58,611 bases of DNA from Cytophagales bacterium (lineage in GTDB: Bacteria; Bacteroidota; Bacteroidia; Cytophagales; Spirosomataceae): NCBI GenBank assembly GCA_013298025.1, contig JAAFJE010000026.1, positions 1 to 58,611 on the forward strand, read 5' to 3'. The translations under genes and the position numbers were made by a program. The stretch's first letter is position 1; each line of letters opens with the position of its first letter. Under the pieces are notes generated by a model, which was given only the letters and a program-made list of their open reading frames with translations, was not told where the DNA came from and searched no databases. This document shows, piece after piece, positions 1 to 58,611 of the stretch.

Positions 1-84
1 TCGTTTGAACGACTCACTGAAAATACGACTTTGACGAATCTCGTATTTTGTACTTTTTCCAGTTTTTGATTTTGAATTTGCCAT
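1..84 (-). CDS. Probable IS3-family transposase OrfA, N-terminal fragment (runs off the window)
   Basis: Reading the minus strand from the ATG at position 84 gives 28 open codons, lysine- and serine-rich at first and then a KYEIRQSRIFSESFKR-like stretch. From memory this resembles the start of OrfA proteins of IS3-type insertion sequences in Bacteroidota, where an 'R-x-F-S-x-x-F-K' motif precedes the helix-turn-helix. Only the first 28 residues are inside the window, so neither the HTH nor the catalytic OrfB can be checked. A short perfect hairpin sits immediately upstream at 90-108. The call is an inference from a short match and the frame could be spurious. Confidence 0.45.
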   Translation of the reverse strand, partial: MANSKSKTGKSTKYEIRQSRIFSESFKR

Positions 85-89
85 TATTT

Positions 90-108
90 GTTGCCTTTTG
101 AAGGCAAC
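90..108. repeat. Perfect short inverted repeat next to the putative transposase start
   Basis: GTTGCCTT (90-97), three-base loop, AAGGCAAC (101-108). It lies six bases upstream of the putative transposase ATG, so it may be part of an insertion-sequence end or a structure at the start of its transcript. The element boundary itself is not visible. Confidence 0.5.
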
Positions 109-120
109 CTATTTTAGGCA

Positions 121-193
121 AGGACAAACACTAACTCACAATTTACAATTTATCACTAAACCACTCATTCGCTCAATCACTCAATATATTAAC
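121..193. repeat. Degenerate CA-strand repeat array ending at the epimerase start codon
   Basis: The 70 bases before the epimerase ATG consist almost wholly of units such as CACTAACTCACAATT, TCACTAA, CACTCATTCGCTCAATCACTCAAT. They are degenerate copies of ACTCACAATTCACTA, the reverse complement of the 15-mer that is tandemly repeated after the permease gene (2812-2871). No clear promoter is seen within it. The upstream in-frame TTG at position 98 would require translating through this array, which argues for the ATG at 194. Confidence 0.7.
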
Positions 194-1195
194 ATGAAAA
201 AAACATTCTTCTGTGTAGATGCACATACTTGTGGAAATCCTGTGCGATTGGTCGCTGGTGGCGGCCCTACGCTCGAAGGGAATAATATGAGCGAAAAACG
301 CCAGTTTTTCCTCCAAAACTACGACTGGATTAGAAAAGGGCTGATGTTTGAACCCCGTGGTCACGATATGATGAGTGGGAGTATTTTGTATCCGCCTCAT
401 AGTCCAGAAAACGACGTAGCTGTACTTTTTATCGAAACCAGTGGTTGCTTGCCTATGTGTGGGCATGGTACTATCGGCACGATAACCATTGCCGTAGAAG
501 AAGGCTTAATTACGCCCAAAGAGCAAGGCAAAATCCGTATGGAAGCACCTGCTGGCTTGGTATTGATTGAATACAAACAAGAAGGCACAAAGGTAAAAAG
601 TGTAAAACTAACCAACGTGGCATCGTTCTTGGCGGCTACCGATTTGAGTGTAGAATGTCCTGATTTGGGTATGATTACCGTAGATGTTTCGTATGGTGGA
701 AACTTTTATGCCATTGTTGATGTGCAAGCTAATTTCAAAGGCTTACAACATTATACTGCCGACCAACTGATTAGTTGGAGTAGAGTACTGCGAAACCGTA
801 TCAACGAACAATATTCTTTTGTACATCCCGAAAACGAAACCATCAAAGGTTGTTCGCATATTTTGTGGACAGGCGATGTGTTAGACCCAAGTTCAACGGC
901 TCGTAATGCTGTATTTTACGGCGATAAAGCCATCGACCGCTCGCCTTGCGGAACGGGTACTTCGGCACGTATGGCACAATGGTACGCCAAAGGGAAGTTG
1001 AAAAAAGGCGATGAATTTATTCATGAAAGTATTATTGGTTCTAAGTTTATCGGCAGAATAGAGGAAGAAACAAGCGTAGGAGGCAAGCCTGCCATGAAAC
1101 CAAGTATTGAAGGTTGGGCAAGAATTTATGGCTACAATACCATCAGCATCGACCCAGAAGACGACCCGTATGCGTATGGTTTTCAGGTACTTTAG
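194..1195 (+). CDS. 4-hydroxyproline epimerase / proline racemase family
   Basis: A cofactor-independent epimerase of 333 residues, the usual length for the proline racemase superfamily. Two catalytic cysteines are visible: Cys89 in PMCGHGTIG and Cys252 in SPCGTGTSAR. These are the two acid/base thiols that invert the alpha carbon. Family members with two cysteines include 4-hydroxyproline 2-epimerase (trans-4-hydroxy-L-proline to cis-4-hydroxy-D-proline) and proline racemase. Hydroxyproline is favoured here because bacterial catabolic clusters usually carry that activity, but the specificity is inferred. The ATG at 194 opens directly with the conserved KKTFFCVDAHT strand, while the earlier TTG at 98 would add repeat-derived residues. 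No hydroxyproline oxidase or deaminase follows, so downstream steps must be encoded elsewhere. Confidence 0.85.
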   Translation: MKKTFFCVDAHTCGNPVRLVAGGGPTLEGNNMSEKRQFFLQNYDWIRKGLMFEPRGHDMMSGSILYPPHSPENDVAVLFIETSGCLPMCGHGTIGTITIAVEEGLITPKEQGKIRMEAPAGLVLIEYKQEGTKVKSVKLTNVASFLAATDLSVECPDLGMITVDVSYGGNFYAIVDVQANFKGLQHYTADQLISWSRVLRNRINEQYSFVHPENETIKGCSHILWTGDVLDPSSTARNAVFYGDKAIDRSPCGTGTSARMAQWYAKGKLKKGDEFIHESIIGSKFIGRIEEETSVGGKPAMKPSIEGWARIYGYNTISIDPEDDPYAYGFQVL

Positions 1196-1416
1196 TGAAT
1201 CAGTTGTGAGTTAGTCAATTGTGAATGAGTGAATAATAGTTTTTTTTAAATAGAATAGTTTAGTCGCTCATTCACCCCCTCACTCGTTCACAATTAACTA
1301 ATGTATAAATTGTGAATTGTGAATAAGTTAATACCAGATATTTTCATAATAGAATTATTCATTCACTAACTCACAACTCACTCATTCACAATTAAATAAT
1401 TACTCATCAACAAACT
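1193..1416. repeat. Alternating complementary repeat arrays filling the epimerase-permease gap
   Basis: The array starts exactly at the TAG stop codon: TAGTGAATCAGTTGTGAGT, then TAGTCAATTGTGAAT, then GAGTGAATAA (1193-1237). It then switches to the complementary form (CTCATTCACC..CTCACTCGTTCACAATTAACTAAT, about 1267-1305), back to the direct form (ATTGTGAATTGTGAATAAGTTAAT, about 1310-1333), and back to the complementary form (ATTCATTCACTAACTCACAAC.., about 1356-1398). The transcript could therefore fold into two long imperfect stem-loops between the two genes. No standard terminator with a T-tract is present. Confidence 0.75.
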
Positions 1417-2814
1417 ATGTCCAACGAACAACCTTCTTTCAAACGCTCTTTTCGGCTATTCGATGCCACCATGATTGTGGCTGGCTCGATGATTGGCTCA
1501 GGTATTTTTATCGTAAGTTCCGATATTGTCCGAAATGTTGGCTCGGTAGGAGGCTTGCTCGTTGTGTGGTTACTTACGGGCTTACTTACCGTTGCGGCTG
1601 CCGTCAGTTATGGCGAACTCAGCAGTATGTTCCCCAAAGCAGGCGGACAGTACGTTTACCTCAAAGAAGCCTTCAATCCCTTGATAGGCTTTTTGTATGG
1701 TTGGAGTTTCTTTGCGGTGATTCAAACGGGGTCTATTGCCGCCGTTGGGGTCGCTTTTAGTAAATTTTCGGCTTACCTTTTTCCTGTATTAAGCGAAAAA
1801 AACATCCTTTTTTCCATAGCAGGACTACAAATTTCTGCGGCACAACTTACTTCTATTGCCCTCATTATTTTTCTTTCGTACATCAATACCAAAGGCGTAC
1901 AATACGGCAAATACGTACAATCTATCTTTACCGTCACCAAACTTTTAGCTTTATTTGGCTTGGTGATTTTTGGTTTCGTCCTAACAGCCAACGCCGATAC
2001 TTGGCATAAGAACTGGGAAACAGGCTTTACTTTTCAGCAACTTACGCCCACGGGCTTTTTGCCTTATACAGGTATGGCTGCCTTCGGGGCAATTGCCGCC
2101 AGTATGGTTGGGAGTCTTTTCAGTAGTGATTCTTGGAACAACGTTACCTTTATTGCGGGCGAAATTCAAAACCCCAAACGCAATATTGGTCTGAGCCTAT
2201 TTTTAGGTACACTCATTGTGACGAGTATTTATATGCTTGCCAATATTATGTACGTTTCGGTATTAGATTTACCTGCCATCGCTTTTGCAGAAAACGACCG
2301 TGTGGGAGTTGTAGCTTCGCAAATGATTTTCGGAGAAAAAGGAACAATGATTGTAGCGGTTTTCTTAATGATTTCAACCTTTGGTTGCGACAACGGCTTG
2401 ATTCTTTCGGGGGCAAGGGTGTATTATACGATGGCAACTGATGGCTTATTTTTCAAAAAAGTAGGCGAACTCAACAAAAATGGCGTACCCGAAAAAGCCT
2501 TGTGGATTCAATGTTTTTGGGCTTCGGCTTTGTGTTTGAGTGGCAAGTACGGCGAATTGTTAGACTACGTTATTTTTGCGGTATTGATTTTTTATGCTTT
2601 AACGATACTCGGCATTATCCGACTACGGATTAAAAAACCAGAGCTTGAGCGTCCATACAAAGCCTTTGGTTATCCTTTTATTCCATTGTTGTACATTGTC
2701 ACGGCGGCTTGTATTTGTGTTTTATTGCTAATCTATAAACCCAATTACACTTGGCCCGGCTTAGGCTTGGTACTTTTGGGCATTCCTGTTTTTTATGTAC
2801 TGAAAAAAAGTTAG
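1417..2814 (+). CDS. APC-superfamily amino-acid permease
   Basis: A hydrophobic protein of 465 residues with about 12 membrane segments, typical of amino acid-polyamine-organocation transporters. The first helix carries the family glycine motif (IVAGSMIGSGIFIV, about residues 20-33), which lines the substrate site. The FPKAGGQYVYLKEAF segment (about residues 72-86) matches the loop and start of helix 3 in LAT/YfnA-type transporters. It probably imports an amino acid by proton symport or exchange. Its position between a hydroxyproline epimerase and a GH127 arabinofuranosidase suggests hydroxyproline or proline as substrate, which is an inference from context. Its TAG stop is also the first triplet of a 15-bp repeat array. 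Confidence 0.85.
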   Translation: MSNEQPSFKRSFRLFDATMIVAGSMIGSGIFIVSSDIVRNVGSVGGLLVVWLLTGLLTVAAAVSYGELSSMFPKAGGQYVYLKEAFNPLIGFLYGWSFFAVIQTGSIAAVGVAFSKFSAYLFPVLSEKNILFSIAGLQISAAQLTSIALIIFLSYINTKGVQYGKYVQSIFTVTKLLALFGLVIFGFVLTANADTWHKNWETGFTFQQLTPTGFLPYTGMAAFGAIAASMVGSLFSSDSWNNVTFIAGEIQNPKRNIGLSLFLGTLIVTSIYMLANIMYVSVLDLPAIAFAENDRVGVVASQMIFGEKGTMIVAVFLMISTFGCDNGLILSGARVYYTMATDGLFFKKVGELNKNGVPEKALWIQCFWASALCLSGKYGELLDYVIFAVLIFYALTILGIIRLRIKKPELERPYKAFGYPFIPLLYIVTAACICVLLLIYKPNYTWPGLGLVLLGIPVFYVLKKS

Positions 2815-2871
2815 TGAATTGTTAATTAGTGAGTTGTGAGTTAGTGAATTGTGAGTTAGTGAATTGTCAAT
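2812..2871 (+). repeat. Four tandem 15-bp repeats starting at the permease stop codon
   Basis: Four head-to-tail units can be read: TAGTGAATTGTTAAT (2812-2826), TAGTGAGTTGTGAGT (2827-2841), TAGTGAATTGTGAGT (2842-2856) and TAGTGAATTGTCAAT (2857-2871). The first TAG is the stop codon of the permease gene. Units differ by only a few bases, so this is a true tandem array and not just AT-rich composition. Confidence 0.9.
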
Positions 2872-2910
2872 TTGTAAATGGAAAGCGATTATTGATATGT
2901 TATCATTATT

Positions 2911-2992
2911 TCAATCACTAATTCTCTCATTCACAACTAATTTCCTAACTCACAATTTGCTAATTCACAACTCACTCCATCACTCAATAACT
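2911..2992 (-). repeat. Inverted copies of the 15-bp repeat running up to the GH127 start codon
   Basis: The stretch reads TCAATCACTAATTCTCTCATT and continues with units such as ACTCACAATTTGCTA (2948-2962) and ATTCACAACTCACTC (2963-2977). These are degenerate reverse complements of the 15-mer at 2812-2871. Arrays of opposite orientation separated by about 40 bases could form a long imperfect hairpin in an mRNA spanning permease and GH127. An upstream TTG in frame at 2864 would translate through this array and is rejected as a start. Confidence 0.75.
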
Positions 2993-5389
2993 ATGATACG
3001 CAACACATTATTTTTCAGCTTTTTAATCCTTACTTGTTGGGGAAGTTTTGCCCAAAACGGCGATTATCCCATTCAGCCCGTTGCCTTTACGCAAGTGCAT
3101 TTTAAGGATAATTTTTGGTTGCCTAAAATGCAAGTAAACGCCAATGTAACCATTCCTTACACCCTCAATCAGTGTAAAATTACGGGGCGGATTGATAACT
3201 TTCGCAAAGCAGCCAAACAGATTCCTGCCGATAAAAGTACTTCATTTACTTTCGACGATACCGATTTATACAAAGTAATCGAAGGTGCATCGTACAGCCT
3301 GCAAACCCAGAAAAATCCACAACTGGAACTTTACCTCGATTCGCTGATTGCCATTATTGGAGCAGCACAAGAACCCGATGGCTATCTTTATACTTTCAGA
3401 ACCATGCCTATTCAAACACCACATGAATGGATGGGCAGCAAACGTTGGGAAAAAGAAGAAGATTTGAGCCATGAATTGTACAATTCAGGACATTTGTTTG
3501 AATCGGCAGTGGCACATTATCAGGCTACAGGCAAAAAAAACCTCTTGAATATTGCCATTAAAAATGCTGATTTATTGGTAAAAACTTTCGGTTGGGGTAA
3601 AGAAGAACGTTTTCCCGGTCATCAGATTGTTGAAACAGGGCTGACTAAACTTTACAGGGTAACAGGCAAAAAAGCCTATCTTAACTTGGCTAAATTCTTT
3701 TTGGATTTACGTGGAAAAGAAGGACACCTCAACCAAGAATACAGCCAGTCGCATAAAAAAGTCGTTGACCAGCACACCGCCGTTGGTCATGCCGTGCGAG
3801 CAACCTATATGTACACGAGTATGGCAGACGTGGCGGCGTTGACAGGCGACAAGCAGTACCTATCCGCCATAGACGACATTTGGCATGACGTAGTAGATAA
3901 AAAAATTTACATCACAGGCGGTATCGGAGCTACGGGCAATGGCGAAGCCTTTGGCGATGATTACGACTTGCCCAATATGAGTGCTTATGCCGAAACCTGT
4001 GCCGCCATCGCCAATGTGTATTGGAACCATCGGATGTTTTTGTTGCATGGCGATGCCCAGTACATCGACGTTTTAGAAAGAACCTTGTACAATGGCTTGC
4101 TTTCGGGTATTTCGTTGAGTGGCGATAAATTCTTTTATCCTAATCCTTTGGCTTCTTACGGACAACACCAGCGTCGTGCTTGGTGGGACTGTGCCTGTTG
4201 CGTATCGAATATGACACGCTTTTTGCCTTCTGTGCCGGGTTATACGTATGCCCAAAATCAACAAAATATTTATGTCAATTTGTTTGTAGGTGGAACAGCC
4301 ACCATTCAACTACCGAATACTGCCGTAACGCTTACGCAAGAAACGGCGTACCCGTGGCAGGGTAAAAATGACATTACGGTACAACCCAACAAAACCAGTT
4401 CATTCGCTTTGCACGTTCGTATGCCGGGTTGGGCTATGGGTAAACCACTGTCAGGCGATTTATACAAAGACGAAACACCTGTCAACAATATTCCGATTTT
4501 GGTCAATGGTAAACCTTTTGCCTATACCCTTCAAAAAGGCTATGCTGTGATAAAAAGAGTTTGGAAAAAAGGCGATAAAGTAAGCTTTACCTTACCAATG
4601 GACGTAAGAAAAGTACTGGCAAAAGACGAAGTAAAAGCCGATAAATCAAAATTTGCTTTACAAAGAGGGCCTTTGGTCTATTGTTTAGAAGGACACGACA
4701 ATACCAACGCCTCGGTGATGAGTTTGGTATTAGACAAAAATGCCGAAGTAAAAGCCACTTTTCAGCCCAATTTATTAAACGGCGTAATGACGCTCCAAGC
4801 CCAAGGCTTTGCCACCGAGCGTCAACTCAATTCAGAGCAATTAATCAAAACCAGCCAAGCTATACAAGCCATTCCGTATTATGCTTGGGCAAACCGAGGA
4901 GCAACCGAAATGACCGTTTGGATTCCTTATGAAGAAACAGCCGCACGACCAAAACCAGCCCCAACCATCGCCAGCAAGAGTAAAGTTTCGGGGTCGGTGA
5001 GCAATCAATTGATGCTAAAAGCCCTCAACGACCAGTTTGAAGTACAAAACTCCAACGACAAAAGTGCCAATTACCTGCATTGGTGGCCCAAAAAGAATAC
5101 GACAGAGTACCTTCAATACGATTTCGACCAAAGTTATACCGTGTCGAGTTCGAGTATTTATTGGTTAGACGACAGTCCTTGGGGCGGTTGTCGGATACCT
5201 CTTTCTTATAAAGTTTATTACAAAAAAGACGGAGCTTGGTTGCCCGTAACTGTAACACAACAAAGTCCGATTGCTAAAGACCAATTCAACGCTTTGCAAT
5301 TTGAACCCGTGAATACAACAGGCTTAAAGATAGAAATTCAACTACCAACAGACAACGCCGCTGGCGTGCTTGAGTGGGTGGTGAAGTAA
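2993..5389 (+). CDS. Secreted GH127 beta-L-arabinofuranosidase (DUF1680 family)
   Basis: A protein of 798 residues starting with a signal peptide (MIRNTLFFSFLILTCWGSFA, cleaved before QNG). The middle is a GH127 (alpha/alpha)6 barrel. Residues match the HypBA1 chemistry in order and spacing: Glu318 in GEAFG as acid/base, Glu334 and Cys336 in AETC as zinc ligands, and Cys402-Cys403 in CACC, where the first is the cysteine nucleophile and both bind zinc. The family releases L-arabinose from beta-L-arabinofuranosides, notably those on hydroxyproline in extensins. The last ~130 residues look like a discoidin-type beta-sandwich, possibly a carbohydrate-binding module. The adjacent hydroxyproline epimerase and permease fit such a substrate. 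GH127 members vary in specificity, so the exact glycan is uncertain. Confidence 0.85.
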   Translation: MIRNTLFFSFLILTCWGSFAQNGDYPIQPVAFTQVHFKDNFWLPKMQVNANVTIPYTLNQCKITGRIDNFRKAAKQIPADKSTSFTFDDTDLYKVIEGASYSLQTQKNPQLELYLDSLIAIIGAAQEPDGYLYTFRTMPIQTPHEWMGSKRWEKEEDLSHELYNSGHLFESAVAHYQATGKKNLLNIAIKNADLLVKTFGWGKEERFPGHQIVETGLTKLYRVTGKKAYLNLAKFFLDLRGKEGHLNQEYSQSHKKVVDQHTAVGHAVRATYMYTSMADVAALTGDKQYLSAIDDIWHDVVDKKIYITGGIGATGNGEAFGDDYDLPNMSAYAETCAAIANVYWNHRMFLLHGDAQYIDVLERTLYNGLLSGISLSGDKFFYPNPLASYGQHQRRAWWDCACCVSNMTRFLPSVPGYTYAQNQQNIYVNLFVGGTATIQLPNTAVTLTQETAYPWQGKNDITVQPNKTSSFALHVRMPGWAMGKPLSGDLYKDETPVNNIPILVNGKPFAYTLQKGYAVIKRVWKKGDKVSFTLPMDVRKVLAKDEVKADKSKFALQRGPLVYCLEGHDNTNASVMSLVLDKNAEVKATFQPNLLNGVMTLQAQGFATERQLNSEQLIKTSQAIQAIPYYAWANRGATEMTVWIPYEETAARPKPAPTIASKSKVSGSVSNQLMLKALNDQFEVQNSNDKSANYLHWWPKKNTTEYLQYDFDQSYTVSSSSIYWLDDSPWGGCRIPLSYKVYYKKDGAWLPVTVTQQSPIAKDQFNALQFEPVNTTGLKIEIQLPTDNAAGVLEWVVK

Positions 5390-5404
5390 GAGAAAAAACA
5401 TAAT

Positions 5405-5438
5405 CAAAAAAGCCGAAGCTCTGAGCTTCGGCTTTTTT
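5405..5438. terminator. Bidirectional terminator between GH127 and DUF4301 genes
   Basis: A GC-rich hairpin, AGCCGAAGCTC / GAGCTTCGGCT (5411-5433), is flanked by a run of A on the left and of T on the right, so it can stop transcription from both convergent genes. Confidence 0.9.
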
Positions 5439-5457
5439 GATTATCGGTATTTTGTAC

Positions 5458-6933
5458 TTACGATTGGTGTTCTGCTCTCAATAAGTCATTCACTGTTTTT
5501 ACTGGATTGAACGTAATCAATGGTACTTCTACGAATAAGGTATTCCAGTCAGACATGGCGCCGTTCCACAAGCCTGGTAATTCTTGGGCTTTTACATCTT
5601 TCCCATCTCTCGATTTAATCGTGATGAAGCCCGTTTTAGGGTCACGGAAAGAAAGTAAGTCGAAAGCTTCGCCTTTGTAATTTTTCAAACCACATACCAA
5701 ATCAACTGGATTGAAGTGTGTCGATTCGTTGAAAATTTGCTTTTGTGCAGTGTTATCCACATCTACTTGTGCCGATTCTACAATTTGTAAGCTCACTGTG
5801 CCATCGCTGTTTTTACACCAGAATGGCCCACCACCAGGCTCACCTGTGTTTTTCACTACTCCACAAACCCTAATCGGACGGTTAAGTTTAGCTGTAAAAT
5901 ACGCCACTTGTTCTGCTTCTGTCAATGCTTCAAAATTGGCAGGAGGTGCTACACACAGTTCTTTCTCGAAGAATGTTGCCAGTTCTGCCAACAATGCTAC
6001 CGATGCCGATAATGCCAATTGGGCTTGGTATTGGAAGATTTTCTCTTGCAAGCTCAACAATACGCCAGCAAGGGCTTTTTTGTAACTAAAGGTTGTTTTC
6101 TTGATGCTATCAGGCACAACGTTGTCGATATTTTTGATAAATACCACGTCGGCATCAAGGTCGTTGAGGTTGGCCAACAATGCACCGTGTCCAGCAGGAC
6201 GGAACAACAAAGTTCCATCTTTTTCTCTGAATGGCGTATTATCCAAATTTACTGCAATGGTATCGGTAGAAGATTTTTGCTCTGAAAACGTCACGTTGAA
6301 TGTTACGCCGAGTGTTCTTTGATAATACGACAATACACTTTTGGTCAGTCCTTTGAAGCCCGAATTGTGTTCGGGTGATACGGTGAAATGCAAATTCGCT
6401 TTTCCTTCGGCTGCACCATAGTTGGCTGCTTCGATGATATGCTCTTCGAGTGGAGTGCGGCTACCGTCTGGATATGAGTGGAACTTTAAAAGCCCTTTGG
6501 GTAAATAGCCATAATTAAGCCCTTTTTCTGTAAGAAAATACTCTACAATTGTCTTTCTATCGGCATTTTCAGGCAAAATATCTAAGAGGTCTTTGTAAAA
6601 AGCAAACTTGGGCAATAACTCGAAGAATTGCTCAACAGATTTGTCGGCTTTGTCATCGGTCAAAAATGTAAAAAGCGACTTAAACATACGAGTAGCAGCC
6701 CCAGAAGCAGGAACAAACTTCAACAAGTCTAAGCTTTTTGATTTTTCAGCATAGAGATTTTCGTATTGTTCTACCTCTTCATCCGACAAACGAATTACGC
6801 CATCTCCTACCGTAGCAGCTTTTTCAAGTTGCATAAATGGGAATCCATTCTTAAAATCGTCAATTTGTTGTTCAACTGTAGCTAAGTCAATGTTTTTGGC
6901 TTGAATTTGTAAAAGGTCTTTTTCTGAAAACAT
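5458..6933 (-). CDS. DUF4301 family protein
   Basis: A protein of 491 residues that I recognise as a Bacteroidota DUF4301 protein. It has no signal peptide and looks cytoplasmic. Near residue 75 it carries FVPASGAATRMFKSL, which resembles the G-x-G-T-R-M nucleotide-binding loop of sugar-nucleotide pyrophosphorylases. About residues 240-250 read LFRPAGHGALL, and a GEPGGGPFWCKN segment lies near residue 370. These motifs suggest a nucleotidyltransferase-like fold, but no activity is established to my knowledge. It is monocistronic: a terminator lies just downstream and a long AT-rich gap upstream. Confidence 0.7.
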   Translation of the reverse strand: MFSEKDLLQIQAKNIDLATVEQQIDDFKNGFPFMQLEKAATVGDGVIRLSDEEVEQYENLYAEKSKSLDLLKFVPASGAATRMFKSLFTFLTDDKADKSVEQFFELLPKFAFYKDLLDILPENADRKTIVEYFLTEKGLNYGYLPKGLLKFHSYPDGSRTPLEEHIIEAANYGAAEGKANLHFTVSPEHNSGFKGLTKSVLSYYQRTLGVTFNVTFSEQKSSTDTIAVNLDNTPFREKDGTLLFRPAGHGALLANLNDLDADVVFIKNIDNVVPDSIKKTTFSYKKALAGVLLSLQEKIFQYQAQLALSASVALLAELATFFEKELCVAPPANFEALTEAEQVAYFTAKLNRPIRVCGVVKNTGEPGGGPFWCKNSDGTVSLQIVESAQVDVDNTAQKQIFNESTHFNPVDLVCGLKNYKGEAFDLLSFRDPKTGFITIKSRDGKDVKAQELPGLWNGAMSDWNTLFVEVPLITFNPVKTVNDLLRAEHQS

Positions 6934-7269
6934 AGTCGCTTTGGGTAAGAAGTATTACTTGCTAAATTAATATTTTGATTCAAATGTTAGATTATGTTGT
7001 TCTACAAAGGTAAATTTTTATCTGAATTATTGATAATTTTTTTTGCAAGAATTAGTATAAGGAAAAAATCTAATGAAAAAACCTGTTCAATTGTTTGTAT
7101 TCTTAGAATTGTCCAAAAAATGCCTGAAAATTTTATCTTGTAAAAACTTATGTTCCTACCAATAAAAACTTTGCTTTGCCTTTTGGTTTTGTCAGTAATG
7201 TAGAATTTTTTTCTAAAAATAACGGACTATCTTACCACATCAGCCGACAAAAATAGCAAACATGGTCGA
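6934..7269. other. AT-rich intergenic gap upstream of the DUF4301 gene
   Basis: No coding sequence is supported here. A TACCTTTG (-7-like) motif lies on the minus strand at 7012-7005, about 70 nt before the DUF4301 ATG. No TTTG sits at the usual ~20 nt upstream, so the promoter call is weak. The rest is low-complexity AT sequence without clear hairpins. Confidence 0.5.
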
Positions 7270-8532
7270 TTAATCTTTTTTATAGATTTGCCCAGCTTTC
7301 ATAACCCATACTATTTGTCTTATTTGCTGAATATTCTCTACAGGATTACCTTCGATAAGTACTAAATCGGCCCAATTGCCTGCCTTGATTCTGCCTGCGA
7401 GGGGCAGTTTGAAGGCTTCGGCATTTACAGCCGTACTGGCACGCAGTACCGCCAAGGGACTCATACCGTAGGCGACCATTAGCTCCATTTCACGGGCGTT
7501 GTCGCCATGCGGAAATACGCCCACATCACCACCCATGCAAATTTTTACTCCCATCGCTAATGCCTGCTGAAAACTCTTGCGTTTGGCTGTAATGCGTTCG
7601 GGTTCTGGCTCTTTATCCTTTTTCCAACCACGGTACTGGCTAATGGCATCTCCTGCGGCCAAGGTCGGACAAAAACAGACATCTTTTTGTTTCATCAACT
7701 CAAATACTTCTGTCGTAGCATTATCGCCGTGTTCTATTGTTCGTACACCAGCCATAATTGCCCTCCGCATTCCTTCTGCGGTAGAAGCATGGGCTACCAC
7801 ATCTCTCCCCGAACTTTTGGCTATATCAACCATCCATTGCAATTCTGTCGTTAAAAAAGTAGGTTGGGCATCTTTCATCAAGCCCCAACGATAATCGGCA
7901 TATACTTTGATAACATCGGCTCCTTTGCCAATTTGGGTTCTAACGGCCTTGGCGAGGTTGTCAACGCCATCGGCTTCTTCTGCTCCTTGCGGTACTTGTA
8001 CATCGCTTTGAAAGCCTTTAGGGCCATAACTTCCTGTGGCCACCAACGCCCGACCAGCCACCAACATCCGTGGTCCAACAATAACACCTTTTTCAATGGC
8101 TTGCTTCAAGCCAATATCGTCGTAGTCTGCTCCTTCTGTTCCCAAATCCCTGACTGTCGTGAAGCCTGCTAGTAATGTTTTTTTGGCATGAACGCCTGCC
8201 CGCAAAATGCGTTCAGCACGAGATTCTCGCAATACTTGGTCGTCCCATGTTACTTCGTTGTATGGATGCAAAAGCAAATGCGAATGCCCTTCTATCAAAC
8301 CAGGCAAAAGCGTAGTATGAGGACTTTCTATGACGGTTAGTTGGGCATTAGTCGGCAACGCCACTTGCAAGCCAACGGCTTCAATAGATTGATTTTTGAC
8401 CAATACTTGCCAATTATCGTGCATTTTTTCCCCATCAAAAACCCTAGCTGGTTTAATCAAGAGGTATTGGTCTTGGGCAAATGCTGCAAGTGGGAATAGT
8501 GATACAATGAGCAGGAAAGCAAGTGGTTTCAT
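7270..8532 (-). CDS. Secreted metal-dependent amidohydrolase (imidazolonepropionase/prolidase-like)
   Basis: A protein of 420 residues with a signal peptide (about residues 1-20, ending AAFAQ), so it is exported to the periplasm. It shows the amidohydrolase pattern: the beta-strand-1 metal pair His83-x-His85 in EGHSH, a lysine in VIKVYAD that is probably the carbamylated bridging ligand, further histidines in VVAHAST and TIEHGD, and an aspartate in GGDVG. The family hydrolyses amide or ester bonds in small cyclic or peptide substrates. Annotated relatives include Xaa-Pro dipeptidases and enamidases. The substrate cannot be told from sequence, and no pathway neighbour helps. Confidence 0.8.
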   Translation of the reverse strand: MKPLAFLLIVSLFPLAAFAQDQYLLIKPARVFDGEKMHDNWQVLVKNQSIEAVGLQVALPTNAQLTVIESPHTTLLPGLIEGHSHLLLHPYNEVTWDDQVLRESRAERILRAGVHAKKTLLAGFTTVRDLGTEGADYDDIGLKQAIEKGVIVGPRMLVAGRALVATGSYGPKGFQSDVQVPQGAEEADGVDNLAKAVRTQIGKGADVIKVYADYRWGLMKDAQPTFLTTELQWMVDIAKSSGRDVVAHASTAEGMRRAIMAGVRTIEHGDNATTEVFELMKQKDVCFCPTLAAGDAISQYRGWKKDKEPEPERITAKRKSFQQALAMGVKICMGGDVGVFPHGDNAREMELMVAYGMSPLAVLRASTAVNAEAFKLPLAGRIKAGNWADLVLIEGNPVENIQQIRQIVWVMKAGQIYKKD

Positions 8533-8584
8533 CGTTGTACAATTTGTTAATGAAGTAGTTAACTTTGAAGTATTTACAACGAAA

Positions 8585-8611
8585 ATAGCACGATTTTTTG
8601 AATCGTGCTAT
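8585..8611 (-). terminator. Terminator after the SIMPL gene
   Basis: A perfect 11-bp stem, ATAGCACGATT / AATCGTGCTAT, with a five-base loop. On the minus strand it is followed by TTTTC. It separates the SIMPL-domain gene from the amidohydrolase gene downstream. Confidence 0.7.
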
Positions 8612-8637
8612 GCTTTTGGGAACTTAAAATAAAGATT

Positions 8638-9357
8638 TTATTTAATCTTAAATACTACTTTTATATCGTAGTGTACCTTAATTTTCTCAACATCTACGGT
8701 GCTTTCTACCATTGGGGCATCGGCTACCGCCATTGCTTCGGCTTTTACCATAGCATTGCGGTACATAGGTTGTGGATAATACACAGGTGTTTCAGACTCG
8801 TAAATTTCTAAAGCACCACCTAGCTGCTCGTCGATGCTACTAAGCAAATATTGGGCTTTTTCTTTGGCCGCTTGTAGGGCTTTGATTTTTACTTCTTTCC
8901 TCAAACTTTCTATTTTTGAGTACTCGTATTTGTCAATATTGACGGAAATTATACCCTTTTCGTCAATTCTATTGATAATTGCATCAATTTTAGACAAGTT
9001 TGGCAACAACAAGGTATAAGTTTTACTTTCTAAAAAATTGAGTGGTTTTTTTCTGCCCCACCATTCTTTGTAGCCATTGATACCGCCAATCGTGAGGTTT
9101 TCTTTGGGTAAACCTGCTTCGGCTACTGCTTTTTGCAATTGCTGCTCCAGCACAAGTATATCCACACGATTTTTGTTGTCTTTTTCTTTGAAATATTCTT
9201 TCAAGGTGATTGATACAAAAATTTTGTCGGGTAATACTTCTGCTTCTGCCGAACCTGTTACTTCTATTTTTTTAATAGGTTCTTTTTCAGTTTGTTGTGC
9301 TTTTGAAGCACCAATAAAACCAATAAAAGCGATAAAGAAAAGAATGATTTTTTTCAT
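8638..9357 (-). CDS. SIMPL (DUF541) domain periplasmic protein
   Basis: A protein of 239 residues with a cleavable signal peptide (MKKIILFFIAFIGFIGASKA). The KIEVTGSAEAEVLPDKIFVSITLKE-like opening of the mature part (about residues 29-53) is the hallmark of SIMPL/DUF541 proteins, which share an oligomerising periplasmic or outer-membrane fold and have been linked to stress protection (YggE) and signalling. No catalytic motif is expected. It is flanked by a terminator downstream and a 73-nt gap to kdsC-like upstream, and is probably transcribed alone. Confidence 0.8.
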   Translation of the reverse strand: MKKIILFFIAFIGFIGASKAQQTEKEPIKKIEVTGSAEAEVLPDKIFVSITLKEYFKEKDNKNRVDILVLEQQLQKAVAEAGLPKENLTIGGINGYKEWWGRKKPLNFLESKTYTLLLPNLSKIDAIINRIDEKGIISVNIDKYEYSKIESLRKEVKIKALQAAKEKAQYLLSSIDEQLGGALEIYESETPVYYPQPMYRNAMVKAEAMAVADAPMVESTVDVEKIKVHYDIKVVFKIK

Positions 9358-9430
9358 GAGAAAGTTATTGATGGTTTATGGAGCAATAACGGCTATTCCT
9401 GTTTTTTTGTATATGTTTAACAAATATTAA

Positions 9431-9943
9431 CTAAAATTGCAGCCATTCGTTTTTAGCACGCATTACTTGTTCTATCACATCTCTTACCGCTCCTTTTCCT
9501 CCAGCTTTGGGCGATATGTAATTGGCAATTGCCAAAATCTCCTCGCAGGCATCGGCAGGACAAGTAGCCAGCAGATCGGGACGCACCATCACTTGGTAGT
9601 CGGGTAGGTCATCGCCCATATAGAGCATTTCGTGTTCGGGAATTTGGACATCAGTCAGCCAGTTTTCGTAAATTTCTAGCTTGCTTTTACCGCCCGAACC
9701 CATAAAAACGTCTTGAATTTTTAGGTTTTGTAGGCGTTTTCTTACGCCTTCGTGCTTACCTCCCGTAATGACACAAATGCGATACCCTGCTTGCACGGCT
9801 CTTTCGAGGGCGTACCCATCTCTGATATAAAACGTGCGGTAATGCTCGCCTGTTTCTAATACGTGTACAGCCCCATCGGTCATTACGCCGTCTATATCAA
9901 ATACAAAAGTGGTAATTTGTCGGAGTTTTTCTACAGGAATCAT
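9431..9943 (-). CDS. kdsC: KdsC-like HAD phosphatase (KDO-8-phosphate phosphatase)
   Basis: A cytoplasmic HAD-superfamily phosphatase of 170 residues, the length of cap-less C0 subclass enzymes. The nucleophile/acid pair Asp16-x-Asp18 sits in FDIDGVMTDG. Motif II is CVITGG, and motif IV is MGDDLPD. In KdsC this converts 3-deoxy-D-manno-octulosonate 8-phosphate to KDO for lipopolysaccharide core synthesis. The gene starts inside the stop codon of the upstream DUF2520 gene (ATGA overlap, 9940-9943), so the two are translationally coupled. Other HAD C0 phosphatases with different sugar-acid phosphate substrates are possible. Confidence 0.85.
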   Translation of the reverse strand: MIPVEKLRQITTFVFDIDGVMTDGAVHVLETGEHYRTFYIRDGYALERAVQAGYRICVITGGKHEGVRKRLQNLKIQDVFMGSGGKSKLEIYENWLTDVQIPEHEMLYMGDDLPDYQVMVRPDLLATCPADACEEILAIANYISPKAGGKGAVRDVIEQVMRAKNEWLQF

Positions 9944-10737
9944 AAGGTATGGGTTTCGATAATACTATGGGTAAGGTTTTGATAAATTTGGTGAAAGTCG
10001 GGCTCTTGTCGCAGCATAGCCAAATGTTCCATAATAATGCTTTGGTCGTTGCGACGAGCAGGACCTGTTTGTACCTCAAATACATTATCGGCTTCTAGGG
10101 CTTTGCGTAATGTTTCTTGCATCAAGGGTTTGAGTAAAGAAAATTCTAAATCATTTTTCTGCATGATTTCTTGGGCAATTCCCCACAAATGATTGGCAAA
10201 ATTACAGGCAAATACGGCAGCCAAATGGAGAACTTTTCGTTCTTCCGAGTTTACGGCATAGGTGATGTCTGAAAGGCGTTGTGCTACACTTATCAACAAG
10301 TTTTCCACATCTAAATCGCTGGATTCTAAACAAATAGGAATTTTGCTAAAATCCACGTGGAACGTTTTTGAAAAGGTCTGTATCGGATAAAATACGCCAA
10401 TTTTTATACTTTCGTCAAGATAAAGCTGGGCTAAATCTTGCAGATAAGTCAGCGAGCGACTTCCCGATGTATGCACCAATATACTATTGACAGGCAACGT
10501 AAGTTTCGATACAACCTCGTCCATGGCATCGTCTGGCACACATAAAAAGAAGAGCTTCGATTTAGAAAATGAGAAGTCTAAACTCCGATGCACCTTGGCA
10601 TCGTAGAGCTGCTCGACCAATGCACGGGCATGAGTCACTTGGCGGCTGTAAACCTCCGAAACACGATAATCGGCATTTTCGAGTGCTTGTGACAAATGCC
10701 AAGCCACATTTCCGGCACCAATAAACGAAATATTCAC
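9940..10737 (-). CDS. Rossmann-fold protein with DUF2520 domain
   Basis: A protein of 265 residues. It opens with a beta-alpha-beta dinucleotide-binding motif (ISFIGAGNVAWHLSQAL, about residues 3-19), and the C-terminal half matches the DUF2520 helical domain. The layout is like F420/NADP-dependent oxidoreductases and 6-phosphogluconate-dehydrogenase-type proteins. The actual substrate of this COG5495-type family is not known to me. It shares a four-base overlap with the kdsC-like gene and both are probably one transcript. Pairing with a KDO phosphatase hints at an envelope sugar role, but that is only context. Confidence 0.75.
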   Translation of the reverse strand: MNISFIGAGNVAWHLSQALENADYRVSEVYSRQVTHARALVEQLYDAKVHRSLDFSFSKSKLFFLCVPDDAMDEVVSKLTLPVNSILVHTSGSRSLTYLQDLAQLYLDESIKIGVFYPIQTFSKTFHVDFSKIPICLESSDLDVENLLISVAQRLSDITYAVNSEERKVLHLAAVFACNFANHLWGIAQEIMQKNDLEFSLLKPLMQETLRKALEADNVFEVQTGPARRNDQSIIMEHLAMLRQEPDFHQIYQNLTHSIIETHTL

Positions 10738-10851
10738 TACGGTATAAAGGGAAAAGCGTTAAAACTGAGAGAGGCAAATATAAAAGGTATATTTGGGATT
10801 AAGGCAGGAATTGCCCATAAAATCCTATCTTTACCTAGGGCTAAAAATCAC

Positions 10852-10886
10852 AAAACCCCCTCAGAATTGAATCTGAGAGGGTTTTT
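10852..10886 (-). terminator. Terminator directly behind tRNA-Phe
   Basis: A hairpin with arms AAAACCCCCTCAG and CTGAGAGGGTTTT (one A-C mismatch), eight-base loop. On the minus strand it ends in a T-run and begins two bases after the tRNA 3' end. The opposite orientation also has T's, so it may act both ways. Confidence 0.8.
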
Positions 10887-10887
10887 G

Positions 10888-10960
10888 TGGTAAAGGGCGG
10901 ACTCGAACCGCCGACACACGGATTTTCAGTCCGATGCTCTACCAACTGAGCTACTTCACC
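10888..10960 (-). tRNA. tRNA-Phe (GAA)
   Basis: The minus strand folds into a 73-nt cloverleaf. The acceptor stem is GGTGAAG/CTTTACC with one G-U pair, the D-loop is AGTTGGTA, and the anticodon loop CTGAAAA gives anticodon GAA. The T arm is GGCGG-TTCGAGT-CCGCC, and the discriminator is A. The 3' CCA is not encoded. Anticodon pair 27-43 is a T-T mismatch, to my recollection not unusual in related tRNA-Phe genes. Confidence 0.97.
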
Positions 10961-11161
10961 GTACTGTGTCCCGTTTACATTTTCGTTATTCGTTCGTGTG
11001 TTTCGGGACTGCAAAATTAGAAGATAGATTTTAAAATACAAAAATTTACTACGAAAAAAATGAAACTTTTTTTTCGTACAACGCTGTTTTTCGTATCATA
11101 TAACTAAAAATCAACAACTTAATGCTTTTGCTTTTTTCAAAAAAAAGTATAAAAAAATTAA

Positions 11162-11202
11162 AATAGTATGCTTGCATACTATTGCTAAAATAAAGATATT
11201 TG
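11162..11202 (+). promoter_or_regulatory. Perfect 22-bp palindrome overlapping a candidate promoter of the Fe-S gene
   Basis: AATAGTATGC-TT-GCATACTATT (11162-11183) is a perfect inverted repeat. Its centre supplies a TTG (11172-11174), and a GATATTTG, one mismatch from TAnnTTTG, lies 20 nt later (11195-11202). A protein bound to the palindrome would cover the -33 region of this promoter. The 299-nt gap between tRNA-Phe and the Fe-S gene holds nothing else recognisable. Confidence 0.55.
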
Positions 11203-11259
11203 TAAAAAATAGCTTTTTCCATGTTTTTTTAAGAAAAAACAAAGAACTAAACTTTTGCT

Positions 11260-12585
11260 ATGGCTATGCACATATTATCGTCTATCATATTTGCCCTTTT
11301 ACTGGCTGGTGCGGGGTATTTGATTGGGAAAAGGATACAGCTTATCCGCCAAACTATTTTGTTGGGTCGTGACGAAAATCGACACGACCAGCCCGAACGA
11401 CGCAGGGCTATGATGATACAACTCGCCTTTGGGCAACAACGCATGTTTGACCGCCCTCTTGTGGGAATTTTGCACTTGGTGGTGTATTTGGGCTTTATTC
11501 TTATCAATATAGAGGTACTCGAAATCATTCTCGATGGCTTGCTTGGTACGCACCGTTTGTTTGCTCCTTTATTGGGAAGTGCCTATCCAGCCTTAATTAA
11601 TTTCTTTGAAAGCCTCGCTGTAGGCGTGCTGGTGGTTTGTGTGGTATTTCTGATTCGTAGAAATATTACGCACGTGCCAAGGCTACAAGCCCAACAACAC
11701 CGAGAACTCAAGGGCTTTCCTGTGATAGATGCCAACGTGATTTTATGGAGCGAAATTATTTTGATGAAATGCCTGCTTGTGATGAATGCCACCGATGCCA
11801 TACTGCAAGCTCGACACGTAGAGGGCTATCACGCTGTAGGAACATTTTGGTGGAGTGGCACAATGGTGCATTTTTTTGAAAATTGGCAAACGCCTTGGCT
11901 TGTGCTGCTCGAACGTACTACATGGTGGCTGCATATCGTCGGGATTTTGGCTTTTGCGGTATATGTTACGTATTCTAAACATTTACATATTTTCTTGGCG
12001 TTTCCTGCCACGTATTTCGCTAGTTTGAAGCCTTCGGGAACGATGGCCAATATGCCAGCCGTAACCCAAGAAGTACAAATCATGTTGGGATTGGCCGAAG
12101 CCCCAAGCACCACAACCGAAATAGAACGTTTTGGGGCAAAAGATATTCAAGACCTTACTTGGAAAAACCTGCTCGATGCCTACGCTTGTACCGAATGTGG
12201 GCGTTGTACCTCGCAATGCCCTGCCAACCTCACAGGTAAAGCACTGTCGCCACGAAAAATTATGATGGATACCAGAGATAGGCTCGAAGAAGTGGGCAAA
12301 GCAATCCAAGCCAATCAAGGACAACGCCCAGACGACGGCAAGGCATTGTATGGCGATTATATTTCGTCAGAAGAACTGCGTGCTTGTACTACTTGCCAAG
12401 CCTGTGTAGATGCTTGTCCGATAAATTTATCGCCATTAGACATCATTTTACAATTGCGTCGTTATCAGATTATGGAAGAAGCCAACGCTCCTGCCTCATG
12501 GAATATGATGTTTGGCAATCTTGAAAACAACCAAGCTCCTTGGAAGTTTTCGCCATCAGACCGATTCAATTGGAATCAAATGTAA
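11260..12585 (+). CDS. Membrane-bound Fe-S protein, heterodisulfide-reductase/NarI-like
   Basis: A protein of 441 residues. The N-terminal ~260 residues form about five membrane helices of the NarI/DsrM type. The C-terminal part carries two ferredoxin-type 4Fe-4S motifs: Cys310, 313, 316, 320 in CTECGRCTSQCP and Cys376, 379, 382, 386 in CTTCQACVDACP. It probably passes electrons between the quinone pool and a partner with CCG domains, which is encoded two genes downstream (13637-14431). The redox partner and physiological substrate are unknown. The start at 11260 places the first helix at the very N-terminus, and a palindrome/promoter precedes it by about 60 nt. Confidence 0.8.
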   Translation: MAMHILSSIIFALLLAGAGYLIGKRIQLIRQTILLGRDENRHDQPERRRAMMIQLAFGQQRMFDRPLVGILHLVVYLGFILINIEVLEIILDGLLGTHRLFAPLLGSAYPALINFFESLAVGVLVVCVVFLIRRNITHVPRLQAQQHRELKGFPVIDANVILWSEIILMKCLLVMNATDAILQARHVEGYHAVGTFWWSGTMVHFFENWQTPWLVLLERTTWWLHIVGILAFAVYVTYSKHLHIFLAFPATYFASLKPSGTMANMPAVTQEVQIMLGLAEAPSTTTEIERFGAKDIQDLTWKNLLDAYACTECGRCTSQCPANLTGKALSPRKIMMDTRDRLEEVGKAIQANQGQRPDDGKALYGDYISSEELRACTTCQACVDACPINLSPLDIILQLRRYQIMEEANAPASWNMMFGNLENNQAPWKFSPSDRFNWNQM

Positions 12586-12606
12586 ACCAGATTTTACCTA
12601 AAATAC

Positions 12607-13599
12607 ATGAAACGATTTTTCATTATTCTGAGCATACTTGTTGTTGGGCTGTGGCTCGTCTATCTTTCAGGAGAAAAGCCAGCACCGCCACAACTCAAAA
12701 CTTATACTTTTGCGTTGCCCGACAGCCTGACTACCTTAGCCCAGCAGATTCAAACGGAAGAAAAAGCCGTTGTGGGCATTCGACCCGACAACGAAGCCAG
12801 AATTATTTTTGCCGATTCGTTGCATCCGAGCAAGACTAAAGTAGCCATTTTGTACATTCATGGATTTTCGGCAAGTCAAGAAGAAGGCGACCCTATTCAT
12901 ACGCATTTGGCTCAACGCTATCATGCCAATTTGTATTTGGCTCGCTTGGCACATCATGGCACAAATTTGGGCGATTCGACCATGCAAAATAGCAAGAGCG
13001 ACGATTTTATCGCTTCTGCCGAAAAAGCCCTTGCCATTGCCCAAAAACTAGGCGATGAGGTAATCGTTGTGGGTACGTCTTTTGGTGGAGCTTTAACCTT
13101 ATACTTGGCGGCACACCATCCCGAAATCAAGGCTATTGCTTTGTATTCGCCTTGTATCAAAATATTTGACGACAAAGCCGAATTGATAGATAACCACTGG
13201 GGCAAAACTTTGTCACGCTTTGTTTTGGGGTCTGATGTTCGTGATTTTAAACCCTACAACACTCTTCATGCAAAATATTGGTGTACGCATTACCACGTAG
13301 ATGGCATTGTGGCTTTGCAAAACTTTTTGACGCATCTGATGACTCCCGAAACATTCGCCCAAGTAAAATGCCCAACTTTTGTAGGTTATTATTACAAAAA
13401 TGAAACCGAACAAGACAAGGTTGTTTCGGTAAAAGCCATTCTTGAGATGTACGAAAATTTAGGTGTAAATGCTAGTCAGAAAAAATTGGTTAATTTTCCT
13501 AATGCTGGTAATCACGTCATTGGCTCGTATGTTTTATCCAAAGATTATCAACACGTTGAAAAAGAAACGGCTCAGTTTTTAGATGCCTTAGTAAAATAA
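12607..13599 (+). CDS. Alpha/beta hydrolase (serine esterase/lysophospholipase-like), membrane-anchored or secreted
   Basis: A protein of 330 residues with an N-terminal hydrophobic segment (about residues 3-20) that acts as signal peptide or anchor. The LYIHGFSASQEEGDP stretch is the oxyanion-hole region, and GTSFGGALT carries the nucleophile Ser158. A histidine near the end (PNAGNHVIGS) is the likely catalytic base. The fold resembles monoacylglycerol lipase or lysophospholipase enzymes. It starts 21 nt after the Fe-S membrane gene and ends 37 nt before the CCG-domain gene, so it is co-transcribed with the redox pair. A functional link is not obvious. Confidence 0.75.
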   Translation: MKRFFIILSILVVGLWLVYLSGEKPAPPQLKTYTFALPDSLTTLAQQIQTEEKAVVGIRPDNEARIIFADSLHPSKTKVAILYIHGFSASQEEGDPIHTHLAQRYHANLYLARLAHHGTNLGDSTMQNSKSDDFIASAEKALAIAQKLGDEVIVVGTSFGGALTLYLAAHHPEIKAIALYSPCIKIFDDKAELIDNHWGKTLSRFVLGSDVRDFKPYNTLHAKYWCTHYHVDGIVALQNFLTHLMTPETFAQVKCPTFVGYYYKNETEQDKVVSVKAILEMYENLGVNASQKKLVNFPNAGNHVIGSYVLSKDYQHVEKETAQFLDALVK

Positions 13600-13636
13600 A
13601 CCATAGGCTTATTCTTTTTCCTTAAAACAATGCACT

Positions 13637-14431
13637 ATGAATACATTTTCGATTCAACCTGTAGCCACAATGACCGACATGGCTATGCGAGGCGAAACCC
13701 CCGAAGTATTATTTTGGGTAGGCTGTGCTGGCTCGTTCGACGACCGTTATAAGAAAGTTACACGAGCTTTTTGTCATATTTTACAACAAGTAGGCATCAA
13801 ATTTGCCGTTTTAGGTACTGAAGAAGCCTGTACCGGCGACCCTGCACGCAGGGCTGGCAACGAGTTTTTGTTCCAAATGCAAGCAAGTCTGAATATCCAA
13901 GTATTGAATGGCTATGAGGTAAAAAAGATTGTAACGGCGTGTCCGCATTGTTTCAATACACTCAAAAACGAATATCCAGCTTTGGGAGGTAATTACGAAG
14001 TGATACACCACAGTACTTTTTTACAACAACTCATCAACGAGGGTCGTATCAAATTGCAAGGAGGAGGTGCATTTAAAGGGCAAAAAATCACTTATCATGA
14101 TTCTTGTTATTTAGGGCGAGCCAATGGTATTTTTGAAGCACCAAGAGCCTTACTGGCGGCACTCGATGCCGATTTGGTAGAAATGAAGCGTTGTCGTAGC
14201 AAAGGACTATGCTGTGGGGCTGGAGGTGGACAAATGTTTAAAGAACCCGAATCAGGGCAAAAAGACATTAATCTCGAACGCACCGAAGAAGCGTTGGCTA
14301 CAGGGGCATCGACCATTGCCGTGGCTTGTCCTTTTTGTATGGTCATGATGAGCGATGGCGTGAAAAACAAAGAGAAAGAAAATACCGTACAAGTATATGA
14401 CCTTGCGGAACTGATTGCTTCTCAACTGTAG
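13637..14431 (+). CDS. Fe-S oxidoreductase with two CCG domains (HdrB/LutA/GlpC-like)
   Basis: A cytoplasmic protein of 264 residues with two cysteine-rich CCG domains. The first is seen in GCAGSFDDR and in VTACPHCFNT. The second is seen in YHDSCYLGR, CCGAGGGQM and ACPFCMVMM. Such domains bind the non-cubane 4Fe-4S cluster of heterodisulfide reductase HdrB or related lactate/glycerol oxidoreductase subunits. The protein most likely forms a complex with the membrane Fe-S protein at 11260-12585. The first in-frame ATG (13637) leaves a ~25-residue leader before the conserved EVLFWVGCAGS. A later Met near residue 12 or 17 is also possible. Confidence 0.8.
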   Translation: MNTFSIQPVATMTDMAMRGETPEVLFWVGCAGSFDDRYKKVTRAFCHILQQVGIKFAVLGTEEACTGDPARRAGNEFLFQMQASLNIQVLNGYEVKKIVTACPHCFNTLKNEYPALGGNYEVIHHSTFLQQLINEGRIKLQGGGAFKGQKITYHDSCYLGRANGIFEAPRALLAALDADLVEMKRCRSKGLCCGAGGGQMFKEPESGQKDINLERTEEALATGASTIAVACPFCMVMMSDGVKNKEKENTVQVYDLAELIASQL

Positions 14432-14455
14432 TTTTAGGGGTATAAGGACGATGTG

Positions 14456-14488
14456 TTTGTCCTAAGAATAAAATTTAAGCTATTTTTG
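14456..14488 (+). promoter_or_regulatory. Bacteroidota-type promoter for the 165-residue conserved protein
   Basis: TTTG (14456-14459), 21-nt spacer, TATTTTTG (14481-14488), a full match to TTTG-N19-21-TAnnTTTG. Transcription would start near 14495, only ~15 nt before the ATG at 14510. This excludes the upstream in-frame ATG at 14453 as the start used by this transcript. Confidence 0.7.
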
Positions 14489-14509
14489 TGCGATAGAAAC
14501 CAGAACATC

Positions 14510-15004
14510 ATGTTGACTTCATTTGAAACCTTACCCCCTTCGGCAAGGGTGTGGATATACCAAGCCGATAGAATCCTAACCCAGCAGGAAGTAGAAACGA
14601 TTAGTACCTATTTACAAAACGAAGTGGCCCAGTGGGCGGCTCACGGAAGTCCTTTGGTGGGAGCTTTTGCCGTGTTGTACAACCGTTTTGTGATTGTAGC
14701 AGTAGATGAAGCCCAAAATGCGGCTTCTGGGTGTTCTATTGATGCCTCTACTCGTTGGCTCAAAGCCTTGGGCGAACACCTACAACTCAACTTTTTCGAC
14801 CGCTCGGTGAGTTATTGGAAAAATCAGTCTATTGCTTCGGTAGAAATGTTGCAACTCAAACAAGAAGTTGCATTAGGCAATATTACGCCCGATACCGTTA
14901 TTTTTAATAATCTTGTTGCGACCAAAGGCGATTTTGAAACGCAATGGCAATTGAAAGCCGCCGATTCGTGGATGAAACGTTACTTTAAAGGTATTACAGC
15001 CTAG
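14510..15004 (+). CDS. Conserved Bacteroidota protein (often mislabelled 'ABC transporter ATPase')
   Basis: A small soluble protein of 164 residues. It contains no Walker A, signature or Walker B motif, so the 'ABC transporter ATPase' label that I recall for this family is unsupported. Recognisable parts are an N-terminal LPPSARVWIYQADR segment and a central QNAASGCSIDASTRWLK segment, where a cysteine and aspartate are conspicuous. The family often lies next to HdrD-like Fe-S genes, as here, so a role with that complex is possible but unproven. The start at 14510 is chosen because a strong promoter lies just upstream of it and downstream of the earlier ATG at 14453. Confidence 0.75.
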   Translation: MLTSFETLPPSARVWIYQADRILTQQEVETISTYLQNEVAQWAAHGSPLVGAFAVLYNRFVIVAVDEAQNAASGCSIDASTRWLKALGEHLQLNFFDRSVSYWKNQSIASVEMLQLKQEVALGNITPDTVIFNNLVATKGDFETQWQLKAADSWMKRYFKGITA

Positions 15005-15006
15005 CT

Positions 15007-15059
15007 GTTATGGGCTTTTGGATTGCTGACATCTGCAATCCAAAAGCCCATAACTTTTT
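15007..15059. terminator. Strong terminator with 20-bp perfect stem
   Basis: GTTATGGGCTTTTGGATTGC (15007-15026), eight-base loop, exact complement (15035-15054), then TTTTT. It ends the plus-strand redox cluster and lies between convergent genes. Confidence 0.9.
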
Positions 15060-15060
15060 C

Positions 15061-16866
15061 CTACCGCAAGCTCTCTAGCAATTTTTTAAATATCGCCGTA
15101 TTTTCGTAAAAACCTGCAAATTGCTGGGCTTGTGGGCCGTAGGCAAACACCATCACGGGCGTAGCGGTATGGTCGGGTGTAGCAAATGCTCCTTCTACTT
15201 TTCCTTGTTCAAAGTTGCCATCGTGTAGGGTCAAACCGCCCGTTTCGTGGTCGGCTGTTACGAGTACCAAGGTTTCGCCATCTTGGTCGGCAAAAGCCAA
15301 GGCTTTTCCGATTACTTGGTCAAAATCAAGCATTTCTTCTACAATAAAAGGCAACTGGTTGTTATGCCCTCCGTGGTCAATTTGTGAGCCTTCAAGCATC
15401 AAGAAAAAGCCTTTGGGCGATTGCTTCAAATATCCAACGGCCTTGTCAAAAGCTTCTGACAAATAATTGCCTCTGCCTTTTAGTTTCGGACGAACCGCCA
15501 TTTCATCGACCAAAACACTGATGTTTTTGTCGGCTATTTTTGCAGGAATTTCTTGTAAAGTATTGAAAAATAAACGATTGTTCTTACTTGCTTGTACAAG
15601 TGAGTCGTTTAAAAGACTTCTACCAGCCCCAATACTCAAGGCTATTGGACTTTTGCATAAATCTTCAAAAATAAACCTATCCCAACTTCTTTCGGGCTGG
15701 TGTGCATAAAAACTGGCAGGTGTTGCTCCTGTGATGCTTTCACTTACGACTAAACCCGACTTTATACCTTTGGTAAGTAAAATTTCTGGAATGGTGGCAA
15801 GGCTATCACCTTGGGTATTTACGCCAATGTAACGATTGTTTGTTTTTTGTCCAGTAGCAATGGCAGTTGCTCCTGCCGCCGAATCGGTATGATAATTATC
15901 TGCCGAATTGGTTTTGGATAAACCGATGTTTCGCATCTGAAAAAGATTCAGTTGCCCATGATTGGCGGTAAAACCAGCATATTGCTGTGCCAAACCCATG
16001 CCATCGCCAATCAATAAAATAATGTTTTTGACTTTCTTGGTCGAAGCATCGGTTTTATAACTCGGCTGATACAAGGCATAAGAATCGTGTGTTGCTACTA
16101 GGTTGGCTGGTCGTTTTTGTAAATAATCGCTCAGTTGATGAAGGTGGTCTGTACCGAGCCAATCGACTCCCAATTGAATAAACGTCTGGTAACTTGTACG
16201 GGTATCGGGGCTACCCCAAAAGCGAACTTTTTTGTCTTGTTGATGAGCTTTTGCGATGGCATTCTGCACTTTGGTCATTTCGTTTGCGGGCAATTTCCCT
16301 AGTCCGTTCCAACGGCTGTAGCGAGCAAAGCTATCGCTTATCAATGGTACACGCCATTGCACATCGGTTGGATAATTTTCGTTGAAACGACCATCAAAAT
16401 AAAAAATTTCATCGAAACTATGCCATGAACTTGGTGCGGGTCTGTCGCCACTGATAACAATTTGAATGGCATTCGGATTGTTTTTTCGGTCGAAATAAGT
16501 ACGAAAAGGAGCAAGTTGGGTTTGTAGCAAACGTAAACTTTCAGCACCATTGTTTTTTAGGTCTATCAACAATTGAAATGGTCTGATGCCTGCTGGGTGT
16601 AGGCTAATTTCTTTCAAAATAGGAGCAAGATACAATTGCTGAAAAGTGCGTGTAGGCTTGATTTCTTCGGGCGTATGTGCCACCATGAGTTCTTGATTAA
16701 CGAGGAAAACATCTACTTCAATCGAGCCAAAGCCTAGTCCAAAGGCTTGATAAAAAGGAACTTCGTGTAAATAATCGTTGTGTGCGTGGGCATGGTCGAT
16801 GCCATAGTCTTGTGCTTTCACGAAAGTTGCTAGTAAAAGACAAGCCATCAAAAGTAGTTTTTTCAA
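15061..16866 (-). CDS. Secreted fusion: AIM6/PLC-like phosphodiesterase + alkaline phosphatase
   Basis: A protein of 601 residues with a signal peptide (to about residue 18, VKAQ). Residues ~20-250 look like a GDPD/PI-PLC-type phosphodiesterase of the AIM6 kind: HAHAHNDY (25-32), Glu50 and Asp52 in SIEVDVF, and His64 in MVAHTPEE. Residues ~280-601 are an alkaline phosphatase: IGDGMG (285-290) is the first metal site, Ser329 in TDSAAGAT is the phosphorylated nucleophile, and VTADHETGG is the late metal-binding motif. Sequential diester and monoester cleavage would free phosphate from headgroup diesters in the periplasm. The gene after it upstream is a second GDPD, which fits phosphate scavenging. 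Substrate is inferred. Confidence 0.85.
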   Translation of the reverse strand: MKKLLLMACLLLATFVKAQDYGIDHAHAHNDYLHEVPFYQAFGLGFGSIEVDVFLVNQELMVAHTPEEIKPTRTFQQLYLAPILKEISLHPAGIRPFQLLIDLKNNGAESLRLLQTQLAPFRTYFDRKNNPNAIQIVISGDRPAPSSWHSFDEIFYFDGRFNENYPTDVQWRVPLISDSFARYSRWNGLGKLPANEMTKVQNAIAKAHQQDKKVRFWGSPDTRTSYQTFIQLGVDWLGTDHLHQLSDYLQKRPANLVATHDSYALYQPSYKTDASTKKVKNIILLIGDGMGLAQQYAGFTANHGQLNLFQMRNIGLSKTNSADNYHTDSAAGATAIATGQKTNNRYIGVNTQGDSLATIPEILLTKGIKSGLVVSESITGATPASFYAHQPERSWDRFIFEDLCKSPIALSIGAGRSLLNDSLVQASKNNRLFFNTLQEIPAKIADKNISVLVDEMAVRPKLKGRGNYLSEAFDKAVGYLKQSPKGFFLMLEGSQIDHGGHNNQLPFIVEEMLDFDQVIGKALAFADQDGETLVLVTADHETGGLTLHDGNFEQGKVEGAFATPDHTATPVMVFAYGPQAQQFAGFYENTAIFKKLLESLR

Positions 16867-16911
16867 GGGATAAGGAATTTGTAATTGTTCTGAGATGATT
16901 GTATGCTAAAC

Positions 16912-17790
16912 TTAGGGCTTTCTATCAGGATAATCGGTGATGATGCCGTCAACGCCCAAGGCTTGTATGTGTTGCAAATCGGTGGGTTCGTTGACAGTCC
17001 AAGGCACAACTTTGACTCCTTTTTCATGACAAAAACTAATCACTTCTGGTGTAAGTAGTTTAAAATAAGGACTATAATAAGCTGGAACAAAGCCCAACTG
17101 CTCAAACAAAACCTGTGGCAAAGCATCGCTTGTAAGTGCCGACAAGGCTATTGCTTTATAATGCTTTTGCTCTATTTGTTGCTGCCAATATTGTAAAACA
17201 GCCCAATCGAAGCTTTGTAGAATTACTCTTTGAGGAGGCAACAAAGCGATAATTTCGGCATAGACCAAGGCCGAAAACTCCGCCACAGTTGGTTGGCTAA
17301 TGCCATATTCGCTTGCTTCCGATTTGATTTCTATGTTATACTTTACCAAAGGTAAGCCTTTCTGTTTGCGGTATTTTTCGCAAGCTTTGATAACCTCCTT
17401 GAGCAAAGGTTTGTAGGTAGGCAGTTTTTGCTGTGTCGGAAACCTTTCGTTGCCCCTGCTTCCACTGTCAAACTGCTTGATGCGTTTGTAAGGCATTTGA
17501 TACAAATTGAATTGCTTTTCTTCTGTTGTCAAAACGGGCGTGCCATCGGGTTTGCTCATGTACAAAGCCGACATATACGGCTCATGCGAAACCACTACTC
17601 GTTTATCCTGACTGATACAAACATCCATTTCGAGGGTCGTTACGCCCAAATCTAAGGCTTTTTTGAAAGCCTCAAGTGTATTTTCGGGCATAAGACCACG
17701 GCATCCCCGATGTCCCTGCCAATCTATTTGTTGTGCTGTGCTGGCATAACACAAGCACAAGCAAATCGCTAACATTATCTTTTGTATCAT
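16912..17790 (-). CDS. Glycerophosphodiester phosphodiesterase (GDPD), secreted
   Basis: A protein of about 292 residues. It has a signal peptide (MIQKIMLAICLCLCYASTAQ) and then the GDPD core: GHRGCRGLMPENT (first catalytic His), LEMDVCISQD (metal ligands) and VVSHEP (second His). It hydrolyses glycerophosphodiesters to glycerol-3-phosphate plus alcohol. An upstream ATG at 17814 is in frame. I prefer 17790 because a TACTTTTG -7 element (17832-17825) would start transcription only 2-4 nt before 17814, and because the signal peptide then begins correctly. It precedes the phosphodiesterase/phosphatase fusion by 45 nt and is probably co-transcribed with it. Confidence 0.85.
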   Translation of the reverse strand: MIQKIMLAICLCLCYASTAQQIDWQGHRGCRGLMPENTLEAFKKALDLGVTTLEMDVCISQDKRVVVSHEPYMSALYMSKPDGTPVLTTEEKQFNLYQMPYKRIKQFDSGSRGNERFPTQQKLPTYKPLLKEVIKACEKYRKQKGLPLVKYNIEIKSEASEYGISQPTVAEFSALVYAEIIALLPPQRVILQSFDWAVLQYWQQQIEQKHYKAIALSALTSDALPQVLFEQLGFVPAYYSPYFKLLTPEVISFCHEKGVKVVPWTVNEPTDLQHIQALGVDGIITDYPDRKP

Positions 17791-17824
17791 GGTTGATGGA
17801 AAATATCGTTTCACCCTGTTACGA

Positions 17825-17832
17825 CAAAAGTA
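17825..17832 (-). promoter_or_regulatory. -7 element of the GDPD gene
   Basis: On the minus strand this reads TACTTTTG, a full match to TAnnTTTG. No good TTTG is found 19-21 nt upstream, so the -33 part is weak. Confidence 0.45.
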
Positions 17833-17889
17833 GCAGGTAAACAGCAGGAGCGATGGTATTGTATTTTATGGTTTTGTTAAAAAATCCTT

Positions 17890-19083
17890 TTACTTAAAAG
17901 CCGAAATGCCTGTAATGGCAGCACCCAATATAAGCAAATGTATGTCGTGTGTGCCTTCATACGTCACAACCGATTCCAAGTTCATCAGATGACGCATGAT
18001 AGGGTATTCGCCCGTAATGCCCATGCCGCCGTGCATTTGTCGGGCTTCACGGGCGATGTCGAGGGCTATGGCTACATTGTTGCGTTTGGCAAGCGATATT
18101 TGTGCCGAATTGATTTTTCCTTGGTTGAATAAAGTGCCTAAACGCCAGCAAACCAATTGGGCTTTGGTGATTTCGGTAAGCATTTCGGCCAATTTTTTTT
18201 GGGTAAGTTGGAAAGAAGCAATGGGTTTATCGAACTGAATCCGTTCGAGCGAGTAGCGTAAAGCCGAATCGTAGCAATCCATCGCTGCCCCTAAAGCTCC
18301 CCAAGCAATGCCATAGCGAGCCGAGTCTAAGCAACTCAGAGGAGCTTTGAGTCCATCGGCTAAAGGAAGCATATTGGCTTTGGGTACTTTCACATGGTCG
18401 AATACCAACTCACCTGTACAACTAGCCCGCAACGACCATTTGTTGTGAATTTCGGGAGTAGAAAAGCCTTCCATGCCTCTTTCGACGAGTAATCCTTTGA
18501 TACGTCCTTGCTCGTTTTTTGCCCAAACTACGGCCACATCTGCCATTGGGGCGTTAGAAATCCACATTTTTGAGCCATTCAATACCACATAATCGCCTTC
18601 TTCGTAAAAATGCGTTTGCATTCCCGAAGGGTTTGAACCAAAGTCGGGTTCGGTCAAGCCAAAGCACCCAAGCAAGATGCCGTTGGCTAGTTTGGGTAAG
18701 TATTTTTGTCGTTGGGCTTCGTTGCCGTATTGATAAATGGGGTACATCACCAAGGAGCTTTGTACCGATGCCATCGAACGCAAGCCCGAATCGCCTCGCT
18801 CGATTTCTTGCATCATGAGGCCATAAGCTATGTAGTCGAGGCCGCTACCGCCATATTCTGCGGGAATTGTTGACCCAAATAAGCCAGCTTCGCCAAATTT
18901 TCGGACAAGCTGATACGGAAAAGTAGCCGACTGTGCTGCATCTTCGATGATAGGTGACACTTCTCTTTTGATAAAATCTCTTACACTTTGTCGAATTAAG
19001 CAGTGTTCTACGGTGAGTAAATCGTCTATTTGATAAAAATCAGGCGATACAAAAGCATCTGTTCGAGGTTTATGCGTTTTCAT
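17890..19083 (-). CDS. gcdH: Acyl-CoA dehydrogenase, glutaryl-CoA dehydrogenase-like
   Basis: A cytoplasmic FAD enzyme of 397 residues. The FAD/substrate motifs are GCFGLTEPDFGSNPSGM and WISNAPMADVAVVWA, and the catalytic base is Glu376 in VTYEGTHDIH, the arrangement of glutaryl-CoA dehydrogenase. GCDH oxidises and decarboxylates glutaryl-CoA to crotonyl-CoA in lysine and tryptophan breakdown. The long N-terminal lead before the ACAD helices and the TYEGTHDIH motif favour GCDH over short-chain acyl-CoA dehydrogenases. It is monocistronic, with no electron-transfer-flavoprotein gene next to it. Confidence 0.85.
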   Translation of the reverse strand: MKTHKPRTDAFVSPDFYQIDDLLTVEHCLIRQSVRDFIKREVSPIIEDAAQSATFPYQLVRKFGEAGLFGSTIPAEYGGSGLDYIAYGLMMQEIERGDSGLRSMASVQSSLVMYPIYQYGNEAQRQKYLPKLANGILLGCFGLTEPDFGSNPSGMQTHFYEEGDYVVLNGSKMWISNAPMADVAVVWAKNEQGRIKGLLVERGMEGFSTPEIHNKWSLRASCTGELVFDHVKVPKANMLPLADGLKAPLSCLDSARYGIAWGALGAAMDCYDSALRYSLERIQFDKPIASFQLTQKKLAEMLTEITKAQLVCWRLGTLFNQGKINSAQISLAKRNNVAIALDIAREARQMHGGMGITGEYPIMRHLMNLESVVTYEGTHDIHLLILGAAITGISAFK

Positions 19084-19180
19084 AGTTTTGCGTTGTTTGG
19101 ATGAAGTTTTTATTTGTTTCTAAATACATCATTAGAACGCATAAGTTAATAGTTTTGTGTGAATTTCATGGGGGATAAAT

Positions 19181-19205
19181 AAAAAAACCTCTATAAAATA
19201 GAGGT
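19181..19205 (-). terminator. Terminator of the two-gene AT-rich cassette
   Basis: An 8-bp stem ACCTCTAT/ATAGAGGT with a three-base loop, followed on the minus strand by a run of T. It begins right after the stop codon of the 175-residue gene. Confidence 0.75.
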
Positions 19206-19733
19206 CTATCTCAAATATGACAAATAACGATTTTCTATGATTTGTACTATGTTTTCTCTTTTATCTCGTTTATTTACAAGCAAATAAGCATTTTCTTCTT
19301 CATACGTTGCATGGTGAAATACAGCACTAGAAATACGGCTAGAAACCATATATTCATAGATTCTATACCTTTGTGACTTTCTTTGATTGACACATATTGG
19401 CTTATCTTGTTCTTTTGGGTCTAAAATACCTTGAAAAGCAAAAGAAGCGTTTGGGTATTTTTTTAAAAAGACCAACATGATGTGTAAGCAAGTTGAGATA
19501 ACTTTAACGTTTGAAGAGTTAGAACCTGCTTTAATCAAATACTTATTTTTATTTTTCTTATGCTTCCACAAGTAAAATTGTATGACAAAAAAACCTTCTG
19601 GATATTCATCGACTACAATAACATACTTTTGATTTTTGTTGCAATAGAAGTGATATATATGTGATGTTATGGTCGAATCATCTTTATTTTTTTCTTTAAA
19701 TCTGAATGTAACGGGATAGTGTGAGTCAAACAT
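19206..19733 (-). CDS. Uncharacterised protein, second gene of an AT-rich pair (possibly DUF6934-like)
   Basis: A protein of 175 residues, lysine- and asparagine-rich, with no signal peptide or membrane segment. A pattern of beta-strands is likely (VIVVDEYPEGFFVIQFYLW), then an amphipathic helix (STCLHIMLVFLKKYPNASF), then a R-x-R-I-Y motif and an E-rich end with LLVNKRDKR. The order 'helix - YPN - F - G ... R-Y-R-I-Y ... E' recalls DUF6934 proteins, but I cannot confirm it. Its ATG abuts the TAA of the preceding gene (TAAATG), so translation is coupled. Codon and base use is clearly more AT-rich than in the neighbouring metabolic genes, suggesting acquisition by transfer. Confidence 0.6.
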   Translation of the reverse strand: MFDSHYPVTFRFKEKNKDDSTITSHIYHFYCNKNQKYVIVVDEYPEGFFVIQFYLWKHKKNKNKYLIKAGSNSSNVKVISTCLHIMLVFLKKYPNASFAFQGILDPKEQDKPICVNQRKSQRYRIYEYMVSSRISSAVFHHATYEEENAYLLVNKRDKRENIVQIIENRYLSYLR

Positions 19734-20306
19734 TTATACAAAATATTCATAGGATTTATTTCTAAGTGCATCTAGTTCAGATTGAGTCTTTATTTTGAAA
19801 TATACTCCATCTTTGGGGGGGGTATGTTCATTCAATAGCAACTCAAGTTTTTCTTTAAAATAGACAAACCATGATTTTAGTTGTTTTAAGTCATCTATAA
19901 TTGTGTCTATCAATAGCGTAAAATCATCAAATTGCTCTCTATTCGTATTTTCAAATACATCAATAGCTTTATCAAGATTTGGTAAATTTGCTTTTACTTC
20001 CGACAAAACAGACGTATATAAACTATATGATTCTAGATTAACATGAAGTTCTTTTGAAAATGATTCGTGAGCCTTTGCTTTAGTGTTTTGTATAAATTGT
20101 GAAAACATCAGCAAATCGTTCTTTAAGTTTGTCCTTTCATTTCCACTAATCTTTGGCGTATCTATTTTTGAAAATGTTTCATAGAAATACCCTAAAGCGT
20201 CAGTTGTGTTATAATGATAGCGCGCATTATTCCTTAAAAAACCATTGCTAACAGTCCTTACTACAGCCAAAGATGGCGGTTGTGGGTATTGAAGTGAAGT
20301 AGCCAT
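19734..20306 (-). CDS. Uncharacterised helical protein, first gene of an AT-rich pair
   Basis: A protein of 190 residues with no recognised domain. After an N-terminal PQPPSLAVVRTVSNGFL stretch it appears mainly alpha-helical with long charged heptad-like segments (about residues 55-165, including LIDTIIDDLKQLKSWFVYFK), so a coiled-coil or four-helix bundle is plausible. The N-terminal 'LRNNARYHYNTTDALGYF' part is polar. It directly precedes and is coupled to the 175-residue gene. The two-gene layout with zero spacing, low GC and one shared terminator looks like an accessory module (toxin-antitoxin or defence-like), but no sequence motif proves this. The 267-nt gap upstream (20307-20573, towards mutS-like) holds no further recognisable feature. 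Confidence 0.6.
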   Translation of the reverse strand: MATSLQYPQPPSLAVVRTVSNGFLRNNARYHYNTTDALGYFYETFSKIDTPKISGNERTNLKNDLLMFSQFIQNTKAKAHESFSKELHVNLESYSLYTSVLSEVKANLPNLDKAIDVFENTNREQFDDFTLLIDTIIDDLKQLKSWFVYFKEKLELLLNEHTPPKDGVYFKIKTQSELDALRNKSYEYFV

Positions 20307-20573
20307 AAGTTTTTAACGTAAAATATACCTCAAAAGGTCATGTAAAATAACTATTACTTGCGTTATTAAGCATACAAAAAAAAGAATAAGTTTTACGAAA
20401 AACTAATTAAAATTGTTTTTTTCGATGTATGGTTTCGTTGCAGTAATACATTTATTAGTAAACGATTAGTATGTTGAAGAATTGTGTAGGATGAATAGTT
20501 ATAAATAATTGCCTAATAGATGATTAGATAAAAATACGATGTTGTAATAACGTCATATTTCGCAATTCAGGAG

Positions 20574-22364
20574 TCATATTTTCTCCATCCGAATGCCAAT
20601 TTGTTGCATCAAGGCACTGGCATTGAAACTTTGGCATATACCTTTGCGAAGGGTATAATCAAATAGCAATCCGGTAGGCGTTACTTCTGAGGAAAAACTA
20701 TAATTCTCTACAAAATCGCTTTGCTCAAATTCTTCGCCTAATGCCACGTCATGCGTTGAAATAAAGCCCGATGCGTAGCAAGTGTGTAGCTGTAGCAACA
20801 AGGCTTTCGCTCCGTCGTGACGGTCTTTTGAATTTGTTCCTTTTAAAATTTCATCTAAAAAATATAAGGTTGGTAATGGCTGTTGCGTATCTTCGAGCCA
20901 TCGAATGAGTTGTGCCAAGCGTTTGAGTTCGGCATAAAAAGAGGAGGTATCTTCTGCCAACGAATCTTGGGTTCGCATACTCGTAAATACCTGCATAGGC
21001 GAGCAAATGAAGCTTTGGGCGTGTACAACCGAACCCATCAAGGCCAATACTACATTGGTGGCAACGGTGCGTTGAAAGGTACTTTTACCCGACATATTAG
21101 AGCCTGTAATGACAATGGTGTTGCCCAAGCCTTTGAGAGTAACGTCGTTGTGAATGCGTTTGTGGGCTTTGATAAGCGGATGCCCCAATGCCTTGGCTTC
21201 TACAACAAAAGCTTCGGAGCTAATGCTTGGAAAAATGGTGTTGGGCTGTGCAAAGGCGTGTCCTGTCAAGCTATTGAGGGCTTCAAAAGTGCCTAGGGTT
21301 TCGAGCCAAAGGGGTAAGGCTTGTGCGTGTTGTTGTCGCCATTGTTCCAGCTTTAGTATATATTGTAAATCCCATAAAGTAAGCAAGCCCACCGAAAGTT
21401 GAAATATCGGATTCTGGCGGTTATTGATGCGTGCCAATAGTTGTTCCAACGCAGCAATATGTGTGCTTGCTGGGGCGATGGTTGCCTGTAACTTTTGTAA
21501 ATAAGGTGACTGAAAATGTTGTTGCTCGATTGTTTTGCACAACACGTTATATGCTTGTAATGCCCCAACTACTTGGTCTGTTTGTAAAAGATAGCTGCTG
21601 ATAATACCCGAAATTTGTTTCAACAACCATCCATGAAAAGCCATCACTACCACGATGACAGCCATTGGCAACAAGCCTACAATACTAGCAAGTACAACAG
21701 GAATGCTTACCCAAGGCAAAAAACGGGCTTGTAATAACCATTTTTTGGAGAGTAACGCCAAACTTGGCTGTGTAGCCCAAGCCAGTAATGTGTCGGTGGG
21801 TTCGGCTACCGAGGGTATTTCAATGGCAGTTGCTTCGAGGAGTTGCCGCCAGTCGAGGTAGTTTTTCATTTCGGTAATGGCTGCTTGTCGGTTGACGATG
21901 GTGGTTGCTTGGGCTGGTGCTTGTAGCCAGTCGGCAAGGATAGCCGCTCCTTGGTAAGTATGGGTGCGGTTGAGCAAACGAAAAAGCGATTGCTTGCCGA
22001 ACAAATCTAAATCGGCAGCATAAAAATGAGCGTTTTGTAGGAAGTTTTCGCCTGTTTCTGGTCTAGTAAAAATACCTTCAAGGCGTTGTTGCTCGTCCCA
22101 ATTGAGTTGAGCAAGGATGGTATTGCGTTGCTTTTGTTGTTTTAGCTGTAAATGTTTGGTTATCATCCACAAAAAAACAGCAATACCGCCTAGTATCAGC
22201 ATCACTGTCGCCCAAGGATTGCCCCAAGCGTATATCCAATAAAGCAGTGTTGCGTAGCTTACAAAAAATACGGCACGCACCATCGCCCATTGGTTGTATT
22301 TTTGTTGAAAAAAAGCGGCTTGTTCTTCAAATGCTTGTTGTCTTTGGGCAAAAATGGGTTTCAT
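20574..22364 (-). CDS. Membrane-anchored MutS-family ATPase
   Basis: A protein of 596 residues from the ATG at 22364. Two membrane helices lie near the N-terminus (about residues 32-70), unlike classical MutS. After a helical core region comes the MutS ATPase: Walker A GSNMSGKST (421-429), Walker B LYFLDEILKGTN, and the ISTHD switch. The mismatch-recognition domain I is absent, so it is a short MutS paralogue and not the repair MutS. Its job is unknown. The upstream in-frame ATG at 22397 falls inside a TAnnTTTG element of the palindrome at 22393-22441, so 22364 is preferred. Confidence 0.8.
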   Translation of the reverse strand: MKPIFAQRQQAFEEQAAFFQQKYNQWAMVRAVFFVSYATLLYWIYAWGNPWATVMLILGGIAVFLWMITKHLQLKQQKQRNTILAQLNWDEQQRLEGIFTRPETGENFLQNAHFYAADLDLFGKQSLFRLLNRTHTYQGAAILADWLQAPAQATTIVNRQAAITEMKNYLDWRQLLEATAIEIPSVAEPTDTLLAWATQPSLALLSKKWLLQARFLPWVSIPVVLASIVGLLPMAVIVVVMAFHGWLLKQISGIISSYLLQTDQVVGALQAYNVLCKTIEQQHFQSPYLQKLQATIAPASTHIAALEQLLARINNRQNPIFQLSVGLLTLWDLQYILKLEQWRQQHAQALPLWLETLGTFEALNSLTGHAFAQPNTIFPSISSEAFVVEAKALGHPLIKAHKRIHNDVTLKGLGNTIVITGSNMSGKSTFQRTVATNVVLALMGSVVHAQSFICSPMQVFTSMRTQDSLAEDTSSFYAELKRLAQLIRWLEDTQQPLPTLYFLDEILKGTNSKDRHDGAKALLLQLHTCYASGFISTHDVALGEEFEQSDFVENYSFSSEVTPTGLLFDYTLRKGICQSFNASALMQQIGIRMEKI

Positions 22365-22392
22365 TGTGTAAAGTTTTGTAAGTCGAAATAAC

Positions 22393-22441
22393 AACAAAGG
22401 TACAAAATAAGCTTTATAATGGCTTACTTTGTACCTTTGTT
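22393..22441. repeat. 20-bp inverted repeat between the RND gene and the mutS-like gene
   Basis: The arms AACAAAGGTACAAAATAAGC (22393-22412) and its complement (22422-22441) differ at one position, with a nine-base loop. Each arm contains TACCTTTG, a TAnnTTTG match, one on each strand. The minus-strand copy (22402-22395) would give a transcript starting ~24 nt before the mutS-like ATG. It may equally be the terminator of the efflux operon, though the T-tract is weak. Confidence 0.65.
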
Positions 22442-22472
22442 ATCCTTGGTTACGTATGACTAAAACGAAAGC

Positions 22473-25400
22473 TTAGGCAATTTTCTTTTTAAAGTATTTT
22501 GTACGAATCCTTTCGTTGATATAGTACATACAGGGTACAATCACAAGGGTTAATACGGTAGAGAAACTTAACCCGAAGATGATTGTCCAAGCCAAAATAC
22601 CCCAGAATACGGCACTGTCGCCACCAAAGGCAATGTGTGGATTCAGTTCGGTAAACATGGCTACGAAGTCGATACTCAAACCTACGGCGAGTGGTACTAA
22701 ACCTAAAATAGCTGCCGAAGCGGTAAGCAATACGGGTGTTAAACGAACACTTCCTGCCTCAATAATGGCTTCTTTCAACGCATAGCCTCTGCCTCGTAGT
22801 TCGTCGGTAAATTCGATGAGCAAAATACCATTTTTTACGACAATTCCTGCCAGTGCAATGATACCTACCCCCGACATGATTATCGAGAAGGTCATGCCAA
22901 AGAGCATAAAGCCAAGCAACACGCCTATGAACGAAAGCAAAATAGTGGCAAAAATGATAATTGGTTTTGAAACAGAGTTAAACTGGATTGTTAATACCAA
23001 GAAAATCAACAAGATAGCTCCAAGAAACGCTACGCCCAAGAAGTTGGCTGTTTCGGCTTGTTCTTCTTGCTCGCCACCCATTCTTACGGTATAACCACCT
23101 GGAATGTCAATATCTTTTATCAATTCTTGAATTTGCCCTACAATCTGGTTGGCATTATAGCCTGTCACTACGTCTGAACCGAGCGTAATCACACGCTGTT
23201 GGTTTTTACGGTTGATTTGGCTAAAAGTAGTCGAATAACGAATAGATGCCACCGAGCTTAAAGGCACTTTACGCAACTGTCCGCCCATGTTCATATCACG
23301 ATACGTAATATTCAAACTGAGGAGTTTCTCAATTTGGTTACGGTCTTGTTCTTTGATACGCAACTGAATAGGGTATTCGTCTTTGTCGTCTCTAAATTTA
23401 GAAATTTCTGTACCAAACAAGGCTGTACGAATAGCCATAGCAATTTGCGAAGAAGAGATGCCTTCTCGTTGTGCCTTCACTTTATCAACGTCCACGATGA
23501 TTTCGGGTTTGTTGGTAATCAAGTCGCTTTTGAGTTCGTCGATGCCTTGAATACCCGATTTTTCGATTTTGTCAAGTACCTCTTTTTCTAATTTTTGTAA
23601 AACAACAAAATCATCTCCAGCAATTTCTATGGCAATGGGTTTACCTGTTGGTGGGCCATTGTTTTCTCTTTCTACCGAAATTTCAGAACCCGGCAAAGGT
23701 ATTTTTTTGAGTTCTTTACGAATTTCTTGCAACATTTTTTCGGAAGAAACGTCGCCTCGTTCGGTCTTTTTCACGAAAGCAACGGTTACTTTCGATTTTT
23801 GTGGCGTTGCCGAGCGGTCGGGGTTGAATGGGTCGCCAGCATTTTTACCTACATTTGAAATCACCGAGTTGACCGCTTTTTCGGCATGATTTTGCTTGAT
23901 TACTTCAAATACTTTTTTCTCTAAAATCTTCGTCACCGAGTCGGTTGTACGGGCATCCGTTCCTACAGGCATTACATGATATACATAAACGTAGTCGGGG
24001 TCGCCACTAGGGAAGAATATGACTTTCGGCTGTACGACACCCATCATGAAAAAGGTGAAAATGAGCAAGCCAAACATACTGATTACCACAAAAACTGGGC
24101 GACGGCCATTGATTACCCACGATACGATGCCTTTATACCAGTTTTTGAAGGCTGGCAGTGCGGTATCTTGGAAAGGAACAATGATTTTGGGCGTTAGTAC
24201 AAAATGGTTGAATAAATAAAGGGCTAAAATAAATACAAAGAAATTGCCCAATCCAACATTGATTAAATACCCAACCAAGGCCAATCCACTCAAAATAATC
24301 AAGGGTTTGCGTAAACTTGCCAAGCTTGATTGTGCTTCGTGTACTCCTTCGTCGTGGCGTTTCATGAATGATACCGCAAAAACAGGGTTCATTACGTAGG
24401 CTACCAACAAGGAAGCAAATAGCGTATAAATCAAGGTGATAGGTAAGAATTTCATAAATTCTCCTACGATACCGGGCCAAAACAACAAAGGAACAAAGGG
24501 TGCAATGGTGGTGAGCGTACCAGATAATACGGGTAAAAATACCTCTGATGCAGCCAATTTTACCGATTCTATAATGCTTAGTTTACGGAATTGGTTAAAA
24601 ATACGGTGCGAGTTTTCAATGACCACAATGGCATCATCTACTACAATACCCAAGCCCAACAAGAAGGCAAACAACACAATGGTATTCAGCGTAAAGCCTG
24701 AAAAATACAAAGGAATGAAGGCTATCAATGCCGAAAGTGGTACGGATAAACCAACGAAAACGGCATCTCGAACGCCCATAAAGAACATTAATACCAATAC
24801 TACAAAGATAAAACCGAGGATTACGGTGTTTATCAAATCGTCGAGGTCGGCTTTGGTACGTTCCGACGAATCGGCGGTAACACGTACTTCTACGCCTTGT
24901 GGCAAATGCTCTTCTTTGTATTCGTCTAAGATTTTTTCGATTTGTTCAGAAGCCGAAATCAAGTTTGCACCGCTTCGTTTAATGACGTTGAGCGTTACAA
25001 CGGCACGGTTGTCGAGGCGAGCAAAATCTTGGCGTTCTTCGTTGCTATCCACTACTTCGGCTACATCGCCCAAGCGAATCATGGCACCAGCCGACGAGCG
25101 AAGCATGATGTTTTGAATTTGCTCAATCGCTTTAAATTCTCCTACCACACGGATGGTACGACGCACGCCATCAACGTTGAGTTCACCACCCGAAATATTG
25201 ATATTTTCGCTTTGTACAGCCATTTGAATATCTCCGAAAGTTAAACCTGCGGCCTGAGCTTTGTACAAATCGAGGTTGATTTGTATTTCTCTTTTTAAAG
25301 CTCCTACAATATCTACTCTCGTAATTTCGGGCAAACCTTCTATTTTATCTTGCAATTCTTCGGCATAATCTTTCAGTTTTTCTAAAGGATAATTTCCTGC

Positions 25401-25886
25401 CAAGTTGATGTTCATGATAGGAAATTCTGAAAAGTTTACATCTTGTGCCGTTGGCCCCGAGTCGAGCTTTTGCGGTAAATCTCTTTTCGATTTGTCCACC
25501 GCATCTCTTACCCGTTGTAGGGCATCTTCTACTTTTACATTCGGATTAAACTCTACCAAAATCACCGATACATCTTGTAAGGCGTTCGATTTGATACGCT
25601 TTACACCTGAAAGGGTTTTCAACTGCTTTTCAATGGGCTTGTTGATAACGTTTTCAATATCGGCGGGTGTTGTACCGAAGTAAATCGTTTGTACATAAAT
25701 TTGTGGCACTTTAATATCAGGGAATTGTTCTTTGGGAAGGCTTTTATAAATACCTAAACCCGCCAAAAATACCATGAAAGTGAAAATATATACGGTGGTT
25801 TGGTTTGTTGCCAACCAACCAATCATTTTATATATTCCCCCGCTGCCATGAGGTAATTCTTGTATATCTTTTTCTTGATTTTCCAT
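22473..25886 (-). CDS. RND-family efflux pump inner-membrane subunit (HAE1/AcrB-like)
   Basis: A protein of 1137 residues, slightly longer than the usual ~1040. It has 12 membrane helices and two large periplasmic loops, as in AcrB/MdtB-type pumps. The GLGIVVDDAIVVIENSHRIF stretch holds the proton-relay aspartates of helix 4. The C-terminal LAGIVVKNGILLIEFTDELR is the matching late helix. An insertion of extra hydrophobic sequence around residues 520-560 accounts for the length. It exports drugs or other amphiphiles through the partner adaptor and TolC encoded immediately upstream. It is the last gene of a tetR-tolC-adaptor-pump operon. Confidence 0.92.
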   Translation of the reverse strand: MENQEKDIQELPHGSGGIYKMIGWLATNQTTVYIFTFMVFLAGLGIYKSLPKEQFPDIKVPQIYVQTIYFGTTPADIENVINKPIEKQLKTLSGVKRIKSNALQDVSVILVEFNPNVKVEDALQRVRDAVDKSKRDLPQKLDSGPTAQDVNFSEFPIMNINLAGNYPLEKLKDYAEELQDKIEGLPEITRVDIVGALKREIQINLDLYKAQAAGLTFGDIQMAVQSENINISGGELNVDGVRRTIRVVGEFKAIEQIQNIMLRSSAGAMIRLGDVAEVVDSNEERQDFARLDNRAVVTLNVIKRSGANLISASEQIEKILDEYKEEHLPQGVEVRVTADSSERTKADLDDLINTVILGFIFVVLVLMFFMGVRDAVFVGLSVPLSALIAFIPLYFSGFTLNTIVLFAFLLGLGIVVDDAIVVIENSHRIFNQFRKLSIIESVKLAASEVFLPVLSGTLTTIAPFVPLLFWPGIVGEFMKFLPITLIYTLFASLLVAYVMNPVFAVSFMKRHDEGVHEAQSSLASLRKPLIILSGLALVGYLINVGLGNFFVFILALYLFNHFVLTPKIIVPFQDTALPAFKNWYKGIVSWVINGRRPVFVVISMFGLLIFTFFMMGVVQPKVIFFPSGDPDYVYVYHVMPVGTDARTTDSVTKILEKKVFEVIKQNHAEKAVNSVISNVGKNAGDPFNPDRSATPQKSKVTVAFVKKTERGDVSSEKMLQEIRKELKKIPLPGSEISVERENNGPPTGKPIAIEIAGDDFVVLQKLEKEVLDKIEKSGIQGIDELKSDLITNKPEIIVDVDKVKAQREGISSSQIAMAIRTALFGTEISKFRDDKDEYPIQLRIKEQDRNQIEKLLSLNITYRDMNMGGQLRKVPLSSVASIRYSTTFSQINRKNQQRVITLGSDVVTGYNANQIVGQIQELIKDIDIPGGYTVRMGGEQEEQAETANFLGVAFLGAILLIFLVLTIQFNSVSKPIIIFATILLSFIGVLLGFMLFGMTFSIIMSGVGIIALAGIVVKNGILLIEFTDELRGRGYALKEAIIEAGSVRLTPVLLTASAAILGLVPLAVGLSIDFVAMFTELNPHIAFGGDSAVFWGILAWTIIFGLSFSTVLTLVIVPCMYYINERIRTKYFKKKIA

Positions 25887-25945
25887 GATGAATAATGATT
25901 ATTTGCTATGCCTAGCGTTGCTATTGGCTTGATGAAAAACAAAGC

Positions 25946-27064
25946 TTAAAAGCTTATCAATGAGCCATCTACCAAATCTTGATAGCCTTCTGTAATCAAC
26001 AAGTCGCCTGCTTGTAATCCTTCGGTAATTTCGATGTTGCCGTTGTAGCTCAAGCCGGTTTTTACTTTACGGCCACGCGCCACTTTTTTGCCGTTTTCGG
26101 TAGTAGCTACATATACGAGGTCGCCAGCTTCTGTTTTTTGGATTAAATTTTGTAAAATAACAATGCTATTGGCTTTGGCTTGGTCGTTGATGTTGAGTAC
26201 CGCTACTTGGTTGGGTTTGAGCGAACCACCCAAATTCGGGATTTTAGCTTCTACGCCAAAAGTTCTCGAAACAGGGTCCACAAGGGCATCTACTACCGTA
26301 ATTCTAGTATCAAGTTCTTTGTTGATGTCTGGGAATTTTACGTTTACGGCATCGCCACGTTTAACAGAACCTAGATAGGTATCGGCTATTTTACCTGTAA
26401 CTTTTAGGTTGCTTACATTAACCAATTGGAAAATTGGATTGCCTGGCATACCCATTTCGCCTACTTTTTGACGAACCACTTCTACTGTTCCTGCTATTGG
26501 GGCATACACTTTGGTCATAGCCAATTGGGCATCCATGGTAGCCATGCGTTTTTCCAACGATTCTTTGTTGGCTTTGGCTTGTAAGTATTGCACTTCCGAG
26601 CCAATTTGTTGGTCCCAAAGAGCTTTTTGCTTATTGTACAGCGTCGTAGCAAGGTCTAGTTGTTGCTTCAATTCGGCAATGGTTTGTTTCAAAATGGTGT
26701 TGTCGATAGTGGCAACCAATTGTCCTTTTTTCACTGCCTGACCAGCCGTTACGAGTACGCTTGTCAATTGTCCGCTCATTTGTGGGCTTACCTGCACGAT
26801 GTTTTCAGAAGTTACTACGCCTTGCACTTCCACAAAATGTTTGAAGGTTTGGGCTTGAATCGGGCTTACGGCTACCGTAATGATTTTCTGCTCTTCTTTT
26901 TTAGCAGGATTGGCGGCACCAAGCTCTTTTTCTAAGGCTTTGATTTTGGTTTCTATGGCTTGACGCTCCGATTGAAGGGCTTCTAATTCAGCTTTTTTGT
27001 CAGTAGGTTTATTGCAAGCAGCGAATAAAACGACAGAGGCTAAGGTTATGTATTGAGTCTTCAT
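25946..27064 (-). CDS. RND efflux periplasmic adaptor lipoprotein (MFP)
   Basis: A protein of 372 residues with a lipoprotein signal (lipobox FAAC, Cys17). The order is a coiled-coil (about residues 22-50), then the lipoyl/barrel-sandwich half VTAGQAVKKGQLVATID, a helical hairpin (IAELKQQLDLATTLYNKQK...), the second lipoyl half VYAPIAGTVEVVRQKVGE, and a beta-barrel. It bridges pump and outer-membrane channel. It is 59 nt from the RND gene and 30 nt from the TolC gene in the same operon. Confidence 0.9.
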   Translation of the reverse strand: MKTQYITLASVVLFAACNKPTDKKAELEALQSERQAIETKIKALEKELGAANPAKKEEQKIITVAVSPIQAQTFKHFVEVQGVVTSENIVQVSPQMSGQLTSVLVTAGQAVKKGQLVATIDNTILKQTIAELKQQLDLATTLYNKQKALWDQQIGSEVQYLQAKANKESLEKRMATMDAQLAMTKVYAPIAGTVEVVRQKVGEMGMPGNPIFQLVNVSNLKVTGKIADTYLGSVKRGDAVNVKFPDINKELDTRITVVDALVDPVSRTFGVEAKIPNLGGSLKPNQVAVLNINDQAKANSIVILQNLIQKTEAGDLVYVATTENGKKVARGRKVKTGLSYNGNIEITEGLQAGDLLITEGYQDLVDGSLISF

Positions 27065-27094
27065 ATTTTGATGATTGCGATATTTCGGTTAAAA

Positions 27095-28444
27095 TTATTC
27101 TGTGTAAAGTTTCCCTTTGGCTTTGTCGAGGTCAACTTTCGCCACAAGTACATTGTAAAGGGTTGTGAAATAATTAGTTTGGGCTTCTTTGTAGGCAATT
27201 TCGGCATTGATTAACTCAATGTTTGAGCCTACGCCTTGCTCGTATTTGATTTTCGATACTCGTACCACTTCCTTGGCAAGTTCCATGTTGAGTTTTTGTT
27301 CCTGCAACGTTTCATAGGCATTCTTCAAGGTGATTTGTCCTTGTTGGATTTGCAAGTCGATAGAGCTTTCTAAATACGATTTGCCTTCTTTGAGTTTACG
27401 CAGCGTATTTTCTGATTGAACGAGCTTGTATTTTTTGGCAAAACCGTCAAATATAGGCACTTGAATGCTAAAGCCAATGGTAGCTGCATCGAACCAAGGC
27501 TTCGTAATCAAATCTGTAAAGGCTGGGCGACCAGTACTGAAACCATACGAACCCGTGAGTAGCACACGAGGCAAATAGCCTGCTTTGATGTTTCTGGCAT
27601 CGAGTTGTGCTAGTCTGTCTTGGGTTTGTAAAATAGAATATTCGATGCGGTCGGCATAGGTAAATGGCGTTTGGCTTTCTGGTACAAAGGCATTGAGGTC
27701 AACGTCTGCCATCTTATCGGTCAAGCGAATGGCTTCGTCTTGGCGTAATCCCATTTGAAACTTCAAAAACAAATACCCTAATTCTTGCAAACGGGCTACA
27801 TTTTTTACTTCAATAGCAAGGTTATTTCTTTGTACTTCAAGGCGTTGTACGTCTAGTTTTTCTACAAAACCTTGCTGATTCATGGCTTGGGTTTGCTTGA
27901 AAGTAGAGTCTAAACGACCAATATTGAGGTCAAGTAATTTGAGTCTTTCTTCATTGACCAAAATGCTATAATAGGCCTTAATCACATTTTCGGCTACTTG
28001 TTGTTTGGTTTGAACCAAAGTTTTTTGCGAAAGTTCTTTATACACATCAGCCGCTTTTAGCCCCAACAAATACGAGCCATCGAAAAGCAATTGGCTAAGA
28101 CTAATGCCTGCATTACCACTGTTGCGAACCCCAAATTCGGCAGCAATTACGTCGCCTTCTTTGGCATTGGGGTCGAAGGTTCTGGCTGGAATAAATACCC
28201 TTTGGATAATCAAGTTGTTGGTATAGCCAATGCTGCCGTTTACTTGTGGTAAGCCTACCGCCTTGATTTCTTGCACCCTAGCGGCAGCACTTTGCACATC
28301 TATTTGGGCGTTTTTTACATTGGTATGGTTTTTTACGGCATAAGCTACGGCTTCTTTGAGCGAGAAGGTTTGCTGGGCTTGTGCGAGTGTTGAGCTGAGT
28401 AAAATGCCTATCATCAGCAGGCTACTCGTAAGTTTAGTATTCAT
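27095..28444 (-). CDS. TolC-family outer-membrane efflux protein
   Basis: A protein of 449 residues with a signal peptide (ending LAQAQ). It has two repeats of long helices, as in the TolC trimer: SLKEAVAYAVKNHTNVKNA at the start, and KYEQGVGSNIELINAEIAYK in the second repeat, the classic 'G-x-x-x-x-x-D/E-L' turn. It forms the outer-membrane exit duct for the pump encoded downstream. It lies 27 nt after the TetR gene. Confidence 0.9.
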   Translation of the reverse strand: MNTKLTSSLLMIGILLSSTLAQAQQTFSLKEAVAYAVKNHTNVKNAQIDVQSAAARVQEIKAVGLPQVNGSIGYTNNLIIQRVFIPARTFDPNAKEGDVIAAEFGVRNSGNAGISLSQLLFDGSYLLGLKAADVYKELSQKTLVQTKQQVAENVIKAYYSILVNEERLKLLDLNIGRLDSTFKQTQAMNQQGFVEKLDVQRLEVQRNNLAIEVKNVARLQELGYLFLKFQMGLRQDEAIRLTDKMADVDLNAFVPESQTPFTYADRIEYSILQTQDRLAQLDARNIKAGYLPRVLLTGSYGFSTGRPAFTDLITKPWFDAATIGFSIQVPIFDGFAKKYKLVQSENTLRKLKEGKSYLESSIDLQIQQGQITLKNAYETLQEQKLNMELAKEVVRVSKIKYEQGVGSNIELINAEIAYKEAQTNYFTTLYNVLVAKVDLDKAKGKLYTE

Positions 28445-28471
28445 TGTAACGTGTTTTGTTGAAGGTCTGTC

Positions 28472-29089
28472 TTATAGATTATGGTTGAATTTTTCTTTGT
28501 ATGCTAGATAAATGCTTAATCCTTTTTCCGATAGAATGCCTCTAATAAAATGGTCGATGAGTATGAGTTGTACCGTGAAAAGATTGTATAAGCTGGGTGG
28601 AAACAATTGAGGGTCGAAGCTTATTTCCATAGAGCCTAGATGAAAACGAGCCAAAATATCTATATGAATATCGGCCCTGAATAACCCTTCTTCAACGCCT
28701 TGTTGTAAATCTTTTTTAAAGGCTTCAAAGATAAAATTGTGCTTGTATTCGGTATGTAAAGCCCAGGCTCTCGGATGGTACTTGCGTAAATCGTGAATGA
28801 GCGAGGGGTGCATTTCACTTGATGTTTTCTTAAACATTTCGATGGCCTGTACCATTTTGTCGATGATATTGCCTTCGGCCGATTGAAGCGATAAATAGCT
28901 GCATTTGTCTTTTTCTAGCTCTTTGCTAAATACCTGAAATACCACTTCGTCTTTGTCTGTAAAATGTTGATAAATGGTTTTTTTAGAAATACCTAGGTCT
29001 TTGGCAATATCGTCCATGGTAATGGATTTGATTCCATACCGAAAAAACAGCTTTGCGCTATGTTCTATAATTCTTTCTTGTGTGGTCAT
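28472..29089 (-). CDS. TetR/AcrR-family transcriptional regulator
   Basis: A protein of 205 residues. The N-terminal helix-turn-helix is clear (ITMDDIAKDLGISKKTIYQHF, about residues 23-43). The C-terminal ligand domain is divergent, as is usual in this family. It is the first gene of the efflux operon and probably represses it until a pump substrate binds. A 7-bp inverted repeat overlaps the operon promoter 80-100 nt upstream and is a candidate autoregulatory operator. Confidence 0.9.
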   Translation of the reverse strand: MTTQERIIEHSAKLFFRYGIKSITMDDIAKDLGISKKTIYQHFTDKDEVVFQVFSKELEKDKCSYLSLQSAEGNIIDKMVQAIEMFKKTSSEMHPSLIHDLRKYHPRAWALHTEYKHNFIFEAFKKDLQQGVEEGLFRADIHIDILARFHLGSMEISFDPQLFPPSLYNLFTVQLILIDHFIRGILSEKGLSIYLAYKEKFNHNL

Positions 29090-29156
29090 GTAAAATCCAG
29101 AATAATAATTGGATTAAATAAGGCAGGAACGCTAGTAAAAAGAGGCGTTTTATAAA

Positions 29157-29191
29157 CAAAACTATGGAAACTTTCAAAAGGTTCAAAGTTT
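29157..29191 (-). promoter_or_regulatory. Efflux-operon promoter with candidate TetR operator
   Basis: On the minus strand: TTTG (29187-29184), 19-nt spacer, TAGTTTTG (29164-29157), a full promoter match giving a ~60-nt leader. An inverted repeat AAACTTT (29168-29174) / AAAGTTT (29185-29191), centre to centre 17 bp, spans the spacer and -33 element, the position expected for a repressor site. Confidence 0.65.
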
Positions 29192-29453
29192 TTTATGATT
29201 TTTAGGAGAAATGGTTGATAAGCAAGGCTGATTGGAAAAAACAAAATATGAATGGATTACGATAGTAGAGAGGAGAATTTAGGGGATGGAAATAATTTGA
29301 TAAAAAATATAATTATTGCATTAATCAAAGAAGGTAAAATCGAATGGGAGATTTACACATAGCAAACCTCAAGACAAAAGCCATAGGAGAGAAGTCAGCA
29401 ATGTTGAAGAATATAGTCATTTGCTGACTTCTGTATCTTTATTATGCTCCTTT
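29192..29453. other. Remaining gap between efflux operon and cupin gene, with a 12-bp inverted repeat
   Basis: Apart from AGAAGTCAGCAA (29390-29401) and its exact complement (29421-29432), separated by 19 bases, nothing is recognised. The repeat may be the terminator of the minus-strand cupin gene, but no T-run follows on that strand. Confidence 0.45.
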
Positions 29454-29975
29454 CTAGCGTCCGAAGTCGTCTTGCAAACGTACAATATCCTCTTCGTCAG
29501 AAGGAGTTTCTGGGTCGGTGTGTTGCCAGATTTCGGCTACTACGCCCCAAGCTTCCAAGCCAATCAAGCGGTGACGTTCGCCTTTGTCCATCTGGATAAA
29601 GCTTCCTGATTCAAGGCGTTTGATTTCGTCGCTTTCTTCGTCGGTTGGGCTAATTTTTACGCCTACAGTAGTGCCAGCAATTACTTTCCAAATTTCTGCA
29701 CGACGGAAATGGTATTGCCAAGAAAGGCGTTTTTCGGGAGCAACGACCAAAATTTTTGGACTTAACTTATTGGTAATTTGAATTTCCGACATAGGTAAAT
29801 GAGGGAAATACAAGGCAGCAAAAGCAGCCGCTTGGCTTTCATCAATTACAAAAAAGCCACCCCAAGGGCGGGTTTGGTCTTGTTTTACAACATTGAAACC
29901 CAATGTTTGAAGTTCGGCAGCAATTAACTCAAAAACTTCAGCTTTAGTCGAGGTCGAAGAGATATTTAAGTTCAT
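29454..29975 (-). CDS. Cupin-domain protein, type II phosphomannose-isomerase-like
   Basis: A protein of 173 residues. A single cupin barrel is visible: LSWQYHFRRAEIWKVIAGT is the first motif, FIQMDKGERHRL is the second, and the tail EEDIVRLQDDFGR closely matches the C-terminal end of mannose-6-phosphate isomerase / GDP-mannose pyrophosphorylase cupin domains. In the first motif the usual W-H-x-H-R-x-E reads W-Q-Y-H-F-R-R-A-E, so the first metal histidine is Gln and one residue is inserted. Sugar-phosphate isomerase activity is therefore uncertain. It is monocistronic with its own promoter. Confidence 0.75.
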   Translation of the reverse strand: MNLNISSTSTKAEVFELIAAELQTLGFNVVKQDQTRPWGGFFVIDESQAAAFAALYFPHLPMSEIQITNKLSPKILVVAPEKRLSWQYHFRRAEIWKVIAGTTVGVKISPTDEESDEIKRLESGSFIQMDKGERHRLIGLEAWGVVAEIWQHTDPETPSDEEDIVRLQDDFGR

Positions 29976-29997
29976 ACGAATTGATTTATTTATCTGA

Positions 29998-30026
29998 CAA
30001 ATGTACTATTTTTTTTTAAATGCAAA
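29998..30026 (-). promoter_or_regulatory. Promoter of the cupin gene
   Basis: On the minus strand: TTTG (30026-30023), 17-nt spacer, TACATTTG (30005-29998). The spacer is short by about two bases, but both elements match. The leader would be ~15-20 nt. Confidence 0.55.
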
Positions 30027-30417
30027 ATGACCGTTTAATAAATTGAAATAGAATTATTTAGATAATATACCTCATTTTTATAGATATTTATTGTATTTTT
30101 TTTATTTAATATAAACCTATTGATAAACCTCATGAAAAAGTAAGCTACGTTATATCCTAAATTTGCTGATTTTCTTTGAATAACAGCATAGAACAGAATT
30201 GTTTATTTCTTAAATTTACATTCACTTTTTGTAAATATTGGCTGATACGCCAACGTTTTATAGAGCGTTTTGTATTAAATCAACAATTTTAAATCACTTG
30301 TTGTAAGTCAAAGAAGGGGAGAAACTTTGGTTATACTAAAGAGCAAAAAGGGATGAATAGATACCCTCGCCAATATCCACTCAGGCACTTATAACACTTT
30401 TAGTTAATACAGTAGTT
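30027..30417. other. AT-rich gap upstream of the CBM/esterase gene
   Basis: About 390 bases with no coding sequence, clear hairpin or full promoter match. AAACTTTG near 30330, one mismatch from TAnnTTTG, is the best -7 candidate on the plus strand. Confidence 0.4.
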
Positions 30418-31494
30418 ATGAGTAACAATATTTTGTATTTCGAGCTAACCACTCCTGTAGAAGATGAGCGTCCTATCTATCTGGCAGGAAATTTTAATAA
30501 CTGGTTGCCTGACAAAGAGGCTTTTAAGTTGCATAAAATCGAATCGGGGAAATATATGCTAAAGTTTCCGCCAAACTATCAAGTCCCCGAAACCCTTGAG
30601 TATAAATATACCAAAGGCGGTTGGAATCAGGTTGAGTTAGATGAGTTTGGCAATGCTACACAGAATAGAATTGTACACAAACGCCTTGGAGTATTGCACG
30701 ATTTTGTGCCTCATTGGAGGTTAGATGGTACAAACCTAAACCCAGACCTAAAGCCAGAAATTCGCCTGATTTCAGAAACATTTGCTATGCCACAGTTGGA
30801 GGCAAAACGGGCAGTGTATGTAGTATTACCGCATGATTATGAGCAAAGTACCAAACGCTACCCTGTGTTGTATTTGCAGGATGCCCAAAATTTGTTTGGA
30901 GGCGACACTGCTACAAGCACTTGGGGTATAGAGAACCAGTTGGCGGTACTAGCTTCGAGAGGGCATAGTGATGTAATTATTGTAGCGATAGCACACGGAG
31001 GTGAAAATCGCTTTAAAGAGTATTCGCCTTATAATAATCCGAAGTTGGGCAAGGGAGAAGGTCGGAAGTATGTACAGTTTATGGCTCGTACTTTGAAGCC
31101 TTATATTGATGCAAACTTCAGAACCATCCCCGACCGTGAAGCTACGGGCTTGGGTGGCAGTTCGCTAGGAGCATTGGTGAGTATTTATGGAGGACTGATG
31201 TACCCCGAAGTATTTGGGCGTTTGATGTTGTTTTCGCCAGCTTTGTGGGTTTCGCCTAATATTTATTTCGATGCCATCGACTTTTTGAGTCATTTGCCTG
31301 CCAAACTGTACGTATATGCTGGTGGTGGCGAAGGCTCAACGATGATTCCGAATGTAGAGAAGCTCAAGCAAACCCTTGAACGTAAAGGGAATAAAAAGAT
31401 AGAAATAGCTCTTTCTATCGACCCCGATGCTATTCAAAGTGAGGTGCAATGGGGCAAAGAGTTTCCGAAAGCAATAGAATATTTGTTTTTTTAG
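30418..31494 (+). CDS. Esterase-family protein with N-terminal E-set/CBM48-like domain; catalytic His apparently lost
   Basis: A protein of 358 residues without a signal peptide. Residues ~3-95 form an AMPK/CBM48-like beta sandwich (IYLAGNFNNWLPDKEAFKL), which binds alpha-glucans in relatives. Residues ~105-358 are an esterase D/PF00756 alpha/beta hydrolase with the nucleophile Ser249 in GLGGSSLGA. At the end, relatives carry H-N-E-x-x-W with the catalytic His. Here it reads I-Q-S-E-V-Q-W, with Gln340 in place of His. Either this is an inactive (binding or scaffold) member or another residue serves as base. It converges with the T9SS protease gene across a terminator. Confidence 0.75.
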   Translation: MSNNILYFELTTPVEDERPIYLAGNFNNWLPDKEAFKLHKIESGKYMLKFPPNYQVPETLEYKYTKGGWNQVELDEFGNATQNRIVHKRLGVLHDFVPHWRLDGTNLNPDLKPEIRLISETFAMPQLEAKRAVYVVLPHDYEQSTKRYPVLYLQDAQNLFGGDTATSTWGIENQLAVLASRGHSDVIIVAIAHGGENRFKEYSPYNNPKLGKGEGRKYVQFMARTLKPYIDANFRTIPDREATGLGGSSLGALVSIYGGLMYPEVFGRLMLFSPALWVSPNIYFDAIDFLSHLPAKLYVYAGGGEGSTMIPNVEKLKQTLERKGNKKIEIALSIDPDAIQSEVQWGKEFPKAIEYLFF

Positions 31495-31511
31495 TTAAAA
31501 ATCTAGCAATA

Positions 31512-31545
31512 AAAAAGCCCAGTAGTTAAATACTACTGGGCTTTT
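31512..31545. terminator. Bidirectional terminator
   Basis: AAAAAGCCCAGTAG / CTACTGGGCTTTTT with a short loop, flanked by A- and T-runs. It serves both the esterase-like gene and the convergent protease gene. Confidence 0.92.
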
Positions 31546-31563
31546 TGTATTTGCAAAAATGCT

Positions 31564-34500
31564 TTACTGTACAAAAGAAACTTTTAATATTTTAGTATAA
31601 GTATCGGTTGTTACCCGAATAAAATAGATACCGGCTGTTAAAGATGCTAAATCGAAATCGGTGGTATAAATGCTTTGTTGGTAATCGAGGGCTTTTTTCT
31701 CGACGGTCGTGCCTGTCAGATTGATAAGCTCGGCTTGGGCTGTTGACAGGGGATTATCGGCTGCTACTTGTACGGTTATTTTTCCTTTGGTTGGATTGGG
31801 AAAAATTTTATAGCCTCCGTTGGCGGCAACTTCTGCCTCAATGGCTGTGATGGTAACGTTTACGCTACTCGAACTAGCACTACAGCCATTGGCATCAGTT
31901 ACTTTTACGCTGTAGCTACCCGTTTGCGTCGTAGTTATGCTACTTTTTCCTTGCGAAGTGGTGAGTTCTGTACCGTTTAAGTACCAATAAGCATTTGTTC
32001 CTGATGAAATGCTAAGAATGCCATTGTTCAAATTAAGCGAAGGAGTAATTGGGCTGATAGTTGTAGCTTTCACCGCCGAAGAAGTGGCACTACAAGCCCC
32101 GTTGTCAATTACCTTTACGGTATAGCTTCCTGCGGCAGTGGCTGTATAAGTATTTTGGGTAGCACCACTGATACTTTGGCTATCTTTGTACCATTGATAA
32201 CTGTAATTAGCATTATTGGTGGCCGTTAGCGTAGTGCTGGCATTAGAGCAGAACGTTACGCTAGAGGCTGGGCTTATGCTTACGCTAGGTGACGTAAGAC
32301 TTTGAATACTTACTTCGGTTCTGGCACTGGCACAAGTCAAGGAGCCTACATTAATATCGTATAAATAATAATAGCCCGTTTTGATAACACTGCCATTGTA
32401 GTAAGCCCCTGTGATTGAAACACTATTGTTTAAGGTAAAAGGATACCCAACAATGTCTGTCGCTGTACTACTAAGGTTTTTATTACTTCTGTAAATAGAT
32501 GCCCCATCACTACAGGTTTGTGAAATGAGGTATGTCCCTGCTTCGGGAATGCTCAAATTGAGGTCCACCACTACGCCTTGGTCGGTTGCGTCGTCTATGA
32601 GTTGAGAATTAGAACGAGTGCTATTGGCCAAGGTTCTGGTAGCTGGCACAGCCAATGTAACCGAAGCTACAGGAGAGTTGTCGGTCATTTTACTTACGGT
32701 AAATGTGATTGTACCGGCTGTTCCTACATAAATTCTAGCAGTTTTAATTAAGGTAGGTACTTGTGTGGTCATGATAATAGATGGCCCAAAATTTTCGTAG
32801 TACGTTCCTCCGCCCAAATCTGCCTTGGTTTTTACACCTACACTGCCCGATAATCCGCCTGACATTACATAGACTTTATTGGAACTAGGTTTCGTAAAAC
32901 TGCCTGTACTACCTGAAAATAAGAGGTTGCCTCCAGTAGCTTGGTCATACCAAAACGCATCGGTGCTGCTCACGGTTTTGATGGTGGCTGTGCTACCGCC
33001 ATCGCAGGCTACCACCGATGCCGTTGGTGCAGTAGGACTGCTAATGGTACGAGTAAATGTGGCGTTGTTGGTCGATTGGTCTTGGTCGCTTGCCAACGTA
33101 GCAACTAAATTAAAACTGTATTTTTCGCCACTTATTGGTGTGAAGTTAGTCGTAAAATAAACAAGTTTTGCTTGAAAAGACCCAATCGTATCGTTCAATG
33201 TCCCTGTAATGTTTGCTACTGTTCCTGCCGAATTACTGATTTTGAGCGTCAGTGGAATATTTTTCAAAGTAGTAGTACCAGCATTATAGAGGCTTATTCC
33301 TACTTTCGTTACGGCGGTATTAGCACAGGTCAAACTTGTGCTAGGAGCAACAAGTTCTTTTATCACTAAATCGTACATCGGATTAACCACCTGTAAGCCT
33401 GTTTCCACTATTTGCCCTTTATCGGCAATACCACAGCTCGTAATGGCACTTGCGGTACTGGCACTGGTACAAATGACCCGTAAATTGATGGCATTGCCTA
33501 CAATAAGTCCTGTTGGGGTTGTAATATCTTTGGTATAAGTAGTAGCCGTAATGCCATTTTCAGTGAGAATACTCTCGTTGGCATCGTCAAAATCGCCATC
33601 TACGTTCCAATCGGCAAAGACTTTAAATGATTTTGTACCTGTATTAAACCCAATTTTTAAACTATATTTTTGATTAATAGAAACCGTATTGTTTGTGCCA
33701 AGACTTACACTCGTAACCAAATTTTGGCTTGTTTGTGGCGTAGTGCTACAATAGGCTTTGCCTCCAACGCCACTCATGAGAAGGGCATAGTTTTGACTTG
33801 TATTGGTGAGCGTTCCTTTGTGGCTTACGGTTACGGTATAAGTACGGCCAGGGATAGGGTTCGTAATTAAAATTTGTTCTACGTTATCCCTGATATTATC
33901 GCCTGTGGTTGCCAAAGCACTAGGTTTGGCGGGGTCGAGTACAAATGGCAGGTAGTTGCTTGTACCGTCGCTCACCCGAATATCGAGGTCATTGACCAAT
34001 TTTGGGGTTCGGTTATTGAGGTTTGCTACCGAAACAGAAGTGATACTTGCTTCTGGGTCTGTCCAACAAATGGTCACGTGTAAAGGTTCTTTTCCCGAAG
34101 CTACCACTTTTTCGGTATAAGTACCACCTTGGCTTAGGGTTCTTTCCGTAAGTGCATAGGTCGCATCTTTGTTGAGAATAACCTTGGCTGCTTTTTCCAT
34201 ATTCAATAAACCCCAGCCATAAATATAATCGGGACCAGCGTTGCCAGCGTCGTCAGCGGTGTGTAGGGCTAATCCTTTGAGCGTAGCCGACCGCATGAAT
34301 TGCCCACTATTTTGTTTGGCATAGAGTTCTTGTAGCAATAACAAGCTGCCTGATACTTGTGGGGTTGCCATAGACGTACCACTCATAATGGTGTAACTGG
34401 TTGTAGAAGCATTGGAAGTAGAATAAATATTTACCCCAACCCCTACAATATCGGGTTTGATACGCCCGTCATCGGTTGGTCCCCAACTGCTAAAATCTGC

Positions 34501-35496
34501 AATCGAAATCTCTGAATTTTGGAACGGAACGTGGTCGATGGGGTTGATAGCCCCCACAGTAAGAATATTTTTGGCTGTTCCTGTGGTAGAAATAACATCA
34601 TAGCCATCGTTTTTGCTTCGGGCTACTGTACTGGTATCGCTTGTGTTTCCCAAATAATAAACCGTTCCAGCCGAAGGCCCTGTTTCGCCTCGGTTGTTTC
34701 CCGCCGATTTGACAATCAAGTAGTAAGGAGCATTGTAGGCGATTTTATCCCAAGCTTGTGTATAAGAATCATAAAATCCAAATTTGTAGTCTTCCCATGT
34801 GCTGATGCTCGTGTTGCCCATCCAACGCCAAGCACTTTTGGTATCGTCATAACTCCAGCCAGCCAGATAGCCATACGAGTGGTTAGAAACCAATAAGCCA
34901 CTGGCGGCGGCCGACATTTCCGAGTTGTCGCTGTTGAAATCCCAAGCTTTGAGGTTTGCCCCAAATGCCATTCCTCTGGCTACAGCCGAAACCCCAGAGG
35001 CTATCATCGTGCCAGCTACGTGGGTAGAATGCTCGTTGGTGCTACTCGGACTGTCTTGTTGGGTTACTCTGCCTGTAAGTTCTACGTGGGTATCCAGTAC
35101 TTGTCCGCCATCCCAAACGCCCAGTTTTCCACTCATAAAAGAGCTATTGCCATTGAGCGAAAGCCCCAGACTTCCGCCTGCATAAAGGGTATTAGTTTTG
35201 GTTGTAGCACTGGCTTGGGCATTGCTGTAGGTACTCACATACAAAGGATGCCCTGTGTCGTCGAGTCCTGTTAGTGCAAATTGCTTTCCTTTTCCATACG
35301 AACCAGTTACGAGCCAGTTGTTTTTAGTGGCTAAAGCTAAGGCTTTGGTGTAGCTATCTTTTTCGAGTTTGGCTATGCTTGTGGCTACGGCTTGTATTTT
35401 TTTATATTGTTCACTGGCATATAATGCTTGTTTTTGTGCCAAAAGTGTATGTCCCCAGCAGAGTAAACCAAGGGAAACGGATAGTATTTTTTTCAT
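31564..35496 (-). CDS. Large secreted subtilisin-like protease with T9SS C-terminal sorting domain
   Basis: A protein of 1310 residues with a signal peptide (to about Ala20). The S8 catalytic triad is visible: Asp129 (GVWDGG), His156 (NEHSTHVAG) and Ser375 (SGTSMATP), with oxyanion Asn267 (SAGNN). Then come a P-domain-like region (about residues 450-570), a GEVED-type module (DWNVDGDFDDANES), a CARDB-like domain (DLVIKELVAPS...), PKD/Ig-like repeats (SYQWYKDSQSISGATQ; NAYWYLNGTELTTS), and finally a Por secretion tail (YKIFPNPTKGKITV ... ILKVSFVQ). It is exported to the cell surface by the type IX system and degrades extracellular protein. It is monocistronic. Confidence 0.93.
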   Translation of the reverse strand: MKKILSVSLGLLCWGHTLLAQKQALYASEQYKKIQAVATSIAKLEKDSYTKALALATKNNWLVTGSYGKGKQFALTGLDDTGHPLYVSTYSNAQASATTKTNTLYAGGSLGLSLNGNSSFMSGKLGVWDGGQVLDTHVELTGRVTQQDSPSSTNEHSTHVAGTMIASGVSAVARGMAFGANLKAWDFNSDNSEMSAAASGLLVSNHSYGYLAGWSYDDTKSAWRWMGNTSISTWEDYKFGFYDSYTQAWDKIAYNAPYYLIVKSAGNNRGETGPSAGTVYYLGNTSDTSTVARSKNDGYDVISTTGTAKNILTVGAINPIDHVPFQNSEISIADFSSWGPTDDGRIKPDIVGVGVNIYSTSNASTTSYTIMSGTSMATPQVSGSLLLLQELYAKQNSGQFMRSATLKGLALHTADDAGNAGPDYIYGWGLLNMEKAAKVILNKDATYALTERTLSQGGTYTEKVVASGKEPLHVTICWTDPEASITSVSVANLNNRTPKLVNDLDIRVSDGTSNYLPFVLDPAKPSALATTGDNIRDNVEQILITNPIPGRTYTVTVSHKGTLTNTSQNYALLMSGVGGKAYCSTTPQTSQNLVTSVSLGTNNTVSINQKYSLKIGFNTGTKSFKVFADWNVDGDFDDANESILTENGITATTYTKDITTPTGLIVGNAINLRVICTSASTASAITSCGIADKGQIVETGLQVVNPMYDLVIKELVAPSTSLTCANTAVTKVGISLYNAGTTTLKNIPLTLKISNSAGTVANITGTLNDTIGSFQAKLVYFTTNFTPISGEKYSFNLVATLASDQDQSTNNATFTRTISSPTAPTASVVACDGGSTATIKTVSSTDAFWYDQATGGNLLFSGSTGSFTKPSSNKVYVMSGGLSGSVGVKTKADLGGGTYYENFGPSIIMTTQVPTLIKTARIYVGTAGTITFTVSKMTDNSPVASVTLAVPATRTLANSTRSNSQLIDDATDQGVVVDLNLSIPEAGTYLISQTCSDGASIYRSNKNLSSTATDIVGYPFTLNNSVSITGAYYNGSVIKTGYYYLYDINVGSLTCASARTEVSIQSLTSPSVSISPASSVTFCSNASTTLTATNNANYSYQWYKDSQSISGATQNTYTATAAGSYTVKVIDNGACSATSSAVKATTISPITPSLNLNNGILSISSGTNAYWYLNGTELTTSQGKSSITTTQTGSYSVKVTDANGCSASSSSVNVTITAIEAEVAANGGYKIFPNPTKGKITVQVAADNPLSTAQAELINLTGTTVEKKALDYQQSIYTTDFDLASLTAGIYFIRVTTDTYTKILKVSFVQ

Positions 35497-35656
35497 ATAA
35501 GATTCATTTGTTGTTGAAACATACTCGTCAGTAGTATAACAATCGGTAAAAGATTCTGTTGCTATGACCGAATAATATTCATCAACGTTGCTTGTGTTGC
35601 TTTGGTGTCTGTAAGAAAGTAAATTTTATTGGGCGGATTCAAGTAATAAGTGTAAC

Positions 35657-35697
35657 GGTAGGTCTTAGATTTCCAAAATCTGGGTTGCTTTCCTACC
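35657..35697. other. Nested hairpin in the gap between protease and envelope-protein genes
   Basis: An outer stem GGTAGG (35657-35662) / CCTACC (35692-35697) encloses an inner stem AGATTT (35667-35672) / AAATCT (35676-35681). It may be a weak terminator of the minus-strand operon above or a leader structure. No T-run follows. The rest of 35497-35786 shows nothing. Confidence 0.4.
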
Positions 35698-35786
35698 ATA
35701 ATTAAATTCGCTACACCTTTACAGCCGCCATAAGGTAGTTAAACTTTCGACAAGGACCTAAAGCTTCAGCATAGCACTGCATAAAA

Positions 35787-36590
35787 TCAACGAGCTTCCA
35801 GTTTAAGTAGAACTTCCGAGGCGTGTCCATCTTTGATACTATAAACATAGAAAAAGAAATCAAAATAATTTATCATAACTTTTTGTTTTTTCCCTTCTAT
35901 AGTTACTTCGAAAGTTGAATACTTAAACGGTAAGTATCCGTATTCTTTCTCTCTTAATATCCAATCTTTAAAAATAATTAACCGAAAATTATCAATATAG
36001 CTTGAATTTGTTCTAAGGTTTTCATCGATAACAACCGCTCCTTTCTTTTGTCCATGCTTATCATATACAATAAACTTTCCTATAAAATTCGAGTAGTATA
36101 AATAAGACTGTGGATATCCTTCTGCTAATTGAAGCCAGTTTTTGTTGTAAAAAGGATTATCTATCCTAATAAAAGTAGTTATTTTAACCAACTGACTACC
36201 GAAAAATAGCTCCAATGTAAAACTACTTTTATCAATAGGTTGTAGGTAAATACTTTGTTCAGTAAAATCATGTGGCATATACCAAAAATGTATATCTTCC
36301 AATTTAGTCCTCTTCCCAATTCGTAAGGCTTCTACTGGTATATCATGATATTCGCCATTAAATAATAATATTGAAAAAGTCTTATTTTGAATCCAAACAG
36401 ATTGTACAGGGTTTAAATAATGAATGGTAGCTTCATCTTCATTGAGCCTTAGTGGAAGAGATTTTAGATACTCAAAAGGCACAAATAAACCTTGATCAAC
36501 ATCTCCTATTTGGCCATGCAACATAGGCTCACAACAAATAAAAAAGACGAAGTAAAAAAAAGCTTTTCTCATACTACTTCTATTTTTCAT
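35787..36590 (-). CDS. Uncharacterised exported protein
   Basis: A protein of 267 residues with an N-terminal signal sequence (RKAFFYFVFFICCEPMLHGQ). The mature part is rich in aromatic and charged residues and likely beta-stranded. No domain is recognised. The ATG at 36590 lies 11 nt inside the upstream gene. A second ATG at 36572, just after that gene's stop, also gives a good signal peptide, so the start is open. Coupling with the beta-barrel gene upstream suggests the two proteins work together in the envelope. Confidence 0.65.
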   Translation of the reverse strand: MKNRSSMRKAFFYFVFFICCEPMLHGQIGDVDQGLFVPFEYLKSLPLRLNEDEATIHYLNPVQSVWIQNKTFSILLFNGEYHDIPVEALRIGKRTKLEDIHFWYMPHDFTEQSIYLQPIDKSSFTLELFFGSQLVKITTFIRIDNPFYNKNWLQLAEGYPQSYLYYSNFIGKFIVYDKHGQKKGAVVIDENLRTNSSYIDNFRLIIFKDWILREKEYGYLPFKYSTFEVTIEGKKQKVMINYFDFFFYVYSIKDGHASEVLLKLEAR

Positions 36591-37323
36591 GTTGTTTAGA
36601 TAAAATATAAGTTAGAAAAATATTAGCTGATTGATAGGCTTGTAAGTCCGAAGGTAATATGTGTCGATTGGTATATCGATATTCTAGCCCCAAGCGAAAA
36701 CGATTCAACTGATAGGTGAATCCTGTACCCAGTAGGATATGTGTGCCAAATTTCCGTGCATCTAGTTGACGTTGGGCTATTTTTATATCTTGGGGTTCAA
36801 TGATAAGGATATTGTTTGAAGGAAGTGTATAGGTGAAAGTAGCGCTGGGGTTATAGACATCCCCTTCATAAAAATTATCGTAGTCTAACCCTATTTGCCC
36901 ACTGAGAAGCCACGCACCTCCCATTACATATATACCCCATTTAGAACTTAGCTTAAAATCTTTTCTTACGAATAAAGGTATTTGAAAGTCTTTGTATTGC
37001 ACTTTGTAATAAAGATTAGGCATGTTTTGAAGTCCTGTAGTGTTATCTATATATATAACTTGCTGATAACGTTTGGTTTGTATCTCCACTTCGGTTTGCA
37101 GAGATAAACCCCATTTTTTGAAAATAGGCAACTGTAACGCCAATGCGAGATCGTCTTCTCCTAGTGTTTGTTGGCTTTCCAGTTTTCTGGGAGAGAAGCT
37201 TTCAGCATTATTGACTATACCTTTTCCGTACCTTACAGAAAGATTAACCTGAGCATTACTCCACTGAAAACACATGAGTAAGAGGCATGATAAGTAGTAA
37301 AATTTGCGAATGAACATAAGCAT
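36580..37323 (-). CDS. Outer-membrane beta-barrel protein (porin-family-like)
   Basis: A protein of 247 residues with a signal peptide (YYLSCLLLMCFQWSNAQ). The mature part has regularly alternating amphipathic strands (VNLSVRYGKG, LSLQTEVEIQTKRYQ, YKVQYKDFQIPLFVRKDFKL, YQLNRFRLGLEYRYTNRH) and ends in an aromatic strand, the pattern of small Bacteroidota OmpA/PorT-like barrels. Function is unknown. First gene of a two-gene unit with the 267-residue exported protein. Confidence 0.7.
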   Translation of the reverse strand: MLMFIRKFYYLSCLLLMCFQWSNAQVNLSVRYGKGIVNNAESFSPRKLESQQTLGEDDLALALQLPIFKKWGLSLQTEVEIQTKRYQQVIYIDNTTGLQNMPNLYYKVQYKDFQIPLFVRKDFKLSSKWGIYVMGGAWLLSGQIGLDYDNFYEGDVYNPSATFTYTLPSNNILIIEPQDIKIAQRQLDARKFGTHILLGTGFTYQLNRFRLGLEYRYTNRHILPSDLQAYQSANIFLTYILSKQHEK

Positions 37324-37463
37324 AAATAATAGTTATAGTATAAATATCTTGGTATTATCTTGGTTTTGCTGCCATACTTTAAACTTTGCTCTTGTGGTAT
37401 TTTTAGGCTACGTATTGAATTTGAATCTTCTAGCGTTTTGAACTATCAAACAGTTTGAATACG

Positions 37464-37505
37464 AAAAAGGCACAAAAGTTCTTTCTGAACTTTTTATGCC
37501 TTTTT
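37464..37505 (-). terminator. Terminator after tatC
   Basis: An A/T-flanked hairpin with arms AAAAAGGCACAAAAGTTC and GAACTTTTTATGCCTTTTT, a small internal loop and a five-base apical loop. It lies ~50 nt beyond the tatC stop on the minus strand. Confidence 0.75.
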
Positions 37506-37557
37506 TAACATTGAAAAATCGTGGTCTGTGAAGATTTTTTACTATTTCTTTATACGA

Positions 37558-38409
37558 TTAGTCTAGCAACTCTTTTTCTCGTTGTTTATTGACATTCGCC
37601 GAAACCCAGATACTAATTTCGTATAAACCCAAGAGCGGAACTGCTACCAGCAATTGAGAAATCATATCGGGCGAGGGTGTGATAATGGCGGCTACAATCA
37701 AAATGACAATCAAGGCATGACGGCGGTATTCTCGCATAAAAGTGGGTGTAAGAATACCAACTTTCGAGAGTACATACGAAATCATAGGCAACTGAAACGT
37801 GATGCCGCAAGCCAAGGTAAGCATGGAAAGCAACGAAATGTAGTCGTTGATGTCGAACTGGTTTTGAATGCTTTCATCTAGTTTGAAATTGGCTAAAAAG
37901 TTGATAGCCATAGGTGCTACCACAAAATACCCAAAAGATACGCCTGTAAAAAACAACAACGATACCCAAAACACAGCCCCACGAGCGGCTTTTTTCTCGG
38001 TATCTTTTAGCCCTGGCTTGATAAATCGCCATACTTCCCAAAAGAAATAAGGAAATGCAAACAGCAAGCCTACAATGATTGATTGCGTAAGGGCCATCAT
38101 AAACTGCCCCGAAACTTCACGGCTTTGCAAAATAAAATTGGCTTGCTCGAAACAAAGCCCTTCTAAACCTGTCAGTGCCGAAACCTTGCAAAGTATCTTG
38201 TTTGTCCAGAAGTCTGAACGAGCAGGCCCCATGATAATACCGCCAAATATTTCGGTACGGTAAATCCATGCGGCAATGGTAAAAATCAATATAGAAGCCA
38301 ATGAACGGATTATGTGCCAGCGAAGCTCCTCTAAATGCTCAATGAAGGTCATTTCTTTTCCTTCAATACCTTCTGCTAATTCTTCGTCAAATTCTTGGTC
38401 TAGTGCCAT
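37558..38409 (-). CDS. tatC: Sec-independent protein translocase TatC
   Basis: A protein of 283 residues with six membrane helices. Family signatures are the N-terminal MTFIEHLEELRWHIIRS (cytoplasmic end of helix 1, with the conserved E-E-L-R signal-peptide-binding patch), FPYFFWEVWRFIKPGL between helices 2 and 3 (with F-x-W-x-F-I-x-P-G-L), and AIITPSPDMISQLL late in the protein. TatC recognises twin-arginine signal peptides. No tatA/E gene is next to it in this window. A terminator follows. Confidence 0.96.
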   Translation of the reverse strand: MALDQEFDEELAEGIEGKEMTFIEHLEELRWHIIRSLASILIFTIAAWIYRTEIFGGIIMGPARSDFWTNKILCKVSALTGLEGLCFEQANFILQSREVSGQFMMALTQSIIVGLLFAFPYFFWEVWRFIKPGLKDTEKKAARGAVFWVSLLFFTGVSFGYFVVAPMAINFLANFKLDESIQNQFDINDYISLLSMLTLACGITFQLPMISYVLSKVGILTPTFMREYRRHALIVILIVAAIITPSPDMISQLLVAVPLLGLYEISIWVSANVNKQREKELLD

Positions 38410-38578
38410 GAGTTTGTTTAATAGTTAATAATGAGATAGTTAGTGTTTTAATATTAGCTTTGGGGCAGTTAAGTATTTATGCTACCCTGACTTAACTCAA
38501 CAACGGTGTCTTGCCTCTTTCGTAGCTTTTGCTCGAAACAAAAGCAATGCCTTATTCGCAAAGTTACACCAAAAACGC

Positions 38579-38617
38579 AAAAAACCCTGACAGCGTTTGT
38601 CGTTGTCAGGGTTTTTT
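38579..38617 (-). terminator. Terminator of glyA
   Basis: AAAAAACCCTGACA (38579-38592) with exact complement at 38604-38617, an 11-base loop, and T-run on the minus strand. It separates glyA from tatC, with nothing else clear in the rest of the 239-nt gap. Confidence 0.9.
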
Positions 38618-38648
38618 CATTTTTGTGATAAGAATTAACACTAATCGC

Positions 38649-39941
38649 TTATCTATAAAGTGGGAAATTTTCTACCCATTTATTTACTTCTGCTTTTACC
38701 GAAGCAATGTAAGTTTCGTTGTCGTGGTTCATCAACACGCTGTCGATTAACTCAACGATGTGCAACATTTCTGCTTCTTTCATGCCACGAGTAGTCATAG
38801 CGGCTGTACCTACACGCATACCCGACGTAACAAATGGTGATTTGTCATCGAACGGAACCATGTTTTTGTTGATAGTAATATCGGCTTTTACCAACGTGTT
38901 TTCAGCCAATTTACCAGTCAATCCTTTCGGACGGAGGTCAATCAACATCAAGTGGTTGTCTGTACCGCCAGAGATAATTTTGTATCCTTTGTCCACAAAA
39001 GCTTGGGCCATCACTTGAGCGTTTTTCTTTACTTGCTCGGCATACACTTGGAAATCGTCGGTTAAAGCTTCGCCAAAAGCGACGGCTTTCGCAGCAATGA
39101 CGTGTTCTAATGGGCCACCTTGCGTACCTGGGAATACAGCACCATCTAAACAAGCTGACATCAATTTCAAGTCACCTTTAGGTGTTTTGAAACCAAACGG
39201 ATTTTCAAAGTCTTGTCCCATCATAATCAAACCACCACGAGGGCCACGCAACGTTTTGTGCGTAGTAGTTGTGACGATGTGGCAATGTTGCATGGGGTTA
39301 TTCAATAAACCTTTGGCAATCAAGGCAGAAGGGTGCGAAATATCTGCTAATAAAATTGCTCCTACTTGGTCGGCAATAGCACGCAAACGCACGTAGTCCC
39401 AATCACGAGAGTAAGCCGAAGCTCCACAAATAATCAATCTTGGACGTTCTTTCAATGCTGTAGCTTCTACTTTATCCCAGTCGATTAAGCCTGTTTCTTC
39501 TTCTACACCGTAGAAAAATGGTTGGAAATATTTACCCGAAAAGTTTACAGGTGAGCCATGCGAAAGGTGTCCGCCATGTGCCAAGTTAAAGCCTAAAATT
39601 TTGTCGCCAGGGTTCAAAAACGATAAAAACACCGCCGCATTAGCCTGTGCACCAGAGTGAGGCTGCACGTTTGCCCAAGTTGCCCCAAACAAAGCTTTGG
39701 CACGCTCAATAGCAATGTTTTCAATTTGGTCAACTACCTCACAACCACCATAATAGCGTTTGCCTGGAAGACCTTCTGCATATTTATTCGTAAGCACAGA
39801 GCCTTGTGCTTCCATTACTTGTTTTGAAGTGAAGTTTTCAGAAGCAATAAGCTCGATGCCGAACTCCTGACGGTGTGCTTCTGCTTGAATCAAATTGAAA
39901 ATTTCAGTATCTCTTTCGAGCGTGAAAGTTGCTGTTGCCAT
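38649..39941 (-). CDS. glyA: Serine hydroxymethyltransferase
   Basis: A cytoplasmic PLP enzyme of 430 residues that converts serine and tetrahydrofolate to glycine and methylene-tetrahydrofolate. Signatures: [12 protein letters not shown] near residue 31, [12 protein letters not shown] (63-74), [10 protein letters not shown] (about 199-208, with the PLP-binding Asp200 and His203), and the Schiff-base Lys229 in [14 protein letters not shown]. Length and motifs are standard. Monocistronic. Confidence 0.97.
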
Positions 39942-40139
39942 TTCCGCAAATTTTGATTGAATGATGGTATGATGGAAAAGGTTTTTGTCGTACTAAATCG
40001 TAAAATAGTGATAAAACCTTAATCATATTAGAATTTCTGTGTAAAAATACTGTTAAAAAATGGATTGTGAAAACATTTTTTTATTTGCACATCGAAAATG
40101 CACAAGCCTAACTATCAGAAAACTAGCCTACAAGCTTTT

Positions 40140-43100
40140 TTATTTTACCCCTATCTTAATCGCATCGTAAATCACTTGGTTGATGTTGGTTCTTACATTC
40201 AAATCTGAAAGCTTGCTGTTGTTGCGGGTTGGATATACTCTGTTTGATAAAAAGACATAAACTAATTGATGCTCAGGGTCTATCCATGTATAAGTACCCG
40301 TAAAACCTGAGTGACCAAAGCTGGCTGCACTGGCACTTGGTGCCGCACTGATGCCCGCTTTTTTGCGGTCGGGCTTGTCGAATCCAATGCCTCTGCGGCT
40401 GTTTTCTTCTGCCGAGAAGGGATAGCTTGTCCACGTTTGTAAGGTTTGTTCTTGAATGTATCGCTTGCCACCGTAATAGCCTTTTTGCAAATACATCTGC
40501 ATGAGTTTGGCTAGGTCGTTGGCGTTGCCAAATAGACCCGCATGGCCCGAAATGCCGTTGAGCATAGCGGCTCCTTCGTCGTGTACACGTCCGTGTATCA
40601 AGTTTTTACGAAACAAGGAGTCGTATTCTGTAGGAACAATGCGGCGTAAATCGTAGTGCAAACGGGCGTTGTAGGTAAGCGTTGTTGCTCCTAATGGTTT
40701 GTAAAATGTTTCTTTCAAAAAGCTTTCCCAGTCTTTGCCTGTGAGGCGAGGAATGATTTGTGGATACATATAATACGACAAATCGGAATACACGTATTCT
40801 TTTTTCTCTCGTAAAGGGGAGTCTTCTATGGCTTTGTAAATGGTTGTGGCGTAATTTTTATGAATCCAAAGTTGGTCTGCGACTTGTATCGGATAGTCGT
40901 CGGAGCTACGATTGGCAAAGGTTTGGGCTTTCCAAATGGTTGACTGATTGGCTATATTAACGGTTTCTTTCCACAGTTTTTTGTCTTGTTGTATCAAGCG
41001 GTTAATTCTTGCCATTGCTTTTTTATGGCTAAATATTTTTTCAAAAAAGCCAATTTTATAGCTTCTTGGGTATTCGCCTGATGCTATCTTTTGTCGATAT
41101 TGCTCACTTGCCAACACCATTTTGGTAGAGTCGATGCAGTCCATCCAGAAAGGAATCCATGCTTTCAAACGGGCTTGGTGTGTGAGAATATCTTTATAAA
41201 CTAAATTCGCTTTGTTCGAGTTTTTCCAATCAGGAATCAACTCGCCCATCGTAGTGTTCAGGCTAAACTTGCCTTCGTCTTGCATCCGCATCATGGCTGG
41301 CACAGAAGTACTGATTTTGGTGACAGAAGCCAAATCGTACAGGTCGTTGAGGCTTACGGCTTGCGTGCCTTCGTAGGTATGTTTGCCGTAGGCTTTATGG
41401 AAAATCACTTTACCATTTTTGGCAACCAATACTACTGCACCGGGTGTTGCTTTTTGGTTAATAGCCAAGTTGACCACAGAATCAATGCGTGTTTGGAGAT
41501 ACTTGCCATCAATACCTACCGCTTCGGGTACGGTATAGCCCAAGCGTTCTAAAGCAGTGGTATGGATGCCGTCGTTGTAACGAAACTGGGCATTGACGGT
41601 CACGGGCAATTTTCCCGTAATGGCATTTGCTCCAAAAATTGCTTGAGCCGCCGCTTCTTGGGTGTAGGGTGTTTCCTGAAAAGTCTGAATCAAAGCTTTG
41701 GCTTTGTCTAAATTTTCAAACTTGCCGAGGGTGTAAGGGTTGGAAAAAAGGGTGACAATGGCTTTTTCGTTGGAAAAAAGCTTTACTAATTCCTGTATCC
41801 GAGGCAAAATGCTGTAGTTTTTAGCTGGACGAATGTTTTGACCATTTACGCCTACGAGTACAAGGTTATAAGCTTTGAGGGCTTCCTGTACTTTTTGTAC
41901 GGTAGAATCGGGCGTATTTTCATCTATATTAAAATGGTCGATATTGGTATAATTACTGAGCATTTTCTGAAAATCGGTCATTGGTTTCGAGCCAAAAGCA
42001 GGCGTGCCAATGACCAAAGAGGCGATGTTGAGGGTATCTAAATGTTGTAATGGTATAATATTGTCTTGGTTACGCAGCAAGGTCACGGTATTCGTGGCCA
42101 AAGCACGGTTGAGGGCATCGGAGCGGCGAGGGTTGAGGTCTTCTATCAAATGGTCGATTTTGATGGGCTTGTAGGCATCTAATCCTGCCCATGCTTTAGC
42201 AAGCAAAATGCGTTTGACACGCTCGTCGATGTCGGCTTGGGTGATTTCGCCATTGAGTAAGGCTTTTTTGATGGCATTAAAAGCCGATGGTACGTCTGAA
42301 AAGGTTTCTAAAATATCATTTCCTGCCAAAATAGCCTTTACATTGGCTGTTCCTTCTGGAAAAAACTTCACAGCCCCTTGCATATCCATTGCATCGGTAA
42401 AGACCAACCCTTTGAATTGTAGGTCTTTTCGGAGTAAATCTGTCACCACTTTGCGAGAAAGGGTAGAGGCTAAATTTTTGGTAGTATCGAGTGACGGAAT
42501 GTTCAAATGTGCTATCATTACGCCCTGCAAACCGTTTTTAATGAGTTCTCGATAAGGATACAACTCTAGGCTGTCGAGTCGTTTGCGGTCGTGGGCAATC
42601 AATGGCAAATCATAATGCGAATCGGTGCCAGTATCGCCATGCCCGGGAAAATGCTTGGCCGATGTAATAATGCCACCTCGCTGCAAGCCTTTCATGTAAG
42701 CGATGGCTTTCTGGGTTACTTTTATTTTGTTTTCGCCAAAAGAACGAAAATTAATGACGGGATTATTGGGATTATTATTGACATCTACCACGGGGGCATA
42801 GTTGATATGCACGCCCAAGCGTTTGCATTGCAATGCTACTTGATAGCCCATTGCCTCAATGAGTTGCTCATTGCCTTGCATCGCACCCAAAGCCATTTGG
42901 TATGGAAACCGCACCGTGCTATCGAGACGCATCGCCAAGCCCCATTCCAAGTCCATACCAATGAGCAAAGGAACTTTAGCAAGCTTTTGTAGGGTATTTA
43001 CCAAGGTCGCTTGTCGGGTAGGATAGCCCGCAAAAAACACCAAGCCGCCCACATGATAATCACGCACAATTTGATACAAGCGTGTGGTATCGTAAGTAGT

Positions 43101-43283
43101 GGCGTTGAAATTGGCACGGGGCATCATGAGTTGCCCGATTTTTTGGTCAACCGAAAGGGTTTTAAAAACCGAATCTACCCATTTTTCGTTAGCGTTAGGA
43201 AAAAGCTCTTTTTGAGCTTGTACGCCAAAACTAACAAGATTTAGCAACAATACGATTTTGATGAAGTTGTATGAATATTTCAT
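40140..43283 (-). CDS. NagZ-like beta-N-acetylglucosaminidase (GH3 glycosidase) fused to a serine beta-lactamase-type hydrolase
   Basis: A secreted protein of 1047 residues with a signal peptide (to about Ala23). Residues ~30-380 are a GH3 glycosidase of the NagZ type: AKHFPGHGDTGTDSHYDLP carries the NagZ His-Asp acid/base loop, and GLVFTDAMDMQGA carries the aspartate nucleophile. Residues ~390-590 are the GH3 C-terminal sandwich. Residues ~620-1047 are a class-C beta-lactamase/penicillin-binding-protein-like domain with Ser653-x-x-Lys656 in ASVTKIS, YSDLSYY as the tyrosine motif, and FGHSGFTGT as the KTG-like motif. Such fusions are known in Bacteroidota. The substrate is likely peptidoglycan fragments, with a peptide- or ester-cleaving activity on the same chain. 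Confidence 0.9.
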   Translation of the reverse strand: MKYSYNFIKIVLLLNLVSFGVQAQKELFPNANEKWVDSVFKTLSVDQKIGQLMMPRANFNATTYDTTRLYQIVRDYHVGGLVFFAGYPTRQATLVNTLQKLAKVPLLIGMDLEWGLAMRLDSTVRFPYQMALGAMQGNEQLIEAMGYQVALQCKRLGVHINYAPVVDVNNNPNNPVINFRSFGENKIKVTQKAIAYMKGLQRGGIITSAKHFPGHGDTGTDSHYDLPLIAHDRKRLDSLELYPYRELIKNGLQGVMIAHLNIPSLDTTKNLASTLSRKVVTDLLRKDLQFKGLVFTDAMDMQGAVKFFPEGTANVKAILAGNDILETFSDVPSAFNAIKKALLNGEITQADIDERVKRILLAKAWAGLDAYKPIKIDHLIEDLNPRRSDALNRALATNTVTLLRNQDNIIPLQHLDTLNIASLVIGTPAFGSKPMTDFQKMLSNYTNIDHFNIDENTPDSTVQKVQEALKAYNLVLVGVNGQNIRPAKNYSILPRIQELVKLFSNEKAIVTLFSNPYTLGKFENLDKAKALIQTFQETPYTQEAAAQAIFGANAITGKLPVTVNAQFRYNDGIHTTALERLGYTVPEAVGIDGKYLQTRIDSVVNLAINQKATPGAVVLVAKNGKVIFHKAYGKHTYEGTQAVSLNDLYDLASVTKISTSVPAMMRMQDEGKFSLNTTMGELIPDWKNSNKANLVYKDILTHQARLKAWIPFWMDCIDSTKMVLASEQYRQKIASGEYPRSYKIGFFEKIFSHKKAMARINRLIQQDKKLWKETVNIANQSTIWKAQTFANRSSDDYPIQVADQLWIHKNYATTIYKAIEDSPLREKKEYVYSDLSYYMYPQIIPRLTGKDWESFLKETFYKPLGATTLTYNARLHYDLRRIVPTEYDSLFRKNLIHGRVHDEGAAMLNGISGHAGLFGNANDLAKLMQMYLQKGYYGGKRYIQEQTLQTWTSYPFSAEENSRRGIGFDKPDRKKAGISAAPSASAASFGHSGFTGTYTWIDPEHQLVYVFLSNRVYPTRNNSKLSDLNVRTNINQVIYDAIKIGVK

Positions 43284-43867
43284 GCCAATTGTTTAGGATT
43301 GCGATTGAAAACGCAAGATACAGAAATATGAAGGGCAAACCGCCTAAAGTTGGCAAAGGGTGTATTGCCTTCATTTTTTATGTACAATGGTTTACTAACA
43401 AATTTACAAATTATTTGTCGATGTTTGGGGTGGCTGTCGGGTTTTGTCGTATTTCTTTGTCCTGTGTATCACCCAAAATTCTAGTATGTTAGCTACACTT
43501 TACTTACCACGTTGCTTGATAGCAGAGAAAAAAAAGCTTTTTAAAAAGATTTTAGCAATATGAATCTACCTATACATGAAAGATGCCATAAAATAGTATA
43601 TATAAAAGGATGTATTGATTTTATTATAGATAATTATTTAAAAAACAGGTAATTATACGGTTTTTAAAATATTTGAATTGTATTTAATAAAGGTAAAAAG
43701 TAATTTTTGATGAAATTATTTTATGATTATATTAATAAAAATTATGAAATAATAAATTTTGTGTAAAATAGTTTTTTTCTCAATCATTTCGTTATCCATG
43801 AATATCATCCTATATTAGCAATCATTTACATGTAGGACAAGCAGCCCAACCTTATAACTAATAAACA
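43284..43867. other. 584-base AT-rich gap between divergent genes
   Basis: No coding sequence is supported. The stretch 43600-43760 is extremely AT-rich. Weak -7-like motifs (AATTTTTG at 43702, AAATTTTG at 43754) lie on the plus strand before the glycogen synthase gene, each one base off the consensus. No clear hairpins or repeats. Confidence 0.45.
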
Positions 43868-45691
43868 ATGGAAATACAAAATCCTTTGAAATCATCTACC
43901 CACAAACCTAAAATCTTAATCGAAATCGCTTGGGAAACTTGCAATCAAGTAGGAGGAATTTATACGGTAATTCGCACGAAAGTGCCTTCTATGGTTGAAA
44001 AGTGGGGTGACGATTATTTTTTATTAGGCCCTTATTTTCCGCAAACTGCTTCGGCAGAATTTGAGCCCATTCATGATTTGGACGACTCAATTTTGGGTAA
44101 AACTATCCAAAAAATGCGTTCGATGGGGTATAGCGTACATTATGGTTATTGGCTGGTTACAGGAAAACCTCGTATCGTTTTATTTGATTTTTGGTCGATT
44201 TATGGCAATATCAATGCCATGAAAGCAGGCTTGTGGGAACGCCATCAGGTGTCAACACTCAATGCCGAAGAATTGGTTGGTCATGTGATTGCTTTTGGCG
44301 AAATGGTAAGGGTATTTCTGACAGAACTTGCCAAAGAGCAGCACAACAAGGTTGATATTGTAGCCCATTTTCACGAATGGATGGCGGCATCGGCTGTGCC
44401 AGATTTACGCAAAGACCAAGTAAAAGTAGCCACGGTGTTTACAACCCACGCTACCATGTTGGGGCGTTATTTGGCTGGCAATGTACCCGATTTTTACGAA
44501 AAATTACATACGTTCGACTGGCTCAAAGAAGCCAAACATTATGGCATCGAAGCCCAAGCGACTATCGAACGACTCGCCGCTCAACAGGCACATACCATGA
44601 CAACGGTGAGTGATGTAACCGCTCGTGAATGTGAGTTTTTGCTGGGTAAAGTACCCGACTTGATTCTTCCTAATGGCTTGAATATCACAAGGTTTTCGGC
44701 CATGCACGAACACCAAAACTTGCATACCAAATACAAAGACCGTATCAATGAGTTTGTGATGGGGCATTTCTTCCAAAGCCAACCATTTAGCCTTGAAAAA
44801 ACTTTGTATTTCTTTACGTCTGGGCGTTTTGAATATACCAACAAAGGCTATGACCTTACGCTCGAAGCCTTGGCTCGTTTGAATTGGAAAATGAAGCAAG
44901 CACGCATCGATAAAACGGTCGTGATGTTTTTTATTACCAAACAACCCTATCATTCTATCGACCCCGAAGTGCTGCATTCGAGAGCGGTGATGGACGAAAT
45001 CCGAGAAACGTGTAGCTCGATTGAAAAGCAAATTGGCGACCAACTCTTTAAAGCCTCGGCTTCGTCAAATGATTTGAAAATGCCCGACCTCAATAATTTT
45101 GTGGACGAATACTGGCGTTTGCGTTTGAGAAGAACAGTGCAAACCTGGAAAAATAACAAACGCCCCAAAGTGGTTACGCATTTGCTCAAACAAGAAGACG
45201 GGATTGTCAACTTTTTACAAAAATCTAATTTGATGAACAACCCCGACGATAAAGTGAAAGTGGTGTATCACCCCGATTTTATCGTTTCGACCAACCCCTT
45301 GTTTGGGCTTGATTATGGGCAATTTGTAAGAGGTTGTAACTTGGGGGTATTCCCAAGCTATTATGAGCCTTGGGGCTATACGCCACTAGAATGTATCGCC
45401 AGAGGTGTACCAACCATTACATCCGACCTTTCGGGTTTTGGCGATTATATCATGCAAATCATGCGTGATTACGAGCAGTGGGGCGTAATGGTGGTGAATA
45501 GAAAAACACAAGATTTTTATAAAGCTGCCGAAGAACTTTCGGAAGTAATGCTCAAGTTTGTGAAGCAAAGCTTACGAGAACGCATTACCCAACGCAACCG
45601 TGTAGAAAGCATTTCGGATACATTCGACTGGTCGAATCTCCGAACTTATTACGATACGGCACATGATTTGGCTTTGAAAAGAAGAAAATAA
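43868..45691 (+). CDS. Glycogen synthase, GT3 (eukaryotic-type) family
   Basis: A cytoplasmic protein of 607 residues. The N-terminal IEIAWETCNQVGGIYTVIRTK is the signature of GT3 (fungal/animal-type) glycogen synthases, as is the GRFEYTNKGYDL segment and the late PSYYEPWGYTPLECIARGVPT segment with the catalytic glutamate region. It uses UDP-glucose to extend alpha-1,4-glucan. GT3 is different from the GT5 GlgA of most bacteria. It is known in Bacteroidota. No branching enzyme is near, and the next gene is a GH3-type adenylating enzyme. Confidence 0.9.
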   Translation: MEIQNPLKSSTHKPKILIEIAWETCNQVGGIYTVIRTKVPSMVEKWGDDYFLLGPYFPQTASAEFEPIHDLDDSILGKTIQKMRSMGYSVHYGYWLVTGKPRIVLFDFWSIYGNINAMKAGLWERHQVSTLNAEELVGHVIAFGEMVRVFLTELAKEQHNKVDIVAHFHEWMAASAVPDLRKDQVKVATVFTTHATMLGRYLAGNVPDFYEKLHTFDWLKEAKHYGIEAQATIERLAAQQAHTMTTVSDVTARECEFLLGKVPDLILPNGLNITRFSAMHEHQNLHTKYKDRINEFVMGHFFQSQPFSLEKTLYFFTSGRFEYTNKGYDLTLEALARLNWKMKQARIDKTVVMFFITKQPYHSIDPEVLHSRAVMDEIRETCSSIEKQIGDQLFKASASSNDLKMPDLNNFVDEYWRLRLRRTVQTWKNNKRPKVVTHLLKQEDGIVNFLQKSNLMNNPDDKVKVVYHPDFIVSTNPLFGLDYGQFVRGCNLGVFPSYYEPWGYTPLECIARGVPTITSDLSGFGDYIMQIMRDYEQWGVMVVNRKTQDFYKAAEELSEVMLKFVKQSLRERITQRNRVESISDTFDWSNLRTYYDTAHDLALKRRK

Positions 45692-45819
45692 ATGAAGGGG
45701 GCGTGCAACAGAAGTAGAAGGCAAAACGATGTTGCACGCTACTACAGAAAGCAAGCTTGACAGAATCAAATATTTCTGTTAAGTTTACACATCTCAACAT
45801 ACTTACTAAAGGTGGAAGC

Positions 45820-47349
45820 ATGGATCTTCTGAATGAAACGCTCGTCTGGTTATTGAAACGACGACTCCCTCGTATTAAGGCGTTTATGGACAGACCAATG
45901 GATACGCAAGAAGTTGTATTTTGGCAGTTGATTCAGGCTGCAAAAGCAACCGAATGGGGCAAGAAATACGATTATCGTAGTATTTCTTCTATTCGTGCGT
46001 TTCAGGAACGAGTGCCTATTTCGTCTTATGAAGATTTATATCCCTACATCGACCGCATCATCAAGGGCGAGCAGTATATTCTGTGGCATTCGCCTATTCA
46101 ATTCTTTGCCAAATCTTCTGGAACAACCAACGCTCGAAGCAAATTTATTCCTGTATCGAAAGAGTCGCTGGAAGAATGTCACTTCATGGGAGGTAAAGAT
46201 ATGATGACCTTGCTGGTCGAAAATAAGCCCGATACGGAGGTTTTTAGCGGCAAAGGCTTGTCTATAGGCGGAAGTTTGTCTTCAAACCAACTCAACGCCC
46301 GCAGCGTCATGGGCGATGTGTCGGCGGTGGTGATGAAAAATTTACCTGTGTGGGCACAAATCATCCGCACGCCTTCGCTCGACGTTGCTTTGATGGATGT
46401 GTGGGAAGACAAAATTCAGAAAATGGCAGAAGTAACCGCCGAAGAGAATGTCACCAGTATTTTGGGTGTACCTACATGGACCTTGGTTTTGATTGAGAAA
46501 ATTTTAGAAATTACAGGAAAAGACAATATTTTGGAGGTTTGGCCCAACTTCGAGTTTTTTGTGCATGGTGCGGTGGCTTTTCAGCCTTACCGTGAGATGT
46601 TCAAACAAAAAATCTTTCCTTCTTCACAAGTCAATTACCTCGAAATTTACAACGCCTCAGAAGGCTTTTTTGGTGTACAAGACGACATCAGTCGCCAAGA
46701 TGAAATGATGCTCATGCTCGACTATGGCGTATTTTATGAATTTATTCCTTTAGAAGAACTCGACAAAACGCACCCGAAAGCCTATACCTTGGGCGAAGTA
46801 GAATTGGGTAAAAATTACGCCATCGTGATTTCTACCAATGCAGGTTTGTGGCGTTATAAAATTGGCGATACCGTGCGTTTTACTTCTAAAAATCCGTATC
46901 GTTTTAAAATATCGGGCCGAACCAAGCATTTTATCAATGCTTTTGGCGAAGAAGTTATCATCGAAAATACCGACTGGGCTATTACCAAAGCTTGCGAAGC
47001 AACAGGGGCTATCATCAACGATTATACGGCTGGGCCTGTGTATATGAACGGCGGAAAAAGTGGTTGCCACGAGTGGCTTATCGAGTTTGATAAAATGCCC
47101 GACAACCAAGCCATGTTCAACCAAATACTAGACCAAAGCCTGCGTGAGGTCAATTCCGATTACGATGCCAAGCGTTACAAAGATATGGTGCTGTGTATGC
47201 CCAAAGTGAATGTTGTGCCTAAAGAAACCTTTTACGCTTGGATGCGGAGTAAGGGCAAACTGGGCGGTCAGCACAAAGTGCCTCGCCTGAGCAATTCGAG
47301 AGAATACGTAGAAAGCGTCTTGGCGATTGCCAACGAATTGGTTGCTTAA
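45820..47349 (+). CDS. GH3 auxin-promoter-type acyl-acid amido synthetase family
   Basis: A protein of 509 residues of the ANL-like adenylating family, related to plant GH3 (acyl acid + ATP to acyl-AMP, then conjugation to an amino acid). Motifs: the P-loop-like FFAKSSGTTNARSKFIP, IYNASEGFFGVQ, and LWRYKIGDTVRFTS. Note that this GH3 is not glycoside hydrolase family 3. The upstream ATG at 45757 would add 21 residues. 45820 starts with the MDLLNETLVWLL helix that begins other bacterial members. Its substrate in bacteria is unknown to me. A strong terminator follows. Confidence 0.82.
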   Translation: MDLLNETLVWLLKRRLPRIKAFMDRPMDTQEVVFWQLIQAAKATEWGKKYDYRSISSIRAFQERVPISSYEDLYPYIDRIIKGEQYILWHSPIQFFAKSSGTTNARSKFIPVSKESLEECHFMGGKDMMTLLVENKPDTEVFSGKGLSIGGSLSSNQLNARSVMGDVSAVVMKNLPVWAQIIRTPSLDVALMDVWEDKIQKMAEVTAEENVTSILGVPTWTLVLIEKILEITGKDNILEVWPNFEFFVHGAVAFQPYREMFKQKIFPSSQVNYLEIYNASEGFFGVQDDISRQDEMMLMLDYGVFYEFIPLEELDKTHPKAYTLGEVELGKNYAIVISTNAGLWRYKIGDTVRFTSKNPYRFKISGRTKHFINAFGEEVIIENTDWAITKACEATGAIINDYTAGPVYMNGGKSGCHEWLIEFDKMPDNQAMFNQILDQSLREVNSDYDAKRYKDMVLCMPKVNVVPKETFYAWMRSKGKLGGQHKVPRLSNSREYVESVLAIANELVA

Positions 47350-47401
47350 ATCAAGATAAAAGGCGAAAGTATTCATGTACTTTTGCCTTTTATCTTGATT
47401 T
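47348..47401. terminator. Convergent terminator with nested hairpin
   Basis: A 17-bp perfect outer stem, AAATCAAGATAAAAGGC / GCCTTTTATCTTGATTT, contains an inner stem AAAGTA / TACTTT. It lies between the GH3-type gene and the outer-membrane gene. Confidence 0.85.
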
Positions 47402-47408
47402 AAAATTG

Positions 47409-48176
47409 TTAGAACTTAATGCCTAAATCAAAAACAAACTGGTTGTTTTTGGTAATCATATTGTTGAAAGAATTAATTTCTACCAGCCCTCTTTGGTATT
47501 GTATGCCGAAAAAAAGTTTTTCAGAACCTCTGCCCAGTGGCGTTTCTGCTCCTACGCCCAAGAGTACATTTACATCACCTAAGCCAAAAATTTTGTCGCC
47601 CTGTGCTACCCGGTCACGGTATTGAACCAAGGCATTGCTTGCGATGTTTTGGGGTTTTTCTGCGATTTTCAAATCAAATGTGCCACCAAATTGTAAAAAC
47701 AAAGGCAAGTTGTTGATAATATCACTTGAAAACATTTTTACCGTAGCAGGTACTTGTAAATATTGCAGGTTGAACTCGGCTTTTGAGCCTTTTTCTTCGT
47801 CTGTTGTAAGGGGAGCACTTACAAATGCTTGGTTGTTATAAAAATTGGCATTTACGTCGAAATTGACGGCTTTTACGGTGTACCAGAGTCCTGTACTAAA
47901 GGCATACCGCTCGCTGAAATAGAAATCGACAATAGGCCCAAGTGTCATTTTCAAGCCCGATGACCCTGCCGATAAATCCTTCATTTCCTTGCTCGATTCT
48001 AAAGAGGCATAAGAAATAACAGGTGAAAATTTGAAGCCAATTGCTACACTCGAAAAGTTGCTGCGAGGATACATTTGAGAAAAAGTTGGATACGTCGAAG
48101 TGCCTATCCATTGTTGCCCCTGTGCCTTTGCAATGAACAATAGAATAAAAAGGGGTAATAATACGTTTTTCTTCAT
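47409..48176 (-). CDS. Outer-membrane beta-barrel protein (PorT-like)
   Basis: A protein of 255 residues with a signal peptide (LPLFILLFIAKAQGQ). Mature strands such as SSVAIGFKFSPVISYASL, GLKMTLGPIVDFYFSERYAF and a C-terminal NNQFVFDLGIKF suggest an eight-stranded outer-membrane barrel. Relatives are PorT-like proteins or adhesins. No further function is indicated. It is divergent from the GldB-like gene. Confidence 0.75.
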   Translation of the reverse strand: MKKNVLLPLFILLFIAKAQGQQWIGTSTYPTFSQMYPRSNFSSVAIGFKFSPVISYASLESSKEMKDLSAGSSGLKMTLGPIVDFYFSERYAFSTGLWYTVKAVNFDVNANFYNNQAFVSAPLTTDEEKGSKAEFNLQYLQVPATVKMFSSDIINNLPLFLQFGGTFDLKIAEKPQNIASNALVQYRDRVAQGDKIFGLGDVNVLLGVGAETPLGRGSEKLFFGIQYQRGLVEINSFNNMITKNNQFVFDLGIKF

Positions 48177-48220
48177 AATTTTGTAGTTATAATGATTGAA
48201 AATAGTGCTACCTCCTCAAT

Positions 48221-48234
48221 ACCGACCTGTCGGT
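48221..48234. promoter_or_regulatory. ACCGAC-CT-GTCGGT palindrome in a divergent gap
   Basis: A perfect 6-bp inverted repeat in the 164-nt gap between the beta-barrel and GldB-like genes. Its GC-rich content stands out from the AT-rich context, so it may be a repressor site. Which regulator is unknown. Confidence 0.45.
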
Positions 48235-48340
48235 CTGAAGAACATCCAATTTGAGGAGATTGAGCTTTGTACCAATTTAGTTGTAAAAGTAGAAGCTATG
48301 CTCGAATTTTTAGACTAAATACTTCAACATAAAGCATAAA

Positions 48341-49369
48341 TTGATGAAATACTTTACAAAAATACTACTTCTCTTGTGTTTGTGGATAACTTTGGCTTCT
48401 TGTCAACACGAAAACACCAGCGACCCCGATGTTAGTAACGTAAAAATTAGCCTCCATATTAAGCGAATCGACAAAGAATTGTTTGCTTGCCAAAGCCAAG
48501 CCGCCGTATTGGCTCTTTTACAAAAATACCCTGATGCTTGTAGCCAATATTTCAACAAACCAGCTACCGAGTTTCCTGCCTTAGCACAAGCTTTGTTTGG
48601 GATGGTGAGCAATCCTGCATTGAAAGCCTTTTATGTCCAAAGCCAACAACCCGAATTTTTTGGGAATCAGTTGCTCGAAAACGATTTTACAGAAGCGTTT
48701 CAGCATATCAAGCACTATTATCCCTCATTCAAAGAACCCACGATTTATGTGTTTTTTACGGGCTTTTATGGCTTAGGTACGCTTCCTGCTCCCGAATTGC
48801 AGGTGCATAAAGATGCTATTTTACTAGGACTAGATTATTTTATGGGTAAAAAAGGCAAATATGTTCCTGATGTGTATTCGTATCAATTAGAAAAAATGTA
48901 TCCGCAAACCATTGTTCCTCAGACGGTTTTGCAATTGTCGCTTCCATTCAACCAATACAATACAGCCGATAAAACGCTTTTAGGAGAGATGATTTGGTAT
49001 GGCAAAAGCTATGTTTTTGCCCAAACCATGATGCCCTCTAAGGCCGATAGCGTGTTTATTCGTTACACAGGCAAGCAACTCGACGATGCCTACGACAACC
49101 AATCGGTGATTTGGGCTCATTTTATTGATGCAAAATTGCTGTACAATACCCAAGACCCCGTTAAAGGAAAATACATCGGCGAACGCCCCTCTACACCCGA
49201 AATCGCCTCGGCGTGTCCAGGGGAAATAGGTCGTTGGTTGGGCTATCGGATTGTATCGAAATATTTTTACGAAGATGAAAAATTGACTATTCAAGATTTA
49301 ATGAAAAATCCCAACGCCCAACAAATCTTTGAAACGTCGGGTTATAAAGGACTGCCCGACGAAGAGTAA
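48341..49369 (+). CDS. gldB: GldB-like gliding-motility lipoprotein
   Basis: A protein of 342 residues with a lipoprotein signal (lipobox LASC, Cys21). The opening of the mature part (SNVKISLHIKRIDKELFACQ), the YVFFTGFYGLGTL and AILLGLDYFMGKKGKYVPDV stretches are the recognisable blocks of GldB proteins, which in flavobacteria are needed for gliding and are associated with type IX secretion. The T9SS-tailed protease in this window shows that such a system exists in the cell. Family identity is likely; a role in motility here is inferred. Confidence 0.75.
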   Translation: MMKYFTKILLLLCLWITLASCQHENTSDPDVSNVKISLHIKRIDKELFACQSQAAVLALLQKYPDACSQYFNKPATEFPALAQALFGMVSNPALKAFYVQSQQPEFFGNQLLENDFTEAFQHIKHYYPSFKEPTIYVFFTGFYGLGTLPAPELQVHKDAILLGLDYFMGKKGKYVPDVYSYQLEKMYPQTIVPQTVLQLSLPFNQYNTADKTLLGEMIWYGKSYVFAQTMMPSKADSVFIRYTGKQLDDAYDNQSVIWAHFIDAKLLYNTQDPVKGKYIGERPSTPEIASACPGEIGRWLGYRIVSKYFYEDEKLTIQDLMKNPNAQQIFETSGYKGLPDEE

Positions 49370-49557
49370 AAACGTTTTTTATGCCCGAAATCAGCAATCC
49401 AACACCCGATATGCGATTGAAGCTTTCGCTGTATTGTAATTTTACCTATACTTTTACCAACTAAAATAAGCAGAAAGGTGTTTAGCAACTAAACATCCTT
49501 TTGTAGTAGCACGACAACCCCATCATAGTCGTCAAAACTATTGGATATTAACAACTC

Positions 49558-51462
49558 ATGGCCAAAAGACATAACAATTTCGGAACAGAAGTAGAAGCCG
49601 AAGACAAAAAGAAAATCAACAAAGACGGCTTATTAAAAGCATGGTCTATTTTCAAATTTACAAGCCCCTATAAAGGAACATTTGCCATTGGCTTTATTTT
49701 TTTGATACTCTCTCAACTCACGTCTATGAGTGTACCTTTGCTCATGGGACAAATGGTTTCTTCGATTTTAGGCCCTAATCAAACGGCATCTAATCAAACT
49801 TTACCTAGCAGTGCCATGCTGGGGGCGAGTCCTTTGGGGCGGCAAATGAAAGATACCGTATTGGGATTGCCCAAATTATCGCTCGACCAAATGACCATTT
49901 TATTTTTGGTGATATTGGCGGCTCAAGCTTTGTTTTCGTTTTTTAGGGTATATACTTTTTCTAGGGTTTCAGAAAAGTCGATGCGTGACGTTCGGAAGGC
50001 ATTGTATAGCAAAATCATGTCGTTGCCTTTGACATTTTTCGAGAAAAACCGTGTAGGCGATTTGATGAGCCGTATTACGTCTGATGTAACCCAGTTGCAA
50101 GATGTGCTTTCGATTACCTTGGCAGAGTTTTTCCGACAAATTTTTACGTTGGTTGGTGGTATTTGCTTGATTGTATATTTTTCTGGAAAACTCACCCTTT
50201 TCATGCTTTCTACCTTTCCTTTTTTGGTGATAGCCGCCTTTTTCTTTGGTCGATTTATTCGTAAAAATGCCAAAAAAGTACAAGACGAATTGGCTCAAAC
50301 CAATGTGATTGTCGAAGAAACGTTACAATCGGTACACGTAGTGAAAGCCTTTACCAACGAACGGCTGGAAATCCAACGCTATGGCTCTTCGCTTGAAAAA
50401 GTATTGAATTGGGCTTTGAAAACCGCAACCTTTCGAGGAAGCTTTATATCATTTATCATTTTTGTGCTTTTTGGGGCTATTGTCGGCGTAGTGTGGTACG
50501 GTGGTCATTTGGTACAAAACCATGAATTGACTTTCGATAAACTCCTGACCTTCATCATTTATACAGGATTTATCGGAGGCTCGGTTGGGGGCTTGGGCGA
50601 TATGTATGCCCAAATTCAAAGAACGATTGGGGCAGCAGGAAGAATTTTAGAAATTTTAGACGAAAAAGAAGAAATAGATTTACAAAGCCCTATTCCTTCT
50701 ACGCCAATTCAAGGCGAAATTGCGTATCAGCAAGTGGCTTTTGCGTATCCTTCTCGTCCTGATGTGCCAGTGTTGAAAGATATTTCTTTCCAAATAAAAA
50801 AAGGCGAAAAAATTGCCTTGGTCGGTTATTCGGGCGGAGGAAAATCAACGATTGTGTCGTTGTTGATGCGTTACTATCGCTTGTCGGAAGGACAAATTTT
50901 GGTCGATGGCAAAGACTTACAATCCTACAACATCACAGCCTTGCGTAGCCATATTGCCATTGTACCGCAAGAAGTGATGCTTTTTGGAGGCACAATTTAT
51001 GAAAATATTGCCTACGGAAAACCAGAAGCAACCGAAGCCGAAATCAGAGAAGCAGCAAGGCAAGCCAATGCCTTAGATTTTATCGAATCTTTCCCCGAAA
51101 AATTCCAAACAATTGTAGGCGAAAGAGGCGTAAAGCTATCGGGTGGGCAACGTCAACGCATCGCCATTGCAAGAGCCATTTTGAAAAATCCGGCTATTTT
51201 GATTTTAGACGAAGCTACCAGTGCTTTAGATTCGGAATCAGAAAAACTGGTACAAGATGCCTTGGATAAATTGATGCAAAATCGAACTACCATTATCATT
51301 GCTCACCGCTTGGCTACCATCCGCCACGTCGATACCATTTATGTACTCAAAGATGGGGCAATTGCCGAATCGGGTAAACACGACGATTTAATTTTGCTCG
51401 AAGAAGGAATTTATGCAAATTTGGTGAAATTACAATATGAAAGCAGCCTCATTGGCGAATAA
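49558..51462 (+). CDS. ABC exporter (MsbA/MDR-like, fused membrane and ATPase domains)
   Basis: A protein of 634 residues. After a charged N-terminus, six membrane helices (about residues 40-350) are followed by the ATPase: Walker A GYSGGGKST, Q-loop PQEVMLFGGT, signature LSGGQRQRIAIARA, and Walker B ILILDEATSALD. It works as a homodimer exporting lipids or hydrophobic compounds. An extra loop between helices 1 and 2 (about residues 80-110) is enriched in Ser/Thr/Gln. It ends three bases before the Fur-family gene, so they are co-transcribed. Confidence 0.92.
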   Translation: MAKRHNNFGTEVEAEDKKKINKDGLLKAWSIFKFTSPYKGTFAIGFIFLILSQLTSMSVPLLMGQMVSSILGPNQTASNQTLPSSAMLGASPLGRQMKDTVLGLPKLSLDQMTILFLVILAAQALFSFFRVYTFSRVSEKSMRDVRKALYSKIMSLPLTFFEKNRVGDLMSRITSDVTQLQDVLSITLAEFFRQIFTLVGGICLIVYFSGKLTLFMLSTFPFLVIAAFFFGRFIRKNAKKVQDELAQTNVIVEETLQSVHVVKAFTNERLEIQRYGSSLEKVLNWALKTATFRGSFISFIIFVLFGAIVGVVWYGGHLVQNHELTFDKLLTFIIYTGFIGGSVGGLGDMYAQIQRTIGAAGRILEILDEKEEIDLQSPIPSTPIQGEIAYQQVAFAYPSRPDVPVLKDISFQIKKGEKIALVGYSGGGKSTIVSLLMRYYRLSEGQILVDGKDLQSYNITALRSHIAIVPQEVMLFGGTIYENIAYGKPEATEAEIREAARQANALDFIESFPEKFQTIVGERGVKLSGGQRQRIAIARAILKNPAILILDEATSALDSESEKLVQDALDKLMQNRTTIIIAHRLATIRHVDTIYVLKDGAIAESGKHDDLILLEEGIYANLVKLQYESSLIGE

Positions 51463-51465
51463 TTT

Positions 51466-51906
51466 ATGGATACCAAGGCTATCAAACATACACTCAAGGC
51501 ATATAGCCTTCGTCAAACCGAGTGCCGAGAAGAAATTTTGGCAATTTTTCTCAACAAAGCTCATGCGTTGGCCCATGCCGATGTAGAAACACAAATGTCA
51601 GAGAAATTTGACCGAGTAACGGTGTATCGTACCCTGAAAACGTTTTTAGACAAAGGGTTAATCCATAAAGTACTCGACGACGAAGGTAGTATCAAATACG
51701 CTTTATGCAAAGATAATTGTCACCAAGACGACCACCATCACCACCACGACCATGTGCATTTTAAGTGCAGTTCCTGCGGACTTACCACTTGTCTCGACCA
51801 CGTGGTGATTCCGGCTGTAGTGCTACCCGAAGGCTACAAACGTGTAGAAACCAATTTGTTGGTACAGGGCGTTTGTAAAGATTGCAATGCAAAACAACTG
51901 GGCTAA
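51466..51906 (+). CDS. Fur-family metal-responsive regulator with His-rich insert (Zur/Fur)
   Basis: A cytoplasmic repressor of 146 residues. The winged-helix part contains VTVYRTLKTFLDKGLI (about residues 51-66). The structural zinc site is Cys101-x-x-Cys104 and Cys137-x-x-Cys140. Between domains lies a run of histidines (residues 86-98, HQDDHHHHHDHVH), suggesting extra metal binding. Fur, Zur and PerR cannot be told apart safely. The nearby zinc-type locus at 55416-57679 with three palindromic boxes makes Zur a good guess. It lies three bases after the ABC exporter gene. Confidence 0.88.
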   Translation: MDTKAIKHTLKAYSLRQTECREEILAIFLNKAHALAHADVETQMSEKFDRVTVYRTLKTFLDKGLIHKVLDDEGSIKYALCKDNCHQDDHHHHHDHVHFKCSSCGLTTCLDHVVIPAVVLPEGYKRVETNLLVQGVCKDCNAKQLG

Positions 51907-51972
51907 AATCGCCAGCCAAGCATGGTAACAGACTTTTGTACAACCTCCTTTTGGCATGACTAACTTTTCTGT

Positions 51973-53055
51973 ATGATGAAAATTCTTGATTTATATATTC
52001 TTAAAAAATTTTTAAAAACCTACTTTTTTGCGGTACTAATCATCGTGAGCATCATTATGGTAATTGATTATACCGAAAAAGTGGACGATTTTATCAACCG
52101 AAAAGCACCTACCAAAGAAATTCTCTTTGATTACTATCTTAATTTTATCCCTTATTGGGCCAATTATATCAGCCCCTTGATGGTGTTTATTGCCACGGTA
52201 TTTTTCACTGCCAACTTGGCAGCTCGTACCGAAATCATCGCTATTCTAAGCACGGGGGTAAGTTTTTTACGCCTCATGCGTCCTTATATGCTTGGGGCAA
52301 CCATCGTGGCAATTATTACCTTTTTTATGGTAGCGTGGGTGATTCCGATTGCCAACAAAACCCGTATAGCATTCGAGCGAAAATATGTGAAAGAAACTTA
52401 TTATTTTAGCGGAAGAGATGTACATATCAAGGTTGCACCCGAAGTGTATTCCTACATGGAAACCTACGATAGCAATTCTAATACAGGCTATAGATTTACC
52501 CTAGAAAAAATCACAGATAATACCTTAGCTACCAAGCTTTCTGCCGACCGCATCACTTGGGATTCTACCCGCCACAAGTGGACTATCCATGATTATCGCA
52601 TTCGTACTTTTTTACCCGATGGCAAAGAAAAGCTTCAATTTGGAACAAAAATAGACACAACGCTCAACCTTACGCCGAAAGATTTTGATAGCAATTATCA
52701 ATTACACGAAACCTTCACTTTACCAGAGTTAAACGCCCACATCAACAAACTCAACGCCCGTGGTGCCGATGGCATAGAGGTGTTTATTGTTGAAAAATAT
52801 ATGCGTTTTGCCAACCCTTTTGCCATCATCATCCTTACGGCTATGGGGCTGATTGTATCGGCAAGAAAGGCGAGGGGAGGCGTTGGTTTTCAGATAGCTT
52901 TGGGTTTTATTTTGGCTTTTGTTTATATTATGTTTTTTATGATGAGCAAAGGTATGGCCGAGTCGGGGGCTTTGCCACCTATTGTGGCGGTTTGGTTGCC
53001 TAATATCATTTTTGGAGGCATTGGCGTAATTATGTATTATACCGTTCCTCGATAA
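51973..53055 (+). CDS. LptF/LptG-family lipopolysaccharide export permease
   Basis: A protein of 360 residues. The N-terminal LDLYILKKFLKTYFFAVLII helix is the mark of the YjgP/YjgQ (LptF/LptG) family. Three helices, a periplasmic jellyroll (about residues 125-265), and three final helices follow. It moves LPS out of the inner membrane with the LptB ATPase, encoded elsewhere. LptF versus LptG cannot be decided from one copy. A second start (ATG at 51976) is equally possible. Confidence 0.88.
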   Translation: MMKILDLYILKKFLKTYFFAVLIIVSIIMVIDYTEKVDDFINRKAPTKEILFDYYLNFIPYWANYISPLMVFIATVFFTANLAARTEIIAILSTGVSFLRLMRPYMLGATIVAIITFFMVAWVIPIANKTRIAFERKYVKETYYFSGRDVHIKVAPEVYSYMETYDSNSNTGYRFTLEKITDNTLATKLSADRITWDSTRHKWTIHDYRIRTFLPDGKEKLQFGTKIDTTLNLTPKDFDSNYQLHETFTLPELNAHINKLNARGADGIEVFIVEKYMRFANPFAIIILTAMGLIVSARKARGGVGFQIALGFILAFVYIMFFMMSKGMAESGALPPIVAVWLPNIIFGGIGVIMYYTVPR

Positions 53056-53083
53056 AGTTTAGCATTTTTCCTGTACAAAAGCC

Positions 53084-53974
53084 ATGCAACGACCCCTAAA
53101 AGACTACTTTCAATTACATTTTATTGTACTCATTCTTGGCTTTACAGCCATTTTAGGAGCATTGATTTCGGTGCATTCGTTGAGTACAGTATTTTTTCGT
53201 ACAGGTATGGCTACCGTCGGGCTGTGGTTATATACAAGGTATAAAGGCATTTCGTTGACCATTCCTCGTACTACCTTGGGCAAACTCATTGGTATAGGAT
53301 TTATCATTGCATTGCATTGGTTTTTGTTTTTTTATGCCGCCAAAGTATCCAATGTAGCTATTTCTTTGGCGGGCTTTTCAACGGCTAGTTTGTGGACAAG
53401 CCTTATCGAACCGCTATGGTTTAGGCGTAAAGTAAGCCTGTTGGAAGTAGCCTTGGGCTTGGTGGTGATTGGTGGTTTGTATTTGATTTTTTTGTTTGAA
53501 TTTCGACATATCTTAGGGCTTTCGCTTGGAATTTTGGCGGCATTGCTTAGTGCCTTATTTTCGGTCATGAATGCCAAAATTGCCCATGAACATACGCCGC
53601 AAGTGATTACGTTCTACGAAATGCTTGGGGCGGCCATTACGTCTTTGGTTACGCTTTTGGTTCTGCAAGGCTCACCATTGTTGCCTTTCAACCAAATCAT
53701 TCCTCAAACATGGGATTGGCTTTGGCTGGGTATTTTGTCGTTAGTTTGTACGGTATATGCTTTTGCTAGTACGGTTGATTTACTCAAAAAGTTTTCTGCA
53801 TTTACTTTCAATCTTACCTTAAACCTTGAGCCTGTGTATGGTATTTTGTTTGCCTATTTTATTTTTGGTTCAAAAGAACAAATGTCGATGGGCTTTTATT
53901 GGGGGGCTGGTATTATCCTCGCATCAGTTTTAATGTATCCATTGTTGAAAAAACAAAAACAGCACACTTCGTAG
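53084..53974 (+). CDS. EamA/DMT-superfamily transporter
   Basis: A hydrophobic protein of 296 residues with ten membrane helices in two EamA repeats (about residues 1-140 and 150-290). Repeat landmarks are FYAAKVSNVAISLAGFSTAS near residue 85 and FNLTLNLEPVYGILFAYFIF near residue 245, where 'L-E-P-V' is typical of drug/metabolite transporters. Substrate is unknown. It follows the LptF/G gene by 29 nt and may be in the same transcript. Confidence 0.88.
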   Translation: MQRPLKDYFQLHFIVLILGFTAILGALISVHSLSTVFFRTGMATVGLWLYTRYKGISLTIPRTTLGKLIGIGFIIALHWFLFFYAAKVSNVAISLAGFSTASLWTSLIEPLWFRRKVSLLEVALGLVVIGGLYLIFLFEFRHILGLSLGILAALLSALFSVMNAKIAHEHTPQVITFYEMLGAAITSLVTLLVLQGSPLLPFNQIIPQTWDWLWLGILSLVCTVYAFASTVDLLKKFSAFTFNLTLNLEPVYGILFAYFIFGSKEQMSMGFYWGAGIILASVLMYPLLKKQKQHTS

Positions 53975-54152
53975 ATAAAGTAAAATTTTAACCATAAAAT
54001 ATACACCAAGAGCGTAATTTATGGCTAGGTTTCCCAAGGAAAAACACACTTTCCTTGATTATTTTCAGCATTCTTCTTTCAAAAATCACGCATAATTTTT
54101 AACTTTAGCTATATTAGAACGTCCTTACCCAAGCTGAAATTTGTTAAAAATT

Positions 54153-55346
54153 ATGTTTGATAGCTTCTCTTTTCTGTGCATATCGACCCATTTTAAAGGA
54201 AATGACTTTCTGAAATCCCTCAAATTGGCAGGGAATAAAGTCTATTTGCTTACCCATCGGCAGTTACAGCATCGCCCTTGGGCTTGGGATAGCATCGACA
54301 ATACGTTTTATTTAGAAGAAAAATACGATGGTTCGCTCGACCTACAAGCAACAATCCTGAGCATGAGCTATGTGATGCGCACCCGACGCATCGACAGAAT
54401 TGTGGCCCTCGACGACGTAGATGTAGAAACCGCCGCCGCTTTGCGTGAGCATTTTCGGATTCCGGGCATGGGGCAAAGCACCAGTCGCCATTTTCGTGAT
54501 AAACTTGCCATGCGTATCAAGGCAATTGAGGCAGGCATTGCTGTACCAGCTTTTTCTTCGCTTTTCAACGACAATGATTTATTTGTTTTTGCCCAAAAAG
54601 TAAAATTTCCGTGCGTGGTAAAGCCTCGCTTCAATACTTCGGCTTTTAGTGTAAAAAAAGTGAACAATGCGGCAGAATTATGGGAAGTGGTGCATCATTT
54701 GGGCGAGCATCGCCCCGATTATCTGGTAGAGCAGTTTCGTGCGGGTACCGTCTATCATGTCGATGCCCTTGGGATGCACGGTCATATCATTTTTTCTCGT
54801 TGCAGCGAATACCTCGAAGCACCCTTCGATGTGGTGCTGAGTTCGGGTATTTTTCGCTCGGCAATTTTGCCTTTTGGTTCAGAAGAAGAACAAATTTTAA
54901 CGCAATTAAATGATAAAATCCTAAAAACCTTCGGGATGCAATACAGTGCTTTGCATTCTGAATATATCAAAGATGCCGAAACGGGCGAATTGTTGTTTTT
55001 AGATACCGAAACGATTGTTGGAGGCGTACACACCGCCGAAATGGTAGAGGCTTCGTCGGGTATCAATCTTTGGCATGAGTGGGCTATGGTCGAAACGGCG
55101 GTAGCATGGGGTATTCCTTATCAATTGCCTAGCTTGCACTACAACTACGCAGGAATGCTCACTGCGCCTACTCGCCAACGACTGCCGAATGTGTTGCTTT
55201 TTGAAGACCCTGAAATTTATTGGAAAATGGATGAAGATTTTCAAGTAGGTTTGATTGTGCAATCGCCAGAGCGAGCTAGGGTCTTGGAATTGCTAGATAA
55301 GTATCGTAAACAAATTGCTCAATACACACAACGAAGGCAAGTATGA
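54153..55346 (+). CDS. ATP-grasp domain protein
   Basis: A cytoplasmic protein of 397 residues. The N-terminal part resembles a pre-ATP-grasp Rossmann-like domain (FLCISTHFKGNDFLKSLKLAG). The ATP-grasp core includes FPCVVKPRFNTSAFSVKKV (ATP-binding lysine, about residues 150-168), DYLVEQF, and FLDTETIVGGVHTAEM near residue 290, with the late acidic metal ligands. Such enzymes ligate a carboxylate to an amine or thiol. The partner substrates cannot be named. I start at the ATG at 54153; the only earlier in-frame start is a TTG at 54141. Confidence 0.8.
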   Translation: MFDSFSFLCISTHFKGNDFLKSLKLAGNKVYLLTHRQLQHRPWAWDSIDNTFYLEEKYDGSLDLQATILSMSYVMRTRRIDRIVALDDVDVETAAALREHFRIPGMGQSTSRHFRDKLAMRIKAIEAGIAVPAFSSLFNDNDLFVFAQKVKFPCVVKPRFNTSAFSVKKVNNAAELWEVVHHLGEHRPDYLVEQFRAGTVYHVDALGMHGHIIFSRCSEYLEAPFDVVLSSGIFRSAILPFGSEEEQILTQLNDKILKTFGMQYSALHSEYIKDAETGELLFLDTETIVGGVHTAEMVEASSGINLWHEWAMVETAVAWGIPYQLPSLHYNYAGMLTAPTRQRLPNVLLFEDPEIYWKMDEDFQVGLIVQSPERARVLELLDKYRKQIAQYTQRRQV

Positions 55347-55352
55347 TAAATA

Positions 55353-55402
55353 CAAAAAGCGTGTACAAAAAGAGATTTTCCCATTTTCGTACACGCTTTT
55401 TG
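55353..55402. terminator. Terminator with repeated A/T-tracts
   Basis: CAAAAAGCGTGTAC (55353-55366) and its exact complement (55389-55402), 22-base loop, with A- and T-runs on the outside. It serves the ATP-grasp gene and the convergent lipoprotein gene. Confidence 0.88.
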
Positions 55403-55415
55403 CCTCATTCAATCG

Positions 55416-55970
55416 CTAATTTACAGTCACTTCAAACTCAGCACTGAAATCGGTACTTCCTTTGGCTGTTCCATCTTTGATTGGTGTTCCGTTTTGAGGA
55501 GGTTGATGGTAAAGCACTACCTGTAGTTTTCCTGTTCCTGCTGCACCTACAACTGCCGAAGCTTGTAAGCCAATTTCATAATTGCGGCTATCTTTGTCGG
55601 TTCTTTTTACGGTCATCAGGCTAGTGGGCGTAGGCGTATAAACAAACAAATGCTCATCGCTTTTTTCCTCTATTTCAGTGGTAATATTTTCTACAGGATT
55701 TTTACTTTCGTCTAATACCGTCACCGCCAAGGTGTAAGTAGCGTTGGCTTTGAGCGTTATTTTATCAATAGTGGGAGCATTGCCTCCAATGCCATCTACA
55801 TCTTTATAAGTAAAAATGCTTGCCTTGCCATCCTTATCTGTAAATGTAAGTTTGAGCGTAGTAAGATTTTCACTATCATCTACGGGGTTTGGCTCATCTT
55901 TCTTGCAACTTGTCACGACAAAAAAGCTTGATAACAAAAGAAATAGTACTGGTTTTGTGTAAGGTCTCAT
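55416..55970 (-). CDS. Predicted lipoprotein of a metal-responsive locus
   Basis: A protein of 184 residues with a lipoprotein signal (LLLSSFFVVTSC, Cys22). The mature part, with TTLKLTFTDKDGKASIFTYKD, ITLKANATYTLAVTVLDESK and a tail with AEFEVTV, looks like a single beta-sandwich/lipocalin-like fold. I recall similar lipoproteins near zinc-uptake receptors in Bacteroidota, but the function is not established. It shares a divergent promoter region with the MerC/COG0523 operon and is covered by the same three palindromic boxes, so it is probably under the same metal control. Confidence 0.7.
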   Translation of the reverse strand: MRPYTKPVLFLLLSSFFVVTSCKKDEPNPVDDSENLTTLKLTFTDKDGKASIFTYKDVDGIGGNAPTIDKITLKANATYTLAVTVLDESKNPVENITTEIEEKSDEHLFVYTPTPTSLMTVKRTDKDSRNYEIGLQASAVVGAAGTGKLQVVLYHQPPQNGTPIKDGTAKGSTDFSAEFEVTVN

Positions 55971-55999
55971 TTGATTTATTGTTGATATAGTTTATATAA

Positions 56000-56095
56000 T
56001 GCAATAGTGTTGCAAAAATAAAGAATAATTATAATGTTTTCGCAACAATATTGCAAATATATATTTTCACCTCTTATATTTGCAATATTGTTGCA
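56000..56095. promoter_or_regulatory. Divergent promoters with three phased 15-bp palindromic operators (Zur-like)
   Basis: Three near-identical boxes: TGCAATAGTGTTGCA (56000-56014), CGCAACAATATTGCA (56041-56055, inverted) and TGCAATATTGTTGCA (56081-56095). All have 7-1-7 dyad symmetry. The minus promoter uses CAA at 56043-56045 (-33, TTG on that strand) and TATTTTTG (56020-56013). The plus promoter uses TTG 56051-56053 and TATATTTG (56075-56082). So box 2 covers both -33 elements, box 1 the minus -7, box 3 the plus -7. The boxes start 41 and 40 bp apart, about four helical turns. Repression by one metal sensor would shut both genes. Confidence 0.8.
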
Positions 56096-56114
56096 AATAT
56101 AAGAATGGTAATTT

Positions 56115-56495
56115 ATGAAAAATCTCATCAATAGCACTGCCGATTACGTAGGCATTGCGGGTTCGAGTCTTTGTTTGGTACACTGTTTGGCAACGCCAGT
56201 ATTGATGATTTTGCGTTGGTATGAATGTTGTTATTTTTTAGAGGCGGCTTGGTGGGATTATTGTTTTCTTCTCATTTGTTTCATCGCTGTTTTTTATACC
56301 ACCCGAACGCATCAGTCTGTGGGTTTGGTATGGGCGTTTTGGCTTGCATTTGGTGCTTTTGCTGTAGCCATTTTATTTGAAGACGATTTTGTTTTTGCTC
56401 CATACTTGGGTTATGGGGCTTCATTGCTGTTGATTATCATACATATTTTTAACATAAGATTTTGTAAAAAATGTCAAACAAAAAACTTCCAGTAA
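56115..56495 (+). CDS. MerC-domain membrane protein
   Basis: A protein of 126 residues with four membrane helices. The first helix holds [15 protein letters not shown] with the Cys-x-x-x-Cys pair of MerC-type proteins, and the C-terminus ends in FCKKCQTKN, a second thiol pair. MerC proteins in mercury operons import Hg(II). Bacteroidota copies next to COG0523 GTPases are probably zinc or other soft-metal handling. The stop overlaps the start of the GTPase gene by 25 nt, so the two are co-translated. Confidence 0.82.
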
Positions 56496-57679
56496 CCGTC
56501 CTAAGTGGATTCCTCGGTTCGGGTAAAACGACTTTGCTCAATCATATTTTGCATAATAAAGAAGACCTCAAAGTGGCTGTTATCGTAAATGATATGAGCG
56601 AAATCAATATAGATGCCCAATTGGTGAAACAAGAAAATGTGCTATCTCGTACCGAAGAGCGACTCGTAGAGATGTCGAACGGCTGTATTTGCTGTACCTT
56701 GCGAGAAGATTTGATGGTAGAAGTAGAAAAACTGGCCAAGGAAAATCGCTTCGATTATCTCATCATCGAATCAACGGGGATTTCCGAACCTTTGCCCGTG
56801 GCTCAAACCTTTTCTTATATAGACGAAAACAGTGGTATTGATTTGTCAAAATTTGCCCAACTCGATACAATGGTAACGGTTGTCGATTGTTTTAATTTTG
56901 CCAAAGATTTTGGTTCATTCGATACCATTTTTACAAGAAATCTAAATGAAAGCGACCCCAATGATGGGCGTACTATTGTCAACTTATTAACCGACCAAAT
57001 AGAATTTGCCAATGTTATTATCTTAAACAAAACGGATTTATTAACGCCTCACCAATTAGGAGAATTAAAAGCGATAATTCAAAAACTAAATCCTGATGCT
57101 AAAATCCTGACAAGTACTTTTGGTAAAGTAGCCCCTCAAGAGATTTTGCGTACAGGACTTTTCGATTTTGAAGTCGCTTCACAGTCGGCAGGATGGATGC
57201 AAGAATTGACTAAGCCCAACCATACGCCCGAAACAGAAGAGTATGGTATTAGTTCATTTGTTTTTAGAGATGCTCGTCCTTTTCATCCCGAAAGATTTTG
57301 GAATTACATCACGGAAAACTGGCCAGCAGGTATTATTCGCTCTAAAGGATTGTTTTGGTTGGCTTCTCGCCCGAAAGATGCCCTCAATTGGGGACAAGCC
57401 GGAGGCTCGCTCCGTGCCGATGCCGCAGGCACGTGGTGGGCTGGTGTGCCCGAATGGGAACGCCCTTTTTATGCTGCATGGAAAGAAAATAAAAAAGAAC
57501 TCATGAAACGCTGGGACAAACGCTTTGGCGATAGAATAAACGAATTGGTCATCATCGGACAAGAGTTAGACAAAACACAAATCCTACAAGAGTTGGAGGC
57601 TTGTTTATGCAATGAAGCAGAAATTCAACAAATGCAGGCTAAAAAGTCATTTAATGACCCCTTTCCTGTGTTTCAATAA
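56471..57679 (+). CDS. COG0523-family metal-chaperone GTPase (ZigA/YciC/CobW-like)
   Basis: A cytoplasmic GTPase of 402 residues. Walker A is GFLGSGKTT (13-21). The metal site Cys72-x-Cys74-Cys75 lies in [10 protein letters not shown], Walker B/switch is [10 protein letters not shown], and the base motif NKTD is present. The C-terminal CobW_C domain (from about residue 255) follows. Members deliver zinc or other metals to client enzymes and are commonly under Zur when in such operons. The ATG overlaps merC, and the promoter upstream carries three palindromic boxes. Confidence 0.92.
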
Positions 57680-57715
57680 ATGGATGACAAAAATTAAACT
57701 ATAATAAAACCAAGG

Positions 57716-57770
57716 AAAAATTATACCTTAATAAGGCAATTGATAATTGCCTTATTAAGGTATAATTTTT
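57716..57770. terminator. Long perfect-stem terminator before the rRNA operon
   Basis: TTATACCTTAATAAGGCAATT (57721-57741) is an exact complement of 57745-57765, with only a three-base loop, flanked by AAAAA and TTTTT, so the duplex can extend to 26 bp. It isolates the COG0523 operon from rRNA transcription. Confidence 0.9.
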
Positions 57771-57845
57771 TACAAAAAAATTTATTCCGTAAGTAATTGA
57801 GATTAAAAGGAATAGTAGTTTTTGCTCAATTTTTTTCAAAAACTA

Positions 57846-57877
57846 TTTGGAAAGAAGAATAAAAAGCAGGAATTTTG
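57846..57877 (+). promoter_or_regulatory. rRNA operon promoter P1
   Basis: TTTG (57846-57849), 20-nt spacer, GAATTTTG (57870-57877), then CACTCCCAAACGACGGG. One base differs from TAnnTTTG. This block is repeated ~97 bp downstream as P2. Confidence 0.75.
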
Positions 57878-57942
57878 CACTCCCAAACGACGGGGGAGGA
57901 GAAAAAGAGATGAGAGAGCGAAAAAATATTTTTCAAAAAATA

Positions 57943-57974
57943 TTTGGAGGTTAAAAAAAGTTTTTCTAATTTTG
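57943..57974 (+). promoter_or_regulatory. rRNA operon promoter P2
   Basis: TTTG (57943-57946), 20-nt spacer, TAATTTTG (57967-57974), a full consensus match. It is followed by CACTCCCAAACAACGGG, nearly the same as after P1. The 5' flanks (TTTTTTCAAAAA-CTATTTGGA versus TTTTTCAAAAAATATTTGGA) are also alike, so the two promoters arose by duplication. Confidence 0.85.
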
Positions 57975-58073
57975 CACTCCCAAACAACGGGAAAAGGCTA
58001 GAGCGAACGAGTGATAGCATCAAATCTTGGGTATTAAAATTCTGTAAAGAATTGAAGGTAAACAAGATAAAGA

Positions 58074-58082
58074 GTTCTTTGA
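58074..58082 (+). promoter_or_regulatory. BoxA-like antitermination element in the 16S leader
   Basis: GTTCTTTGA, close to the boxA consensus (TGCTCTTTA), about 110 nt before the 16S 5' end. Such elements load the Nus antitermination complex on rRNA transcripts. Position and sequence fit; function is inferred. Confidence 0.55.
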
Positions 58083-58190
58083 GGTATTGATAAGGAAATA
58101 ATAGCAAATACGACATTCTAAGAGACAAGAAGTGTGTTGATTACGCAACTTTTGAAAAAAAGGGAAGATAATCGACATTGAAAAATATTT

Positions 58191-58611
<421 letters not shown>

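Follow-up and report, generated by a model that had tools for sequence, protein, structure and literature searches.

The region between a lipoprotein gene and a merC-type gene in the 58,611 bp stretch of Cytophagales DNA analysed here (the window, contig C19 of a 5.44 Mb genome) is, judging from sequence comparison, very probably a divergent zinc-starvation promoter under the control of a Zur-type protein encoded at 51466-51906. It contains three near-identical 15 bp palindromes: box 1 on the lipoprotein side (56000-56014, TGCAATAGTGTTGCA), box 2 in the middle (56041-56055, CGCAACAATATTGCA) and box 3 on the merC side (56081-56095, TGCAATATTGTTGCA). Their starts lie 41 bp (boxes 1 and 2) and 40 bp (boxes 2 and 3) apart, with 25-26 bp between boxes, and these coordinates reproduce those of the original prediction. 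Sigma-A promoters of Bacteroidota have an upstream TTG at -33, at a characteristic distance from the -7 element. Two such promoters are predicted face-to-face on the array. The merC promoter (56051-56082, plus strand) has its -33 TTG at 56051-56053 and its -7 element, TATATTTG, at 56075-56082, with a gap of 21 bp; the lipoprotein promoter (56013-56045, minus strand) has its -33 TTG at 56045-56043 and its -7 element, TATTTTTG, at 56020-56013, with a gap of 22 bp. In both directions the -7 consensus TAnnTTTG, as given in PMC9723704, is combined with an upstream TTG. The middle box carries both -33 TTGs, as had been proposed; the outer boxes, which had been said to cover the -7 elements, abut and reach them, but share only two bases with each. 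Pairs of -33 and -7 elements are not rare, 20 being present on the two strands of the window at gaps of 19-23; one extra minus-strand pair (-33 at 56085-56083, -7 at 56061-56054) is peculiar to genome G000, and a different one to G008.

The array has the palindromic, promoter-overlapping position expected of a Zur operator. Zinc-loaded Zur would bind all three palindromes: the middle dimer would cover the -33 element in each direction, and each outer dimer would hide the -7 element and start region of the promoter on its side. With plentiful zinc both directions would be shut together and with scarce zinc both would open together, yielding the lipoprotein in one direction and, in the other, a MerC membrane protein with a COG0523 chaperone. 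We infer binding by the 51466-51906 protein, repression, zinc as the signal and the transcript starts; zinc control of the array is likely.

The boxes stand out clearly from background. The symmetric consensus TGCAAYANTRTTGCA, with at most one mismatch, matches three times in the window against 0.14 expected, and three or more matches occurred in 0 of 100 shuffles. The excess is confined to close matches, because the looser pattern used originally, with three mismatches, gives 13 matches against 11 expected and hence no excess. Across the genome the exact consensus occurs at four places, against none in the reversed control: two in the window array, one before a second merC, one before a TonB-receptor gene, and nowhere else. 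The random occurrence that would have spoken against the original prediction was therefore not seen, and the exact motif stands only before zinc-type genes. Tolerating one mismatch raises the count to 14, against five in the control; six of these are the window array, the pair at the second merC and the receptor-gene site, while the other eight (six within ORFs, two intergenic) are distributed as background would be. An intergenic one-mismatch box at L018:4269-4283, approximately 115 bp ahead of an ORF whose beginning resembles that of a SusC-type receptor, may likewise be background. At the second merC (C15:60986; PF03203, 73.3 bits, cut-off 27.6) the exact box lies just upstream and has a one-mismatch partner 27 bp away. 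At the TonB-receptor gene (C16:4784) the box falls inside the longest reading of the ORF, but 5' of a GTG codon that leads into a signal-peptide-like stretch; this GTG is taken as the true start, which would place the box upstream of the gene. Each of these two genes also has a -33 TTG within a box.

On the plus side the array precedes the merC-type gene (56115-56495, plus strand; Pfam MerC, PF03203, 58.8 bits, cut-off 27.6) and a COG0523 GTPase gene (56471-57679, plus strand; Pfam cobW, 195.8 bits). The latter is close to the NCBIfam model ZigA (NF038288), its 563.4 bits lying below the curated cut-off of 600. The TonB-receptor protein reaches 192 bits as a heme receptor and fewer, 99 bits, as ZnuD, all below cut-offs. 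COG0523 and TonB-receptor genes, both expected of a Zur regulon, lie behind boxes. A wider sample of 140 ORFs starting near boxes, biased in that its loci were chosen by motif or COG0523 and a few were fetched twice, comprised 24 lipoproteins, 21 MerC, 16 COG0523, 12 TonB receptors, 10 pyridine-nucleotide oxidoreductases, seven ABC ATPases, six AztD-like and four Fur/Zur-type proteins, with smaller groups and 20 singletons. This recurrence before such genes supports the earlier suggestion that the lipoprotein, MerC-like and COG0523 genes are of a zinc type. AztD-like lipoproteins stand behind boxes at L031:200-1423 and L114:825-2033, and the two that were scanned scored 81 and 101 bits against an NCBIfam cut-off of 400. 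The oxidoreductase gene that follows a box at ten loci (L071, L053, L064, L067, L079, L113, L117, L141, L150, L151) is thioredoxin-reductase-like; at L071 a second Fur-family paralogue (785-1267, minus strand) lies divergently beside it (1547-2446, plus strand), and the box may therefore be shared with a further regulator.

The candidate regulator (51466-51906, plus strand; 146 aa) is a Fur-family protein (Pfam FUR, 36.8 bits, cut-off 23.1), and looks Zur-like. Its nearest solved chains are Zur 2o03 (E 3.2e-8) and Zur 3mwm (6.2e-6), followed by Fur 9ire (1.2e-5), with E. coli Zur far down the ranking (E 0.014); NCBIfam gives 32.2 bits for Fur and 27.4 for Zur, where the cut-offs, 220 and 167, are both far above. 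In an alignment of 30 sequences, consisting of the window protein and relatives from loci L083-L111, 13 Cys/His positions are invariant in 30/30 (H37, H67, C81, C85, H92, H94, H96, H98, C101, C104, C109, C137, C140). Among them are the ligands looked for in a Zur, namely the CxxC pairs C101/C104 and C137/C140 with C81, H92, H94, H96 and H98, to which we ascribe structural or ligand roles by analogy with known Zurs. The window scan, with at most one mismatch to the consensus, finds no box near zur itself. In the run 49558-51906 (plus strand) zur begins three bases after an ABC transporter gene, with an LptF/LptG-like gene next, and the neighbours are the same at the same-genus locus L083.

A Zur-like protein might read the boxes and yet sense manganese, nickel or cobalt, since metal specificity is not readable from sequence with certainty, and both the MerC and the COG0523 family act on more than one metal. 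We regard this as unlikely: the nearest solved relatives are zinc regulators, the nearest named models of the targets, ZigA and AztD, are zinc proteins, and ZnuA gave no match in the 37 genomes of the family to which the window belongs. The divergent promoter is probably of Zur type and repressed by zinc.

The array is kept in five relatives, the six genomes in which it was found (G000-G004 and G008) representing two genera. Both promoters sit on it in all six, which bears out the proposal of one array over both promoters, and the 40-41 bp spacing is retained. When G000 is compared with the other five, each box differs at one or two of its 15 bases, whereas the ungapped spacers agree at 11-18 of 25-26. 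A triple-box scan of the collection returned at least 120 stretches, of which the 80 listed (L161-L240) were examined; a filter against similar spacers left eight loci, and among these a 40/40 array occurred only in L225 and L190. L225 (Flectobacillus longus) equals G001, which is placed in the window's genus, over 4203/4203 bases around the locus, so that the window comes from a Flectobacillus-like bacterium. L190 is a Flectobacillus-like locus whose COG0523 protein is 87% identical over 206 aa; the record, titled Cellulophaga sp. BC115SP, may be misnamed. Two good boxes 39 bp apart precede a merC-like gene in L234 (Saprospiraceae), and the other filtered loci look like repeats. In the phylum the exact motif was found in 16/148 genomes, 15/142 outside the order, with three in the reversed control.

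The original prediction was of helically phased boxes to which a regulator binds cooperatively from one side of the DNA, and the retention of the 40-41 bp spacing in six genomes of two genera could be read in that way. The angles do not agree. At 10.5 bp per turn, 41 bp is 3.90 turns (326 degrees) and 40 bp is 3.81 turns (291 degrees), which leaves an angle of 257 degrees between boxes 1 and 3. The promoter elements are moreover kept alongside the boxes, and the promoter gap tracks the box spacing in the six genomes, a gap of 22 going with 41 bp and a gap of 21 with 40 bp. We also collected pairs of TGCAA-N5-TTGCA boxes from 390 genomes of the order. Pairs with starts 16-45 bp apart occur in 85 genomes and pairs 46-75 bp apart in 19, with none in the reversed control for either. 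Among the 75 pairs listed, 12 lie at 27-31 bp, 51 at 36-42 bp and 12 elsewhere (some of them tandem repeats), and the commonest spacings are 29, 36, 38 and 39 bp (binomial p 5e-11 against an even spread, uncorrected for kinship and with windows set after some spacings had been seen). The 63 pairs of the two main classes have a mean angle of 233 degrees and do not cluster at zero. On the angles and the spacing histogram we reject helical phasing as the cause of the spacing, and consider an arrangement for cooperation on one face improbable.

Promoter geometry explains the two spacing classes better than whole helical turns, since they would result if the TTG of one box served as the -33 element and the edge of the next as the -7. 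The promoter itself would then set the spacing, because the half-sites of the boxes are its -33 and -7 elements; operators seem to be superimposed on promoter elements, and phasing becomes unneeded. Among 142 distinct boxes, with 284 edges in all, TA occurs 6 bp before the edge in 90 cases, compared with 19-29 cases at each of the offsets -5 and -7 to -18; a higher TA peak at offset -4 is probably in part the second TA of TATATTTG. By strict consensus a full TAnnTTTG lies on an edge of 55 of these boxes and not on 87, and 45 contain a TTG at 17-23 bp from a -7 element while 97 do not; for the inner TTG, gaps of 19-21 hold 36 of 65.

The genome has one further Fur-family match (C4:67992-68480), and this protein, responding to iron or peroxide, might read the boxes instead. 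It is the stronger Pfam FUR match (101 bits, against 35), and the product of the receptor gene resembles heme receptors. COG0523, MerC and AztD-like targets do not, however, point to iron, and the distribution of the motif speaks for the protein in the window, in agreement with the original choice of a single Fur-family regulator. Across 59 genomes, in which 95 exact sites occur against two in the reversed control, the exact motif is present in 38/51 with a relative of the 51466-51906 protein and in 0/8 without (p 9e-5, kinship not corrected), 13/51 having the regulator and lacking the exact motif. Outside the window's family the figures are 9/13 with the regulator and 0/9 without, if a weak match in G050 is counted as absent. 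The other Fur occurs in 55/59 genomes, among them six motif-less ones in which the Zur match is missing (G038, G043, G046, G047 and G048) or weak (G050). We consider a role for the other Fur quite improbable. That the palindromes are no operator but merely a strong promoter, with TTTGC elements in either strand, is scarcely credible: box half-sites do coincide with -33 and -7 elements, but in each genome only a few genes have the full 15 bp palindrome, its presence follows that of the regulator, and the spacers have diverged more than the boxes.

If Zur controls them, the merC genes raise the matter of zinc import. MerC (PF03203) is a family of mercury resistance operons, and is known as a mercury protein; the genes here belong to the same Pfam family but, unlike those of mercury operons, lie behind Zur-type boxes, beside a COG0523 or zur-type gene. 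znuABC is common in Zur regulons without defining them. A search for ZnuA (PF01297) drew a blank in all 37 genomes that represent the family of the window, this one included and some being incomplete, so that znuABC is missing from the regulon; matches occur in 15/22 other genomes of the order and 11/14 controls. ZIP exceeds its cut-off in 6/37 family genomes, lies below it in three more, and has no match in this genome. MerC is found in 31/37 family genomes and 9/22 others of the order, and tends towards mutual exclusion with ZnuA (34, 6, 10, 9; Fisher p 0.012, without correction for kinship). A less biased sample than the regulon came from 30 Pfam loci, reduced to 28 MerC ORFs by a start rule: 24/28 have a box between -250 and +60 relative to the start, against a background of 0.025 per 310 bp. 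Of the 24, 22 match the consensus with no more than one mismatch and the other two fit TGCAA-N5-TTGCA; the rule places some starts too early, among them that of L293, which is counted as a match. MerC may be a zinc importer, because ZnuA is absent from the 37 genomes and ZIP from this one, and 24/28 MerC genes lie behind a box. Five genomes with none of the three importer families searched (MerC, ZnuA and ZIP), namely G010, G023, G028 (66% complete), G034 and G036, count against this. Tentatively, and with somewhat less than even confidence, we suggest that in Flectobacillus and its family zinc crosses the inner membrane mainly through Zur-controlled MerC, to which a TonB receptor and the lipoprotein, likewise under Zur, deliver it, and that Zur half-sites are fused with sigma-A elements in an array that is operator and promoter at once. 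The merC and zur-type genes lie 197-512 bp apart, as matched stretches, in at least eight genomes (G006, G014, G016, G018, G020, G027, G035, G051), or ten by eye.

The review PMC6103462 describes two Zur boxes, on the -35 and -10 elements, at yciC of Bacillus subtilis and znuA of Streptomyces coelicolor. The array resembles these in having more than one box, with one each on an upstream and a downstream promoter element, and resembles yciC also in having a COG0523 gene among its targets; it differs in its three boxes, in two face-to-face promoters that have the middle box in common, in box sequence, and in the Bacteroidota promoter elements within the boxes. As in the Zur-linked genes of Haas et al. 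2009 (PMC2770081), COG0523 lies 3' of a putative Zur site, but here merC precedes it in the same run. 'Bacteroid' and 'Flavobacter' are absent from that text, as is 'Bacteroid' from the main text of two Zur reviews (PMC6103462 and PMC8000910). Among the titles and abstract openings listed, from a library with few subscription journals, none dealt with Zur boxes in Bacteroidota or with MerC in zinc uptake. The logic of Zur control is known; new are the box, a lineage outside the reviews searched, the merged promoter and operator, and MerC where ZnuABC is expected. The results supply a concrete, testable candidate Zur box and regulon for Bacteroidota, suggest that operators are built onto promoter elements, which would explain box spacing without helical phasing, and raise the possibility that MerC, known from mercury, imports zinc where a ZnuA match is lacking.

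The lipoprotein gene (55416-55970, minus strand) encodes a protein whose family is modelled in neither Pfam nor NCBIfam: no match was found at E 0.001, and relatives gave only chance-like matches below cut-offs. Its predicted structure is a beta-sandwich (pLDDT 87.4), and a fold search found no convincing solved relative (best E 5.3e-4, rmsd 19.8). Across 19 members E34, H107, D127, H155 and D174 are invariant, and are possible metal ligands. Charged residues follow the lipid cysteine, which we take to be a signal for surface location, and our guess is that the protein resides at the cell surface. An ATP-grasp gene with weak similarity to D-Ala-D-Ala ligase (54141-55346, plus strand) adjoins the lipoprotein gene in convergent orientation.
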